This document shows, one piece after another, positions 1 to 64,000 of a stretch of DNA of 64,000 nt. The position numbers and the translations under genes were made by a program. Under the pieces are notes generated by a model. It searched no databases. It was not told where the DNA came from and was given only the letters and a program-made list of their open reading frames with translations. The stretch comes from Bisporella sp. PMI_857. Its lineage: Eukaryota; Ascomycota; Leotiomycetes; Helotiales; Helotiaceae. The stretch is taken from contig JAJSPD010000094.1 in assembly GCA_021307315.1 (NCBI GenBank), positions 1 through 64,000 on the forward strand, in the 5' to 3' direction. How positions within the stretch are numbered: the first letter of the stretch is position 1; each line of letters opens with the position of its first letter.

Positions 1-2948
1 CGTAGGTCATGTTAGTCTACGGCTAGGTGCTTGAAATTAGGTCTTGGTACTTTAAGACCGCATAGCAGGACCAGTAGACTCGGACTATTGGTTAGGATTA
101 TTAGCTGACGTGAGATTTGAAACTCCAGGGTACAAGTTCACTTCGATTCCCAGAGGTGGCTTATGCATCTGCATCTTTGTAGTCTTACTAGAGTGTTCCA
201 TACAGTCAACGAGGGGTTTACAAAAAGGTCGACACGGAAAAATGAATGTACTACAGAAATGCTACTTAGCCGGCTCTTAATTGAGGACTCTCGTATTCTG
301 GGCAGCTTATCATGAGTTCTAGCAATACTCTGTGCATCTCGTATCCAGGATTGGTAATGCGGTGAAGCAGAGATGTATAACTGGTAGTTTACTGATTAAT
401 ACCATATCTCAAAGACAACCGAGAACCCCGCCAAGTCCAACCCCGCCAAGCCCAACCCCGCACAAACTCTCACTTCATAAAGGTAATTTGTAAATGCAAC
501 TACATTATGGATAGGTACCTAAGTTGGCCAAACCCTGGCTCACTTCAGACTTAATGGCGCGCATAGAGGCGCACGTGGAACTGCATATAGCAAGAATGCA
601 CCTGCCGGTTCTTTTAGTGCCAAGGTAGTCACTTAAATATGGCCAACAATTTACAAGTTCTGTATCACGTGTTAAAAGGCAATCATATTCTGAAAAATGT
701 ACAGCAGTAAGTTCGTAGGGTAAATTTTTAAGAACCCAAATCTCGAGAGTTTCTTATAACTAAACATACAACAGATAAGTCAGCTTAAAACCAAAATCAA
801 AAAAAAATAAACTTGATTTTGCAGCCACTTAAAACCCTGTTAAGTCAAACTCTCAATGCAGCACGCAGTTGACGAAATTTCATAATCTTTTTTGAAAACG
901 TACATGTTAAAAATTCTGTAAACATATGAAGGTGTATGCAGCCAGCAATAACAGCTTATTTACAGTTTAAAGCTACACTCAAGGTTAGAAAGAGGGGTGG
1001 CCGGTAATGCTGTTATTAGGTATTGTAGTTGGAATCAGGCTCTTAAAAAGTGGCGTCGCAAGTCTCGGGGTTTGGACATCTAATCCAATTAATTATCATC
1101 GGTGACAAGCATGAGGCGAATACATACAACCGTAGGCTAAGGAAAACTAGACTATCTTCCTACTCTGAAGTGACTATAGTTTCGCATGATCAGAGAAATG
1201 AATGATAATATCTGAAATCTAAGATTGTAGTTTCAAAATTAATTTGGCTGAAAATCGTAAGTGAGATTCATAACTAACAAAATTAATTCTTGAAAAGCTA
1301 TTTTCTATATTCAGTTATATTCCTGACTTTTCCAAAACCATGTATGGTTTGTGTTTCAACTCTCACAATTTTATTAGCGGAATTGTAATAATTTCTATAG
1401 GACAGTATAAAATACTTTTTTCGGCTGTTCTTTTGAAAATCTCATCGCCTGAGCGAGCAATAACCATAGAAAAAACAGCAGAAAAGGTAATCAAAAAAAG
1501 GCTAAACTTCATTTTGCAGTGCGTGCTTTGACGTAGATATATAGTAATGAAACTGTAGTTGTGTAAGAGCTAGAGAGAAGAGCCTCGAATCGAGAGAAAA
1601 GTGATACTTGGTAGTAGTAAAGCTGTGGATGGAAAAAATGTTGAATGATGAAGATATGCTGTGTCTAAGTAGCTACTTATATACTTTATTTTGTTTGTGA
1701 AGTTTATACAACACTTTTTGAAATTCTAACTTTGTATGAGGCTTGGTAAGTCCTTCTTTCCCAAGGATCTTGGGGCAGTGCAATATCAACTGTACAAGGA
1801 GGGTTGGTTGTACAGTGCCCCCAAAAGTCTTCGCGTATTACTATATCCAGGATATGGTAATAGGGTGCGGCCCCGCAGCCGCGTCGTATGTCATCCACAG
1901 CCATGTGATGCTTCCATCGAATATTGTGCCTGACGCGCCACAGGGAGGTGAATCCAGCGACTGAAGGAAAGGAATATTTTCGGAGGTCATTTGAATCCCA
2001 GAAATAATGGACCACAGAATACAATATCAGTAGCGCAGGCCGGGCTAGGAAACGGAGAACCAGAGCGATAAGCATATTCCTTAGGACAAATTCAGCGCTT
2101 CAAGAAAATCAATAAATATATTGTATTCGAATTACGGCACCATGCTCGAGTTAACTTTGGATTCATTTATACTCTTAATGGTACAGGCAGGATTCAGGAG
2201 CCAAGCAGAAACAGCTGTCTTTTACGATGGAGCACTTCCGCACTCCACCTTGCTATCCTCGAGCCAATTGCGTTCGCGGAATTGACTTCCTAAGCCACGT
2301 TGTTACAAACTAGGGTTTGGAGTACAGGCCTCGCGGTTCCCGTACATGCACTGTTAACCTGCTGATAATGCGAGGAAATATTCCCTTGAGTCTGACTTCT
2401 CTCCTCATGACGGTAGCAAGACAGTCGGGCGACTTCTTTTAAGCAGCCGACCAGCAATAAAGTTTCCACGCTCTAGCAATCCATAAGCATTCTTCACCCA
2501 TTGCTTCGATAATTTGGCACAGACACCGAAGAATATTTAAGGAGCTATCCATTATCATTAGGGTTAGGGTTCAACGTTCTGATGGGACCAGGTTCCCCTG
2601 ACATCCTAGCCAATAACTAGTAAATAACTATAGTCGTATTGCTATTAGCTGCCATGCCCCCACACTGCTGTACATGTACAGGCAAGTGAATAGATGGATT
2701 CTCAGGGCAACCTATAGGACACTCTATTGAGGCCCCCAATCGATCGTCACTCCAGAAGCGAGGCTGGCAAGCGAAGCTGAGGGACTAGCAGACGGTGTGC
2801 CTCACAGTTGCATCGCCATGAAGTGACAATTTGCGGATGGTATAATAGCATCGGCCTGCTGCTTTTTCACCTCCTGCTCGCAGGTGGGGTTGTGTAGAAA
2901 GAAACATTGTCCCCCGTGATCCAGTTCCTATCGCGGGCTTCCGGGATC
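1..2948. other. gene-free AT-rich stretch
   Basis: I see no supported gene here. Open frames are short and lack coding character or splice structure. A short interstitial run of two TTAGGG units lies at 2558-2571. The segment ends at the start codon of the kelch-type gene. Confidence 0.6.
2558..2571 (+). repeat. short interstitial telomere-like repeat
   Basis: Two tandem TTAGGG units plus a partial third occur here. TTAGGG is the telomere repeat of most filamentous fungi. Two units can arise by chance, so this does not show a chromosome end. Confidence 0.35.
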
Positions 2949-5057
2949 ATGAAGCTCCTCCTGGCTTACGCCTGCGGTGCATTTGTCCGGATCTTTGCTT
3001 GTTGCTCCCCAACCCTCTCTGTACGAGGCGAGGCTACCAACAGCCCTTCCAATGCTAATTTTCTTCGCAGAGGCAACCATGCATGTAAGAAACACCCTCG
3101 ACTCCTATACCGCGACGGGGAGATGGATTAACAACGCCCAGCGGTGGTTCTTGGCGATTATTTGTTGATTGATGGCGGAGTGGTTTCTCAATTAATCGAT
3201 GGCAACCTAGATCGAGGCCAAAGCGGCGGATACTTCCGACAAAGTAAGACCCTAGATAGATCATCGTAGTTCCAATTGATCACCAAGGGGAATGGGGTGT
3301 TAATCATCCGTGTTGCACATAGACAATGTGACGCTGGCCATTGACCTGCGGTCGTCGTGGACTAATGCCACACTCCCCATCAGTACCATTTCCAAAGGAT
3401 CCGCGCCCATTCTCAACAATGCGGTGTTGTGGAAGTTTGATGCTCATACCTGTTACGCCTGGGGCGGGATGAGGGCCGCCGCCAGCTTCCAAACCCCTCC
3501 CGTCGAACTATGGCAGTTATTGAGCAATGGCACAGGTAAGGCGACCTGGTCGCAGATCGTTGCACCTAATCAAAGGTTCTGGAATTTTCCCCGGCGAGCG
3601 TTTGGAGCCGGTGCGGTGATCAATCAGAATGGGTATTACATTGGCGGGCGAGTAAGTGCGGAGACAGATCCATCCATCTCCGATAGCAAGTATAAACACC
3701 AGTCCGGAATCATCTCGTTCAATTCTTCCTCTGGACAATGGAGTAACGAAACATCAGTTGGTATGAATGCATACAGTAGGATGCAATATGCAGCCGTGGT
3801 GACGGTTCCTGCGTTTGGTCTCGATAGCAGAGGACTCTTTGTAGTGCTTGGAGGTGAGGATGGGTCAGCTGGTTTGATGCCATTTAATAATATCACATTT
3901 TATGACCCATACATCGACCGATGGTTTGCTCAGACCGCATCAGGAGCTATCCCAGCACCCAAGGAAAGTTTTTGTGCAGTTGCTGTGCAAGGAGATAATG
4001 GAACATACGAGATGTAAGTGGCTTACTTGCACATATGCCGCCTGCATATGGGTTGGAACTAATGCTCCTACGCGCCGTAGATTTGTTTATGGAGGCATCA
4101 ACCTCCATGGCAATGTAAACAATGATGATATGTACGTATTGACCATACCTGGCTTCAGGTGGTTTCGTGCTCCCGGGTCTGGATCTCCCCGATTTTCCCA
4201 TACGTGTGAGGTGATCGGCAGGAGGCAGCTTGTCACAATTGGTGGATATGACAAAGGTGCTAGCAGTTGGATTAACTGGACATTTAATTATCAAAATCCA
4301 GATCCTCTGACCCAAGGGATTGGAATCTTTGACATGACAGCGATGGAGTGGATGCCTTATTACAACGCCAGCGCAGCGCCTTACGAAACTCCCAAAGTGG
4401 TAAAAGACTGGTATGCGGAAGGGTACGTCTGAATTTCTCCATGCTCCCGGAAGATCTAGGCTAAGTTTTAGATAGGAACCAAGCATTGGTTCAATGGCAA
4501 TCTAAAGAGATTTCGCGTTTGTTTATCAGAGATATTCCAGGTGAGTGTCTGGCAACAACTATTTGTTGTCAACACACGTATTATAGTATAGTCCAATGAG
4601 CTTAAGATTTTATCTACTAATACGTCCAAAAGTCTCTGTAAGTCCCACGGCAGAGGCCACAGCAGCTGTCACATCGACAGACACAAATAAAGCATGCAAC
4701 AATGGTTCGGATTCAAAAAATTTTACAATCGCAACTATAGTCACGAGTATTCTCTCGGCATTGTTTGCTGGCATAGCCGCTTGGACGCAATGGAAGCAGT
4801 ATCAACTGAAACAACTGCTATCTGGACAGGAGACTTTACCAAACAAGCCTTCATCGCCGTTGCCTACATCTGAAGCCAACACTACCGGCACCAACGCTCC
4901 CGTAGTTACGGCTAGCAATGCGGAACCAAGCATAACAAATAGACCATCAAAGGAAGAAGGAAGTTCTCCGCCCAGACACTCTTCTTCCAGAACCTTCCAA
5001 CGACACAGCACAGAGCTCCCCTATCCAAAATACACAGTAGAAGTCCGCAGAAAATGA
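2949..5057 (+). CDS. kelch/galactose-oxidase-type single-pass membrane protein
   Basis: Function unknown; probably a cell-surface beta-propeller protein. My model has six exons: 2949-3084, 3142-3243, 3323-4013, 4081-4422, 4476-4540 and 4633-5057, giving 586 residues with frame kept at every junction. The start ATG at 2949 opens a hydrophobic signal-peptide-like stretch of about 24 residues. Residues about 45-440 hold kelch-like blades (repeated GG turns, aromatic-Asp-Pro strands) and many N-glycosylation sequons. A serine/threonine-rich linker leads to one membrane helix near residues 477-498 (TIVTSILSALFAGIAAW), then a polar cytoplasmic tail of about 85 residues. Introns are 53-92 bp; the last has a clear ctactaatac branch site. 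This extracellular propeller plus C-terminal helix is common in ascomycetes. Exon 5 and the last acceptor are the least certain parts. Confidence 0.8.
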
Positions 5058-7082
5058 TATCCACAGAATCAATACAGATCCAACAAGAGTGAGAATTATT
5101 CAGCCCTAGACGTTGCTCTATTTTTCACTCTAGTAATCAGAGATACCCACGATATAATACTTATATAGCAGTCGGTTTCTTTAAATTATTTCGAAAAAAT
5201 ACTTGGTACGAGTGTATATCTCTGCCAGATTTTTCATTATTCTCCCTAATGAAGCTGTTGGTTTTGTATTTAATGGTATTATACTAGAAATTTTCGAACT
5301 GTTGTCCTGTCTGAGATTTAATTTTTGTGGCTTTTATTTTGAAGTACGGGTTCCGATTTATGCTTTATAAGTTTTATTTATCGCTGGATATTTGGTATCC
5401 CCTTTTTTTCACTGCGTACTATCAACTAAAGCCTCTTCAACCGCCTTGAGAGTATTTGCCGTGCACTCCCTAGTTCTGCTGCTTGGATAAGATAGCGTTG
5501 ACATGGTCTATGAGCTTATTAACTTTTTCAAACTGCTCAACGATATGGTTGATTGCATCGTTAACGCCATTGTCGCCAGTATAATCCGGATACTGCTTCT
5601 GGAGTGGTGATTTCGGGAGTTGATTCTCAAAGTCATCAACATTTTAGATAATACTTAACTCCTCACGCAAATATCTCGCCTTTGGCCGACCTAGTCCGGT
5701 AGGATTAAATTAAAGTTGAGCTCTTGCTTAGCTCCACAGTATGACCATGATAGGTAGGTGGGGTGTTTCCATACCACCTCCCAAGGCGGCAAAGGTAAAA
5801 GTTCTTTTTTGACTTGCTTAGATACATTTCTAAATATTGGAACTTAATGCGAGTATCTTCTGCAACTCTGCCTCCCTTGCCCTCAAGTAATATCCTCAAT
5901 TGACGGCTTTTCTTAAAACTTCGTAATTGTACAAGTATTTACACGGCCGAGAAACTATCACTGAAACGTATCAGAAGCAACGGAATTGCAAAGGAAGTAG
6001 CCGATATTATCGAAAAGGAAGGAAAAGCCGACACGACCGTGTATCAGGTCTGATGCACGATCGATAGGCAGATGTGCTACTTAGCCTTGGATGAATGCGT
6101 TTATAGCTTTTCGAATGCGTCGTCTGTGGAATCTGAAGATATACAATTTGGCTTTTGATTAGGATATTTGTCTACTCACGGATTTCCTAAGATCGTAACA
6201 GCAAATTTTAGCCACACCTTTTAGAATAGTGTGCAAATTAGTGCTGTGACCAGGTATAGAGTCATACCTTCTATTGAGATAAATTTAGAACACCTTTTCT
6301 TTGTATTTGAGATTTAGATTTCGAACCCAAGACATTTTGTTATTATTTTTGAAATATTTGATCTCGTGCGCTAAAACAAGAGCACAAGTATTCAGATATA
6401 CTTCTGCTAATGTTTAGCTTGGTTTCGCATTAGGGGTGACGGGTGTCGGAACACTTTTTCCGGAAGCGCGCTTAACTATTTTCTTTCCTGTATATAAAAG
6501 CATAAGTCCGAAATTCGAAACTAGAGTGTTATGATCTGAGATGTTCTTTTATCAGATCTTAAAAATGGCAAATAGTACTACTAAAAATGGATCACATTAC
6601 AACCCGACTTTATATTGTCATTTTCCCTAAGCGACACACATATTGACTGGGAGAGAGAGCTGTAGCAAGTGGAATGCAAGATGTGTATGATCCAAGCTGG
6701 GAAACTCTCGAAGTTTAGTGCTCTTATCTTTTCGACGCACTGTAATGTGGTTGGTAGTGTTAGAGAAGTGAAGTTTTGTATTATCTCGTGCATCATGAAA
6801 AGTAATTCAACTTTACAGCTGTTTATTATCTAGAGAATAAATATTGTTTCCTCGGGTTCTTAGTATATTCGATATTTATTGAAAAGTCTGAGCGATTTAG
6901 CTTCTCTTCCTCCATCTCACTTCTTCCCAGCACACTTCATTTGCTTTGTAACAAATTCTCCTTCGCCCTTTTCATAGTTTTGTACATTAGTTGGTCGCTA
7001 CAAGTGCCGAACCTCCTCGAACTTGTCTTTTTCGACTCTAGCTGTAAGAAAACAATTACTTGTCCAGACATCGAGGTCCGGA
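5058..7082. other. intergenic, with small gene relics
   Basis: No intact gene. Two coding-like relics are visible. On the minus strand, about 5710 to 5480 gives a coherent helical peptide interrupted by an in-frame TAA. On the plus strand, about 5944-6052 gives a 36-codon tail ending in TGA. A partial copy of the dispersed GCGCGCTTAA repeat lies near 6445-6560. Confidence 0.45.
5480..5710 (-). pseudogene. unknown gene relic with an internal stop
   Basis: Read on the minus strand, this gives about 20 codons (including ARYLREELSII), an in-frame TAA, then about 56 codons in the same frame (starting NVDDFENQLPK) ending in TAG. The composition is charged and helical, unlike the surrounding AT-rich DNA. 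AAA to TAA would explain the stop. I do not recognise the family. Confidence 0.35.
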
Positions 7083-7315
7083 ATGTGTTAAGCATTTCAA
7101 TTTCCTAGGCGGCTGAAATACACTGCCAAGAAAACTGCGGGGTACGCTAATTGATTCTACAAGGTCACTGGCTCCGGAACTGCTTTCTGGAAGCGCGCGC
7201 TTAAACCCCTCTATTGTCAAATACGAAAAGCGTTATTCCAGAAACACAAATCTGAAATATAAAATTCAGAATGTCCTGTTCTCGGATTTTTGACCTTCTA
7301 TTTTAGATCGCCACT
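7083..7315 (+). repeat. dispersed repeat family R1, plus copy
   Basis: This copy runs from a near-palindrome around CCTAGG (GCATTTCAATTTCCTAGG) through a GGAAGCGCGCGCTTAA block to a TTCTATTTTA end. Related copies occur, in both orientations, near 8000-8340, 31850-32125, 35660-35800, 36170-36330, 36430-36545, 36980-37165, 37315-37470 and 63390-63925. No coding capacity is seen. It resembles a MITE or a degraded solo LTR. Confidence 0.6.
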
Positions 7316-7989
7316 CTACACTGCGGCAACTCAGTTGAATAAATGATTTGTATATCTGAGAACAGCACTTTTCAAATCATAGAATATCAATTTCAATATC
7401 CTCATCTAAGTTTGCTCGACCTCGAAATAGTTTATCTCGATGTGATATTTTCGAAGTCCGTACGTCCTGATAACCGCCATCCGATGACTGCGCATGCTGA
7501 TCCCCTGGCAAAAAGAGAGAAGGGAAAAAAAAGCAAAAAACATACAACAGTAGGGATTCGCTGGTGGTCACCCACCCAACTACTAGTCTACCGATCTGAG
7601 GCTTATGTATGGCAGAGCGGACGGGATGCCCAGTTCTCCTCGGTCTGCGGTGCCGCCGCCTCAGATCGGGGGCGCTGGTGATTGGCGATCGTCGATCCCG
7701 TAACCGAGATTGCGATGCCGCTTTCTCGAAATCTTGAAGCTGACCACTACCAATCACTGCAGCTCGTCCCCCCGTCCGAAGTATCGTGGCCTGAGGCCTC
7801 AAGGCATGACTGTCCGATATATGGGATCTATCAACCTGCTAGGAGGGTTGCAAGGGTCGAGCGTACTACATCCAAATAATCCATGCCAAATTCTAGCTCG
7901 TTAAACTTGAGATAGCAAAATTGATGCTTCGTGAATTGAAAAGTGCGGTTCTCAGACTTGGGAATCATTGTTTGCCAATAATAGGCCAC

Positions 7990-8340
7990 TGCTGGAGGAG
8001 TCATCCGGAACAGTCTTCCGGAAGCGCGCTTCACCATACATTTCACAATGGTCAGTCTCCAATCAATCGTAAACGTGTACCTAAAAATAGAACGTGGGTA
8101 TCTCGAAAATCCGAAAACAGAACATCTCAAATCGTAAATTCCAGATCTGGATTTTTGGATTGATGCCTTTATATTTGAGAAACAGTAGTTATGAGACGCG
8201 TTTCCAGAAAAGCTGTTCTGGGACTGGTGGCCTGATGCATTGAACCAATCATAAGCGAGCACACCACTTCTTTCCCATTACTATAGTATTTACCTTGGCT
8301 GTGCATTTCGGTATCCTAGGATATTGAAATGCTTCACACA
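7990..8340 (-). repeat. R1 repeat, inverted or compound copy
   Basis: A GGAAGCGCGCTT block near 8010-8030 is followed by the reverse complement of the R1 consensus: TAGAACG near 8086, the TCGTAAATTCCAGATCTG block, then the CCTAGG palindrome and TTGAAATGCTTCACAC end near 8310-8340. It seems to be two partial copies joined head to head. Confidence 0.5.
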
Positions 8341-8460
8341 TTCTCAGCCCATGTTCAACGATGTGCGATTTCCACTCGCCTGTTGTTATTGGGTCGTCCA
8401 TTCCGGGTCGTGTTGATATGAAGTAATGTGATACCGATTCTGGGAGCCTTCTAGAGGAGG

Positions 8461-8679
8461 TTGACAGTGATACTGACGACGACGATGATCTCTTCGGTGA
8501 CGAAGTACGACACCCACCTGAGTACTACCTTGCCGCATCGGCCAATCTCCAATCTCGATGTAGGACGACTCCGGCAAAAGCGTTATAACCCTAATACGCA
8601 AGGCCGCCTTGACTGGGTCAAGGAACATCATGCGCCACATGTAGACCAACTCTGGTACGAAGTTCCGCTGACGTTATGA
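8461..8679 (+). pseudogene. DUF3435/FluG-type recombinase, N-terminal relic
   Basis: One frame reads an acidic stretch then HPPEYYLAASANL. After a frame change the reading continues NLDVGRLRQKRYNP and RLDWVKEHH. The order of acidic region, PPEYY, NLD.xRLRQKRY and LDWVKEH matches what I remember of the N-terminus of fungal DUF3435 (FluG-like, tyrosine-recombinase-related) proteins. The rest of the gene is absent. The family call rests on recall of these motifs only. Confidence 0.45.
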
Positions 8680-8699
8680 AGTTAACGTACTCCATCACC

Positions 8700-10992
8700 A
8701 CCCTGGTGTTACGGGCATCGTAACAAGACTTATTTATGCCTTAGGGGCCTGCGGCTTGGTAAGCTTGGCTTACACAGAGAACCCTTGGGGTAGGATCACG
8801 TGATGGATCATGGATCAATGATCCAACCCACGAAGGTTCTATATAAGTAGATAGCTTTTCCATTAGATAGGAGCTTCGTGCTCAACTTAAAATAGTATTC
8901 TTCATAGCATACTTGTTATTGGGATCTATTCTCTGTATATGTGATATACCTACTTCTCCCCAGACCTACACCCACGGACTAGATCTTCTATTCTACTATT
9001 ACTCTCGGAGTAGTACAGGAACCGTAACATGTGTATGTGACGACGCAGCATGAATAGCTTTTACCACGTTGCCAACTGGCCCAAAAAGGCACTAGAATTG
9101 GTTGGAAACCAATTCGCTATTCAACTATAAGTAGGTGACGCCGCAGCCGTCACAGTGTACGCCGTAATTACTGCAGTAATTTGATGCCTTATTACCACTG
9201 CAGTACAGATTCCTCCCACAAATACGCACTGAATAGTATTGCTGTAATATACTTCCTATCTTATACGTACGGCGTAATACGGCATAAGTAATTCCACGTG
9301 ATCCAATATAAGCCTTTTACTTTTTTTTCTAATTCAAACGCCTTTATTTTGTGCCAGGACCTTAAACATTTGAACGCTTCAATTACTTTTGTTAAAAGCT
9401 TAACACAGCGATTTGCGAATGTGGTGAAGTTGATTTCTTTTCTATGCCGTTCATAATGGGATAAGTCATGTGACTAGATGAGTCTGGTTACGGTGACTGA
9501 TACATGGGCGCCCGGGTGTTATGCTAGTATGTGATTGGTCAAACGGCTAGTCATGTGACCAAAAGGAATGAGCTGAAGCTTAATTTCAGTGGTACCGTAT
9601 TACGCCATATTACGTCGTATTCTGAGTAAGCAGTGCGTATTCTTAAAACTGTACCATTACGGCCTACCGTACCGTATTATACCGTACCGTACCGTAATTT
9701 ACGCCGTGGTATTTTTACGGCCACACTACTGGCTACACTGGGCTGGGGCGTTCCAACATACGGCTACGTCTCCACTTGGTCGCCGCAATTCGAAACTTGC
9801 ACCGCCGTCATTATCTGATCTATCATGTTCCCAGACAACAGCAACCACAATTTGTTCTTGTCGTTCGATAAGATTCGAGTTTGAAGAATTAGTGACAATT
9901 TTATCGTTATGAAGAATCCGATCACTTTTACTAATCGAAGTAGAGCTTGCGGGACTGAGAGCAGATGTGTTCAAATAGAGGATGAAAGTCACGTGGCCTT
10001 CAGAGAGTATAGGGCAAATAAGTATCAATTGCTGAAGGTTGTAGAACCTAAACTACAGGAGATAATCCCTCTACTTATAGAGATACGATACTCACATGTC
10101 ATCACACTGATACCTACTGTTGCCTACCGTTGCCTACAGGTGCCTACCGGTGCCTACACTAGACTAGGTATGATCCTTAGACCTAGCCTGTTCAACAAGA
10201 TGCCACCTGGGGAAAAAACAAAGGTCAGCAGAGTTGTTTAAAAGATTACTATTTCATAATGCACAGTACTTACTCGAAAGAGAACCCGCTTTTATGACAG
10301 CCGCCTGGACAAGAGAAGGAACCACAAGCAATAGCTTGGAAAACTGCATGTACAATTCAAAGTAGTATTGGTTCTGGTCAAGTTGCTTTAGTTAGTACTT
10401 GAATATACAATTCTCGAGGAGTTAACACGAATATTTATGCTCAGCTATAGGAATTGCCAAGTAATAATGTACCTTACTTTCTAGTCCTTTAAAACAGATA
10501 ATGCGAAAGATAAGGAGTTAAAATTAAATATTTTAACCGAAGCAAGTGTTGTATATATGCAGTGTATTAATAAGAAATTTTCTTATAGGAGGAAGAATTC
10601 ATTTTATAATTACCAGAAATAACGTCTGTCCCTGGGTCGAGAGACGCACCATGTTACGAGACAAACTATAGTGTCACGATTCTTGTCCGACAGATGATCT
10701 ACCAGTAAGACTTTAGTGGTAGAAGAAGTCTGAACTGAAGTAGGTGTATCACGTATTGAGAATAGTAAAGCCCGTTACTAGTATAAGAAAGAATACTATT
10801 TGAGTTGAGCGCGAAGCTCCTACAGTACCTAGAGAATTACTACATACTTATATAGATCCCCTAGGTCCCAAGATGCATTATGTGACACTTGATATCAAGA
10901 GCAGCGCGTCCGTACAGCTGTCTGGTCGTTTACCCTTTTATTCTTGATGCCTATCCGTGATCGGTGAAACAAGTACGCGAAGCAACTAAAGG
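8700..10992. other. gene-free, repeat-rich stretch
   Basis: No supported gene. Between about 9150 and 9720 the sequence repeats TACGGCGTAA/TTACGCCGTA and ACCGTACCGTA-type words in both orientations, as at degraded transposon ends. At about 10112-10160 a 12-base word (tTGCCTACcGg) recurs in tandem about four times. Confidence 0.5.
9150..9720. repeat. TACGGCGTAA / ACCGTACCGTA repeat zone
   Basis: Short palindromic words built on TACGGCGTAA, ACTGCAGTAATT and CCGTACCGTA recur in both orientations near 9160-9330 and 9585-9720. The paired placement suggests the two ends of a decayed DNA transposon of about 550 bp, but I could not align clear inverted repeats. Confidence 0.35.
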
Positions 10993-12829
10993 TTAATGAA
11001 TATCAGTGACAATAAAAACACTAAACAGCTCATAGAAAATAAATACCCATATCTCCAGATCCAAGTAGTTCTCTTTAAGCTCCTTGTATTTTTCATCCAG
11101 TTGGTCTAGGTATATATTTGTTAAAAAGATATATGGAACTGTATTGATTGGTGCCTCATTACCTGTAGTGCAGTATAGCGCTTTCTCTATGCTCTTCTCT
11201 TTCATAAGACCATCTAGGAATTGTATCGACTTCTGGTTGGAGCCTATTCGACTAATTTGAAACCTAACAGCTTCAAACTGTCAGTTGCGCGAATAATAGA
11301 TGGAGTTGGCAATATACCTGAAGGATGATATCTCTTTTTCTTTAAGTGCTCAACACAATTCCTGATATTAGTCTTAAAAGTGTCGTCTTTTTCTTCTCCG
11401 TTAGTGGGCCCACTTGGACACCCATCAGTGATGACTGAGATGAGCAATGGCCTCTTAAGGCCATCATTACTCTCAATCTTTTGGTAGACTAGGGGTTCCA
11501 ATATCTTTTCCTGCAGCTTTATTCCAATCTCTGTGTATCCGCTTGGCTCGACACTTGCCACAAGGTCACCAGCTTCGACTGTGTCAAGTATGGCGTGATC
11601 GGCTTCATGATTGATGAATTGGAGTCTCACGCCTTCTCCATCAGGAACCAAACGTGTGGTTATTCTGGCAATACGCTTGACCAGCTCTATCTGCGCTGTT
11701 TTACGATCATCAACCTTCATGGAACTGCTGTCATCTTAAAACTTCTTAGAAGTTGTTCTGAATAAGAATATGGCATTATACTTACCACAGAATATAACTA
11801 GCTGATACAAAGACAACCTTGTCAGATCCCGGACAAAGTCAGATTCCATATTTTCAACTTCCCTTAGCTTGGCAGCCTTCTCGGCCACCGTCTCCAAAAA
11901 ACGACTGCCTTTGGGAAAGAAATACTGCAGTCTTTTCTCTTCCACATAACTGCTGAGGCTCAACTTGAAATCGTCCACTGTTCGAGGATTCCGAATTTTT
12001 TCCTATACGTATAAGGTATCCACTCGGAAACTAAAGAGATTCCTGTTGTCTCACTTACATCTTTGATTTTCTCATAGATCTTGCCACTAATGAAGTATGT
12101 CGCTCTGATTACTCCACGCTGAAGGTTGTTCAAAACGGCTATGATGGTGGTCACTACCCCAACGATAAAGTCGACCAACTCATTTCTGGTCAGGGTTTTC
12201 TGAGACTTGTGACGTAATGCATCCGCAAGGTATGGGTCGCTCGTCTGTTTGGCAAAATCTTCGAGGGTCTCCCCTTCGTTGTTCGGTATTTTTAATGATG
12301 CCTTTCTCTCTACAAGCAATTTAACTGCTTCCAAATCCCTCATCTCAACTGCTTTCATCAGAGGTGTGTTGCCATCATCAGACTGTTGGTCAATATCAGC
12401 GTCCGCATCGAGAAGGAATTGAATGATTTCAAGGCGAGTATCCGTACGGATATCTCCAATTGCCGCATACCAGAGCGCGGAACGATTGCGCTTGGATACC
12501 CCATTCACATCCGCTTTCCCATCCGCATTCCCGTGCATAAGGACTTTTATTACATTGAATTGACCTTTGTATGCGGCATTGCACAGTGGTGTCCGGCCAT
12601 TAGGACCACATTCATTAATATCAACGTCCCCTGACATATATTCCTTTAGTTTGGTACGGGTGAGAGATCCGGCTTCCACTTCACGCTGCATGGCCTTCTT
12701 TAGGTATATCGTCTCCTGTTGCCGCTCATCTTCAGTCACTTTTCCTTTCCCTTTCGTATTCACCCCTTCATCTTTTGAATCTCGCTGCGGCGGAGTTGAA
12801 GACTCGTCGAGCTCTGGATCGCTGGGCAT
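10993..12829 (-). CDS. ankyrin-repeat plus von Willebrand factor A domain protein
   Basis: Probable intracellular protein joining a protein-binding ankyrin stack to a metal-binding VWA fold; its target is unknown. My five-exon model on the minus strand is 12829-12055, 11977-11786, 11734-11318, 11270-11163 and 11105-10993 (534 residues, phases consistent). After an acidic, disordered head, ankyrin units with NGRTPL and DGNTPLMKA signatures cover about residues 78-207. A hydrophobic stretch (FIVGVVTTIIAVL) follows near 220-232. The VWA domain has the metal-site signature DDSSSM at 323-328, a Thr in SGYTEIG, and ITDG near 424-427, all as a MIDAS needs. The first ATG in frame is at 12829. The first donor must be GTGAGA rather than the stronger GTAAGT four bases upstream to keep frame; this is the weakest junction. 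It diverges from the membrane protein at 13239. Confidence 0.8.
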
Positions 12830-13238
12830 TGTGCTGTTCGGAGCTTGGATATTGGAGCTTGCGCTGTTGGAGATTTGGTTACCAGTCCCCGCTATGAGCT
12901 CGAATGGTAGGAAAAGAGGTGAGCGAGGTTGGAAGGTTAGCAATCCGCGATCGCCTCCGGAACCGCAAGATGCCGATCTGCAGGAAGCGACTTCTATTAA
13001 CTACATGTCCCGATGCTATGTGTGGCATCCAGTTATTGGTCTATTGTAATTACTATCTTCCTACTAGTCTCTTGGCGCGGTTGTGTAGGCACTTGGATAC
13101 ATAAAGTATTTCCGCCCTCGCGCGCAAAAAATCAGCTCATCTCATCCTTTCTACCTACCACGGTGTTCCTTTTATCTCGTTCGCTTAGGATTTCTTCCAA
13201 AAGCGGAACAACCTGCAGTCAACACCCATTCATTCCCT
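12830..13238. promoter_or_regulatory. divergent intergenic region (ankyrin-VWA / membrane protein)
   Basis: About 409 bp separate the two divergent start codons, so both promoters must lie here. Pyrimidine-rich runs precede the plus-strand ATG at 13239. I cannot name a specific binding site. Confidence 0.4.
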
Positions 13239-14351
13239 ATGCCGCCCATATGCCGATCAGCGTCTCCCCCCGCACCTGGCACTGATGCAGGGAGCGCCAT
13301 TGCCGCACAGGACTTGTACGGAGTCGGAGTCCGGCTTGGCCTCTATCTGCAAGGCATCGGGATGCTACTCCCCACCCTCCGTTCCGTTTGGGGTATTCAG
13401 ATAGTATACCAGCCGATCAGTCTAAGAAATGTAAGTGCTCGAACTCCACACCTACGTGAAGAGAGCTTACCCTGGCTCCAGCGTAGTTGGCCGATTCAAT
13501 TCCAGCTGAGGAAACTCCACTCTACTCTCCGTGCCGGCGCGGGCTCAAAGCTAGCATGTGGAAGCATTTCAATTTCACTTTTGTCCTCGTGGACGATTCT
13601 TGCAGCGAGAAAACTGCTCAGTCCTTCCGAGGCGTATCTGGTGCTTTTCCTCATGGTTAGCATCATCGCCCCCGCGAAGGCGACGCTTTTTGATACCACC
13701 ACGGTAATTGGTGAAACCATCGGTCTGGCCGCTCTCATGATAACGGATTTGTGGGTTAGCGCCGCCTTTATATGGTTGTTTGCTCGACTCTATCACACGC
13801 TCCCGCCTCTATACACCCAGCAAGTGGTCTGCTTTTTCGCAAAGCTTTCGATCACTGGCTCGTTCAGGATAGTTATGCTGGTTCTATGCATAGTCGAGGC
13901 GATCAGTACACTAGCATTGGCTTTTTTTGTGGGCAAAGCGACAAAAGTTTCTCTGGAGTGTTATATACGGGGTGATACTGAGATATCAGATGACAAACGG
14001 CGCGAAGCTGAAGTATATGCAAGGATGTGGAGCTCCCTGCGTCCGTGGTGCCAAAAATGCATCCGCACTATTCTGCCTTTATTTCTTTGGTCATTTGCAG
14101 TTGCTGCTGTTGAAAGGACAATCGCTTGGAATGCTCTCTCGCCGACGATGGATATCTCGTCACCAGGACAATTAATTCCGTTGGTCACCGGAATTATTGT
14201 CTCGATCAATGGCCTTTTACTCCTCTTTTATCCAAATAGGGACGACAGGGAAGAGGATCCAGAAGATAGAGATACGGGCAATGAGGAAGTCGAAATGCAG
14301 GCCAACCGGCAAATAGAAATACCTCTTGATTCAGGTCGAGTCTCAGTTTGA
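13239..14351 (+). CDS. multi-pass membrane protein of unknown function
   Basis: I do not recognise the family. The frame is open for 370 residues from the ATG at 13239 to TGA at 14349-14351. At least six hydrophobic segments are visible, including LLSSWTILAARKLL, AYLVLFLMVSIIAPAKA, IGLAALMITDLWVSAAFIWLF, IVMLVLCIVEAISTLALAFFV, TILPLFLWSFAVAAV and LIPLVTGIIVSINGLLLLFY. A charged cytoplasmic tail follows (about 35 residues rich in Asp/Glu). A 75-bp in-frame segment at 13431-13505 begins GTAAGT and ends CCAG, so it is probably an intron without a stop; removing it gives 345 residues. The layout (helices plus acidic tail) resembles the membrane protein at 48224, but I see no sequence identity. 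Confidence 0.7.
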   Translation: MPPICRSASPPAPGTDAGSAIAAQDLYGVGVRLGLYLQGIGMLLPTLRSVWGIQIVYQPISLRNVSARTPHLREESLPWLQRSWPIQFQLRKLHSTLRAGAGSKLACGSISISLLSSWTILAARKLLSPSEAYLVLFLMVSIIAPAKATLFDTTTVIGETIGLAALMITDLWVSAAFIWLFARLYHTLPPLYTQQVVCFFAKLSITGSFRIVMLVLCIVEAISTLALAFFVGKATKVSLECYIRGDTEISDDKRREAEVYARMWSSLRPWCQKCIRTILPLFLWSFAVAAVERTIAWNALSPTMDISSPGQLIPLVTGIIVSINGLLLLFYPNRDDREEDPEDRDTGNEEVEMQANRQIEIPLDSGRVSV

Positions 14352-14780
14352 TTTGGATATGTTGGGCGAGGGCTTGCATCAAAATTGAAAGAGAGCTGGC
14401 TAGTAAGATTCAATCCAAATACCTTGTAATTATTAATACTGCCCATATCCATTTTGATGTGTTCTGGCTTCTAGATGGAGCTTCCTGGAATCTTCAGAAT
14501 TCATGTGGGAAAGCCGAGATACATGATCGAATGTTCGCCTCGGATACGGTGGTTCACTATCATTTTTCGCGCTTCTGTCGGTGGCATGGCTAATATGTTC
14601 GCGCTTATAAGGACGGTACCATTCTCATAGATCGTTTACCACTCTTTTCAGAATGCGCAAGAAGACTACTCTATCCAATGTAAGGAAATTTGGGAAAATA
14701 AATTTGATTACAAGCATGCACATAAGCCACCGTTATATTATCTTGAGCCTTAATTAATACTTCTTTACTTTCAGCTCCTC

Positions 14781-15835
14781 TTACATTTCTCTACTGCCCT
14801 TCCTTTCTTGAATTATTCCTTTCCCCTTTGTTATTAGTTCCTCTGCTAGTTCTTTTCCATTCCTCGCCGCCTTCTTCACTTTCTCCGCTACCACCTTCCC
14901 CCCCTCAACAACAGCCCAGCTGGCGAATATGACCAAGGTTATCACGTCTTCCGCATCATCGGCTGGAATGAATTTGTTTCCCTCAATGTCTCCCAACATC
15001 ACAATTTTCTTGCTCGGCCCAACCAACAGCAGAGTGCTACCTGTCAGAAAATAGGCCTCGAAGCCCCTGTCATCTCGCGCGACCATGAAGTTTAAGACTA
15101 CATCATTCAATTTGGCAGTTACCATGACAGGATCTACGGGTTTCAGCATGAATTTCCCAAAAATGAAATGTAGAGAGGAATAGGAAAGGAATGACAGGGC
15201 ACACACCTTCCCATGCTCCATTATCGTGCTCTTTGCTCTGGTAGTGCAAGGCGTTATCCTCGCTCATGTAGAACAAGTGCAATTTTTCATCATAGACTGA
15301 AGCGGAGTGAGGTGTGTTCATGGGAGGCTGTGCAGGAACTTGCTCGGGTTTCCCACACAATTCATTTCTCTTAACGAGGCACCTGAAGTCACCAGTAGAG
15401 TCATGAAAGAACACCCATAACCCGTCACTGGTGAAACAGGAGCTGAGCCTACTCTCTGGGTGGACACTGAGGTTTTCCTCTTCCCCCAGACTGACCGGGT
15501 TCCAGTCATCCTCCTCAGCGTCAAACTCCTTGCATTTTAGGATATTCGATTCATTGACGTAGAAAACCAGATGCTGCACGCAAAGTTAAACGTGTGTACG
15601 TGCAAAGGGTACGGCTACCAACCTTATCCGCTTCCAGGCCATATGACGCTGGAGTACCTTTTTTCAGGTCGCTGGCAATCAATGGACTTTGATTGAACTT
15701 ATGCCCGCTCCAGACTTTTTCGACTAGTTTGTGGTCCTTTTCTTCGTAGGCTACGTAGGCTAGATAGCCTTTGCCTTTGTCAATAGCACCCGCGGCTGCG
15801 AGGAGGCAGCGGGTAAGAAGTTGAAAGTTATTCAT
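14781..15835 (-). CDS. lectin-like beta-propeller protein
   Basis: Probably a sugar-binding or related propeller protein. The three-exon model is 15835-15623, 15573-15207 and 15133-14781 on the minus strand (310 residues, frame kept). The repeated pattern of a Tyr/Phe-rich strand followed by a small polar loop and Trp (LVFYVNESNILK, LWVFFHDSTGDFR, LHLFYMSEDNALHYQ) looks like the blades of fungal fucose-specific (AAL-type) lectins. The C-terminal 110 residues differ: hydrophobic strands, then a helix (VVEGGKVVAEKVKKAA) and a Lys-rich end. No signal peptide is obvious, although the N-terminus is mildly hydrophobic. Sugar-contact residues could not be checked. Confident as a gene, moderate as a lectin. 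Confidence 0.7.
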
Positions 15836-16124
15836 TAGATGTAGAGGAACATGAGCGCGTTCGTCTGCTACAAAGCCCGGGTTCTAGCCCGTACGGAATG
15901 AGTACTGGCCGGCGTAGTAAGGCCGCGTGGTGCAAGGTGCTTGGGTTGTGTAATGAGTTACGAGCTTGGATTCTTATAGCTTTCATATAAGAGGCGAAAT
16001 AGCTGTTGCACTTTTGAAGGTTTAGCGAAAAGGCCACGTGGAGAGTGTGGGCGGGAGTATGGATGGGGGTCCTCGGCAGGTGGGTTGTCACAAGTCGGGC
16101 GGAGCCAGGTATCAGGCTTTGTTA

Positions 16125-16133
16125 TGGAGGAGC
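16125..16133 (+). repeat. left 9-bp target-site duplication of the Mutator-like MITE
   Basis: TGGAGGAGC lies directly before the left arm and recurs exactly at 16828-16836 after the right arm. Confidence 0.85.
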
Positions 16134-16827
16134 GGGTCCCAATACACTGACACCATGGTGTCAGTTTAGAGCTGACTAAGCACGACGCCCCCACCGCCTA
16201 CGCAGGGCACCCAGCCTATAAACTCAGGGCATCCAGCCTGTAAACTCAGGGCAACCAGCCTGTAAAACACAACGCGACCAGCCTGTAAAAACGCGATTAT
16301 AAACTTGAAATAATTCTGTTTGTGTATAATGCTATTTATAGCTTTAAAAAGGGGTTTTTTTTAATAAGTTATTAAACTTTTTAATATGCTTTATTTAACT
16401 TTTTAGCTATAATAAAAATTTTATAAGTTGTTTTACAAATTGTAGAGTTTTTTTTTACAAGTTTGTGACTGATTTTGCGCAGTTTTCAAGCGAAAGTTGA
16501 TCGCTATAGTCGCATTTAAAAAACACTTTTTTCTGTAAATTAATGCGAAAAGCATAATAATACTGTTTTGCTTAAGCTTGAATTGATTTGTAAAACTAGT
16601 TCTAAAAGCAATATGCAGTTTTAGCAATAGTAACATTTAAAAAAAGTCACATTTCAAGTTTATAATCGCGGTTTTACAGACTGGTCCCGTTGTGTTTTAC
16701 AGGCTGGCTGCCCTGTATTTACAGGCTGGATACCCGGAGTTTACAGGCTGGGTGCCCTGCGAGGCGGTGGGGGCGTCGTGCTTAGTCAGCTCTAAACTGA
16801 CACCATGGTGTCAGTGTATTTGGACCC
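16134..16827. mobile_element. non-autonomous Mutator-like element (MITE)
   Basis: A 694-bp element with inverted repeats of about 175-180 bp: the left arm 16134-16311 is nearly the reverse complement of about 16651-16827. The ends read GGGTCC and GGACCC. The element is flanked by a perfect 9-bp direct repeat TGGAGGAGC (16125-16133 and 16828-16836). A 9-bp target duplication with long arms is the hallmark of Mutator-like elements. Each arm holds an 18-bp perfect palindrome (CTGACACCATGGTGTCAG) and about four tandem units of about 22 bp sharing CCAGCCTGTAAA. The AT-rich core has no ORF, so mobility would need a transposase in trans. Confidence 0.85.
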
Positions 16828-16836
16828 TGGAGGAGC
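16828..16836 (+). repeat. right 9-bp target-site duplication of the Mutator-like MITE
   Basis: Exact copy of 16125-16133, directly after the right inverted arm. Confidence 0.85.
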
Positions 16837-17007
16837 CTACATGCTTACATACCCCCTGCCTCGTGGGCTTTAGGTCAAAAGAGTTGGCTGTTTAATGGCG
16901 GAGTCTCCTCAGAGCTGATAATCTTTTGTTTGACTTGTATCCCGTCACCCACACAAGGTTTTGTACCGCTTCTCTCTTTCACACTCATTGGTGACACATC
17001 CCGTGAG

Positions 17008-18353
17008 ATGACAAGCGGCAGTCTTCATATGGATCTTTCTTACGTCCACCGATCTCATCTTGGGTACGAGGAAAATATTGCGGTGGCAAAACTGGATAAA
17101 GCCTTTCTCTTGCAGTTACAAAATTGCGTAGTTAAACTACGCTTTAATCAGGGCGAGGGGGGTAAGTTATCTTGTAAAGATGGACTTGTTTCCACTATGC
17201 TGCTAACACAAGAATAAAGGCGAAAGCCTAAACGGGACTGGATTCTATATCAATATCCCGGGCGCCGAAAAAGCCATCATCCTGACTGCTGGCCACAACC
17301 TCATTAGTGAGAAGCGCGAACTATCCACGAATCTCAAAATCTCGGATAATACTGGAAGCACCGTCGATTATAACAGCGTCAAAATATGCGCGGCCTATGA
17401 GCAAAATCCCGGGGAGAGGAGTGCGGTGGACGATTATGGAGCAATCTTACTGCCAGAAGTAAACAACCCCAGGCGAGGATTCGGATTCTGCCTGAGACTC
17501 AGCTCAAATGAACTTAAAGACAAAGTTTACGTCACTGGATACAAAGAACAAGACGGTGAGCCTGTGACAAGTGATGGCCATGTCGTCGAGACAGCTGAAC
17601 AGCTACAATATATGGTTTCAACAGAACAAGGAATGAGTGGAGCGCCAGTGTGGTTTGCGTATGAGGGTTTCGGAACGGTGGTAGGCATCCAGTATGAATG
17701 AGCTCCTCATATATTCTATAATTGCCGGTTGCTAATTGCATTCAACACTCAGTAACTACGGGCCAGCAAAATCCGACCAAGGAAGTCGAGGAACCGCCTT
17801 CAACGAGAAAGTCCTCCGTGATATCTGTAAATGGACAGGGGTCGGCCACTTCCAGAAAAGGCTTAGAAGCTACCAGAGCACAGTACCATTATACCTTCAT
17901 TTCTCCAAGCAACAACAGGGCCGAATGTGTGTTAACACGGACGAGGCAGACGCTTGCATGTTTGATGTTCTTCCCGCATATGTGCGGCCCGGAGAGACTA
18001 ATGCAGAATGCGTGCTCATTACCTACTTGCCAGGGAATCACGAAAACGAGCGAAAGTTATGGGTCCAGTGGAATCCAAATTGGAACGTAGTTGATTTAGT
18101 GGATACGCTTCGGGATTCATGCTTAGTAAGTTTTCGGCCAAAGTTGCACGGAAAGCAGTTCCGTATCATCAAATCTATGGATGGTATTGGGGACGACCAG
18201 TGGGAATTGAGGATGGATCATCCGGGAGAAGAGGATGACGATGTATCAGTGCGGCTACGGTTTGAAAAATCCGCAGCAGAGGTAGATGGTCAACTTTCTT
18301 ACACTTTCGCGACGGATGCTGATAAGGTACTAGTTAAATCGATTCTGCTTTGA
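17008..18353 (+). CDS. trypsin/V8-like serine protease with C-terminal domain
   Basis: Predicted serine endopeptidase of the chymotrypsin fold. Three exons: 17008-17161, 17220-17691 and 17753-18353 (408 residues; the phase-1 and phase-2 junctions both restore frame). The catalytic set is visible: His in ILTAGHNL (about H77), Asp in VDDYGAILL (about D123) and Ser in GMSGAPVW (about S191). The order and spacing fit glutamyl-endopeptidase/V8-like proteases. Residues about 210-408 form a second, acidic, strand-rich domain (WVQWNPNWNVVDL, WELRMDHPGEEDDD) that I do not recognise. There is no signal peptide, so it probably acts inside the cell. The start ATG at 17008 is chosen because the upstream frame has only a TTG. 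Trypsin-like domains also occur as NLR-linked effectors in fungi, but nothing here proves that role. Confidence 0.78.
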
Positions 18354-19520
18354 ATAATTGGCTCTTTCTATTGACGCAACCTTCAGGAACCGATCCTGAC
18401 AAAAGCATGCACCCTCTCCAACCATTTCCCTTTGACCATCATGGTTTGGACAATTGTGCAATTATGATCCATGTGCTCCTGTTCGGGACTTCTGCATATT
18501 GTTTTGTTGTGTAGTTCCGTTCTTGCTCCCAGCGTGGCTGAGTATGCAATCGGTTCTCTGCCTGTTACAATGCGAGAGTGTCGTGGATGGCTCCTCCCAT
18601 CCCAACTATCCACTTTCTCGCGGACGAGCTTGTCGCAATCCGAATGCCGCAAATGGTAATCGCAATGTTTGTAGTCTCCTCCGTTCCGAGGTCCATTGTA
18701 GCGGGGAGCCGTTCCTCCCACGGAGCTATCACATAGGGTTGAATGACGTCTACCTTTTCTGTTGGCATGTTTTGATGCGCACGAGCTATCCTTTGCAATA
18801 GTGATGTGAATATCCGGAGTACTCTAGTGTTTAACTTTGATATCAGGTTCGTCTCGGGTACAGTAGGGTGCAATAAGTCTGCACCCCCCCCCCCCCCTTG
18901 TCAGCCAAGAAGCACTATGCTATTTTGAACAGTTTTATGCTGCCGCTTTTAAATATTCAACTGTGAATACAAAAATCAAAAGTATATTACTATTTTGTAT
19001 GTTATTTTGTACGTGATTTTAAATAGTAAGTACCAGTTTGCATATGTATCTATATATCCGTAAAGATGTTTGTAGTCGAAGCCCCTGCACCAAAGATAAT
19101 AAGTGTTTTGTATATTTAGAAAGCAAGTTTTAAAAAAGCGGCGGTGTAGAAGTGATCAAAGTAGTAAAGTAGATCTTGGCCTACAAGGGGGGTGGTCAGT
19201 CTAGATCCATGACTAAGCACGTTCACCCTTCCCCACCTGTAAAGAACCTGTTTACAGGGACGCGATCACGTCCGACTTGTGGTGCCTAGGCATGGCTGTT
19301 TGGGTCGAGATTGGGAGTTGGATTAGGTGCAGTGTGGGACTAGACAGGGATATGGTTAGCTGCAAAAACGGTCAGGTGACCGCGCGGCCAAATCCGAGTA
19401 TGTTAGAAATAGGATCTATGAGGGTATCACAGCGATAGAGTACAGGCTTATTAGGAGCGTTACAGATGATTATTTTCTCTACAATTACGGCTGTAATGTG
19501 TGTGTGTGCGTGAGTTTCTC
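18354..19520. other. intergenic, no gene seen
   Basis: No supported gene. A run of 14 C lies at 18884-18897. Downstream sequence is AT-rich and contains a short GT microsatellite near 19497 just before the MITE. Confidence 0.5.
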
Positions 19521-19522
19521 TA

Positions 19523-20740
19523 ACGTACCTGATCACTTAGCGGCCACATCAACCTGGCCGCTCAAAAACACACCAAAAATCACGATTTTGGCATGCTTGT
19601 ATCTCAACTATCATTTATCTTAATAGATCAAAACTTAAAGTTCAGTTTTCTGAGTATCTAAATAAGCAGTATTTTAATTTTCAAAATACTTAGTATTATA
19701 TGGATTCAGATATAGCATTTCACCCTAAACAACCCCAGCAATTTTTGCTTCTAAATAGCTATTAATTGTAATAGTCTCAACCTTTACTTATGTATAAGAA
19801 TTATAGTTGAATCGTTATATATAAAGTTTTATAAAGTTAGGTGAAGTAGTAGTTGAGATATAAACATGCCAAAATCGTGGAGGGCGATGGCTGAACACCT
19901 GTATGCGGTGCCCTCTACGAACCTGGAATCGGTATTACTCTCCTGAGGCAGCTTAATAACGATTCCAGAGCCGAGATTCAGCCCAAACAGTGATATGGGA
20001 GGATTTCTGGGGCCAAAGTGAAGGGAGGAGCAGAGTTTTCACGCCAAGGCCAGAGGTTTTTCTATGAGAGGTATCACTTCGATTCAACAACAAACCCTCT
20101 ACAATACTGAAAAACGAGTTGAAACACGACTTGAGCTACTTTCGAACCAGCTTTCAATCATTTGCACCTGTTTACTATACGAGTTTCGGAACACACAACG
20201 TGGAAAGGCTGAGGAAGTGAACCGGAAGAATGACGGAAAGTTACACGTACGACAAAATGACAACACAAGCACTTGGGCGGCTCGTACCTTCGATAAATAT
20301 ATACCCATGGCCGGAGGAAGGATCGCGGAGAAAAGTCGACAAGGCGAAGGCTGTAATGGAGAAAGACGTGTAGGGAACGGAAGAATCGACGGACGTGAAA
20401 GAAGGGCTCTTTTTCATTGGGACTCGATCCCCAACACTCACTGGAATATATGAGAGGTTTTTTGGAAGAAGTATGTTAAGGCTACTAGTCTATTAATATT
20501 GGCTAGTACAGTCCTTGTAGGGTACTTGTGCTCCTGCTTCGTCCTTTTTTACTCTCGAGACTTTGTATATATTGTCAACTCCCCAACCGAATTGCTAGGC
20601 CCGAGTGCCCTGGCCGTGCTACATAGTCCTCGACTGATACAGCACGTTAAAAGGAATAATAATAATGCCAAAATCGTGATTTTTGGTGTGTTTTTGAGCG
20701 GCCAGGTTGATGATGTGGCCAGCTAAGTGATCAGGTACGT
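19523..20740. mobile_element. TA-flanked MITE split by an insertion
   Basis: The ends ACGTACCTGATCACTTAG (from 19523) and its inverse (to 20740) form inverted repeats of about 75 bp and are flanked by TA on both sides (19521-19522 and 20741-20742), as for Tc1/mariner-type MITEs. A second inner inverted pair (TTGGCATGCTTGTATCTCAAC near 19590 and its inverse near 19850-19875) continues the arm. Removing the insertion at 19880-20664 and one flanking 14-bp repeat leaves a 419-bp element. Confidence 0.75.
19880..20664 (+). mobile_element. 785-bp insertion inside the MITE, retroposon-like
   Basis: The segment is bounded by a 14-bp direct repeat ATGCCAAAATCGTG (19866-19879 and 20665-20678). It interrupts the arm of the surrounding MITE exactly at that word. 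Its right end is A/T-rich (AAAAGGAATAATAATA), like a retroposon tail. A 129-codon frame at 20064-20453 (starting with an ATG) is basic and has no family I know. No inverted or long terminal repeats are visible. A SINE-like or 5'-truncated LINE insertion fits best. Confidence 0.55.
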
Positions 20741-20980
20741 TAGCTCCTTGGCCTAATTACGTAAGCCAACTCCTGACAGAGTAGGCGTATATTTTAGTTA
20801 ATTGGTGGTAACTCCCAAGTAAAATGAACTCCAAAATTAGATAGTTTGTCCCTATCTACTAACACTTCTGCCATTACTGACGGAGAGCATATGGTCTTAG
20901 ACAGAAAGTCTGGAGGAGAATCCAACATCTGCTCTGTGCCTCAACTAGTCTAGGTTGTCGCTCGACGACACGCTGATATC

Positions 20981-21595
20981 ATGTCGGGAATCGAGGTTAT
21001 CGGGTTGATTTCGGCCGTTATCGGCATCATCGAGGGCGTCTCGAAGCTTTACAATGCCATCGAGAATACCAGCCATCTTCCTAAAGCATTTCGCGAGGTG
21101 GCCCGGCGGCTGCAGCTTGTCCGGGTCACCCTCCAGGCTACCGAAGGACGTCTCCAGAAACACAATGTAGACGGAAACTCCTACACGGCTATCATGCCCA
21201 CGGTCGAAAGCTGCAAGGACAAGGCTGAGCGCCTGAGAAACATTCTACAAGACATGGTCGCACAGCCCGACGCTTCGCGCGTCGAGCACTATCGCGTCGT
21301 TGTGCGCAGGCTCGGCAAGGAGAGCAAGGTCGAGGAATTGATGAAGGGTATGTTGGAGGACGTGCAACTGTTGGCAACGAACCAGGCTGTCAAAGCCGTG
21401 GGGGAGGAGAATATCGATGAGCTTATGAGGGCCATTCAGGCGTTGTCCCAAGTGCCGCCCACGGCGACAGATGGTTCAACCTTTACATACCACGGGACGG
21501 GCGATCAGATCAACAACACAGGCAGTGGCACACAGAATATCAACAAGGGCAAGGGACAGCAACACATTGCACACTCGATCAGCGCTAGTGATTAA
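20981..21595 (+). CDS. SesA-domain effector with C-terminal sigma amyloid motif
   Basis: Predicted cell-death/incompatibility effector, 204 residues, single exon. Residues 1-155 are an all-helical SesA-type domain: a hydrophobic first helix (IEVIGLISAVIGIIEGVSKL) and the LPKAFREVARRL signature. Residues about 168-200 form a glycine/asparagine-rich repeat (GTGDQINNTGSGTQNINKGK) that matches the sigma-type amyloid motif known from SesA/SesB-type proteins of filamentous ascomycetes. Such motifs convert to a prion-like fold when templated by an NLR carrying the same motif. It converges on the paralogue at 22102-22716, which is also 204 residues. GC content is higher than in the surrounding intergenic DNA. 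The activity is inferred from family knowledge. Confidence 0.85.
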   Translation: MSGIEVIGLISAVIGIIEGVSKLYNAIENTSHLPKAFREVARRLQLVRVTLQATEGRLQKHNVDGNSYTAIMPTVESCKDKAERLRNILQDMVAQPDASRVEHYRVVVRRLGKESKVEELMKGMLEDVQLLATNQAVKAVGEENIDELMRAIQALSQVPPTATDGSTFTYHGTGDQINNTGSGTQNINKGKGQQHIAHSISASD

Positions 21596-22101
21596 TCCCC
21601 AAGTAACCAAGCTAGCTACCATTTCAGGGCTGAATGAGCGGCTGCAAGTGGATGTATCTCTGCCTCTAAGGAGTGTTTGGCATATATCGCTAGAACTATA
21701 AAGTTGACCAGACAGAATCACTGTTTCCATCCGATGTACTTGTTCAATTACAATACATACATACCTACTGCGCGTACAGAGTCTGAATTTGAAAGGTTGG
21801 GACTTTGATCCGAACGCCAATGACCCTGTAGGCCTGGTTACAATAAATAGGGGTGTAGGATACTGTATTAGTAGTGTAGCTTAAATCCAATTTTGGTGAC
21901 TCCAGTGAGCACACTAAGATTTAAAACCCTGTATACGCAATACTCTTTGTTGGGACCTCCAAATATGTTCCTGACTTGAAATCTCAGTAAACAAATGAAC
22001 TGCAACGCAGTATACATTATCAGATTTTCTCCTCTAATTCCTCTTTTCTTCTGGCTGTTACATGACTGTGGTAGAGTGTAATCAACATATCACAACAAAG
22101 C
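21596..22101. other. intergenic between convergent effector genes
   Basis: About 505 bp holding both 3' ends. I see no gene and no clear repeat. Confidence 0.5.
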
Positions 22102-22716
22102 CTATGACTTCCCAATTTTGATACTTTTCGCAATATTTTGGGTTCCACGACCTTTGTTGATGTTTTGAGTCCCTAGGCCCGTATTGTTGATCATATCGCC
22201 AGACCCAGAATGGAAGAATCCTGCTTTCCCATCCTCAGGCACAGAGGACTCCATGGTCGACAGCTCCTCAACAGCATCACACAACGCCATGGACTGCTCA
22301 GCCGTTGCCTTGATGAGCTCGTCCTCGACCAGGTCATTTGCGCATCCCAACAGCTTCAGGAGCACGACCTCGACTCTATCCTTGCCCTGTGTTCGTACAG
22401 CTGCTTGATAACGGTCCAGCCTCGACGTCTCCGCCGCGGGCGCGACGTCTTTGAAGATGCTCTCTAGGAGCTTGGCACTCTTCTTGCTAGCCTTCAGAGT
22501 GTTAATGAGGTCGTCGTCCTCCGTATCCAAGGTGCCTGCTTTCAGCTGATCCTGGGCACCCTGGAGAGTCTGCTGGACGAGGCCGACCCATCTGCCCACT
22601 TCGTGGAAGACTGGTAGGAGGTCGTCAACGCCATTCATAGTGGTGCATAGCTCCGCCGTTCTCTTGAGAGAAGCGAGAGTGTCAGGGAGTAGGTTTTCGA
22701 CCTTGTTGCTTGACAT
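22102..22716 (-). CDS. SesA-like effector with C-terminal sigma amyloid motif
   Basis: 204 residues from the ATG at 22716 (the upstream in-frame start is not ATG). The helical N-terminal domain has the LLPVFHEVGRWVGLVQQTL signature, like the LPxxFxEVxxxLxLV signature of SesA, then charged helices. The C-terminus, residues about 168-200, holds SGSGDMINNTGLGTQNIN followed by KGRGTQNIAKSI, nearly the same as the motif of the 20981 effector. The N-terminal domain is instead closer to the 27270 effector (shared ElCttm/ElCNNI, PVFxEVG, VQxxLQ). It is therefore intermediate between the other two, suggesting duplication and reshuffling of the motif. Predicted role: amyloid-triggered cell-death execution; not shown by sequence alone. 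Confidence 0.82.
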   Translation of the reverse strand: MSSNKVENLLPDTLASLKRTAELCTTMNGVDDLLPVFHEVGRWVGLVQQTLQGAQDQLKAGTLDTEDDDLINTLKASKKSAKLLESIFKDVAPAAETSRLDRYQAAVRTQGKDRVEVVLLKLLGCANDLVEDELIKATAEQSMALCDAVEELSTMESSVPEDGKAGFFHSGSGDMINNTGLGTQNINKGRGTQNIAKSIKIGKS

Positions 22717-23442
22717 CTTTTGGAGAGACAACGAAATCAAGATAATTGTAAAGCTTAATGATGTCAACTGGGTCCTCTCTTTCTCTCTCTGTCTCTGTTG
22801 GTTGATGGAGTTGGACGGAGTTTATGAAAACAGTGAGGAACGGCTGACGGATGAGATAAGCCATTTTTTTCACACAAGCAAAAATGGTGTACACACAGTA
22901 TTATTGCAGATTTATTGCATTCGGCTTGATGCAGCTTGGTTGGCCCTGACCCCTGTTACTCACTCACCATGGTCGCTTGGTATCGCGAGGTAGTCATGCC
23001 TACGAACGTACTGTATGTATACAGCTGTAGATAGAAGCAAGACCAGGCGCAGTACACTGTAAAGGGGATTGCTGGTCATGGAAGCGTGGCATGCGTCGGC
23101 GATACGCCCAATAATACTGCGTTTTCCAGCATAGCGGCTGGCTAAGCTGCTGGAACCGAGTACGATAATATCAATCAATCAATCAATCCATCCATTTCCA
23201 GTCTCCAGTTCCATTCTCTACTCCCAACACCTGTGTCAGGGCCCAGCGAGCTTTGCGCGCATTACCAGTGAGGTCGAGGGCTTCAACCCCTGAAACGAAC
23301 AGAGATGACCGCGAAATCCCAAATGGGCTAGTCTTTCTCTGACGGCTAAAGTCGAAACGGCTAGCGCTTTGACCACGGAATACAAGTGGGCTCAGGAAAG
23401 TGAACCGCAACCTAAGAAATCATTTCGTCAACTCCTGAAAAT
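22717..23442. other. intergenic with LTR-like 3' fragment and AATC repeat
   Basis: No gene. About 22985-23190 resembles the 3' end of repeat family R2 (GTAGATAGAAGC, CTGGTCATG and GCTGGAACCG words in the same order, then AATC repeats), but is strongly diverged. A perfect AATC microsatellite lies near 23170-23187. Confidence 0.45.
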
Positions 23443-24774
23443 ATGGAACCTGTCGAACCAGTTATAGAGAAGCCAGAAGTACAGGCCGGTGAAGAAGCTA
23501 CTTCAACAACTTCTTCTGCCACAAAGAAGACCCAAGAAGGTGCGCCACTTACTACAGAGAAAGTCAATGAAGCTGAGCTACAAGAAGTCCAGGAAGAAGA
23601 CAATACCGAGCCTCCAAAGAATATTGAGCCAGCAGACGATGTGCAACTTGAGGAAGGCATGGCAGTAGCTCTAGCAGAGGGTGTTCCATTGATGATTGAA
23701 GTGCCAGCCGAAGTTCAAAGTGTTACTACTCCTAATGACCATACTCACCTTGCTAGCGTTATTGCTGCAGCCGCATGTAGGGCTAGTCTGTTGTTCGGAG
23801 AAGTAATATCAAGGAAAGACTTAGTTCCAGCACAACTCACTGATAGTGGCTTCGTTGACGAGCCAGAGCAAATATCCTCCAAAGAATCGCCTGAGGAGCC
23901 TACGGCCCCAAAGCGAACCAGCAACAAGCATCGCTCATCGAGACACTCGACGCACTCCAAATCTTATATTGAGAGCAAAGACATTCCGGGGGATGCCTCT
24001 TCACATGCACACTCGCATCGGAAGCGGCGTGAAAGCGTGGGCTCAAGTAAGGATCTAAAACTTAAGGATCTCAAATCAATGTTTTCTCCACCTACTCCTA
24101 CAAAGCCATCTCGCCATGACAGCGGTTTCAGTGTTGGGAGCGCTGAGTCGCACAGCAAGCGTAAACGCAGTCCGGAAGAACAAGCTGCTCATGAAAAGCG
24201 CAAGGAGGAGCGTCGAGCTGAAATGGCCAAACTTGCAGAGAGCGAGGCAGCAGACTCTGCTGGCAGACATTCCAGTCGTCACGACAGCCATTCTCATCGC
24301 AAGGAAATCGACAAGGAGCGACATCGCACTGAGGAGGAACGAGAGGCTCGCCGTTTGAGAAAGAAGACAGAGAAGCAGTTGGAAATGGCAAGAGTTGAGG
24401 TTGCTGAGGAAGCAAGACGTCAACGGGAGAAGTATGATGAGGATCGACGAGCGAGGTGGGAAGAAAGGAGGAAGAAAAGGGACGCAGAGGAGAAAGAGAA
24501 AGAAACTGCGGCCCTGGCTGCTAAGAAGGAGGAAAGGAGGAAGAGGCGCGAGGCAGAGGCTGAAGAGAAAGAAGTAGAAGCGCAGGCAATCAAGAAAGAG
24601 GAGAGAAGACGAAGACGGGCTGTGAACGAAAAGAGGGGTCAGGGACAAGAACAGGGACTGGGTAGCGGTACAACGAGAGTGGGAGGCTCGAAGGGGGCTT
24701 CGTTGATAAGTCTTGCTTTTACTGTGCTTTCGGGGGGAAGCAATCCAAATGGCAAAGCTCCGCCCCCATTTTAA
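23443..24774 (+). CDS. low-complexity charged coiled-coil protein
   Basis: 443 residues, single exon, function unknown. The first 170 residues are acidic and Glu/Pro/Thr-rich. The middle is Ser/His/Arg-rich with SR-like stretches (KHRSSRHSTHSKS) and the motif LKDLKSMFSPPTPTKPSRHD. Residues about 240-400 are an almost uninterrupted Glu/Lys/Arg coiled coil (KKEERRKRREAEAEEKE). A short hydrophobic tail ends ISLAFTVLSGG. No catalytic domain is visible. Repeated-charge proteins of this kind are widespread in ascomycetes. It sits between two sigma effectors and the NACHT receptor, but nothing ties it to them. Confidence 0.75.
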   Translation: MEPVEPVIEKPEVQAGEEATSTTSSATKKTQEGAPLTTEKVNEAELQEVQEEDNTEPPKNIEPADDVQLEEGMAVALAEGVPLMIEVPAEVQSVTTPNDHTHLASVIAAAACRASLLFGEVISRKDLVPAQLTDSGFVDEPEQISSKESPEEPTAPKRTSNKHRSSRHSTHSKSYIESKDIPGDASSHAHSHRKRRESVGSSKDLKLKDLKSMFSPPTPTKPSRHDSGFSVGSAESHSKRKRSPEEQAAHEKRKEERRAEMAKLAESEAADSAGRHSSRHDSHSHRKEIDKERHRTEEEREARRLRKKTEKQLEMARVEVAEEARRQREKYDEDRRARWEERRKKRDAEEKEKETAALAAKKEERRKRREAEAEEKEVEAQAIKKEERRRRRAVNEKRGQGQEQGLGSGTTRVGGSKGASLISLAFTVLSGGSNPNGKAPPPF

Positions 24775-24948
24775 TGAGAGATTCAGAGTTTTTTTTGGGG
24801 GGAGGGAGGGGGGGGGGACGGGTTTAGGCGGGTCTGAGTGCGTATAAGGAAAGGGCGAAGTTGAAGTGGCAAGCAAAGACCGAGAAAAGCATGCAGCGAG
24901 AGAGAAAGCTGATTATGTAGTAGTTACATTAATATGAGCTGTTTTCAT

Positions 24949-26705
24949 TCATTCATTTCCTGACTCGCCTAGTTCCTTACTCAACTGCTCCAACCACGTA
25001 TCCGCCCAATCTCCATACTTCTGACTCTCCCTCACCATCACCTCCCTATACCGCCTCAACTTCCTCTTCGCCTTCCTTAACTTGGCCGCTAACTCCACCC
25101 TCTCACGCAGCCTCTCCTTCCCCTTCTCCTTCTCATTCACAATCTTAACCTCAACCAACACCCTCCTCGCCCTCACCACCGCCCTATCAAACATTGCTCT
25201 CCTCGCGCGCCGCTCATCCCCTATCTGCTTCGCCATCCGCAACGCTTTCCCAATATAACTCTCCGCCTCATTAACATACGCTATCTTCTCATCTGCCTTA
25301 TACTTCCGCGCATGTGACATCTCGCGGAAACACTCTGCTATTCCCGAATAAGCTCTTATTAAACCGCGGTCGTAGCGTGGGATGTGTCTTTTGGCTACGG
25401 AAATGGCAGATTTGTATACAAAGAGGGCGGCATGGAGGAGATTGTAGTCTTGCCGCCGGAGGTTGTTTTTGAAGGATTCGACATGGGAGTACGCATGATC
25501 GAGGAGCTTGCATGTTTGTGCGCGAAGGGACATGGTTGAGAGGTTGGAGGGGATGGTGATGATGGTGGAGAGGGCGGTGGTGGCATTTTCGAGGGTGAGT
25601 TCGGAGAGTAGGAGGGAGGTGTAGAGGAAGTTTCGGGGGGTTATTTCGCTGATTTTGAGCTGGAGCTGTGCTTGCAGCGGGGAGTTGTGCTCTAGCCAGG
25701 GGTAAAGGCTCGAGGTGAGTTTGGAGGTGATATAGGAATCTATTGCTGGGGAGATGGTTTCGGGTGTTAGTTCGAGATGCTGGATATTTTGCTCCGCGTT
25801 GCTTATACTGCCCTCGGAACCAAGGTATTTTCTCAACAGACTGCTATCATAGCTACTCACGAGCCAGTGAACATTGCTGCACGTCTCGAAGATATACTTT
25901 ATATGTGCCAGGAGCTGCTCTAATCCCTCTTCAACCGCATTGATAGCATCAACGATTAAATAAACTCTTGACTTTTCCAAGTCGAGGAGTATATTTTTTA
26001 AGATTTCCGAGAGGATGAAGACGGAGTTGGGATCTTGGTCGGAGGATTCGGGGATGGAAAAGCTGTCGAGATGGTCTTTTAGGAAGTCTTTTTGTAGGAC
26101 GAGGAGGTAGATGAGCCCTTTGAGGACGGTGGTTGCGTGTGGGAGTTTCGAGTCGTTGGTGTCGTTGCGCTGGCAGAAGAAGTACGCTCCTATATATCCC
26201 CTTCCTTCAGCCCCTTCCTCAATCTCCTTTTTATCTCCATGCTTCTTTTGACCATTAGCAACACCTAGCAAGAGCTTATTAACAACACCAACAAGCAACA
26301 TCGTCTTCCCTGTCCCCGAACCGCCTTTTATCCACAGTAGCTGGCTGTTCGGTTCATCGCGCCAGGCGACGAAGCGAGGATGCGAGAAGATCCAGTTGCT
26401 GCAAATGGGTAGATGAGGGCCGTTTTCGTGCTCGATGGCTGCTTTGTCTGCTTTGGGGTTTGTGTGGCGGAGGAGGGAGAGCTTGCGGTCGATGGTGGAG
26501 ATGGAGGAGCTAGAACCTAATTGATAATCAGCGGAAAATTTATGGGAAGGAAAGTGTGATGGGAAGAAGACTCACTGACAAAACTCATATGTCTTGCATT
26601 GAAGGTTGTGCCGCTCCCCGTGGAAACGTTGAGTATGCCATTGCTGGAGTTGTTGAATTGATCCCCTCCTCCTGAACATACGAATTTCATGGGGAGTTCT
26701 CCCAT
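24949..26705 (-). CDS. NACHT STAND receptor with N-terminal sigma amyloid motif
   Basis: Predicted NLR-like receptor that would template neighbouring effectors. Two exons, 26705-26576 and 26516-24949 (565 residues, phase-1 junction). Residues about 6-43 hold a sigma-type motif (CSGGGDQFNNSSNGILNVS, then TGSGTTFNARHMSF). The NACHT NTPase follows: the CSNWIFSHPRFVAWRDEPN lead-in, Walker A GGSGTGKT at 108-115 and Walker B VYLIVDA at about 228-234. Here the usual acidic residues after the Asp (DALDE-like) are replaced by INAVEE. Helical winged-helix-like sequence follows, then a helical stretch and a very basic coiled coil (about residues 480-565). No WD40, ankyrin or clear TPR sensor repeats are visible, so the C-terminus is short or unusual. 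It is transcribed divergently from the 27270 effector. An extra 5' exon cannot be excluded. Confidence 0.83.
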
Positions 26706-27269
26706 GGCGCTCTGAATTTCTTGAAGTATAAACACTTGGGGAAAATTCACAATTCAGAGTTAATGTTGCGAAAATGCCGGTTCGGGATGTTCCCTGGAGT
26801 CTGGACTGGATCGCAGGATTTCGTGTTTTCTACACATTGCAGCAGCACTCACTTCGCCGAAGCCTGATCAGTCACCTTGTGTAATGACGCGAGCGGGAAG
26901 TGGGGCACGATATGATGATAATCTACCACCACACCTCAGATAGCAACTGCAACAATTATACCTCCTCACTAGTAGGAACCATCTATAAGTGAAGGGTCCT
27001 AGTTGCCAATGACGTGTCTTAATAGAAACACCAAACAAAGTTGCTGCAATATGCTGTAAAGTACGATGGTATTTATTGCTTGATGGTGGCTCGGTGGCTG
27101 CTTACGCAATTTTGAAGTCGATCTTGGCGAGGCGGTCAAGATGCGATAATATATTGGCGTTGAAGAGGTGAGGCTGTTCCTCATTCTCATCATCTGCCAC
27201 TACCTGCCTCTTCCAACTAGCAAGCCACTACCCTCCACTTGACTCCATAATCTTTCCAAACAACCCAAG
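26706..27269. promoter_or_regulatory. shared divergent promoter region of receptor and effector
   Basis: 564 bp between the start codons of the NACHT receptor (minus) and its sigma effector (plus). Co-expression of the pair through this region is an inference from the head-to-head layout. I cannot name a binding site. Confidence 0.45.
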
Positions 27270-27938
27270 ATGTCCGACCAAAAAGTCAAAACCCTTCTCT
27301 CCGACACTCAGAGCTATCTCAAGAGTACAACGGAACTATGCAACAACATTGCCAACACCGAAGACTTCCCTCCAGTCTTCAAGGAGGTGGGAAAATGCGT
27401 GTTTCTTGTCCAGAATATTCTCCAATTCGGACAAAACCAACTGGAAACCAGTACCCTAGACATCGAAGATGAAAGGCTCCTGGTTGATCTCGAGAACAGC
27501 AAAAAAGAAGCCCTACACCTCTATAGGATCTTCAAAGTCATCGCACCGCCGTCAGAAACCACTCCTGCACAGCTGTATCAAAAAGTGATCCGCAACAGAT
27601 CCAAAGACTGCGTCGAGGGTATTTTGCTAAAGTTGTTAGAGGGATTAAATCGGCTTGTGACGAAAGATCTGATAACTGCGTCGGATGAGCAAGTTAATAC
27701 GTTGGGAGAGGTGATAGAGGAGGTTATGGGGTTGGGGAGTGAGGGGAAGGAGGAAGGGGGAAGGGAGGGCGCAGGGTATGAATTTTCGGGGACGGGAAAC
27801 ATGTTTAATAATACGGGGAATGGAAATCAGCATGTTAATACGGGGATGGGGCCGCAGCATAATGCTACTAATATGACTTTACTCAGTAGCAGTCTCTTAC
27901 AAGATGTGCTATTTCGATCAGGAGCTTTACACGTGTAA
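27270..27938 (+). CDS. SesA-like effector with sigma motif matching the adjacent receptor
   Basis: 222 residues from the ATG at 27270. Residues 1-150 are the helical SesA-like domain (DFPPVFKEVGKCVFLVQNIL). After a Gly/Glu-rich linker (EGKEEGGREG) comes the amyloid motif, about residues 172-206: YEFSGTGNMFNNTGNGNQHV then NTGMGPQHNATNMTLL. Its pattern F.xGxGxxFNN[ST]xNG...VxTGxGxxxNAxxM follows the receptor motif at 26576-26705 more closely than the other two effectors do. It is therefore the likely cognate partner. The last 15 residues after TLLSS overlap the start of the next ORF, so the 3' end may have been altered. The function is inferred from known fungal NLR/effector pairs. Confidence 0.83.
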   Translation: MSDQKVKTLLSDTQSYLKSTTELCNNIANTEDFPPVFKEVGKCVFLVQNILQFGQNQLETSTLDIEDERLLVDLENSKKEALHLYRIFKVIAPPSETTPAQLYQKVIRNRSKDCVEGILLKLLEGLNRLVTKDLITASDEQVNTLGEVIEEVMGLGSEGKEEGGREGAGYEFSGTGNMFNNTGNGNQHVNTGMGPQHNATNMTLLSSSLLQDVLFRSGALHV

Positions 27939-28239
27939 CGACTGGAAGTGGTCTTCATTCCGTCAGCCTTGCTCGAAAGCGTGCTGCGTAAGTGAAACTT
28001 GCAGCACGAAGCTCATTATGAAAACACGCTACATTAGCCATAAATGCAAGACCTGCAAGCAAATTGAGGCAAAAAAGCGCCGCATCCGCAAGTTGGATGA
28101 TAATATCAAGCGCTGGAGTGTTGAACCAGAGCGTTGGAGAGCATCGATAGAACGTTCTACGGACGACATCTGCCACTTATATGGCCAAATCATTCAGCGG
28201 GAGATGGCCCGATCCATCAAACGGAACGACCTTCGTTGA
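27904..28239 (+). CDS. small cysteine-rich basic protein of a common fungal family
   Basis: 111 residues from the ATG at 27904. The pattern MCYFDQ...C..W.WSSFRQ.C followed by C...ETC..KL and HKCKTCKQIE, then a basic helical stretch, matches a family of short fungal proteins of unknown role that I recognise by these spaced cysteines. The paired CxxC could bind zinc. It overlaps the last 35 bp of the upstream effector frame, an unusual arrangement that suggests one of the two was joined to its neighbour by a rearrangement. Confidence 0.55.
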   Translation: MCYFDQELYTCNDWKWSSFRQPCSKACCVSETCSTKLIMKTRYISHKCKTCKQIEAKKRRIRKLDDNIKRWSVEPERWRASIERSTDDICHLYGQIIQREMARSIKRNDLR

Positions 28240-28912
28240 ACGTAACGATGTTAGCGTTGTTTCTGCTGTTTTGCCACCAGATATTAGCGATAATCACCGG
28301 CACGAGGTATCCGTATCTGCCGACACTCTTCGTAAATCCAACCTTTTCAGCCTGTCTAGTCTCGCTCTCGCTCATTGTTCCGCCACCATCCAAAAGTTTG
28401 AATTCCTCTTTATCTCAGCCTCATCATACTCTGCATCCTCCGACAGAATTTAAGACACCTCCGCGTCTGCACAGATGACATCCTCCGTGGTTCCGGTGCC
28501 TCTCTTCATATCAGATACTCGGCGTGTGATATTCTATGGGAGGTTTTATACCTGCAGATGATTGAACCTGGAAGAGGTCTGGGTCCTGCGAGAAAACAAG
28601 TTAGAGAGTGAATTCCAATATAAGAATAGGTATATGGGAAATTACAAACTAGGCCATCTTGAACAAAACCGGCCGAGGGACATTGACAAATTCTCGTAAT
28701 AACTGATGAGACCTTCTCATAGACGGCCCATGCTTCCGGTTGATATTCCCAGGCCAGTTTCGTCATGAGACTCTACAAGACAATGGGCCCGAGCACCTCC
28801 CTTGACACTCTCGCCTACGCTTTGCCGTTCGCAGACGTGTAGGTGCTGTGAGCTCTGGCAGAGGCAGAGTTGGTAGAATTAATTCGAGCCTTGTTCCAGG
28901 CAATGATCGCGG
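28240..28912. other. intergenic, no gene seen
   Basis: Only short frames on both strands, none with recognisable motifs. Confidence 0.5.
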
Positions 28913-29925
28913 CTATTGTGGATAATTCCGACTATGCATAGTTTGAGACTCGGATTCGAGGTGCTGCAGATACCACAGATCGTCCTCGGAATTCTCATCG
29001 TCGTCATCAAACCCGACGGCAGCTAATACGTCAAGCTGTAGAACTTTTATCTGCCGGCAAGACTTATAGCTGGCGTCCAGATCTCCTTCCATCAGCCTCA
29101 AAATGTAATCCGCACAGCGGGCCCGCACCGTATCTGGCGTGATATTCCGGAATTTTGGAATAGCCTCGCTCGAAAATCCGTGAACGTGCAAAAGGATCAC
29201 GGTCAGTGCCTTCAGCAGGCTCAGTGTAGGGGCCTAAGCAACGTAGCCAGGTCTCCCAGTTCAAAGCAATATGCTGGATACCATTTATGTCATGGAGGAA
29301 CCTGGCTCTAGCGTTGTCATCTGCGTTCATGGATTCGCTCGTGCTCTTATTGACAATTGTATGCAGAAACCAAAACTCGTGGGGACCGCCCGCATGCCAT
29401 GTCTCCAAAGAAGAAAATATCATAAGCCTTGTTGACGTAAATGCTCCTTTTATACTTCGCACACGTATCTGGATTCGCACAAGGCCAAAGTGCATGCACC
29501 TCTATCGCCGCATTCCTCGAATCCCTGCAGGCATGTAGCAAGCTTGGAACGGGATATGGATGTTGGTGTATGATGCTGAATTGGACACGAGCGCTCTCCC
29601 AAACTGACCGGCTGCAATTCACCGGATCCGGGGCGATGCGATGTATTCGAGGTCCGCCAAGAGGTTCCCCCTTGCATGCGAAGGACCATATTACCTGTCG
29701 CAACTCAGGAGGAAGCTTGGGGAAGCAAGTGAATGTGTTCGCAGATGGCACAAGCTGTAGTTGGAGTTCGTGATTATTCTGCTGCGGCCAGGGTTGCTCA
29801 GCAAGAATTCGTTCAAAGTCGACTCCTTGGGATAGAACTTTTGTAAGAGCAGCGTGATTTTCCATTAGCTCGGAAGATGCTGGCGCGTTGATTGGCTCTG
29901 TTGTTAGGAGGTTATTCGAGTCCAT
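28913..29925 (-). pseudogene. 2EXR-domain protein gene broken by two frameshifts
   Basis: From the ATG at 29925, the first frame holds the 2EXR signature FTCFPKLPPELRQVIWSFAC and YVNKAYDIFFFGDM. The reading then moves to a second frame near 29390 (FWFLHTIVNKSTSES, NGIQHIALNWETWL) and to a third near 29225 (LLKALTVILLHVHGF, ending in a stop at 28913). I found no GT-AG pair that joins the pieces without losing conserved sequence, so I read two indels. Joined conceptually, the order of blocks matches intact 2EXR proteins, which are of unknown function and expanded in ascomycetes. Sequencing errors are an alternative. Confidence 0.65.
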
Positions 29926-30105
29926 AATGGCATGGATAGAGTTCTGCCTCCATCCCAATGCGAGAACTGATGGCGAAAGAATAGCAGATAATGTATGCAC
30001 CATAGTTTTCATCACACATGCTGTATTCAACCAATAGCCACGTTTAGCCTGATGAACGAATAAAGTCTCGTAGCCAAATACCACTACTGCGAAGGTAATT
30101 GCCAT

Positions 30106-30989
30106 CGGCTTACTTTTTGCATTTCGTATCTATGGTATTATGTGGCGCTGCGCCATCTCACCGATTTTAAGACGAAAATGCAACAATGATCTGATTCCAT
30201 ATTTCTAGACTAGTCCCATTAGGCAACGCGGCGATCAAATCTCCCAGAAATGTCTAAACCGGCCCCCACTCATGCAAGGCTATGCGTGATCCACTCGCCG
30301 TGAATCTAAGCATTGATCGGGACAACTGGGGGAATTCAGCCACCCTACTTGATATGGCAGAGGTAGTGTTTACATGAGTGGTCCGAATTCAGAGCCACGA
30401 TGTTAGGGTGGGCAGGAAGATGCCGCCAACCCACTTCTATCTTGAGGTTTGGTCAAAAATGTACACTAATATGATTTCAATTTCTGGGCCGGCCCTTCAA
30501 TTAGATCTTCAATTAGATAGGTAACTCCTTACCAATAGACAAACTGTAGTGGTAGTCCCCTTTAAGGTTAGAGTGGGATGGTCTGTCCGATTCGAACGTG
30601 GTGACTTCGACATATTTTGATCAAAGCTAGTACTAACCTTCGCCTAGATGCAGTCCACAAAATACGCCTCTTTGCAATATCATCAATTCACATCGTCGCA
30701 CATAATAATGATATTAATTACTCCACGTCCCATTTAAATCCAGGACGTTACTGATTTTAGCCGTGCTCGTCGAATCTAGCCATGTCCCCCATTGTTTAGC
30801 GCTAGGACCTCACACCACGTCTCACATATTCATGAACGAACAAGCTAGCTATGAAACATCGCAAATTTGCTGATGATCTAGTCGGTATTCTAGCCTGTCC
30901 GTCTTGAAAGTTAGTCAGGAAACTAACCTTTGGTCTCTTCTAGGCTTCACTAATCGACTCCTTGTGACGCAGCTCCTCAAGAATTTCCT
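30106..30989. other. intergenic, no gene seen
   Basis: No supported gene and no repeat that I could pair within the window. Confidence 0.45.
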
Positions 30990-31660
30990 ACCTCAACACA
31001 GCCTTAATTGGGCCACCCAGATCTCGGATGCGGTAACATTATACACAGTACAACACAACAACCACACAATTCTGCGTGGATTTGGGAGAGCATCACCACT
31101 TCCTGTAACTGCAGTCCTACCTGGCAGATTCTTCAACCTTCATTAAAACGACATCATCAATTTACAGAGCATACAGAAGGCACTTGACCCTCGCCGGGCA
31201 CACACAATCAGACAAGTTTGGGGAGAGTCAGGGTTTTTGAGGGTATGGATTTACGGGAGTATGGAATTGGCGATTGGGACGAGAGAAAACATTGTTGAGA
31301 AGGTTTTCTCCTGAGAGGGCCAGGGGGTTCGTGGAATCACGGTTGCTGGGGCCAGCGGAGTTGCAACATGGCTTCATTGTGGCCGTAGCCCATCAGGTAT
31401 CTAGGGACCGCAGACACAGGAGGACAGCTGGTCGCCGAGTCAGAGCCTTATACTAGAGTCGCAAACAGAGCACTTTTGCTAACGGATATGTATGTATGCG
31501 TAGATAGAGGCTAGATCAAGCGTAGGAAGAGGATCACTGGTCATGCTGAGGCATAGTGAAGTAGGTTGCGTTGGACGAGTCCAGCCTACTTTAGTGATTT
31601 TGACCAACCTGCGCTCTCTGGTATAGCCACCGCATTGGAGGCTGGAACCGTGTATGAATC
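30990..31660 (+). repeat. dispersed repeat family R2, copy A (LTR-like)
   Basis: Shares long blocks with copies B (34868-35500, plus) and C (62585-63300, minus), for example CTGGCAGATTCTT, CATTAAAACGACATC, CATACAGAAGGCACTTGACC and GGATTTACGGGAGTATGG, in the same order. It ends near GGCTGGAACCGTGTATGAAT. It has no coding capacity and its size fits a solo LTR, but I could not confirm TG/CA ends or a target duplication. Confidence 0.6.
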
Positions 31661-31849
31661 AATCAATCAATTGATCCTTTAGTCCCACTTCTGTGTTAGC
31701 CCAGAGATCTCTTGCCTGTGCTATAAATAGAACATAAAGATCCCAGCAACTCGCATCATATGTCTTAGATCTGAGATGCTAAATTGATGTTCCTATATAT
31801 GAAAAGGGCGGCACTAGGGCCTGTTCCAGCTAACAATCAGAAGACATGG

Positions 31850-32125
31850 ATGAAATGGTTGTGCAAAATGCTTTGTCGCTATCTAAAAATAGAATGTTGG
31901 TGTTTCGAAGATTCGAGAACAGGACATCTCAAATCGTAAATTCCAGACCTGGATTATTGGATTGGTGCTTTTATATTTGACAACGGTGTTGTTGATGGCG
32001 AGCTGGTGCATTGAACCAATCATAAGCGAGAACACCCGCCGTTACCGAGGTATGTCTTTGCGCTTTGGACTTGTGCATTTCGGTATCCTAGGATATTGAA
32101 AAGCTTCACACATTCTGAGCCCATG
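31850..32125 (-). repeat. R1 repeat, minus copy
   Basis: Begins with TAGAATGTTGGTGTTTCG, runs through TCGTAAATTCCAGACCTGG and CATTGAACCAATCATAAGCG, and ends with the CCTAGG palindrome and AGCTTCACACATTC. It is close to the copy at 7990-8340. Confidence 0.6.
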
Positions 32126-32346
32126 CTCAACAGCACGGGCCTCCGAAAGTGAGCGCCTTTTTCATTTTCAACAACATTGATCCGGAATTTCGGATCTGAG
32201 TTATATGTTGCGAGTTACTGGAATAATAAACCTTCTATTTATAGCTAGGGAAAATCGTCTCTAAGCTAAAGAAGGATGCTTGACATTGCTCTATTTTTAG
32301 AAAATAGCAACCCAGCTTTTTAAGAACAGAGTTCCCAAACCTGCGC

Positions 32347-32811
32347 TACTCAATCGAGTGGGCTTGTGGACTACGTGCCGGCTTCGGGACGTTGAAGTCC
32401 ATGTTCGAATGGACGACAAACGATCGAACCCGATGGGTAGAATTCATCCGGACCGGTGTTGACGGGATGATTACGGATCACCCGGATCAACTCTATCGTG
32501 AGGTTCAGAATGAGTCTCTATTTACTCCAATTCGGATGGCAACACGAGAAGACAACCCTTTCCACCAACCCAACTCCCAGTATACCCTCATATGCAAAAC
32601 CGGAGATGTTCGAATGGGTGGAACCGACTCTCACGTCACATTCACAATTAACGGTAGTGGAGGAACGGTATCGCGTCAGATCAACACATTCCTGAACGAA
32701 TTATTGATGGGCTTGGGTCTGGGTCTATCAATTTTCGTCTTTCAAACCTTGTGGGTCGCTTTCGTTCTAAGTCAGAGGATATGGTCAACTTTAAGGGAGG
32801 GGGAGGGCTAG
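32347..32811 (+). pseudogene. 5'-truncated GDPD plus PLAT-domain gene
   Basis: The frame gives the C-terminal end of a glycerophosphodiester-phosphodiesterase-like barrel (WTTNDRTRWVEFIRTGVDG, then MITDHPDQLY). It continues into a PLAT/LH2 lipid-binding domain (YTLICKTGDVRMGGTDSHV) and a hydrophobic segment near the end. The catalytic N-terminal half is absent: upstream DNA is R1 repeat. The first ATG is at 32392, but open frame extends to about 32347. A phosphodiesterase lacking its catalytic His residues would be inactive. Probably a relic cut by repeat insertion. Confidence 0.55.
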
Positions 32812-33188
32812 CGATGTTAGATTGACAGGTGGAGGGACTTGGATGAGCAGAGTTATAGGTGACGGAGGCAGACGAGGCCATCATGGAAGACTTGGAAAGA
32901 CCCTTTATTTCGAGCCTGCGACGAAACCAGGAACAGAGTAGGAGGAATTTGTCCACACTATGTTAAGATACGGTGACTTGACCTTTTTGTTCTTGCATTG
33001 CCTCAGCCAGCAGTTGGGGCGTTCGGCAATGTTGACGCATGGTGCAGAGCCTCTAAGACAATGATTCGTCACCACCTATATACTCCCAGACCCTCCAGAC
33101 CCTCCAGGACCATCAGCCTTGAACTCGATGATACAGAACGGATATACGAGGCCCTGAGTGCTGGCTACTATCTCATTCCCTAAAGAGC
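32812..33188. other. intergenic, no gene seen
   Basis: No supported gene; it ends at the left boundary of the inverted duplication. Confidence 0.45.
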
Positions 33189-34847
33189 GAAGTTGGGCCT
33201 GTTGCTAGGGAAATGCTCCACAGCGGTTATATCCATAATGTATGTGGTGGAGATACATCTCATATAATGGCGTCCTAGATAATGCTGATATGCATCACGT
33301 TCAATGCATACTGTTCATCTCAAACCTCATTGCTAACCTCATCTCGGCTTACTCTCGCCTCCGGCTCCTCACCCATCCTTAGGCCCGCTCTAAGCTCTAT
33401 ATCACCACCACGACCCCCTCCATACCTAGTAACATCAATCCCCCTCTCCCCTACCATCCAATCCTGCATCCCTAACCACTCGCTCCACTCTTCCTCCGCG
33501 CGTCTAATCTCGCTGTCAGTCGCCGTCTGCAACGGCCTCAAGAACGGCACCGTCTGCTCCCCAATATCATAGCCTTCCCTAGCCTCTAGCCAATTTGCGC
33601 TCTTGGCGGCGAACAAATAATTCCGACGCTCGATTTCGTGTAAAGGCCCAATACCAGCGCGCCACGAGTCACCGAAGAAACTGTGTAGCATGGGGGCGGT
33701 ATCGAAGCCGGTTACGATCAGGCGGCGAAGGTACAACGTTAGGCTTACGAAGGCTGACCCTTTGCTAGTGCCTCTCCATCTCGACAGCGATGGTCGCAGC
33801 GGCGGCTGGTGTCGGTGGTGTGAGTGGTGTGATGACGATGTATGTGCTAGACGTAGGAAGCTGAAAACAGAGCCAGAGTGCGAGCTATGCGAGGAAGAGG
33901 AGGCAGAAGAGGAGCCCAACACCGGGTAAGGCTGTTTTTGGAAGGGTAGCGCGATGTTGATGAGTGCGGCGACGGCTTGGACAAGCTCGCTGTGTTGGGC
34001 GTGGTCGAGGAAGTAGCAGTGGCAGGATTGGAAGTGCGGGAACCAATCGGAGATTTCCAAGGGCTCGTTTAGGCTCAGTTGTGGGTGGTTTGGATTGATG
34101 TTGCGAGGGGGAGCGGGGACGCCGCGATGGAAGGTAAAGGAGGGTCTGGCATCGTGGGAGGGAGTAAAGTCCATGATGGCTGAAGTGGAGAATGAAAGTT
34201 AGTTTCTGCGTGTAGTAGAAAGGTATGGAAGGAGTTGAGAGGTAGGCCGAAAGGTGAATGGAAATATATATCACAAGTTAATTCAACATTGCTCTCACCA
34301 CCACTCGCCTCCACGTTGACATTATCGCCATCCTCCTCAGCCGTGTCAGGGTTCTCATATAGTATAGCTTTTAAATCAAATCTCGCCCGTTGAGAAAAGT
34401 AAATATTCAGATGCAGGCTATCATTCATAGGTCAGGAATGAGCGTTGGTCGCAGGATGACCCTGCGAACTTCAGCCTTGCAGGGGGGGTGGAGATTAGCG
34501 AGAGGAAGGGGCAGATTAGCGAGAGACCAGAGCTCTTGATAGGCCCGCTGACAAGCTCGATAGCGATGATCCGTGCCTATTACTGAGTAACACAGCTGAG
34601 TGTGGCCAACTCCTCAGCTTGGACTGTTATCAGAATGCCATTTGTGTGAAGCTCCTTGTCTCTAAAAAATATTGGCCCAAACTTCCCGTACCGTCGTCAA
34701 ATTTGGCCGAGTCGCAGTCCGTGGTTAGCCTGCAAAGGATAGCTCTGTCTTCGAAAACGCTATGCAAATCGAATAACTAAGGGGCATCAACGCCTTATTG
34801 GGGGAGATCAACTAATGCTGTGCCATTTTATCCTTTCGACCTTCCGG
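33189..34847 (-). repeat. left arm of a 1,659-bp inverted duplication
   Basis: The reverse complement of 59439-61097, equal in length and nearly identical; I noticed only C/T differences near the inner end. It contains a complete gene and its 5' region. Sequence outside the two arms differs immediately. Confidence 0.9.
33320..34174 (-). CDS. conserved hypothetical protein (left duplicate)
   Basis: 284 residues from the ATG at 34174. I do not recognise a named domain, though the style fits a conserved ascomycete hypothetical protein. It has a Pro/His-rich head, a Ser/His-rich spacer (SSASSSSHSSHSGS), then SLTLYLRRLIVTGFDTAP, HSFFGDSWRAGIGPLHEIER and an acidic Trp-rich end (EEEWSEWLGMQDWMVGERG). 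Protein and gene are the same as those at 60112-60966. Upstream, about 34260-34428, lies an open stretch with a possible 5' exon (ATG at 34428) and a GTGAGA donor, so the true start could be further upstream. Confidence 0.7.
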   Translation of the reverse strand: MDFTPSHDARPSFTFHRGVPAPPRNINPNHPQLSLNEPLEISDWFPHFQSCHCYFLDHAQHSELVQAVAALINIALPFQKQPYPVLGSSSASSSSHSSHSGSVFSFLRLAHTSSSHHSHHRHQPPLRPSLSRWRGTSKGSAFVSLTLYLRRLIVTGFDTAPMLHSFFGDSWRAGIGPLHEIERRNYLFAAKSANWLEAREGYDIGEQTVPFLRPLQTATDSEIRRAEEEWSEWLGMQDWMVGERGIDVTRYGGGRGGDIELRAGLRMGEEPEARVSRDEVSNEV

Positions 34848-34867
34848 GTGCTGGGAAGTTCGAATCC

Positions 34868-35500
34868 TGCGGCTGCCAACCCATCATGCTCAAGATAGTA
34901 GCGTGGCCAGTAGAGCGATAGATATGCGAGTAGCAACGGCAGCTTCGAAAGCGACTGCGACTCGGTCTCGGATTGTCCTTAGGGCCTGGCAGTTCACGCG
35001 CGGCTCCGGTCATAGTGGCGGATGGGATTGTACTAGGGAGCGATCATGGGCGGTGATTACCTCAACACAGCCTCAATTGGACCACCCAGATCTCAGATGC
35101 GGTACCATTTTACACAGTACGACACAAAAAACACAGAATTCTGTGGACCTATCACCTCCTGAGACTGCAGTCCTGCCTGGCAGATTCTTGAACCCTCATT
35201 AAAACGACATCATCAATTTACAGAGCATACAGAAGGCACTTGACCCACACCGGGCACGCACAATCACACAGGTTTTGGGGAGTCAGGGGCTTTAGGAGTT
35301 TGGATTTACGGGAGTATGGAAGGGGCGATTTCGACGAGAGAGAACGCTGTTGGGAAGGGTTTCCCCTGTGAGGACAGCGAGGTCATGGAATCATGGTTGC
35401 AATATTGCTTCATTGTGGCCGTAGCCCATCAGGTATCTAGGACCACAGACGCGGGTGGGTAGCTGGTAGCCGAGCATGCAACCTTCTTTTAGCGATGTGC
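34868..35500 (+). repeat. R2 repeat, copy B
   Basis: Shares the CATCATGCTCAAGATA and CTCGGATTGTCCTTA block with copy C, and the CCCAGATCTCAGATGCGG to GGCACTTGACC block with copies A and C. It lies directly outside the left inverted arm's inner end. Confidence 0.6.
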
Positions 35501-35659
35501 AACAAAAAAAAAAACCTACCATAACGTTAGAACATAGAGACCCCAACAGCTCGCATCATATAACTTAGATCTGAGATGCTAAATTGATGTTCCTATATCT
35601 TAAAGGGTGGCACTATGTAGGGGTGCATCCGTTGGTGATTGGCGTAATGCCTTTGGCAT

Positions 35660-35800
35660 TTGTTGCCCGGAGCGGGCTTCCGGAAGCGAGCACTTAAAAA
35701 CCGCTGTTCTCTTATAATAACATCGATCCGGAATCTCAGATCTGAATTTTATGTTCTTTGTTTTCGGATTTTCGAGATACCAACGTTCTATTTTAAGCTG
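35660..35800 (+). repeat. R1 repeat, plus copy
   Basis: CTTCCGGAAGCGAGCACTTAA block, ATCGATCCGGAATCTCAG, and GAGATACCAACGTTCTATTT at the end. Confidence 0.55.
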
Positions 35801-36169
35801 ACAACGCCTTTTTGCACTACGTTAGTCTCACGATTGATTGGAGGCTGATTATGGGGCTTGCTCGTTAGAGCTCTCTCTAACCGTACGCACAACTCTTGTG
35901 ACCGCTTCTAGCAAGTAGATAGATCTAATATCAGCAATCCCATAAATGCGCAAATGCATGAGCCGAACTATTCCCGTCCCAGCCAACAATACTACTGCCT
36001 TGCAGGCCGGAGAAGAGTTTGGATATCACAATTTTTTGGTGGTACCGCAGATATTAACCAAAATTTTAAAAAAAGAAGTCCATGATATAAGATCTCTGTT
36101 CGTATAGCTGGTATATCGTTCTAAAATAGAACGATATTAAGCATCGCCTGACTCCTTTAGCTCAGAGCA

Positions 36170-36330
36170 GCCTTGCCTTAGCTATAAATAGAACCTTAAC
36201 ATTCAAGTAACTCGCATCATATAACTCAGATCTGAAATCCTGAATCGATACTTCTATATCTGAGAAAAGTGCTAATACTAAGCGCGCACTGCTTGTTCTG
36301 GGCGGCAGGTGCGTTCTTCCGTATAGGCTG
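36170..36330 (-). repeat. R1 repeat, minus partial copy
   Basis: Minus-orientation words ATAGAACCTTAAC, ACTCAGATCTGAAATCC and TAAGCGCGCACTGC appear in the R1 order. Confidence 0.5.
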
Positions 36331-36429
36331 AGCAAACCACAGTGGAGAATTGGCTTTGGATACACGGGCTGGATACGGTAAGGTTTGTGCGGCAGCTATT
36401 GCGCAAAAGGGCGGCGCGCAAGGGGCGCT

Positions 36430-36545
36430 CTTAGCTTAAAATAGAAAGTTGGTATTTCCAAGATCCGAGAACAGGACATACAAAACTCAGATTTGAAATT
36501 CCGTATCGATGCTTTTATATATGATATTAAGCGCGCGCTTACGAA
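36430..36545 (-). repeat. R1 repeat, minus partial copy
   Basis: AAAATAGAAAGTTGGTATTT, CCGAGAACAGGACAT and TTAAGCGCGCGCTTA appear in the inverted order. Confidence 0.55.
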
Positions 36546-36979
36546 CGTTTCCAGTGACGATATGTCTTACGTAATCTTACCCGACCCACCAACAGCACAA
36601 GCAGAACAAGCTGAGGAATCTTGGTAAACTTGTCAAATGTGCCAAGCACTAGGCGGCCGAGATGCACAGCTAGAGATGTCCCACATGCGATAAGCAGGAG
36701 AAATGGCGCAACGGCAGGATTGGTTATGCATGGGAAAGGGAGGGATTTAGCTGTCAGATATTAGGGAGCTTGGCGCAAGCATGGCGCGAGCGCACAAGCG
36801 AGGAAAAGGATGGAGAGCGCGCGTCTTCCTGAGGGGACGCGCGACGCGCGCAACAACACAATCAGAACAATCAGAATCATATTTGAATCCTCCTCCCTCA
36901 CTCAATTGCTCTCTAGATACACGTATTGTTTGACATTAGCCGCTGACGATTGACTCAATGCGTTTTGTTGAAAGGAGGG

Positions 36980-37165
36980 GGTGTTCGCTTATGATTGGTT
37001 TAATGCATTAGGTGACCGTCCCACCTGGGAATCGCTTCAGAAGCGAGCGCTTAATAACCACCATTCTCATATAATAACATCGTATCAGGAATTTCAGATC
37101 TGAAATTTATATGCTCTGTTCTCGGATCTTCGAGATAACAACTTTCTATTTTAAGCCAACAACGC
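36980..37165 (+). repeat. R1 repeat, plus copy
   Basis: Includes GTGTTCGCTTATGATTGG, AGAAGCGAGCGCTTAATAAC and TTTCTATTTTAAGC in consensus order. Confidence 0.6.
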
Positions 37166-37314
37166 CTTTTGCACGACATCAGCCTCACGATTGATTGGAT
37201 GCTGATTATGGGGCTTGCTTGGGCAATCTCGCGCTAGCTGCCGCCTATTTTATCCAGTCTATATCTGAAGCAAATTATGTACTATGATTTGCTCGGCCCG
37301 TACGAGAGAACGAA

Positions 37315-37470
37315 GCGGTCGCCCGGAACAGCCTCCCGGGAGCGCGCGCTTAGTGCCACCTTCCTCAAATATAGAAGCATCAATTCGGAATTTCAGATCT
37401 GAGTTATATGTTGGAGTTACTGGAATATTAAACATTCAATTTATAGTTAGGGCAAAGCGTTTCTAAGTTG
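37315..37470 (+). repeat. R1 repeat, plus copy
   Basis: CCCGGAACAGCCTCCCGGGA then GCGCGCGCTTAGTG, AGAAGCATCAATTCGGAATT and a TTATAGTTAGGG end. Confidence 0.55.
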
Positions 37471-38146
37471 AAGAAGAATGCTTGACATTGCTCTATTCTT
37501 ACAAAATAATAACCCAGCTTTTTAAGAACAGAGATCTTAAAATCATGAAGCTCATTTTTAAAAGTTGGGCTAGTATCTGCGGTACCACCAAATCTTGTGA
37601 TATCGAAGATGTCACCTACCCCGACATCCCTGGTTGACCTGAAAGCCCGAGGGACGTGAGATCGAATCGGGAAGGGGCAGCGAAGAGTACAATCGCCAGT
37701 TGGAAAAAGAGCATCCTGTCGTCTGTAGCTTGACCTACCCGTATCATCCTTTCTTTACCCTCCTGGTTGAGGGGTGCTACTTTTCCGCTCATGTTGCCAT
37801 GCATGTTGCGATTGACCCAACCAGAACTTGACGGCATCACTATCTCTTGGGGAAAAAAAGGCTTTCGAGAGCGCAGCTGCAAAGTATATATCTTCCTTTG
37901 CGCAGCCGGATCTTCATGCCATCTACAAGGCCTTGATCTGCCCAAATCATTGATCTCTTGCTCTTATTCTTGCGGTCTGCGAGGCTTGTGAACTCGGTTT
38001 CCCCTGCATACCACTCGAGCTTCTATCAGCTTCGTCAAATGTAGGTGACTCATTAGGCACTGTCGGGCTACCATCTGGATGTGATATAGAGGGGGATCTT
38101 GATTGTGGCTGGTTCTGCAATCTCTTTAGTAACCCAGCTCGTGCTC

Positions 38147-38915
38147 TTATAACTGTTGACGTATCCCCATATTCGAGCCGTGGATTTTCTCCCCCGTCCT
38201 CAGACTGCCGAGTTCGGTTTCGAGCATGATCCTTCTCCTGATAGCATCATCCTCATCACCTGCGATCTGATGCAGCTCGGCGTCCGACATCTTGCTGATG
38301 AACTGCGGAGAGAAGATCCAGAGGGGACTGGTCTTACCACTAACGAGGAAATGATCAACTGCTTGTAAACAGACAGCATCGACGAACCTCTTCCGAGCAA
38401 CCTTGTAGTAAGACTTTAGCGTATCATGCAAGTCTTGAATCGTGTGATCATCATTGCTCATAACTACTCCTAATATGTCTTTCAAGCGCAGGAGCGGCCC
38501 TCCACCTCCCTCTGTCTGCCATGAGTTCAGGGCTTCAAGTTGGAGCTTCAGACGTGCCTCTCGTGCTTTGCGCACATGCTCTGCGAAGTAGTGATTCATC
38601 GTCATCAAATTTCCATGTCGCTCAATCTCAACCAAGAAGGAAGCTTGCTCCAAAGCCTTCTCGTATAACGGGAGAAGAGGCTGGACTAGCCTATCCCACA
38701 ACCGTTCGCAGAGGCCGTCGTCATTGCAGCAGTACTGAAGGACCTTATAATTGAAGTGATGGATTTTGCGTATCGCCTTCGTCATGTGGTTCTGCGTGTG
38801 GAGCCCCACGCCCGTGACTGTTCAGCGAACAGTGATGGCATGAGGGATGGGTTTGTCGTGCCAATTTCAAATCCTTTTGACCGATTGTATTTGTATGTAA
38901 CAGAATACCGAACCC
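38147..38915 (-). pseudogene. dynamin stalk/GED fragment with a frameshift
   Basis: Minus frame 38809-38147 encodes the end of a fungal dynamin-like protein: helical stalk (YEKALEQASFLVEIERHGN) and GTPase-effector domain (DLHDTLKSYYKVARKRFVDAV), then ELHQIAGDEDDAIRRR. Just upstream, in another frame, lies the preceding stalk block (KGFEIGTTNPSLMPSLFAEQ then SRAW). The two frames meet in a G4 run near 38802-38806, where one base seems missing. The N-terminal GTPase domain is absent. Without it the product cannot bind GTP. This is a decayed copy, or a functional gene misread by one base. Confidence 0.65.
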
Positions 38916-39461
38916 TCGAAGGCTATAATGAGTTTCACGTAGACAAGAAAGACGGTCTGGTGCCTGGTCTAGGTGTCGGGGTTGGTCTACTTGTTGGGCT
39001 GGAGATCAAGAAGAGAATGTGCGGATGGATCTAACTAGGAGATCATTAAATGATTACTTGTGCTGATGTTTGATCTAGTTACTCGACTGCCGATTACGAC
39101 CATGCGTACTTCAAGTCACTCCTCAAGCATATTCACAAAGAGCGTTCGGATATTGTTAGCATGTGCCGGATATTGGAACCAGTTGCTGAGAGCCTGGTTA
39201 GAGACCATCAGCTCAGCAGTCATGATGATTGGGATACTATCTCGAAAGAACTCGGACAGTATATCTAGCCACCTGCTCGGCACATTGTATTTGGGTCCTT
39301 TCTCTTTGGGGAGTAATGTTTAATAAATCTTCACATGTTGAACGTCAAACATTTGCATAATGGAATTCAACCCAACTGTTAACTTTCCAAATTTTCTCCC
39401 TTGCTTGCGACAAGTGACAATAGAATCAATCCACCAGATGGATGGGAAGGCTGCCGACGGT

Positions 39462-39794
39462 TCAAGAGTGGGCAGAATACCACGATCGAGCAGCGGAAAG
39501 ACAGTAACTCCCAAGAAGGATATCACTTTCACCTGAACCGCGCTCACACACTTCAGAGTCTGTTATCCATAACTTCGACCCCAAATGTATCCACCTCCTG
39601 ATATTGTTGATATAATCCCAATTGTCCAGCTGATCACCCTCCCCCACCATCTTGTCGTACCTCCGCTCGCTTCTCTCGGCTTCCGGGTCGAATATTAGGG
39701 GCATGGTGTTCGGGCTGGGAGTAGCGTCGTGTTCGTGAGGTTTTTTGTGTAGGAAGGTTTGACAGAGGTGGTTGAGAGTATGGAGGCTTCGCAT
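39462..39794 (-). CDS. hypothetical protein, small
   Basis: 110 residues from an ATG at 39794. The segment NTMPLIFDPEAERSERRYDK followed by EGDQLDNWDYINNIRRW reads like real protein. The rest is less so, and the gene may be spliced or truncated. I do not recognise the family. Confidence 0.35.
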   Translation of the reverse strand: MRSLHTLNHLCQTFLHKKPHEHDATPSPNTMPLIFDPEAERSERRYDKMVGEGDQLDNWDYINNIRRWIHLGSKLWITDSEVCERGSGESDILLGSYCLSAARSWYSAHS

Positions 39795-39996
39795 CGTTTG
39801 ATGGCAGGCGCAGATGTAGGCGAAGGGGAAGGCATGTCGGATTGGTATTCCTTAGGTTGTTGAGGTAGTTGGGTGTTTGATGAGTATAGAGGCATAGTTA
39901 GTAAAGCCGTGGTTGTGATTGTGACGAACGTACAATCGGTGGCCTCTGGGCCCGAACGCGGGAGTGGTGTGGACTGTAGCAGTAACCATCTGCAGG

Positions 39997-41112
39997 TCAA
40001 GCGGCACGTCGACTAGCGTTCAATCTTTGGCTGCGACGGATCGGCGCGGGAGTTTGAGGACGGCGCGTCTTGGTAGCTTTCGTAATTCCCGAAGATTTCT
40101 CTCGACTATTTCGGGTTCGTTTTAGTGGTGCGCGAACTTTGGAGCGAGTAGCCGGGTCCGTGAATGATTCCCACGCTGCAACTGAGGATGCAGAGTTGAT
40201 GATCCTTGGCTGAACTTCATCGACAGAGCGCAGGGATGACTCCTGTTGAGTCACGAGAGGCACTTCTCTAGACTTATGCTCAGACCTGAATAGCATATGC
40301 TCTTCCCCAAAGGGGACGATGATGATCCCATATTGTAGATCGTCCACAGGGCCCGAGCCAACACTGATAGCATACTGACTTCGATCGATAAAAAATCCCA
40401 ATTCTCCGTAGTTTTGAACATGTCGAGACTGAGGGAAATGCGACGGCAACGTGTTCCGGAGCTGATCTTCTTGCGTGGAAGTGGTTTTGATCAGCCGTGC
40501 CGAATCATGGTCTGGGTCGATCGATGGTCGAGGAGACTCTTCCGCGGCAGCCTCAATTGCTGGTGGAGAGATTCGCGAGCCAGGCGTCAGCAATAACGAG
40601 CGAGTTCTGATTCCGTGTATGTTCTGCTCTGGTAATACTTGAGGCGCTTGGGGGGGCAGAAAGCATGGCTGCGCATAAGTAGGTCTGCCGTCGATGAGAT
40701 CGATGGATTCGCGCATCGGAGTCTTGACTGTATCTGCGACATCAAAGAACTCAGGATCTTTCCTAAAAGTGGCCAGTAAATCTCGCCGTTGTTCTGGATC
40801 CATGAGTATCTGGTCCATCTCCTCCATTTGTACCACGCCCTCAGGATCCGTCGAGGGGAACGAAGTGTCCATTTCCGAGCTGGCAGGCTGCCCGCGTGTG
40901 CGCAGAGTCTTTGGTCGATTGGCAGGTGCCTTTGCATGCCTTTGAAGGGCACGTTGGGTCAAACGCAGCTCAGGAATGGCGGATGTCCTTTTCAGAGCCA
41001 TTGGTTGAGTTCCAAGATATGTATTTAAAAGAATAAAATTTCCTGCTTTTGTGCCATGATTGAAGAGCGAGGTGGTCGGTTTCTCGAGAAATGAACTCGG
41101 CACGCCGTCCAT
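39997..41112 (-). CDS. hypothetical protein divergent from the FHA-kinase
   Basis: 371 residues, single exon, ATG at 41112. Mostly disordered, Pro/Ser/Arg-rich, with an acidic helix (EMDQILMDPEQRRDLLATF), a short ordered stretch (GELGFFIDRSQYAISVGSG) and a basic C-terminus (RRPQTPAPIRRSQRLNASR) that could serve as a nuclear localisation or DNA-contacting tail. No known domain. It is head-to-head with the FHA-kinase, 322 bp apart. Confidence 0.65.
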   Translation of the reverse strand: MDGVPSSFLEKPTTSLFNHGTKAGNFILLNTYLGTQPMALKRTSAIPELRLTQRALQRHAKAPANRPKTLRTRGQPASSEMDTSFPSTDPEGVVQMEEMDQILMDPEQRRDLLATFRKDPEFFDVADTVKTPMRESIDLIDGRPTYAQPCFLPPQAPQVLPEQNIHGIRTRSLLLTPGSRISPPAIEAAAEESPRPSIDPDHDSARLIKTTSTQEDQLRNTLPSHFPQSRHVQNYGELGFFIDRSQYAISVGSGPVDDLQYGIIIVPFGEEHMLFRSEHKSREVPLVTQQESSLRSVDEVQPRIINSASSVAAWESFTDPATRSKVRAPLKRTRNSREKSSGITKATKTRRPQTPAPIRRSQRLNASRRAA

Positions 41113-41434
41113 GTGATCGTGTCACGTCACTAGAGGGCTGTGTAACCGAACCAATAAATGATGTGCTTTGCACGCGCTCCGCACAGTGCAGAAGTTGAGT
41201 CATGCCGGAGATCAATTCTTGCCGCTCAGCCAATCCTCAATGCTAATCCCAGTCATAAAACATCACCTTCAAATGTCATCCAATCAAGCCCAAATTCACA
41301 CCTCGACCCCACCTGCCACCACCTTCACAAAGTAACCAACCACCCCAAATTAGATCCCCCACTCGCGCCGCTCATGTACTTCATGACATTTGAAATGTCA
41401 TCCGCCCTTCAATTCTCTCAATCCACATTTCGAC
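41113..41434. promoter_or_regulatory. divergent promoter region of FHA-kinase and its neighbour
   Basis: 322 bp between the two start codons, pyrimidine-rich on the plus strand (repeated CACC and CCCAA words). No specific site can be named. Confidence 0.4.
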
Positions 41435-43180
41435 ATGGCGGGAGAAGGAATCCTATTTTGGCTCGAAGCCGTCAATGCTCCAGCACAGAACATCATCGAT
41501 TTTCATGCGAACTCCTTCTACAGAGTTGAGATAGGAGGTCGAAGAGTGCTGAAAGTAGGACTGCAGACGAGCCCAAAGGTTTCTGGACGTCTCATATCTC
41601 TTGGACGAGATCCAGCAAGTAATGACCTGCTTCTCCCAGACCGCATCTTTTCGAAGAATCATTGCCATTTCTACTTCAACAAGTCCTCCTCGGCTTTGAT
41701 ACTGCGCGACACGTCCTCGACGAAGAGCACACAAGTTAAATGTCTTGAATTAGACGATGATAGTTTTTACCGACTCCAGGGCGACCCAAGGCAGCGGGTA
41801 CTGCTCACGGCGCACCAAATCGTGATGCAGATTGGCCACGCTCAATTTCGAATCATCTGGCGAGTACCAAAGGAGCCGAGCGCAAGACAAGCACTTGAAC
41901 AAGCAAAGGCAGTGTTCGCTCAAAAGCAGGTCGCTCCGGAGCTCGACTTGACCTTCCTAGATCTGCAAAGTCTACCATCCACGGCGTACGAACTTCGGAG
42001 CCACTATACTCCATCTGTAGCTTCGCAGTATCAGAAGCTGCCCAAAATGGTCCACGAGAAGCTGAGTTTGTTGGGTAGTGGCACATTTGGGACTGTTCAT
42101 AAGACGGTTGATCTCGATACCGGGAATCTGTTGGCCGTCAAAACAAGCAACCATGGTGTTGATGATAGCAAGTACAAGAGGTCTCTGAAACGCGAAGTTG
42201 AGATACTTGCCCAGCTGTCCCATGTAAGCGTACCATGCTCCATCACTTTGCTGTCCACTTCCCTGACGAACACGCAGCCCAACATTGTCCAGTTCACGCA
42301 CTCTCAAGGCTGGACATTTGGCTCTCCGGTAGAGATCTTTATGAGTCTACACGAGGGAAACCTTATGGCCTTGATCCCCCCACACAAGTGCGGCGGCGGA
42401 CTTGAGCAGGAACCATACTTTTGTACGCCGTTGGTTACGCAGGTGCTTCTTGCTGTCGCGTATTTGCATGGGAAAGGCATCACACACCGGGATATCAAAC
42501 CCGAAAATATACTCTACGATCACAATGGCGAGGGCTCGTCGTTGACCTTTTATATCTCCGACTTTGGCCTGTCCAAAGAGCAAAACCCCGCTTCTTCGTT
42601 AGTCCTTGCTGGATCCCCTCTGTACATGGCGCCTGAGATCAACCAGGGAAAGCCCCATACAAGCAAATGCGACATTTGGTCGTTTGCAGTGATGATTCTT
42701 TTGGTTCTTGGCTACTTCTGCTTAGAAGAGGCGGACCTACCCCCAGAGCAATGGAAGGATCGAATGGCCCAACTCCCTGGATATCGCTCCGATCTTAATT
42801 TTGAGGCGGATCAAGGTCTAGCGGTGTCCTTGAGCGGCTGGAAGAATCAACTACGATGGTATGGAAGACTCAAGTCACTGGTCCAGCACAAAATGGCCCC
42901 ACCACTACTGATACCTCTGCTTGCGGAAGATGTAGAAACTCGGCTTGATGCTCAACAATGCCTCTCTTTATTCTTCCCCGAGCAGTATAAGGAGCAGCCG
43001 GCTACCACACTGAAGACTCTTCAACCCCGTTTGAAAAAGCCGTCACATGCCCCATTGCCCATTCCAAGGATACGGACATTTCGGCAAGAAGACCCGAGCC
43101 TCATTCAACGGAGTCGAAATAGCCGGAAACCCCTCAGTCTGAAGACAATCGAGCCATCATTAAAGGAAATTGGGCGCTAA
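41435..43180 (+). CDS. FHA-domain serine/threonine protein kinase
   Basis: Predicted protein kinase of the FHA-plus-kinase (Chk2/Rad53/Dun1-like) layout; 563 residues. Two exons, 41435-42223 and 42278-43180. The 54-bp intron (GTAAGC...GCAG) is in frame and lacks a stop, but splicing restores LSHPNIVQF, which is the normal kinase sequence. The FHA fold covers about residues 40-145 (ISLGRDPASNDLLLPD, FSKNHCHF). The kinase follows: Gly loop LGSGTFGTVHK (about 211), the VAIK-equivalent LLAVKTS, HRDIKPEN (about 332), DFG (about 357) and YMAPE. All catalytic residues are present, so it should be active. The basic tail is unstructured. Start: first ATG before the FHA fold; the upstream in-frame start is only TTG. 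A broken relative lies at 55880-57389. Confidence 0.85.
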   Translation: MAGEGILFWLEAVNAPAQNIIDFHANSFYRVEIGGRRVLKVGLQTSPKVSGRLISLGRDPASNDLLLPDRIFSKNHCHFYFNKSSSALILRDTSSTKSTQVKCLELDDDSFYRLQGDPRQRVLLTAHQIVMQIGHAQFRIIWRVPKEPSARQALEQAKAVFAQKQVAPELDLTFLDLQSLPSTAYELRSHYTPSVASQYQKLPKMVHEKLSLLGSGTFGTVHKTVDLDTGNLLAVKTSNHGVDDSKYKRSLKREVEILAQLSHVSVPCSITLLSTSLTNTQPNIVQFTHSQGWTFGSPVEIFMSLHEGNLMALIPPHKCGGGLEQEPYFCTPLVTQVLLAVAYLHGKGITHRDIKPENILYDHNGEGSSLTFYISDFGLSKEQNPASSLVLAGSPLYMAPEINQGKPHTSKCDIWSFAVMILLVLGYFCLEEADLPPEQWKDRMAQLPGYRSDLNFEADQGLAVSLSGWKNQLRWYGRLKSLVQHKMAPPLLIPLLAEDVETRLDAQQCLSLFFPEQYKEQPATTLKTLQPRLKKPSHAPLPIPRIRTFRQEDPSLIQRSRNSRKPLSLKTIEPSLKEIGR

Positions 43181-44550
43181 GATACACCCTAATAAATGGC
43201 CCCAAAGGGATGATCACTTTTCTACGGCTGTCTTCCTGCAATAATGTGATGCATCCTCCCCTCATTACCTCGATTCTTCGGCCCGCATCCTTTTGCAGGC
43301 TGGAGGCCTGACCATCGCACAACAATGACTCACCTGCGGCACTTGCAGGCTCTCTTGGAAGGCCTGAAGAGGAAGTCCAATCGATTCCTCTTCATGCCAT
43401 CAAACCCTGCGTCGCACTGGCACAATTCTGGCCTACTGCACAAATATATCAAGATCACCAAAGACATCAGGGAGTTGAAGGTGCTGGGTTAGGATGATTT
43501 TATACGCGGATTATCACAAACGATTTTCTCCCTCAATATCCTGGGCGCGCTCCTTTTCAAGCCGGTCCTAGTGAGTATGGTGCAACGAAGTCATGGACGG
43601 GTTCGCCTATAGCATCTCTGCAGCGTACTTATGCTACGGAAGCCCAACCTCCATGGGATCCCTCGGGAAATTCGAGATGCTCTGCGACAATTACAAGATG
43701 CGTACAGCGAAGAATTGGACATTGATAGCTCAGAGACGAGTAGTCAAGGGAGCATCGAGCCTGATAGCCCGGAGGACACCGATTTTGGGGAAGGGGGGAT
43801 GGAAAAGCATGACGATCAGAGAAGAGCCCAGTCGCAACAAGGCGGGGCAGAACCATCAAGAGCATCAAGTCAATAGGGAGGAGGATCATATGCGCAATTC
43901 AGAGGATAAAAACCACTTGGAGGCAAGGTGGAAGTGGCATTCTTACACCCAAGGTCACGCCATCACGATATTGACTGCGTGCCACAACAGGGCAACATTT
44001 CATCTCGGTTCTGGCGTTGGGGACCCAGCGCGACGAGCGAGGATGCAGCGAGGTTCTTTCAGCGAGTAGTGTAGGACCAATACATATGTTGAATTAGAAT
44101 CTATGTCTGATGAAAATTCTTGTGAGCCGCACTCCTTCCATTACGCCAGGATATGAGGAAGACTACATACAACACACAGTAACTATTCGTGAGGCCTGCG
44201 CCGGCAGCCTCAAGGCATCTATTCGAGCCAAAGAGAGCAGTGACATTCTGTTTCCTCCTTCAGTAAATTGATTCTCCACAACTTGGACTTAAGATCAGAT
44301 CATCCGTGCCACTGGTGCCCTCCATGGTTTTGGCGCTTCGATCACCCGCGCCATTTCTGGCTCATCTACCTCTTGCGCAGCACTCTTACGCTTCTGACCA
44401 CGTTTTCCTTTGTCGTTCATGGCATCTTTCGCAACACACGCCACTTTTGGCTCTTGCTCATCTGCCTCTAGTGCAGCACTTTTACGCTTTCGACCACATT
44501 TCCCCTTGCCCTTGATGACCTCCTGGCTATAACAAGATATAATTCTACGG
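43181..44550. other. intergenic with short coding-like fragments
   Basis: Short open frames at about 43325-43492 (THLRHLQALLEGLKRKSNRF) and 43631-43876 (HGIPREIRDALRQLQDAYSE) look protein-like but are isolated, and I recognise neither. They may be relics of one degenerate gene. Confidence 0.35.
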
Positions 44551-44551
44551 A

Positions 44552-45043
44552 GAACAGGCGAGGCGCGGACCTGGCAGCAAGGATGAGTATGTTGCAGGTT
44601 GGACACTATGTCACGAACTGGAAAGCGTTCCCTTCCATGGCTCCTCAGAAGCAAGCAGATGGAAGTTTCTTGGCGTTGAGACCTGTGGCGCCTGCTGTAG
44701 AGTTCCCATTTGTGGTCACGCATCAGGATACGGGGGCTTTTGTCAAGGCGCTGGTTGATTTACCACCTGGGAAGGATCTCTTGGGCGTGTCACAGATGAT
44801 GACTTGGCCGGAATGGATGAAGCTTTGGGGGATATTCTGGGGGTGAGAGCTGGGTTTAAGCAGGTGTCGGCGGATGAGTTTTTTAAAGGCGTGCCGGGAC
44901 CGTTGAAGAGGGAGCTTGAGAATACTTATGAGTATGTTGAGGAGCTTAGGTGTGTGGGGGTGATGCGGAAGTGTTATACCCTGACCAGGTTAGTTCTGTT
45001 CTGCGATTCGGACGTGCGTGACCTATTTGCTGAGATTCTATAG
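44552..45043 (+). pseudogene. NmrA-like NAD(P)-binding protein, broken C-terminal half
   Basis: The reading RRGADLAARMSMLQVGHYV, then TNWKAFPSMAPQKQ and DTGAFVKALVDLPPGKDLLG, is the C-terminal half of a fungal NmrA-family atypical short-chain dehydrogenase. Near 44826-44831 (CTTTGGGGGATATT) one G is missing: the frame runs from MKLWG into a stop, while the next frame continues GDILGVRAGFKQVSADEFF. The Rossmann N-terminus with the nucleotide-binding loop is absent upstream. It is both truncated and frameshifted, so non-functional. Confidence 0.65.
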
Positions 45044-45349
45044 CTCGAGATCAAGATTCCGTTGACATCGATGGAAGAATACATCAGGAGCGAAGATTGG
45101 TCATCAGTTCTGAATTTTTAAATAGGGAATGTACAGCTAGAAATCATCAACTTGCTTGCTCATGAGTCCCCAACCATCTCCATGAAACCCAAAGTAACTT
45201 TCATAACCAGCCATCCAATCTTCTCCCCTTGCGTTCTTCTGCTCATCTTCAACCTATCCCTGTCCTCAGCATCAATCTCGACCGCCAATATCGGCTTCGA
45301 CTCTTCGACGATCTGTTTCAACAACTCCATCCTTTCCTTCTGAGAGTCC

Positions 45350-46298
45350 GTCGAGCTACGTCACCTCAGCATGCTGATGCACGAACATTCGTCAAACACT
45401 ACCTTCCACGGCGGGTCACGGCGGACACTGCAGCTATTGTGCGCGGCCTAGAGCCCCAACACGAGTTGATGCGTGCAGCATGCAGGATGAGTCGGTGGAT
45501 TAATCCAGACCGGCCCCAAGAGCTTACGGAGGAGCAATCTTCCTCCGTCAATACAGACCCTGGCATCCAACAACTTCTGGCCCGGCGAACACAATCGAAA
45601 AGCCGTTTCGAAAAAGAGGCCACTAAATAGCCCGTATACTAGCTCCTTAACCGAGAGATTTTAATGAAAGGCAGCGACAAAGAGCAGCACTTTTGAAGCA
45701 AGTACAAAGCAAGTGGGATCTGGAACATCCCGTTCAAGAAATCGAACTACAACTTTCTGGCTTTAAGTTTACCGAGGATGTGAAGGCTACTTTGGATTTG
45801 TCCGACGAGATGCCTCCAATACAGAGACGCCTAGTTGAGACTGTTATGACCCCCCCTAGAACAACTTTAGAAGAAAAGTTTCGCCACCGCAATGCCGCCA
45901 TCGATGCGGTCGCTGTGTATTGCAAATATGAAGAAGGTGGGCCTCCTCGAGGAAGGCAGCCTAGGAGAAAAGCGAGCATATTGTTATCCCCAACTCTTGA
46001 TCCACAAGTAATGGCTGCCATGGCTGAGGAGAAGGCGCTAAATGCAGCTATGTTGTCAGTGTTCACAGAGAAGAGACCCCTCATATGCTTCGTTTGCCTT
46101 GGGCGGAAGAGTCTTTCATTCGAAAAACGCGTGTATACATTTGCAAGTCCGGGAGATCTTACCAAGCACTTCAAGCGGAAGCATTTGTCGCAGATCAACG
46201 AAGGACAAAAGCCATATTGTAACATATGCCCAATGCAGCTCGAGCATAAAATGCCCTTTCAAAGTCATGCTTTCGCTATACACGGTACGGTATCTTAG
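45350..46298 (+). pseudogene. DUF3435/FluG-type tyrosine-recombinase-like relic 1
   Basis: Contains HADARTFVKHYLPRRVTADT and IVRGLEPQHELMRAACRMSR then DRPQELTEEQSSSVN. After a stop and frame change near 45640-45670 it continues NERQRQRAALLKQVQSKWDL, MPPIQRRLVETVMTPPRTTL and a Cys/His-rich end (CFVCLG...HFKRKH...CNICP..L..K..F..H). This order is typical of the C-terminal half of fungal DUF3435 proteins, the group that includes the captain recombinases of Starship elements. The HYxxRR segment would carry the catalytic Tyr. The N-terminal half is missing, so it is a relic. Confidence 0.6.
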
Positions 46299-46343
46299 AA
46301 TCTCAAGGACCTGCTAAAAGTGTGCAGTTAGCTAGCCTGTTCT

Positions 46344-46674
46344 ATGAGCCGCTCGATCGATCCCCGTCGACCACGGAAATTGACTCCTGGGCAATCTGCA
46401 TCATTCAATAGGCTTCCATGCATTGTTAAATTAAAACGTCGCATCATGAAACTCTCAGGCGTCCGAGGAGATCCTGAGGGGGAAGAGGAATATCAGAAGG
46501 CTCGTCGTCGCCTTCAGAGTGAGAAGCAGCGGCAGCGGAGGCTCCTCCTAGTCGACCTTTGTGGACCGTTTCAAGAAGGAACAGCCGGTGATCGATAGCG
46601 AGCAGCAGTTAGCTGGAAAAGTGGTTGACGAGGACACGCGAAACGCATTAAAGAAACGCCAGGAACCTGGGTGA
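46344..46674 (+). pseudogene. DUF3435-type relic 2, a different lineage
   Basis: Starts MSRSIDPRRPRKLTPGQSAS, the equivalent of CRMSRWINPDRPQELTEEQS in relic 1 but clearly diverged, then EEEYQKARRRLQSEKQRQRR. After a frame change near 46555 it reads VDRFKKEQPVIDSEQQLAGK and VVDEDTRNALKKRQEPG then stop. It sits 46 bp after relic 1 and repeats the same domain segment, so it is a second element's fragment rather than a continuation. Confidence 0.55.
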
Positions 46675-46792
46675 GCTGCACAGTATCCCCCTTGAACGGG
46701 ACCAAGAGGGAATCTAGATTACTCGATGGTGAGCTACACGCCTCAATTAGGCGTCAAGAAAGGGCGTCTAATTTTGCGAGCGGCATTCAACC

Positions 46793-46970
46793 TCTTTTAG
46801 AAACGATCTCTAGTTGTAAAAGATTTTAAGTACCAGAGTTCCCCAAGCTGAAGTTCCAATGATACTATCTCGGATCTCTCCCACCGCATCAATACTGTGA
46901 GGCATTTGCTTGTACTGAGAAGTCTTTCGCTAATGATGCAGTCGCCTTCATATGTTCCGCTTTCCCAATC
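46793..46970. repeat. direct repeat shared with 55025-55210
   Basis: About 180 bp nearly identical to 55025-55210, including TTAAGTACCAGAGTTCCCCA, ATGATACTATCTCGGATCTC and GTCGCCTTCATATGTTCCGC. It lies between the DUF3435 relics and the regulator relic. It has no coding role that I can see; it may be a transposon end. Confidence 0.6.
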
Positions 46971-47640
46971 AACTGGAACATGTCTTGCACCCACTGTCTC
47001 TCTACCCCTCCTTCAGGCAGAGTATCGTACGCAACCCGAAGAGAACCCAGCACCCGAGTACTATGATTTGGGATTGCTCGTATAAAATATTCCGTACTTC
47101 TACAGATGAGACACGCCAGGCTATACTGCTCACAAGGCTCCAGCTTCCCTTCCGTCCGCATATCAACGAATGAGATTGTAAGAAGAGCTCCATAGTATAG
47201 GCATAGTGCACGTGCCAGTTCGGGTTCAGGATAGGTGATTGCGGGTGGAGAAATGAATTCTCCACTTAACAGGTCTCGACATCGGAAGACTGGAAACTGG
47301 GTATCTGCGGCCAAGGGAAGCTGCGATACTCCTACCTGATCTGAAGATTCTAAAGGCCCGCCAATCCGGTCTGCATATTTTATCTTCCACTTATGTAACG
47401 GCACTCAATATCAGTCACTGATGCCTGTAATATAGTCCGCCGGTCTAGTATCTGGGAGGGTGATGTAGAACTCGCCTTTGTAGCTGCTTTAAGACCATCA
47501 TAATATGCAAGGAGGGTAGGAATGTCCGCTAGGACGTCCAGGAGATGTTGCACAAAGTCTTTTGGGCTGATAGACCAAGGAATTGTCTTCCAATCCTCCC
47601 TTGCAAGAAACGTTGGAGATCGGCAGGCTATAGCTGTAGT
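46889..47640 (-). pseudogene. Zn2Cys6-type regulator, C-terminal relic
   Basis: Minus frame 47404-46889 reads ICRSTEYFIRAIPNHSTRVL, LRVAYDTLPEGGVERQWVQ, a block I associate with the C-terminal part of fungal Zn2Cys6 transcription factors. Upstream, in another frame, comes REDWKTIPWSISPKDFVQHL, then LLDVLADIPTLLAYYDGL, which normally precedes it. The frame changes near 47405 without a usable intron. The N-terminal zinc cluster is absent. A direct repeat overlaps the 3' end. Confidence 0.5.
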
Positions 47641-48223
47641 GATCTAGATGGTTATTAATATTTTTTAAGTTTGTATAGCTGAGTATCTGAAGCCCTACCA
47701 AATAAGTACGATAACTAACAAAGCACAGATGTTCTAAGCCAGAGATATGATTTTGTGGCCCGCGTCGCTTGTGGGCCACCGCGGCGCCACCTCGTTTCAT
47801 CTAAAGGTCACACTGAAAGGAGACGGCCCGGCTGGTAGGCATTAGATCAACATATTACCAGTTACACTCGAAGCCGGGGTGCCCTCAAGGTTGCCTCGAT
47901 GCTCAGGTCCATCGTGGAAGCACCTGACTGGGTTACAATAGTCACAGCCATTACAACCTGTGCCCTACCAAAGGGAATCGAGCGAGGTGAAAATTTAGCT
48001 ACCAAGCACTCTTGAGTTTCAGCGCGGCGCAGCAGAAACATTCAGCTGAATGTCTCAAGTCGTATGCGTTGGCAGGGCGTTCCACCTTTTGAGAAGCAAT
48101 ACATCAACGTCTTTCCTGGAGATATACAAATAACCTCATCGTGCTCCGAAGGCCCTTACAAGTTCTGTCTAGTTGCGGCGCGCTATCTGCACGGTTATAT
48201 ACGCCTACTTGACCACAGCAGTG
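47641..48223. other. intergenic, no gene seen
   Basis: No clear gene. A frame at 48064-48285 overlaps the start of the next gene in another phase and could include an upstream exon, but no splice joins it convincingly. Confidence 0.4.
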
Positions 48224-49438
48224 ATGTCCCCAATACCATTACTCCACAGGATGGCCCTATCGACAATGGTGTCCAACGGCACTGACGCCCCTGCTGTAGG
48301 GTTCCTCTCCTCTGGTCTTCGTATTCAATCTCAAAACATCCAGATTAATGAATGGCTAGCTCAGTTAACCCTCTGTTTTGCCCCACTGGCCGCACACATC
48401 TTCATCGGAGTGCCAACGCTAGTCAACCGTACCGGTCACCCCATACCATCGCACAAAATGATTCCATTATTCAACCCAATCACTATCTTGTGGCGCTATG
48501 CCATAATCGCAAATAGACGAATTCAGTTCAAGAACAAGTGGACTCCTAAAGTAATGGCTGCCACTAATGCCGCCTTCTTTTATGAGAAGAGTTTGAGTTC
48601 CTCTGAAGCCAAGATAGATCAGGTGTTAGTATTGATCCAACGATGGCCTTCTTCCACCCGAACAGCCATCCTCTCCATTTCTATGCTGGGTAGCCTCATT
48701 GTCGTATTCCAGGGCGTGCAGGCGCTCTACGAAGTGACAATAACGGCAAGGCACGGATTCATGCTCAGTCAAGGGGTAGGGGCGGTTTTCACTCCCCTTG
48801 CAATAGTCTCTCTGTTCAGGCTCATTCCAGCAACGTGGATCACTCAGGATTTTGCATTCAGTGATGAGAAGTATTGCGAAGAGGATCCTGACATTCCTCC
48901 CATTAATGCAACCGGTCAAGAGCCACGGGGCGAAGACCCTCCCCAGCCTATTCAGATGCAAGCCCTACCACACCGAATGGAGGTAGACGGCGATGGTAGA
49001 AACGAAACTTCCAAATGCACGCCAATCCAGTCATTTTTCAAAAGTAAAGTTTGTTGGGCATCAATGCTTTTCCGCTTTGGCATACTCGCGGTCAATGCTG
49101 CAGTCTTCGTTAACCAATGCTTTCACATAACTGGTCACCACACATTCGGGGGTACGCAGTCGGTCTCAGGACTATTGATACACTTCCTCTACCATATCAT
49201 GACGATGGTCATGCTTGTGCTATTCACAATTTACTTCATGCGCGGCAAAGTTCAAGATACCATGATACCATGCATCAATTCAAAGTGGTATCTGATATAT
49301 ACTGTCATTTGGTATGCGTTAGCTGTTGTTGTGGTCGTCGTCAACGCTTTGGAAATGAGACGAACAAGTTGTGGAGTTTATACGACGTACTCTCCTTCAT
49401 CTGGGCTGGACGGGGAGCTATGCCGTTTCTATTCGTAG
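48224..49438 (+). CDS. multi-pass membrane protein of unknown function
   Basis: 404 residues from the first ATG at 48224 (open frame starts at 48173). I do not recognise the family. Hydrophobic segments include WLAQLTLCFAPLAAHIFIG, TRTAILSISMLGSLIVVFQG, GVGAVFTPLAIVSLFRLI, WASMLFRFGILAVNAAVFV, LLIHFLYHIMTMVMLVLFTI and YLIYTVIWYALAVVVVVVNA. A cytoplasmic loop rich in Glu/Pro lies between helices (about residues 225-280). A 5' exon may be missing. It lies about 190 bp upstream of the copper-type ATPase on the same strand; a functional link is possible but not shown. Confidence 0.65.
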   Translation: MSPIPLLHRMALSTMVSNGTDAPAVGFLSSGLRIQSQNIQINEWLAQLTLCFAPLAAHIFIGVPTLVNRTGHPIPSHKMIPLFNPITILWRYAIIANRRIQFKNKWTPKVMAATNAAFFYEKSLSSSEAKIDQVLVLIQRWPSSTRTAILSISMLGSLIVVFQGVQALYEVTITARHGFMLSQGVGAVFTPLAIVSLFRLIPATWITQDFAFSDEKYCEEDPDIPPINATGQEPRGEDPPQPIQMQALPHRMEVDGDGRNETSKCTPIQSFFKSKVCWASMLFRFGILAVNAAVFVNQCFHITGHHTFGGTQSVSGLLIHFLYHIMTMVMLVLFTIYFMRGKVQDTMIPCINSKWYLIYTVIWYALAVVVVVVNALEMRRTSCGVYTTYSPSSGLDGELCRFYS

Positions 49439-49628
49439 CATGCGATTGCAGTTTAAATGAATTTGTTCAGTGTCAGTTTTGTGTTTGACAGCATTGTGTA
49501 AAGCTGGGAAGTTTAGTATTTATGTTATGTAAAAAAACAAAAGTAAAACATTCGTATTTTCAAAACACTTCGCCCAGCTGTAATAAAAGGCATATCTTTA
49601 ATCGACGAACACGACGAACACGACAACG

Positions 49629-52433
49629 TTGAGGAGCCTCGACTTAGCAAGCGCATGTATCCTCTCCATCAATGAGGGGGTACAGGAGCTCAAATTCTTG
49701 GAGGATATCAGCGTTAGTTTGCTTACGAATAGCGCAACCGTTACCTTTGTCGGTCCGAAGGAGAACATCGATCAGATTGTTGAGAGAATCGAGGATAGAG
49801 GATACGGCTGTCACGCCGAGAACATTGTTGAAGTTGGCGAAGTACAAGGCGATGACGAGCAGGCAGAGAGGACAATCATGATTAGGATAGCCGGCATGTT
49901 CTGCGACCACTGCCTACAACGGGTAGGAGAAGCTCTATCATCGTCTTTCCCAGGACTTCTCGTTATCGACAGGGCACCGTCGCACGAGGATCCCATCATG
50001 ACGATCATATACCACCCCCAGCACGGCATCGTCACCATCAGAGACATCCTGGCCACCATTCACGGTGTCGACGACCAACTCAAGGCTACGATATACCGCC
50101 CTCCCACGATCGAAGAGCGGTCCCGAGCTATGCAGCTCCGCGAACGTCGTCGTCTCCTCCTACGGCTTCTCCTCAGCTTCGTCGTCGCTATTCCTACCTT
50201 CCTTATCAGTGTGGTCTGGATGAGCCTAGCCCCCTCTACGAACCGTGTGCGAATGTTCTTCCAGGAGAAGATGTGGGCCGGCGCCGATACTCGCGCCGAG
50301 TGGGCGCTCTTCTTCCTTGCGACGCCTGTGATGTTCTTCGCCGCCGATGTCTTCCACGTCAGAGCGACCAAGGAGATTCAAGCTTTGTGGGGGCGAAATA
50401 GCAAGGTCCCAATTCTCCGCAGATTCTACCGTTTCGGCAGCATGAACCTACTAATGTCCGCCGGTACGTCCGTGGCGTACTTCCCTTCCATCGCTGTGCT
50501 TGCTCTGGATTCGCGAAAGACTAGCCGGAGTAGCGGGCAGGTATCGACGTACTTCGACGCTGTTGTGTTCTTGACAATGTTTATCCTCGCTGGCCGTTAT
50601 CTAGAGGCTTACAGTAAAGCTCAAACCGGAGATGCTGTCACGATGCTCGGCAAACTCAGACCAACGGAAGCAGTACTTGTGAGACCTAACCCAGACGTAG
50701 AAGATGCTTCGGAGGATAGCCAGCCATCTCTTCCATTAACTAATGTCGAGAAAATCAATGTCGACCTTCTCGAAGTCGGAGATATAGTTCGAGTTCTCCA
50801 CGGTGCCTCTCCACCAGCCGACGGCGCAGTCATCTCCGGCAATTCCACATTTGATGAGAGCTCTTTGACTGGAGAGTCTCGCCCGATCACCAAGAATCCT
50901 GGCGACCAAGTCTTTGCAGGAACAGTCAACACCGGTAAGCCGATCAGCATCAGAGTCACCGAGATCTCTGGAGCGTCAATGCTCGATCAGATCGTCAAGG
51001 TTGTCCGTGAAGGCCAGACAAAACGAGCCCCGGTGGAGAGAGTGGCTGATATCTTGACCGGATACTTTGTTCCTGTCATTACCCTCATTGCCATATCAAC
51101 GTTTTTTACCTGGTTTGGGCTTGGCCAGGGCGGGGTACTCCCGGAGAGTTGGCGAGATGTTGATACCGGCGGCTGGCCTTTCTGGGCATTGCAATTTGCC
51201 GTTGCTGTCTTTGTCGGAGCTTGCCCCTGCGGTATTGCACTTGCGGCTCCAACAGCCTTATTCGTGGGTTCTGGGTTGGCTGCTCAACACGGAATACTAG
51301 TAAAGGGGGGCGGAGAAGCGTTTCAAGAGGCTTCTGCTCTCGACGTGGTAGTCTTTGATAAGACCGGCACGCTGACCGAAGGTGGAAACCCAAGTGTTAC
51401 AAACCATGATATTATAGCGTCTAGTACAGAGGAGACGAAGACCATCTGGGCAATCGCGCAAGCACTGGAGGAGTCCTCAAGCCACCCTATAGCTAAAGCG
51501 ATCACTACACTCTGCGCAGAACAAAACTTCGCTGCCGCCACTAACTCTACTATCGAAGAACTACCCGGTCGCGGTCTCAAAGGCACATTTATGATCAACG
51601 ATACCCAGTACGAAGCTGCCATTGGCAATGAAACTTTCGTCTCCTCGCTTGGCACTCCGATAGACATTGGTTGGTCCAACAACGCTTCGACATGGAAAGC
51701 CTCTGGTAAAAGCATCGCCCTTCTGGCACTGCGTCCTCTGTCCCTCTCAGGCGAGGAGCAACCTGCTTTCAAACTTGTTGCACAGTTTGCGACAACAGAC
51801 CCGCTCCGCCCTGAAGCTTCTTCTGTGCTTTCTGATCTACGCGAGCAAGGATTAAGCATCTGGATGATCTCAGGGGACAATGCCACAACCGCCATGGCGG
51901 TGGGGTCTCAACTCGGTATCCCGGCCACCAATATTATTGCCGGTGTTCTGCCCTCGGAGAAAGCCGACAAGATCCGCTGGCTGCAATCTTCAGCCCTTAA
52001 ACGCAACGGCAAGACCAGGAGAGCAATCGTGGCGATGGTCGGTGATGGCATCAACGACTCCCCGGCCCTCACCGCCGCAGACGCAGGGATTGCTATCGGC
52101 TCCGGTTCAGATGTGGCTATCTCTAGTGCTAAGTTTGTGCTCGTGTCGTCAAATTTGTATTCTCTCTTGACTCTTATTACGCTCTCGCGTACCGTTTTCC
52201 GGAGAGTCAAGTTCAACTTTGGATGGGCATTAGTGTATAACTTGGTCCTACTGCCGATCGCAGCAGGAGTAATTTATCCAGTACGTGGGCACCCAAGACT
52301 AAACCCCGTGTGGGCGAGTTTGGCCATGGCGATGAGTTCTCTGAGCGTCATCTGCTCAAGTTTGGTTATGAGGACGGGCATCCCCGTGGTTGGATTCCGA
52401 GCGGCCAGGGGGGCAGAGCAGAGAAGAGGCTAG
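49629..52433 (+). CDS. P1B-type copper-transporting ATPase (5' end uncertain)
   Basis: Cu(+)-exporting P-type ATPase, open for 934 codons from 49629 to TAG at 52431-52433. There are two N-terminal heavy-metal-associated folds. The second has GMFCDHC, an intact CxxC. The first (SACILSINEGVQELKFLEDI) lacks the first Cys of the pair in this frame. The core is complete: TGES, the CPC channel motif (GACPCGIALAAPTA), phosphorylation site DKTGT, SSHPIAKA (HP motif), GDGINDSP, and the membrane-helix signatures YN and MSS typical of Cu(+) pumps. The frame has no ATG before the first fold and is closed by TAA upstream, so a short 5' exon must exist, or the gene is 5'-truncated; a CTTAG acceptor at about 49647 fits. 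It probably acts in copper detoxification or Golgi loading. Confidence 0.88.
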   Translation: MRSLDLASACILSINEGVQELKFLEDISVSLLTNSATVTFVGPKENIDQIVERIEDRGYGCHAENIVEVGEVQGDDEQAERTIMIRIAGMFCDHCLQRVGEALSSSFPGLLVIDRAPSHEDPIMTIIYHPQHGIVTIRDILATIHGVDDQLKATIYRPPTIEERSRAMQLRERRRLLLRLLLSFVVAIPTFLISVVWMSLAPSTNRVRMFFQEKMWAGADTRAEWALFFLATPVMFFAADVFHVRATKEIQALWGRNSKVPILRRFYRFGSMNLLMSAGTSVAYFPSIAVLALDSRKTSRSSGQVSTYFDAVVFLTMFILAGRYLEAYSKAQTGDAVTMLGKLRPTEAVLVRPNPDVEDASEDSQPSLPLTNVEKINVDLLEVGDIVRVLHGASPPADGAVISGNSTFDESSLTGESRPITKNPGDQVFAGTVNTGKPISIRVTEISGASMLDQIVKVVREGQTKRAPVERVADILTGYFVPVITLIAISTFFTWFGLGQGGVLPESWRDVDTGGWPFWALQFAVAVFVGACPCGIALAAPTALFVGSGLAAQHGILVKGGGEAFQEASALDVVVFDKTGTLTEGGNPSVTNHDIIASSTEETKTIWAIAQALEESSSHPIAKAITTLCAEQNFAAATNSTIEELPGRGLKGTFMINDTQYEAAIGNETFVSSLGTPIDIGWSNNASTWKASGKSIALLALRPLSLSGEEQPAFKLVAQFATTDPLRPEASSVLSDLREQGLSIWMISGDNATTAMAVGSQLGIPATNIIAGVLPSEKADKIRWLQSSALKRNGKTRRAIVAMVGDGINDSPALTAADAGIAIGSGSDVAISSAKFVLVSSNLYSLLTLITLSRTVFRRVKFNFGWALVYNLVLLPIAAGVIYPVRGHPRLNPVWASLAMAMSSLSVICSSLVMRTGIPVVGFRAARGAEQRRG

Positions 52434-52476
52434 GTATAGCCCCGAGCCGCCGCGTCTTGGATCATCAATGGACTTT

Positions 52477-53552
52477 CTAATGCATTGTGCCTGGAGGGAG
52501 AGCTTGAAAGTCGACTGCATCGTCCTCCACAATAATGCTCAGAATTCGTTTTACGCCTCTTGACGCCCTCAGCAAATCGAATATGTAGAAATAGTCTTTG
52601 CGGCTTGAGCCTTTCCACCAAGCTTGTCTGGAAAGCTCGTCAGCCGGTTTGATATTGACTGCGCGCAAGTTGGGTATGTAGACATATTGCAGAAGCGGCT
52701 CAAATTCCAGCTTCGCCATGAATTCGAAGAATTGCTGCGTCACCTCTTCCCGCGAAGTGAGATTGAGATGGATTTCAGCCTGTCCAAGTGATCAGATGTT
52801 GCGAAATTGAAAACGTCTAAAAGATAATTCGTGGTACTTACCGTCTTGCCAATCAGATTCGTGATGACTTCCCGGTTCCGCCCATGGTACTGCATGCATC
52901 TCAACCTGAGGATGCGCCGCATCTCGTCAATATCAACCTGACTGTTAAGCACTTTGGGCCGTCTTCCAAGAGCCCTGGCACCTCCTGCGCCGCCCCTCGA
53001 CTTCTTGCCCAGAGTGATGGAGCCGCCTATTTGTTTGATACCTCGTATTTCTTTGGCCTCTAGTTCAAGAACATATTTATATGGTGCGTAGTTCTTTTGT
53101 ACTCCTTTGGCGGTCTGATCCTGAGAGCTTGATGGGTACATAGCCGCCGACGTCATGGCAAGAGCATCTGGATAAAGGCGGATCATCTTCTCAACTAGCT
53201 TAACTCGCTCGCTATTGCAATAGAGGTAATTGACGGCTTCATGAAGAGGTGTACGGCCGGATTGACCTTTATGTTTTAGGATTTCTTCGTGCTCGTTCAT
53301 GTCGCGAATTTTGTCAAGAAGGTAGTCAGCATAGTTGTTCTTGTTCTTTTGGATGGCTTTGTGCAGAAAAGTGTCGAAGCCCTCTTCTGTTAAGTCGCTC
53401 CAGGTTTTCCTAACAACAAAAGTTTTGCCGTTCTTCTTGATGGTTGTTGTACTTCGGGACGTACACTCTGTTGCCATTAAGCCTTTTCTTTGAGAGAGTG
53501 GGCCTGAACTCAAGGTGTTGCTTTGAGGATTACTGGGTCCCGATTGCATCAT
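52477..53552 (-). CDS. ankyrin protein, truncated subtilisin-type family member
   Basis: Two exons, 53552-52842 and 52779-52477 (337 residues; phase 0, GTAAGT donor). An ankyrin-like block (GQSGRTPLHEAVNYLY) follows a disordered head. Exon 2 (NLTSREEVTQQFFEFMAKLE, FYIFDLLRASRGVKRILSII) is the linker that, in the fungal proteins I recall, precedes a subtilisin-like S8 protease domain. Here the frame stops soon after VEDDAVDF. No protease domain follows before the ATPase gene, whose stop is 43 bp away. So it is either a short paralogue or a gene that lost its catalytic half. The first ATG is at 53552; the longer frame to 53627 starts with TTG. Confidence 0.6.
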
Positions 53553-55363
53553 CTCAGAACCCTGTAACAAGTCTTGGTCTTGAAGATGAGTTGGCTGTTT
53601 TTCATTTACATCCTCCGTTTCCTCCAACCGCGGCGGATGGTTTATAAAAGCATCTCGAACTTAGTAAAGCGTACATCATACACCCGACGCTCTGGGGATT
53701 CATCGCTCCTGACACGGTCGGGGAGAGTTGTGAATCGAATCGAATCGTTGGGCGGCGACGTCTCTATTATCTAGATGGATCGAATGTGATCATCGGGGAT
53801 GCTCGTGAGGGGGACTTCGAATGGGCATCCGCACCAACAACACCAACCGGCACAGTATCAGCAATGCTGACATCAACTCACGACTCCAACATCCGCAATA
53901 GCCTTGCTAGAATCCACATCCTACCCTCCGCCCCTTCTCGCTCTCCCCGATCCATGCCGCCATTTCGTCTCACCTGAAGTTCCTCGACCTTTACACTCTG
54001 CGGCTGACCTGTCATTACTTCCACGTCCTGATCCCTCCGCCTACACACGCCGAGCTTCTCACGACCGAGACTGCAGCCTACGACTTCTTTGCCTGTACAA
54101 GGCTGCGGCCTGCTGCTACGTTCAGCGCTAAGATGGTCAAAAGCGACTGTGACTAATACTGGACCACCGTTCGAACCCTTCGCACGCGGCTTTGGTCACA
54201 ATAGCAGATGGGATCGTGGTGGGTGTAAGGTGGTGATTAGTATAAGAGGAAGGCGGAAGCTCCTACAAGTGGGCAGCAGTCCATGCTTGAGATAGCGGCT
54301 GGGCGTAGATCAGCGTCGGCGCCTGGGGAAGTACTAATGCATTATTTGTACTAATACATTGTTACGGGTGATAGGTTCTGGATGCATTATTCTGATGATG
54401 ATGCTTAGCTGCCTATTAGGTACTAGCTTATCATTTGGACTTGCGGGCCGGCCCGTTATGTGGATCCGGGATTTGATCGTAGCTTACCCCGCCAATAGTT
54501 GATGATATCAGTGCAATATACTGGTGCCAATGCATTGCTTGCGTTAATATCACGAAGTCACAGATCACTATATGTAAACGAGATGAGCTCTTTATATATC
54601 TCCTAAAATCGAGCGCCTCGAAAGACCCTTTGGAGTCTTGTCGTATAATTCTACTTCTATTTTATATCTTCGTTAATAATCACTCTTGAACACTGAGAAA
54701 AACCACGTCAAATACTAAGTGCTGTGAACCTAACGGTGTCAGTAGCTCTTGTTGGGGACCCGGACATTTGATCCGGAACGACACGCAGCAAACTCATCCC
54801 TTGATCATCTTTCATTTCATTTCATTGGTTAATTTCATTCTAGAGAGCGCATAAAATTAGCTGAGGCGAGGGCATACGCCCGCCTCCGCCTAGCCTGGCT
54901 ACTGAATCCTCGATCGACCACCACATAAACATGATCAGAACAGTGAGATTTGCGGTCGATAACAGCAGCCATTTCTTGTTGCTTCATGAGATAGGACACG
55001 GAACCGCTAGTTAAAGCGCAAACTATCTAACTCTTTTAGAAGCGACCTCCATCTGTAAAAGATTTTAAGTACCAGAGTTCCCCAAGCTGAAGTATCCAAT
55101 GATACTATCTCGGATCTCTTCCACCGTTCGTCAATACTACTGTGAAGCATTTGATTGTACTGAGAAGTCTTTTGCTAATGATGCCGTCGCCTTCATATGT
55201 TCCGCTTTCCCATAGCTCTACCGCTGGGGGCGGAGAGGGGTTGCTCAAGCGTTGCCCTGTCTTCACATGCTCTTGTAAGGCATGTACGTCAATACCCAAA
55301 ACACACATATGACAAGATCCGAAAGGAAATGGGGTAGGAATATGGGGACTCTAACTGAAGCGT
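53553..55363. other. intergenic, no gene seen
   Basis: No supported gene. It contains the second copy of a direct repeat at 55025-55210. Confidence 0.5.
55025..55210. repeat. direct repeat shared with 46793-46970
   Basis: Same orientation and order of blocks as the copy at 46793-46970, with small indels. It lies about 150 bp upstream of the Tc1-type relic, so it may be part of that transposon family. Confidence 0.6.
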
Positions 55364-55875
55364 ATGCTCGAGCCGTCTGGCATTCCCAATTGGCGATGCA
55401 AAAAGCGACCTGCACTTACACCTGAAGTGGCTAGAAGGAGGTATCTTTGGTGCAAAGCTCGAGAGAAATGGACTTTCGACGACTGGAGAAAATACATGTG
55501 GAGTGATGAGTGTTCTGCAGAGCGGGAAAAGGGCCGCGCAGGAGAATGGTGCTTTCGTACGGCTGCTGAAAAATGGGAACCACGAATGGCATCAACGTAC
55601 GCCAAAAGCCGGGATACATCAGTTATGGTATGTGCTTGCTTGCCTTTGGTTTATTGCAGGAAAGATACAACGTTCTAGTCTTTATATATTAGGCGGGGAC
55701 TTTGAGTCAAAAAAGCATGGTTATTCCGCACGCTTTTACCTCGAAGTACTCTAAGATCAAACGCCTACTTGCTGGAAACCTGGGCTTATTTTTATGCACG
55801 ACAACGCTCCTATCCATACTGCTCGCGCAACCACTGTATCCGCTCGAAGTCGTGCGATACCCTTGCCACACTTGG
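55364..55875 (+). mobile_element. Tc1/mariner transposase relic
   Basis: Reads LTPEVARRRYLWCKAREKWT, FDDWRKYMWSDECSAEREKG (first catalytic Asp in WSDE) and GEWCFRTAAEKWEPRM. It changes frame into LWFIAGKIQRSSLYILGGDF, SARFYLEVL, then changes again into GLIFMHDNAPIHTARATTV (second catalytic Asp in DNAPIHTA). The third catalytic residue, expected about 34 residues on, is missing, because the sequence becomes a kinase gene at about 55870. At least two frameshifts and both ends lost: inactive. Confidence 0.75.
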
Positions 55876-57389
55876 ACGTGGTGATACCGATATCTTTGTG
55901 GAAGGATCTAGCATCGCGAAGGTACAATGTTCTTTTGAGATCGACCTGGATTCTAGAGTCGTTATGCTCTACGATAGGTCCAACGGTCTAACGACTCAAG
56001 TCTCTGGTGACAATACTACGCCATTCGAGCATGGACGTCGTCGTCGAGTTGTCGTGCAGGACGGACTCAATACTATAATCGGAATGGGTGGTGTAGGGTG
56101 TGACCTCGTTCAATTCAAATTAGAATGGAATCCAAATCCTACTCAAACGATAGAGAAGGTCAAGAGCCGGGAAGGCGTGCCTTGCGGCCAAGACGAAAAC
56201 CCACGCTTCGTTCGAACTGTGGATGAGGCGCCAACCGTTTTACCATCTCAAAGGGTGACAAGAATCCACACACCAGGCGAGCGGAAGCTGAGGATGAGAT
56301 ACGAGATAGTAGGACCTCCGCTCGGAGCGGGGCAGTTTGGGATCGTACACAAATGCATCGACGTGGATTCAGGGAAGTTTATGGCTGTCAAGGTTTGACA
56401 CGTCCTCCGGGAAAATCACAGGAAGACTGGAGAGAAGAGTTGCATCATACACTGAAGCGTGAAGTGGAAACTCTTTCTGATATCAGCCACGTGAGTTAAG
56501 ACTTCTGCAATCTTCTGATACTCATGAACTAATATTAATGCCAGCCACACATCGTTGATTATATCGCGTCACAAGGCTGGGATGGACAAGAGTAGAGATA
56601 TTTATGGGTCTAAAAGAAGGGACCTTGGAGTCATTGGTCGAGAGTAGTGGCGGCCTTCCTACGCCTGTTGCGGACTCCGTCTTCCCGCAAATGCTCCAAG
56701 CACTTGACTGTCTTGCATACAACGGCATCGTTCATCGAGATGTGAAGCCAGAGAACATTCTCTACGTATCGCGACCGGGCGGTGAATATCAGTTCCAGCT
56801 GGGAGATTTTGGACTCTGCAACCGTATTATTGACGCCGCAACATTTGCCGGCATCTACCTTTATATGCCCCCCGAGATGCTTCAGGAAGGAGATCAGACA
56901 CACAAGGTAGATGTTTGGTCACTCTTTGTCACGATGCTGTGGATATTGGATGCAGGAGAGTTTCGTCAGAGGTCCAATCGGTTTAAGACTGTTGCGGAGG
57001 TCCAGCGGGCAGTTTTGTCTGCAGCCTTGAACATGGATTCGGTTTCAAAGATTCGGGAAATGGCAGCCGTCAACCCGAAGGAGCGTGCTTCTGCGGCACA
57101 GATGCTTGTCAAGTACTACAATGGAGTTGGGCTTAGCACTCCACGGAATCAGGTCCCAGCTCTCATCAGCAGTCCTTCACCCGCAATCACCGCCGCCAGA
57201 GCTCCGGTCCCAGCTATTCCCGCCTTGACAACTCGGACTACACAAACTAAACGGAGAGGCTTCCAAAAGAATAGGAATATATTTGCGGTTGCTGCTCCGT
57301 ACCGTGTCGAGAAAGCTCGCGATCCCTTCTCCGCACAACAAGCCCCTCGCCGGCTACAAGATCTCCGCCTCAAACCAGACAAGAGCTGA
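55876..57389 (+). pseudogene. FHA-domain protein kinase, 5'-truncated and frameshifted
   Basis: The reading starts inside the FHA fold (LATLGRGDTDIFVEGSSIAK) directly after Tc1 sequence, continues to the kinase Gly loop (LGAGQFGIVHK) and FMAVK. One base is missing near 56391-56395, after which the next frame reads LTRPPGKSQEDWREELHHTL, KREVETLSDISH. An intron about 56490-56543 restores HIVDYIASQGWDG. A second base is missing near 56590-56597, then VEIFMGLKEGTLESLVESSG, HRDVKPEN, LGDFGL and MPPE to the stop at 57389. The catalytic motifs survive, so decay is recent. It is a relative of the intact FHA-kinase at 41435-43180. Confidence 0.7.
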
Positions 57390-58721
57390 ATTTTGATACT
57401 TCTGTCGCAGCGAAGATTAAATTCTCGATGGATATCAGATTAGTGCCTTTCGTGTCAGTTCAGAGTCAAATGGACGACGGACACTAGGCGGGAACAGCGG
57501 AAGGTAGAGACCATCCATCTTCCCTACGGATCCGAAGAGGCGGGCAAGAATTCTTAACCAGAAGTTTGCAAGCATCAGAGATGACGACTAAACGAAGCCA
57601 TAATTCGATGAGCTATGCAAAGGCATCGAGATCCCCAAGACAATCGTGCCTTACTCGAAAATCGCATTCGGGCACGAGGTTTCAGCCGAAATTTCGGGGT
57701 TTCGAGAGATGGAACTGCAGCTCTTAAACGTGCTGTGAGTCACTAGCAATTGATCTTTTACCACATCACTTTCCCGAAATATCGGTGAGCGGTTTGGGAT
57801 CGCGGGGAACGGGAGTTTGGAGATGAGAGGTCTCCTAGCAAATGTTATTTTCGCCATGCGCAACGCACTAGGTCAGAAAGTGTTGAACCACGTGATAGCA
57901 TATTTTCTTCCGCGTGTGATTGAAATGGTGTCGAATATTCTAGAATCGTCAGAACGGCGTCCACGTTCGAGGAATGCGACCAGGACAAAATGAATCCTGG
58001 TGTGCAGGCCAAAAAGGATCCTGGTTTTGAGAATGAGTAAAAAGTCTCATTGGATTGAAAGGGTTCGCACTGCGTCGAATACGGTGGTAATTTTAGATAT
58101 GACGCGTGTACCGTACTGTATTATGAGGTCATCATGTGTCGGAACCAAATCGGGACCCTCGCTAATCTGAGGATCGTTCTCATCCAGCCTATTGGAAGCC
58201 GGTTTCCCCTGACCACCATCGCGTTGCTGAGCAAACACATGGCATCGAGCCCCACCCCTTGGGAACCGCAATTTCTATCTGCAAAATGTGCGCCAAATGT
58301 GGAAATGGCTCGTCCACGTTGAGAAAAGCCTAACATGTGCTTTGATTACCGCTTCTAAAATTTGGAGAAAGCTGGAAGTGAATTGGTGCTATTGAAGCCT
58401 GGGATCTTCATTAAAAGGCGGAACAATTCACGGTATCTCCAGAAATCGACCCCAGCAACGCCCTCATCTCTAAATTGAAGCCTACATTGGAATAGTATTA
58501 TATGCGACTACGTCGAGACCTGTCGGTCGACTGCAAGTAATTCAACCAATGCCGTAAACCCGCAATCCAATACATCGGCGCCGCCGACCCAGCCAGTTTT
58601 TCCAGCGTAACGAATTGTTCACGAGACTGGAGCTCTAACTCATGCTGTCCCTGACGACGTAAGACGTCTCGAGACTCGATATTACTAAATACTACGATAC
58701 TAACTCGTTCACTGGTTGCTA
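57390..58721. other. intergenic with faint coding-like scraps
   Basis: No intact gene. About 57605-57730 (GIEIPKTIVPYSKIAFGHEV) and the minus strand about 58170-58060 (THDDLIIQYGTRVISKITTV) read like protein fragments, but I cannot assign them. Confidence 0.35.
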
Positions 58722-59027
58722 GCAGAGATAGGCTATCATCGCGTGCAACATGTTCTCTCGCCCCTGCTATGCATCATCGTTAGGGAAATTATAGGCCCCT
58801 TCTCGGAACTTGTGGTATCGACGGCCAATTTCGAAAGTATAGTTCGTCGCGGTCGATGTTAAGGACGTTGTTGCTGATGCGATACTATCGGTCTCGTATC
58901 CAGCGTCGCTCCCGCTCTCTCCAGTCTCAGCATCTATTAAATGCTGAGCTTGCACGGTTTGTATAATCGCCGTTCCGGGCTCTTTAAATTCAAGAGATAT
59001 TGCGGGGTTGTCTGGGAGAAGGGTCAT
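58722..59027 (-). pseudogene. SAM-dependent methyltransferase N-terminus with nonsense codon
   Basis: From the ATG at 59027 the frame reads ETDSIASATTSLTSTATNYT, then FEIGRRYHKFREGAYNFPND. This lead-in is common to the LaeA-like fungal methyltransferases. It meets TAG at 58767-58769 where the family has Glu (NDDA*QGRENMLHA), then continues in the same frame to a second stop near 58722. No Rossmann-type SAM-binding motif follows. It is therefore an N-terminal relic; GAG to TAG is the simplest cause. Confidence 0.65.
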
Positions 59028-59438
59028 AGTGGCTATCGAATGCGACGAGAACTTGCTGGACGACAACAGCCGAGTTTGATATTGGGATTTGAAGTGTCCA
59101 TTACCGTATTTGTGGCATGGATCTCGAAAGTATGTTTACAATTCACAGCTCAATTCTCAGTTAAAAGGCAATGCCTTGTACTACAAATTGTATAGTATAA
59201 TGTGAGATCTTTTACCATTTACCCTTCATGTTGAGTGCCTTCTAGAATGTATAGCTACGCCAAAATTGTATCCACTTGCAGCTATATGCGATATACCGTT
59301 CATGCTTGTAGAAATTAGGAGACAACCCAGACTTAAGAGTCAGATTCACGGCGTGTAGTATGCAGCTTGCTATTCTCACCAAACCAAAATTAATACGCCT
59401 ACCGTAGGGGGCTGCCTTCCACTTGCCATCGATCCAAT
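59028..59438. other. intergenic, no gene seen
   Basis: No supported gene; it ends at the inner boundary of the right inverted arm. Confidence 0.45.
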
Positions 59439-61097
59439 CCGGAAGGTCGAAAGGATAAAATAGCACAGCATTAGTTGATCTCCCCCAATAAGGCGTTGAT
59501 GCCCCTTAGTTATTCGATTTGCATAGCGTTTTCGAAGACAGAGCTATCCTTTGCAGGCTAACCACGGACTGCGACTCGACCAAATTTGACGACGGTACGG
59601 GAAGTTTGGGCCAATATTTTTTAGAGACAAGGAGCTTCACACAAATGGCATTCTGATAACAGTCCAAGCTGAGGAGTTGGCCACACTCAGCTGTGTTACT
59701 CAGTAATAGGCACGGATCATCGCTATCGAGCTTGTCAGCGGGCCTATCAAGAGCTCTGGTCTCTCGCTAATCTGCCCCTTCCTCTCGCTAATCTCCACCC
59801 CCCCTGCAAGGCTGAAGTTCGCAGGGTCATCCTGCGACCAACGCTCATTCCTGACCTATGAATGATAGCCTGCATCTGAATATTTACTTTTCTCAACGGG
59901 CGAGATTTGATTTAAAAGCTATACTATATGAGAACCCTGACACGGCTGAGGAGGATGGCGATAATGTCAACGTGGAGGCGAGTGGTGGTGAGAGCAATGT
60001 TGAATTAACTTGTGATATATATTTCCATTCACCTTTCGGCCTACCTCTCAACTCCTTCCATACCTTTCTACTACACGCAGAAACTAACTTTCATTCTCCA
60101 CTTCAGCCATCATGGACTTTACTCCCTCCCACGATGCCAGACCCTCCTTTACCTTCCATCGCGGCGTCCCCGCTCCCCCTCGCAACATCAATCCAAACCA
60201 CCCACAACTGAGCCTAAACGAGCCCTTGGAAATCTCCGATTGGTTCCCGCACTTCCAATCCTGCCACTGCTACTTCCTCGACCACGCCCAACACAGCGAG
60301 CTTGTCCAAGCCGTCGCCGCACTCATCAACATCGCGCTACCCTTCCAAAAACAGCCTTACCCGGTGTTGGGCTCCTCTTCTGCCTCCTCTTCCTCGCATA
60401 GCTCGCACTCTGGCTCTGTTTTCAGCTTCCTACGTCTAGCACATACATCGTCATCACACCACTCACACCACCGACACCAGCCGCCGCTGCGACCATCGCT
60501 GTCGAGATGGAGAGGCACTAGCAAAGGGTCAGCCTTCGTAAGCCTAACGTTGTACCTTCGCCGCCTGATCGTAACCGGCTTCGATACCGCCCCCATGCTA
60601 CACAGTTTCTTCGGTGACTCGTGGCGCGCTGGTATTGGGCCTTTACACGAAATCGAGCGTCGGAATTATTTGTTCGCCGCCAAGAGCGCAAATTGGCTAG
60701 AGGCTAGGGAAGGCTATGATATTGGGGAGCAGACGGTGCCGTTCTTGAGGCCGTTGCAGACGGCGACTGACAGCGAGATTAGACGCGCGGAGGAAGAGTG
60801 GAGCGAGTGGTTAGGGATGCAGGATTGGATGGTAGGGGAGAGGGGGATTGATGTTACTAGGTATGGAGGGGGTCGTGGTGGTGATATAGAGCTTAGAGCG
60901 GGCCTAAGGATGGGTGAGGAGCCGGAGGCGAGAGTAAGCCGAGATGAGGTTAGCAATGAGGTTTGAGATGAACAGTATGCATTGAACGTGATGCATATCA
61001 GCATTATCTAGGACGCCATTATATGAGATGTATCTCCACCACATACATTATGGATATAACCGCTGTGGAGCATTTCCCTAGCAACAGGCCCAACTTC
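59439..61097 (+). repeat. right arm of the 1,659-bp inverted duplication
   Basis: Reverse complement of 33189-34847, same length, near-identical, including non-coding DNA upstream and downstream of the gene. Differences seen: ggtcga here against ggccga, and gctatt against gccatt (both read in the gene-antisense direction). Confidence 0.9.
60112..60966 (+). CDS. conserved hypothetical protein (right duplicate)
   Basis: 284 residues from the ATG at 60112, the same protein as that of 34174-33320. Motifs: DISDW-like EPLEISDWFPHFQSCHCY, SLTLYLRRLIVTGFDTAP and EEEWSEWLGMQDWMVGERG. An upstream open stretch (59858-60005) may be a 5' exon or leader, with an intron ending in CTTCAG at about 60105. Two identical intact copies suggest a recent duplication or gene conversion. 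Function unknown. Confidence 0.7.
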   Translation: MDFTPSHDARPSFTFHRGVPAPPRNINPNHPQLSLNEPLEISDWFPHFQSCHCYFLDHAQHSELVQAVAALINIALPFQKQPYPVLGSSSASSSSHSSHSGSVFSFLRLAHTSSSHHSHHRHQPPLRPSLSRWRGTSKGSAFVSLTLYLRRLIVTGFDTAPMLHSFFGDSWRAGIGPLHEIERRNYLFAAKSANWLEAREGYDIGEQTVPFLRPLQTATDSEIRRAEEEWSEWLGMQDWMVGERGIDVTRYGGGRGGDIELRAGLRMGEEPEARVSRDEVSNEV

Positions 61098-61195
61098 CAC
61101 TCAGCTAGCAATAGCATTGCCTCTCCGGCGCAACCGCTCCTGGCCAGTTTTGTTTCCAGCAAACCTAACTTCGGTCAAAGAATTTCTGGATGGGT

Positions 61196-61818
61196 CTAAC
61201 TCGACACTGCGGTTCGCTGTGGTCGTGGCCCTTCATCTTCTATCCTCGCTGGTAGTGGTGAGAAGAACACCGACAATAGCTCCTCTGCTTGTTCGACTTT
61301 GTCTTTCGTGGTGGATCCGTCTCGTCTCGTCAGCGGGTGGTATCTTGTCAAAAGCTGAGCTATCATAAGGATCCAAGTACTTTGCCGCTTGCCATATGTT
61401 TCTATCATCCGCGAGGAAATCCTCCCAGTGCGCCTTTTTCTGTCTGCGGACGGCATCATGGTATTCCTTAGTGGCTTCGTTCGCTTGCTGTTCTAGTTCA
61501 GGAAACATGCGACCCATCCGCCGTTGAGTCCTGGCCTGGTTCCGCCAGTACGTATAGACTCGCCGCAGCTGTGTGAGATGTGTTGGTCCACCATCTCTTC
61601 GCGTATGGTGAAGGCTTAGCCTTTGAGGTGAGTGCATGGACTGCCTCCAGCACCGCTGCCATCAGGCCATCTGCCTGTTGTTGTACACTGCCACCGAGTG
61701 GGACGAAGCGAAGAGTGGTGGTAATCCTGGCCATTATGTCAGTCCACGGTGCATTATTGAAAAGCAGCCTTGCTTCAACAATTCGTTCCGGAGTCGCGAC
61801 GTCGAACGTCGTCTGCAT
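61196..61818 (-). mobile_element. Tad1-like LINE relic (linker before reverse transcriptase)
   Basis: Minus-strand reading in three frames gives VPLGGSVQQQADGLMAAVLE, KAKPSPYAKRWW, then LTQLRRVYTYWRNQARTQRR, KEYHDAVRRQKKAHWEDFLA and NIWQAAKYLDP, then KVEQAEELLSVFFSPLPARI. This is the region between the endonuclease and reverse transcriptase of fungal non-LTR retrotransposons. Frame changes near 61590 and 61330 show decay. Neither the endonuclease nor the reverse transcriptase core is present. Confidence 0.7.
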
Positions 61819-62584
61819 GTCGGCAATCTTTTGGAGTGGGGAGGTGTATTTTCGAAATCGGTATTGATTTCTGTTTTAGCCCCACATTGTGATGCGCTAG
61901 TCCGTTTATATCCCGCGCTCCCGAACTCCCGTGATCAACGGACTTAACGTGCCGTAATCGGTATTTAGTCTAACATTACAGCGACGTCATCCGCGAGAAA
62001 CTCAAGCACCATATACGTGAGGTCATCCTATAAGTGTTCACAACCTAATGGAAGAGCTCAAAGATATCCTACTCTCTCTAGGGATGTTGGAATACCTTGA
62101 CAGCTTCATTGCAACAGGGTTTGGATCCTGGGAAACTCTGTCTGCTATTACAGAGGTTGAATTGTAAGGGAGACGCATCTAACGTTGTGATAGTGACTAA
62201 TCTGCTTGAATTAGGGAGCGTATTAATGTGAAGATTGGTCATCGAAGGGTAGGATCTCAAGACTAACGGATATCTCTATTAGCTAAAGTAATATAGAAGC
62301 TCCAATGAAGAGTAGCAACAGAGCAAGGCTTCCCAAAAGATGTCCCTCTTGAATTCTTTCCATCCTGGAAGTCCAGCCAATATATTTCTAAACACCTACA
62401 TCTTCGTAGGAGAAAAGCTACGCCGCGGCAACGCCAACCTCAAACCAGCGCGCCACACCAGTTGTCAGGATTATGACTAGTAAATCTAAAACTTGGTCTG
62501 ATGGTTTTTAAAATTGAAAAAGCAGGGTACAATATCCGCGTAGTAGTTATTGAGCATAGGCTCAGAATGTTAATTATTTCATAC
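61819..62584. other. intergenic, no gene seen
   Basis: No supported gene. Confidence 0.45.
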
Positions 62585-63300
62585 ACGGTTCTAGCCTCTA
62601 ATACGGTGGCTATGCCGGAGAACGTAGGTTGGTCAAATCACCAAAATACGCCGGACTCGTCCAATGTACCCTACTTCACCATATCACAGCATGGCTAGTG
62701 ATTCCCTTCCTGCGCGCGGTCTGGCTTCTATCTACGCATATATACATATCCATTGACAGAAGTGCCCTGTTTGTGGCCTTTGGTTTCAGGCTCTGACCCG
62801 GCTGCCAGCTGCTCACCCGCGTCTGTGGTACTTAGATACCTGATGTGCTACGGCCGCAGTGAAGCCATATTGCAACTCAGCAACCGTGATTCCACGACCC
62901 CCCTGTCCTCACAGGAGAAAACCTTCCCAACAACGTTCTCTCTCGTCGAAATCGCCCTTTCTATACTCCCGTAAATCCAAAGTCCTTAAGACCCTGACTC
63001 CCCCTAAACCTGTGAGATTATGCGTGCCCGGTGTGGGTCAAGTGCCTTCTGTATGCTCTGTAAATTGATGATGTCGTTTTAATGAGGGTTCAAGAATCTG
63101 CCAGGCAGGACTGCAGTCTCAGGAGGTGATAGGTCCACAGAATTCTGTGTTTTTTGTGTCGTACTGTGTATAATGTCGCCGCATCTGAGATCTGGGTAAG
63201 GACAATCCGAGATCGAGTCACAGTCGCTTTCGAGATTGCCGTTGCCACTCGTATACATCGTTCTACTAGTCACGCTGTTATCTTGAGCATGATGGGCAGC
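62585..63300 (-). repeat. R2 repeat, copy C
   Basis: Reverse complement shares the whole R2 order with copy A (to the GAACCGTGTATGAA end) and the extra CATCATGCTCAAGATA block with copy B. It lacks about 100 bp present in B after GGATTGTCCTTA. Confidence 0.65.
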
Positions 63301-63389
63301 CGCAGGCGACTCTGGCCGTGAGAAGAGGATACACAGCAGGTACTCACTAGATAGGCAGTGTCAGCTCCCTCTCCAGCCGCCTGGGCCCA

Positions 63390-63925
63390 GAACGTGTGAA
63401 GCATTTCAATTTCCTAGGAAACCGAAATGCACAGCCAAGGAAATGGCGTGGTGGGAAAGGAGGGGTGTGCTCGCTTATTATTAGTTCAATACATCAGGTC
63501 ACTTTCCTTGGGGAAGGGTGGATCTCAATGCGAGTGCCAATTGAGTCTGGTATATTCCTGCCAATTAGACCTTGGAATGCGCGCTGAATATCCTCCTTTC
63601 TTGAGTTCGGAATTATTGATTTGTTTTCTCGGATCCAAGTATTCTTGTTCTCATTTTTTGAAAAGATTTGATATTTAAGAACTAAGCTGGGATAATCGGG
63701 TGCGTGCTAAGAATAGAACGAAAATGTTGGGCGACCCAGCGATTCAACCCTTAGCCAAGATTTTGAGTCAGGGAAGGGGGTCGGAACAGCCTTTCCGGAA
63801 GCGCGCGCTTAATTTCCTCCTTTTGCAGATATAAAAGCATCAATCCAGAATTCCAGATTTGAGTTTTATGACTTGGGATGTCCTGGTCTCGGATCTTGAA
63901 ATATCGAGGTTCTATTTCAAGCTAG
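63390..63925 (+). repeat. R1 repeat, longest copy
   Basis: Starts GTGTGAAGCATTTCAATTTC, contains the CCTAGG palindrome, TTCAATACATCAGGTCAC, then near 63782 GGAACAGCCTTTCCGGAAGC, GCGCGCTTAATTTCC, AAAGCATCAATCCAGAATTC and GAGGTTCTATTTCAAGC. About 200 bp of unrelated or duplicated sequence separates the two halves. Confidence 0.6.
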
Positions 63926-64000
63926 GGATGGTGATTGCTCAGAATAGAACGTCACCTCAAACGCGAACGCTTCGCAAGGGAGCCGCAAGGCCGTCGGTCA

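What the first reader, a model, noticed from the sequence alone, without database searches (positions are those of the whole stretch)
24949..27938. Divergent NACHT receptor and SesA-type effector sharing a sigma amyloid motif
The receptor's N-terminus (CSGGGDQFNNSSNGILNVS...) and the C-terminus of the effector at 27270 (FSGTGNMFNNTGNGNQHV...) carry the same Gly/Asn repeat, head-to-head across 564 bp. In fungi, this layout (effector motif at C-terminus, matching motif at the NLR N-terminus, adjacent genes) is the known signature of prion-like signal transfer to cell death. The match FNN-x-NG...TGxGxxxNA is specific to this pair.
Basis: partly seen in the sequence, partly recalled or inferred. 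Interest (0 to 1): 0.92.

Follow-up and report, generated by a model that had tools for sequence, protein, structure and literature searches.

The report
Fungal prion-style receptor and effector genes
A fungal immune-type receptor gene and three nearby genes for cell-death-type proteins carry the same short amyloid-type tag, an arrangement already known in other fungi, but here the receptor and two of the three proteins have lost parts that are normally needed for activity.

Summary
A 565-aa NACHT-type receptor (26705-24949, minus) has a 130-bp first exon, a 59-bp intron with good splice sites, and an N-terminal Gly/Asn motif. A SesA protein starts 564 bp away in divergent orientation (27270-27938) and ends in the same motif. 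Searching the 55.6-Mb genome with the receptor's 38-aa motif returned only itself and this neighbour.

The exact string it named occurs only in this pair among the ORFs held, but overall similarity is barely pair-specific: 15 of 34 residues shared against 13 for each of the other two, and 65% bootstrap.

This is the published sigma/ses type of STAND-effector cluster (Daskalov 2012, PMC3321046), so a new member of a known kind. Two features are unusual. The receptor's Walker B and sensor I read DAINA and SSYD, against DALDE and SSRN in 13 of 13 complete homologues. The neighbour and one further SesA copy lack the hydrophobic first helix present in the other seven SesA proteins examined, the third copy included. 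The simple "receptor fires this killer" reading is therefore only partly supported.

The parts
26576..26705 (-). Receptor exon 1 (starts MGELPMKFVC), encoding the sigma motif
   Evidence: ATG in a good context, donor GTGAGT, phase 1; PF17106 21.3 bits on the spliced protein, below the cut-off
26517..26575 (-). 59-bp intron, phase 1, directly after the motif
   Evidence: GT..branch-like CTGAT..AG; phase-1 intron after the motif also in the fusion-gene models C30, C225, C223
24949..26516 (-). Receptor exon 2: NACHT-type NTPase (NPHP3_N PF24883) and a helical C-terminus without a recognised repeat family
   Evidence: PF24883 E 6.8e-24; PF05729 NACHT only 11.1 bits, below its cut-off; no Pfam hit on the last 190 aa; single-sequence model of the C-terminus helical
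26592..26672 (-). Sigma motif of the receptor, three 9-residue units GGGDQFNNS / SNGILNVST / GSGTTFNAR
26706..27269 (.). 564-bp divergent intergenic region
27270..27938 (+).
   Evidence: PF17107 E 1.7e-16; max 15-residue hydropathy -0.33
27783..27884 (+). Sigma motif of S3
   Evidence: only non-self hit of the receptor motif in the genome search, E 0.018
20981..21595 (+). Effector S1, 204 aa, SesA plus sigma motif, with hydrophobic N-terminal helix
   Evidence: PF17107 E 1.2e-40, PF17106 36.8 bits, over its cut-off; hydropathy 2.37
22102..22716 (-). Effector S2, 204 aa, SesA plus sigma motif, polar first helix; convergent with S1
   Evidence: PF17107 E 5e-25, PF17106 33.1 bits, over its cut-off; hydropathy 0.45

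Best explanation
This is a sigma-type (ses-type) STAND/effector gene cluster. Inferred mechanism: the NACHT-type receptor clusters on activation, its N-terminal sigma motifs nucleate an amyloid-like fold, and that fold is templated onto the matching C-terminal motifs of the SesA proteins. S3 is the nearest sequence match and S1/S2 form a second, closely matched pair. S1, which keeps a hydrophobic first helix, is the likely membrane-acting executor. S2 and S3, which lack it, more likely act as relay, seed or brake. Shown here: gene models by sequence, domains, motif homology, clustering, and loss of the helix and of NTPase residues. Inferred: splicing in vivo, amyloid formation, templating and cell death.
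For: Motif and domain profiles. The receptor motif finds only S3 beyond itself in 55.6 Mb (only first-look candidates are scored); the S3 motif finds S1, S2 and the receptor; all four genes lie within 7 kb. Elsewhere in this genome the same SesA-sigma unit precedes a NACHT (C30, C225) or NB-ARC-like (C223) NTPase, joinable by a phase-1 intron directly after the motif; the receptor has its intron at the same place and phase (C30 NACHT 60.5 bits, C223 NB-ARC 23.3 bits, just under its 23.5 cut-off). Motif similarity does not follow SesA similarity: S1-S2 are 25% identical in SesA but 68% in the motif, S2-S3 46% and 44%; Fisher P 1e-4 on informative columns. S1-S2 motif identity is not recent gene conversion: 11 of 23 identical residues use different codons. 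ORFs are intact, with pN 0.35 and pS 0.73 for S2-S3. Published sigma clusters show the same features.
Against: Receptor Walker B DAINA and sensor SSYD differ from 13 of 13 complete homologues, and mutating these motifs in NWD2 killed activity. S2 and S3 lack the hydrophobic helix. The receptor-S3 preference over S1/S2 is weak, and the S1 motif search did not return the receptor at E up to 10. No C-terminal WD, ANK or TPR repeats were detected. PF17106 scores of the receptor and S3, and the receptor's PF05729 NACHT score, are below Pfam's cut-offs. pS is near saturation, so pN/pS is only rough. No expression, splicing or fibre data.
Confidence: 0.62

Rival explanations
1. A disarmed, HET-s-like state. 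S2 and S3 are SesA proteins turned from killers into prion-like triggers or brakes of S1, and the receptor has lost or changed its NTPase cycle because its original role became dispensable, as in het-s strains of Podospora, where nwd2 is a pseudogene and HET-s lacks pore activity.
For: Helix loss shared by S2 and S3 but not by the seven other SesA proteins examined. S2 and S3 are 46% identical in SesA, so the helix-poor form most simply predates their split and was kept with intact frames. Receptor motif substitutions. The published het-s/nwd2 case (PMC4344463).
Against: The receptor frame is intact. S1, with a motif 68% identical to that of S2, lies beside it, so a freely propagating S2 prion would be expected to trigger S1. 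Hydropathy is not a toxicity assay.
Confidence: 0.23
2. A decaying or rearranged piece of SesA-sigma-NACHT receptors: the common motif is only inherited ancestry and no signalling occurs.
For: SesA-sigma-NTPase fusion genes are predicted in this genome with the same intron position. Relics with stops exist at C244, C250 and C258. The receptor NTPase motifs are altered. S3 overlaps a downstream ORF by 35 bp.
Against: Four intact ORFs. Motifs stay aligned in 9-residue register while domains diverge, and S1-S2 motif identity (68%) far exceeds their domain identity (25%). pN is below pS.
Confidence: 0.12
3. Chance or low-complexity Gly/Asn similarity with no common origin.
For: Both motifs are biased in composition; the Pfam scores of receptor and S3 are subthreshold.
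Against: Composition-preserving shuffles never reach the score (0 of 1000). The profile hit is E 4.7e-5 with the receptor left out. The genome search returns only the neighbour. The motif sits at the expected termini next to SesA and NACHT.
Confidence: 0.03

Closest known systems
sigma/ses locus type (sesA, sesB, het-eN of Nectria haematococca and relatives; PMC3321046)
   Same: STAND gene with N-terminal extension, adjacent sesA-type gene(s) with homologous C-terminal extension, motif of A (GxGxQFNxx) and B (GGTQNINT) units repeated three times, 5' intron in the STAND gene het-eN, in certain loci two sesA copies, motifs alike within a cluster
   Different: Three SesA copies, and no sesB noticed (no dedicated sesB search was made); two copies lack the hydrophobic first helix; receptor Walker B and sensor I altered; no recognised C-terminal repeats
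NWD2/HET-S of Podospora anserina (PMC4344463)
   Same: Divergent receptor and effector genes about 0.6 kb apart, N-terminal receptor motif matching the C-terminal effector motif
   Different: Different motif (sigma, not the HET-s 21-residue repeat) and SesA instead of HeLo; no HET-s prion-domain model listed at E up to 1
All-in-one SesA-NLRs (here C30, C225 with NACHT, C223 with NB-ARC-like)
   Same: Same SesA domain, sigma motif and intron position
   Different: There effector and receptor are predicted to be one protein; in the window they are separate genes

Membership tests
sigma/ses STAND-effector cluster | STAND gene without N-terminal effector domain but with N-terminal sigma motif | tested here: met
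   PF17106 itself is subthreshold, the genome-built profile gives E 4.7e-5
sigma/ses STAND-effector cluster | Adjacent effector-domain gene with homologous C-terminal motif | tested here: met
   S3 at 564 bp
sigma/ses STAND-effector cluster | Three motif A/B units (GxGxQFNxx, GGTQNINT) | tested here: met
   Three 9-residue units, read by eye in all four proteins and scored for receptor, S3 and S1; the receptor's middle unit is degenerate; consensus
sigma/ses STAND-effector cluster | Motifs more alike within the cluster than with the same family elsewhere | tested here: met
   Within this genome only: receptor scores 81, 64, 62 with S3, S1, S2, and 27-52 with the seven others. Other species could not be compared
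sigma/ses STAND-effector cluster | C-terminal WD, ANK, TPR or HEAT repeats in the STAND protein | tested here: inconclusive
   No Pfam hit; helical but low-confidence single-sequence model
sigma/ses STAND-effector cluster | Motif forms amyloid and templates the partner | not testable with these tools
   Needs fibre and cross-seeding assays
Canonical active NACHT NTPase | Walker A | tested here: met
   GGSGTGKT
Canonical active NACHT NTPase | Walker B second acidic pair and sensor I Arg | tested here: not met
   DAINA and SSYD; 13 of 13 complete homologues have DALDE and SSRN
Canonical active NACHT NTPase | Pfam NACHT (PF05729) over cut-off | tested here: not met
   11.1 bits against 26.7, while the C30 homologue scores 60.5; the receptor does pass NPHP3_N at 85.3 bits
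HeLo-like pore former | Hydrophobic N-terminal helix | tested here: not met
   S3 -0.33 and S2 0.45 against 1.89-2.84 in seven others; S1 meets it at 2.37
HeLo-like pore former | HeLo/MLKL-type helical bundle fold | tested here: inconclusive
HET-S/NWD2 | HET-s type prion-forming motif | tested here: not met
   Not listed at E up to 1 for the receptor or S3

The most novel reading that the evidence does not exclude
An independent counterpart of the het-s/het-S situation built from other parts: SesA proteins that lost the membrane helix before they duplicated serve as non-killing amyloid seeds or brakes for the intact killer S1, under a receptor whose NTPase cycle has changed. Prion-type control would then have evolved more than once by disarming an executor.
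Probability: 0.2. Interest if true: 0.75.

Novelty: new member of a known kind. Interest (0 to 1): 0.38.

Why it matters
The cluster holds, within 7 kb, a sigma receptor, one helix-bearing and two helix-poor SesA proteins with graded motif similarity. That makes it a natural test set for whether sigma motifs carry partner specificity and whether a SesA protein can be converted from executor to seed or brake, as happened with HET-s.

Tried and rejected

Strict pair specificity: the literal string is confined to the pair among the 7552 held ORFs, but as overall similarity it was rejected. Receptor-S3 is best only in 65% of bootstraps, with 34-column scores of 75, 64 and 61 for S3, S1 and S2. Receptor residues shared with S3 alone number 6 columns; those shared with S1 and/or S2 but not S3 also number 6.

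Fold comparison of S3: no Foldseek match at E <= 0.001; no MLKL or HET-s chain in the 50 rows shown by either search, which does not exclude kinship. The receptor model is poor (mean pLDDT 44), so I drew nothing from its NACHT part. PDB sequence searches gave one weak hit (E 0.91) for S1 and none for the receptor. A regular-expression scan for sigma motifs missed the receptor itself and was replaced by the profile.

Dropped before counts: of the 19 SesA hits, helix hydropathy was done for 9; the relics without N-terminus and the weaker hits were not examined. Of 19 receptor loci L029-L047, L043 is the window gene itself, L042, L046 and L047 failed my P-loop/ORF filter, and L044 (which reads DALGEC at Walker B) and L045 are incomplete, leaving 13. 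The C59 sigma ORF was scored but left out of the training set; that profile scored it E 0.13.

Literature: the paper search failed each time, so I make no claim about what is absent from print. Papers seen: PMC3321046 (passages, sections 9 and 11), PMC4344463 (abstract, passages, sections 5 and 19), PMC4986451 (abstract, passages), PMC3531502 (passages), PMC3359984 (a find without hits). PMC4285094 was a wrong identifier from memory and unrelated. The reading of DUF3435 as Starship/Crypton-type recombinase, and of the N-terminal helix as the part to compare between SesA and HeLo, came first from recall; the latter was then checked.

Full report
The window is part of a 55.6-Mb, 284-contig genome (contig C279, 1-64000). 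Intron structure and gene families point to a filamentous fungus; the species is not given and I did not identify it.

Gene models. The receptor starts at 26705, has a 130-bp first exon, a 59-bp phase-1 intron and a long second exon ending at 24949, 565 aa in all. Effector S3 is a single exon, 27270-27938. Two further SesA-sigma genes, S1 (20981-21595, plus) and S2 (22716-22102, minus), lie about 5.7 and 4.6 kb before S3 and are convergent with each other. The receptor passes Pfam NPHP3_N (85.3 bits) but not Pfam NACHT (11.1 bits against 26.7).

Motif. Pfam's sigma model scores S1 36.8 and S2 33.1 bits, above its 27.6-bit cut-off, and the receptor 21.3 and S3 14.7, below it. Further support: the receptor-S3 alignment is gapless over 34 columns and beats all of 1000 shuffles. 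A profile of nine motifs, S3 included and the receptor excluded, finds the receptor exon at E 4.7e-5 among 7552 ORFs of partly overlapping loci. The receptor motif searched against the genome at E up to 10 gives itself and S3 (E 0.018) only; the S3 motif gives itself, S1 (1e-4), S2 (7.5e-4) and the receptor (0.007); the S1 motif gives itself, S2 and S3 but not the receptor. These genome searches score only first-look candidates, so absence of other hits is not proof. The motif is three 9-residue units (units of receptor, S3 and S1 scored), matching the published A/B unit description.

Specificity. Receptor scores are S3 81, S1 64, S2 62, the other seven motifs 27-52. Identities are 15, 13 and 13 of 34, and S3 is strictly best in 65% of bootstraps. 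So the receptor belongs with the local set, with only a weak preference for S3. A stronger signal is the conflict between domain and motif: S2 and S3 are closest in SesA (46%) while S1 and S2 are closest in the motif (68% against 25% in SesA); informative columns 13:46 in SesA against 10:2 in the motif, Fisher P 1e-4. Codon differences in 11 of 23 identical residues argue against recent gene conversion. This fits motif groups held together by selection for co-assembly (inference).

Architecture elsewhere in the genome. C30 and C225 are predicted SesA-sigma-NACHT genes and C223 a SesA-sigma-NB-ARC-like gene, each with a phase-1 intron just after the motif, the same place and phase as in the window receptor. 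Pfam gives C30 NACHT 60.5 bits and C223 NB-ARC 23.3 bits, a hair under its 23.5 cut-off. C225's NTPase part rests on its match to the receptor (E 4.6e-9). One search found no second NACHT stretch inside the window that could extend S1, S2 or S3. Among the loci examined, only the window has separate SesA-sigma genes and a sigma receptor without SesA. C244, C250 and C258 hold broken relics. C59 has a strong sigma ORF (42.1 bits) between a HET-domain gene and an NLR-like gene with ankyrin repeats, not studied further.

Interpretation. The cluster is a new member of the sigma/ses kind. The published mechanism, receptor clustering that templates an amyloid fold onto effectors, is the best inference. 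The bolder reading is a het-s-like disarming of executors with a changed receptor. Neither splicing, fibre formation nor cell death was tested.

Noticed in passing
33189-34847 and 61097-59439: A 1659-bp inverted duplication, 99.9% identical, holding a 292-aa ORF without Pfam match.
   Followed up: partly
19520-20743: Element of about 1.2 kb with terminal inverted repeats of about 75-79 bp (95% over 79 columns), ending about 240 bp upstream of S1; looks like a non-autonomous DNA transposon.
   Followed up: partly
45367-46565: DUF3435 (PF11917) fragments; 44 matching stretches in the genome, many with stops; family recalled as Starship/Crypton-type recombinases.
   Followed up: partly
27904-28239: A Cys-rich ORF overlaps the last 35 bp of S3 on the same strand; S3 has about 15 more C-terminal residues than S1/S2, perhaps from stop loss or an inserted neighbour.
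   Followed up: partly
L048:2049-4410 (C279 about 66.0-68.4 kb): HET-domain ORF followed by NACHT frames, a HET-NACHT receptor or relic beyond the window end.
   Followed up: partly
31-37 kb and 62.5-63.9 kb: Dispersed repeats of roughly 75-93% identity, transposon-like.
   Followed up: no
L018:4418-4717 (C59:13417-13716): Strong sigma motif in a 100-aa ORF between a HET-domain gene and an NLR-like gene with ankyrin repeats.
   Followed up: partly
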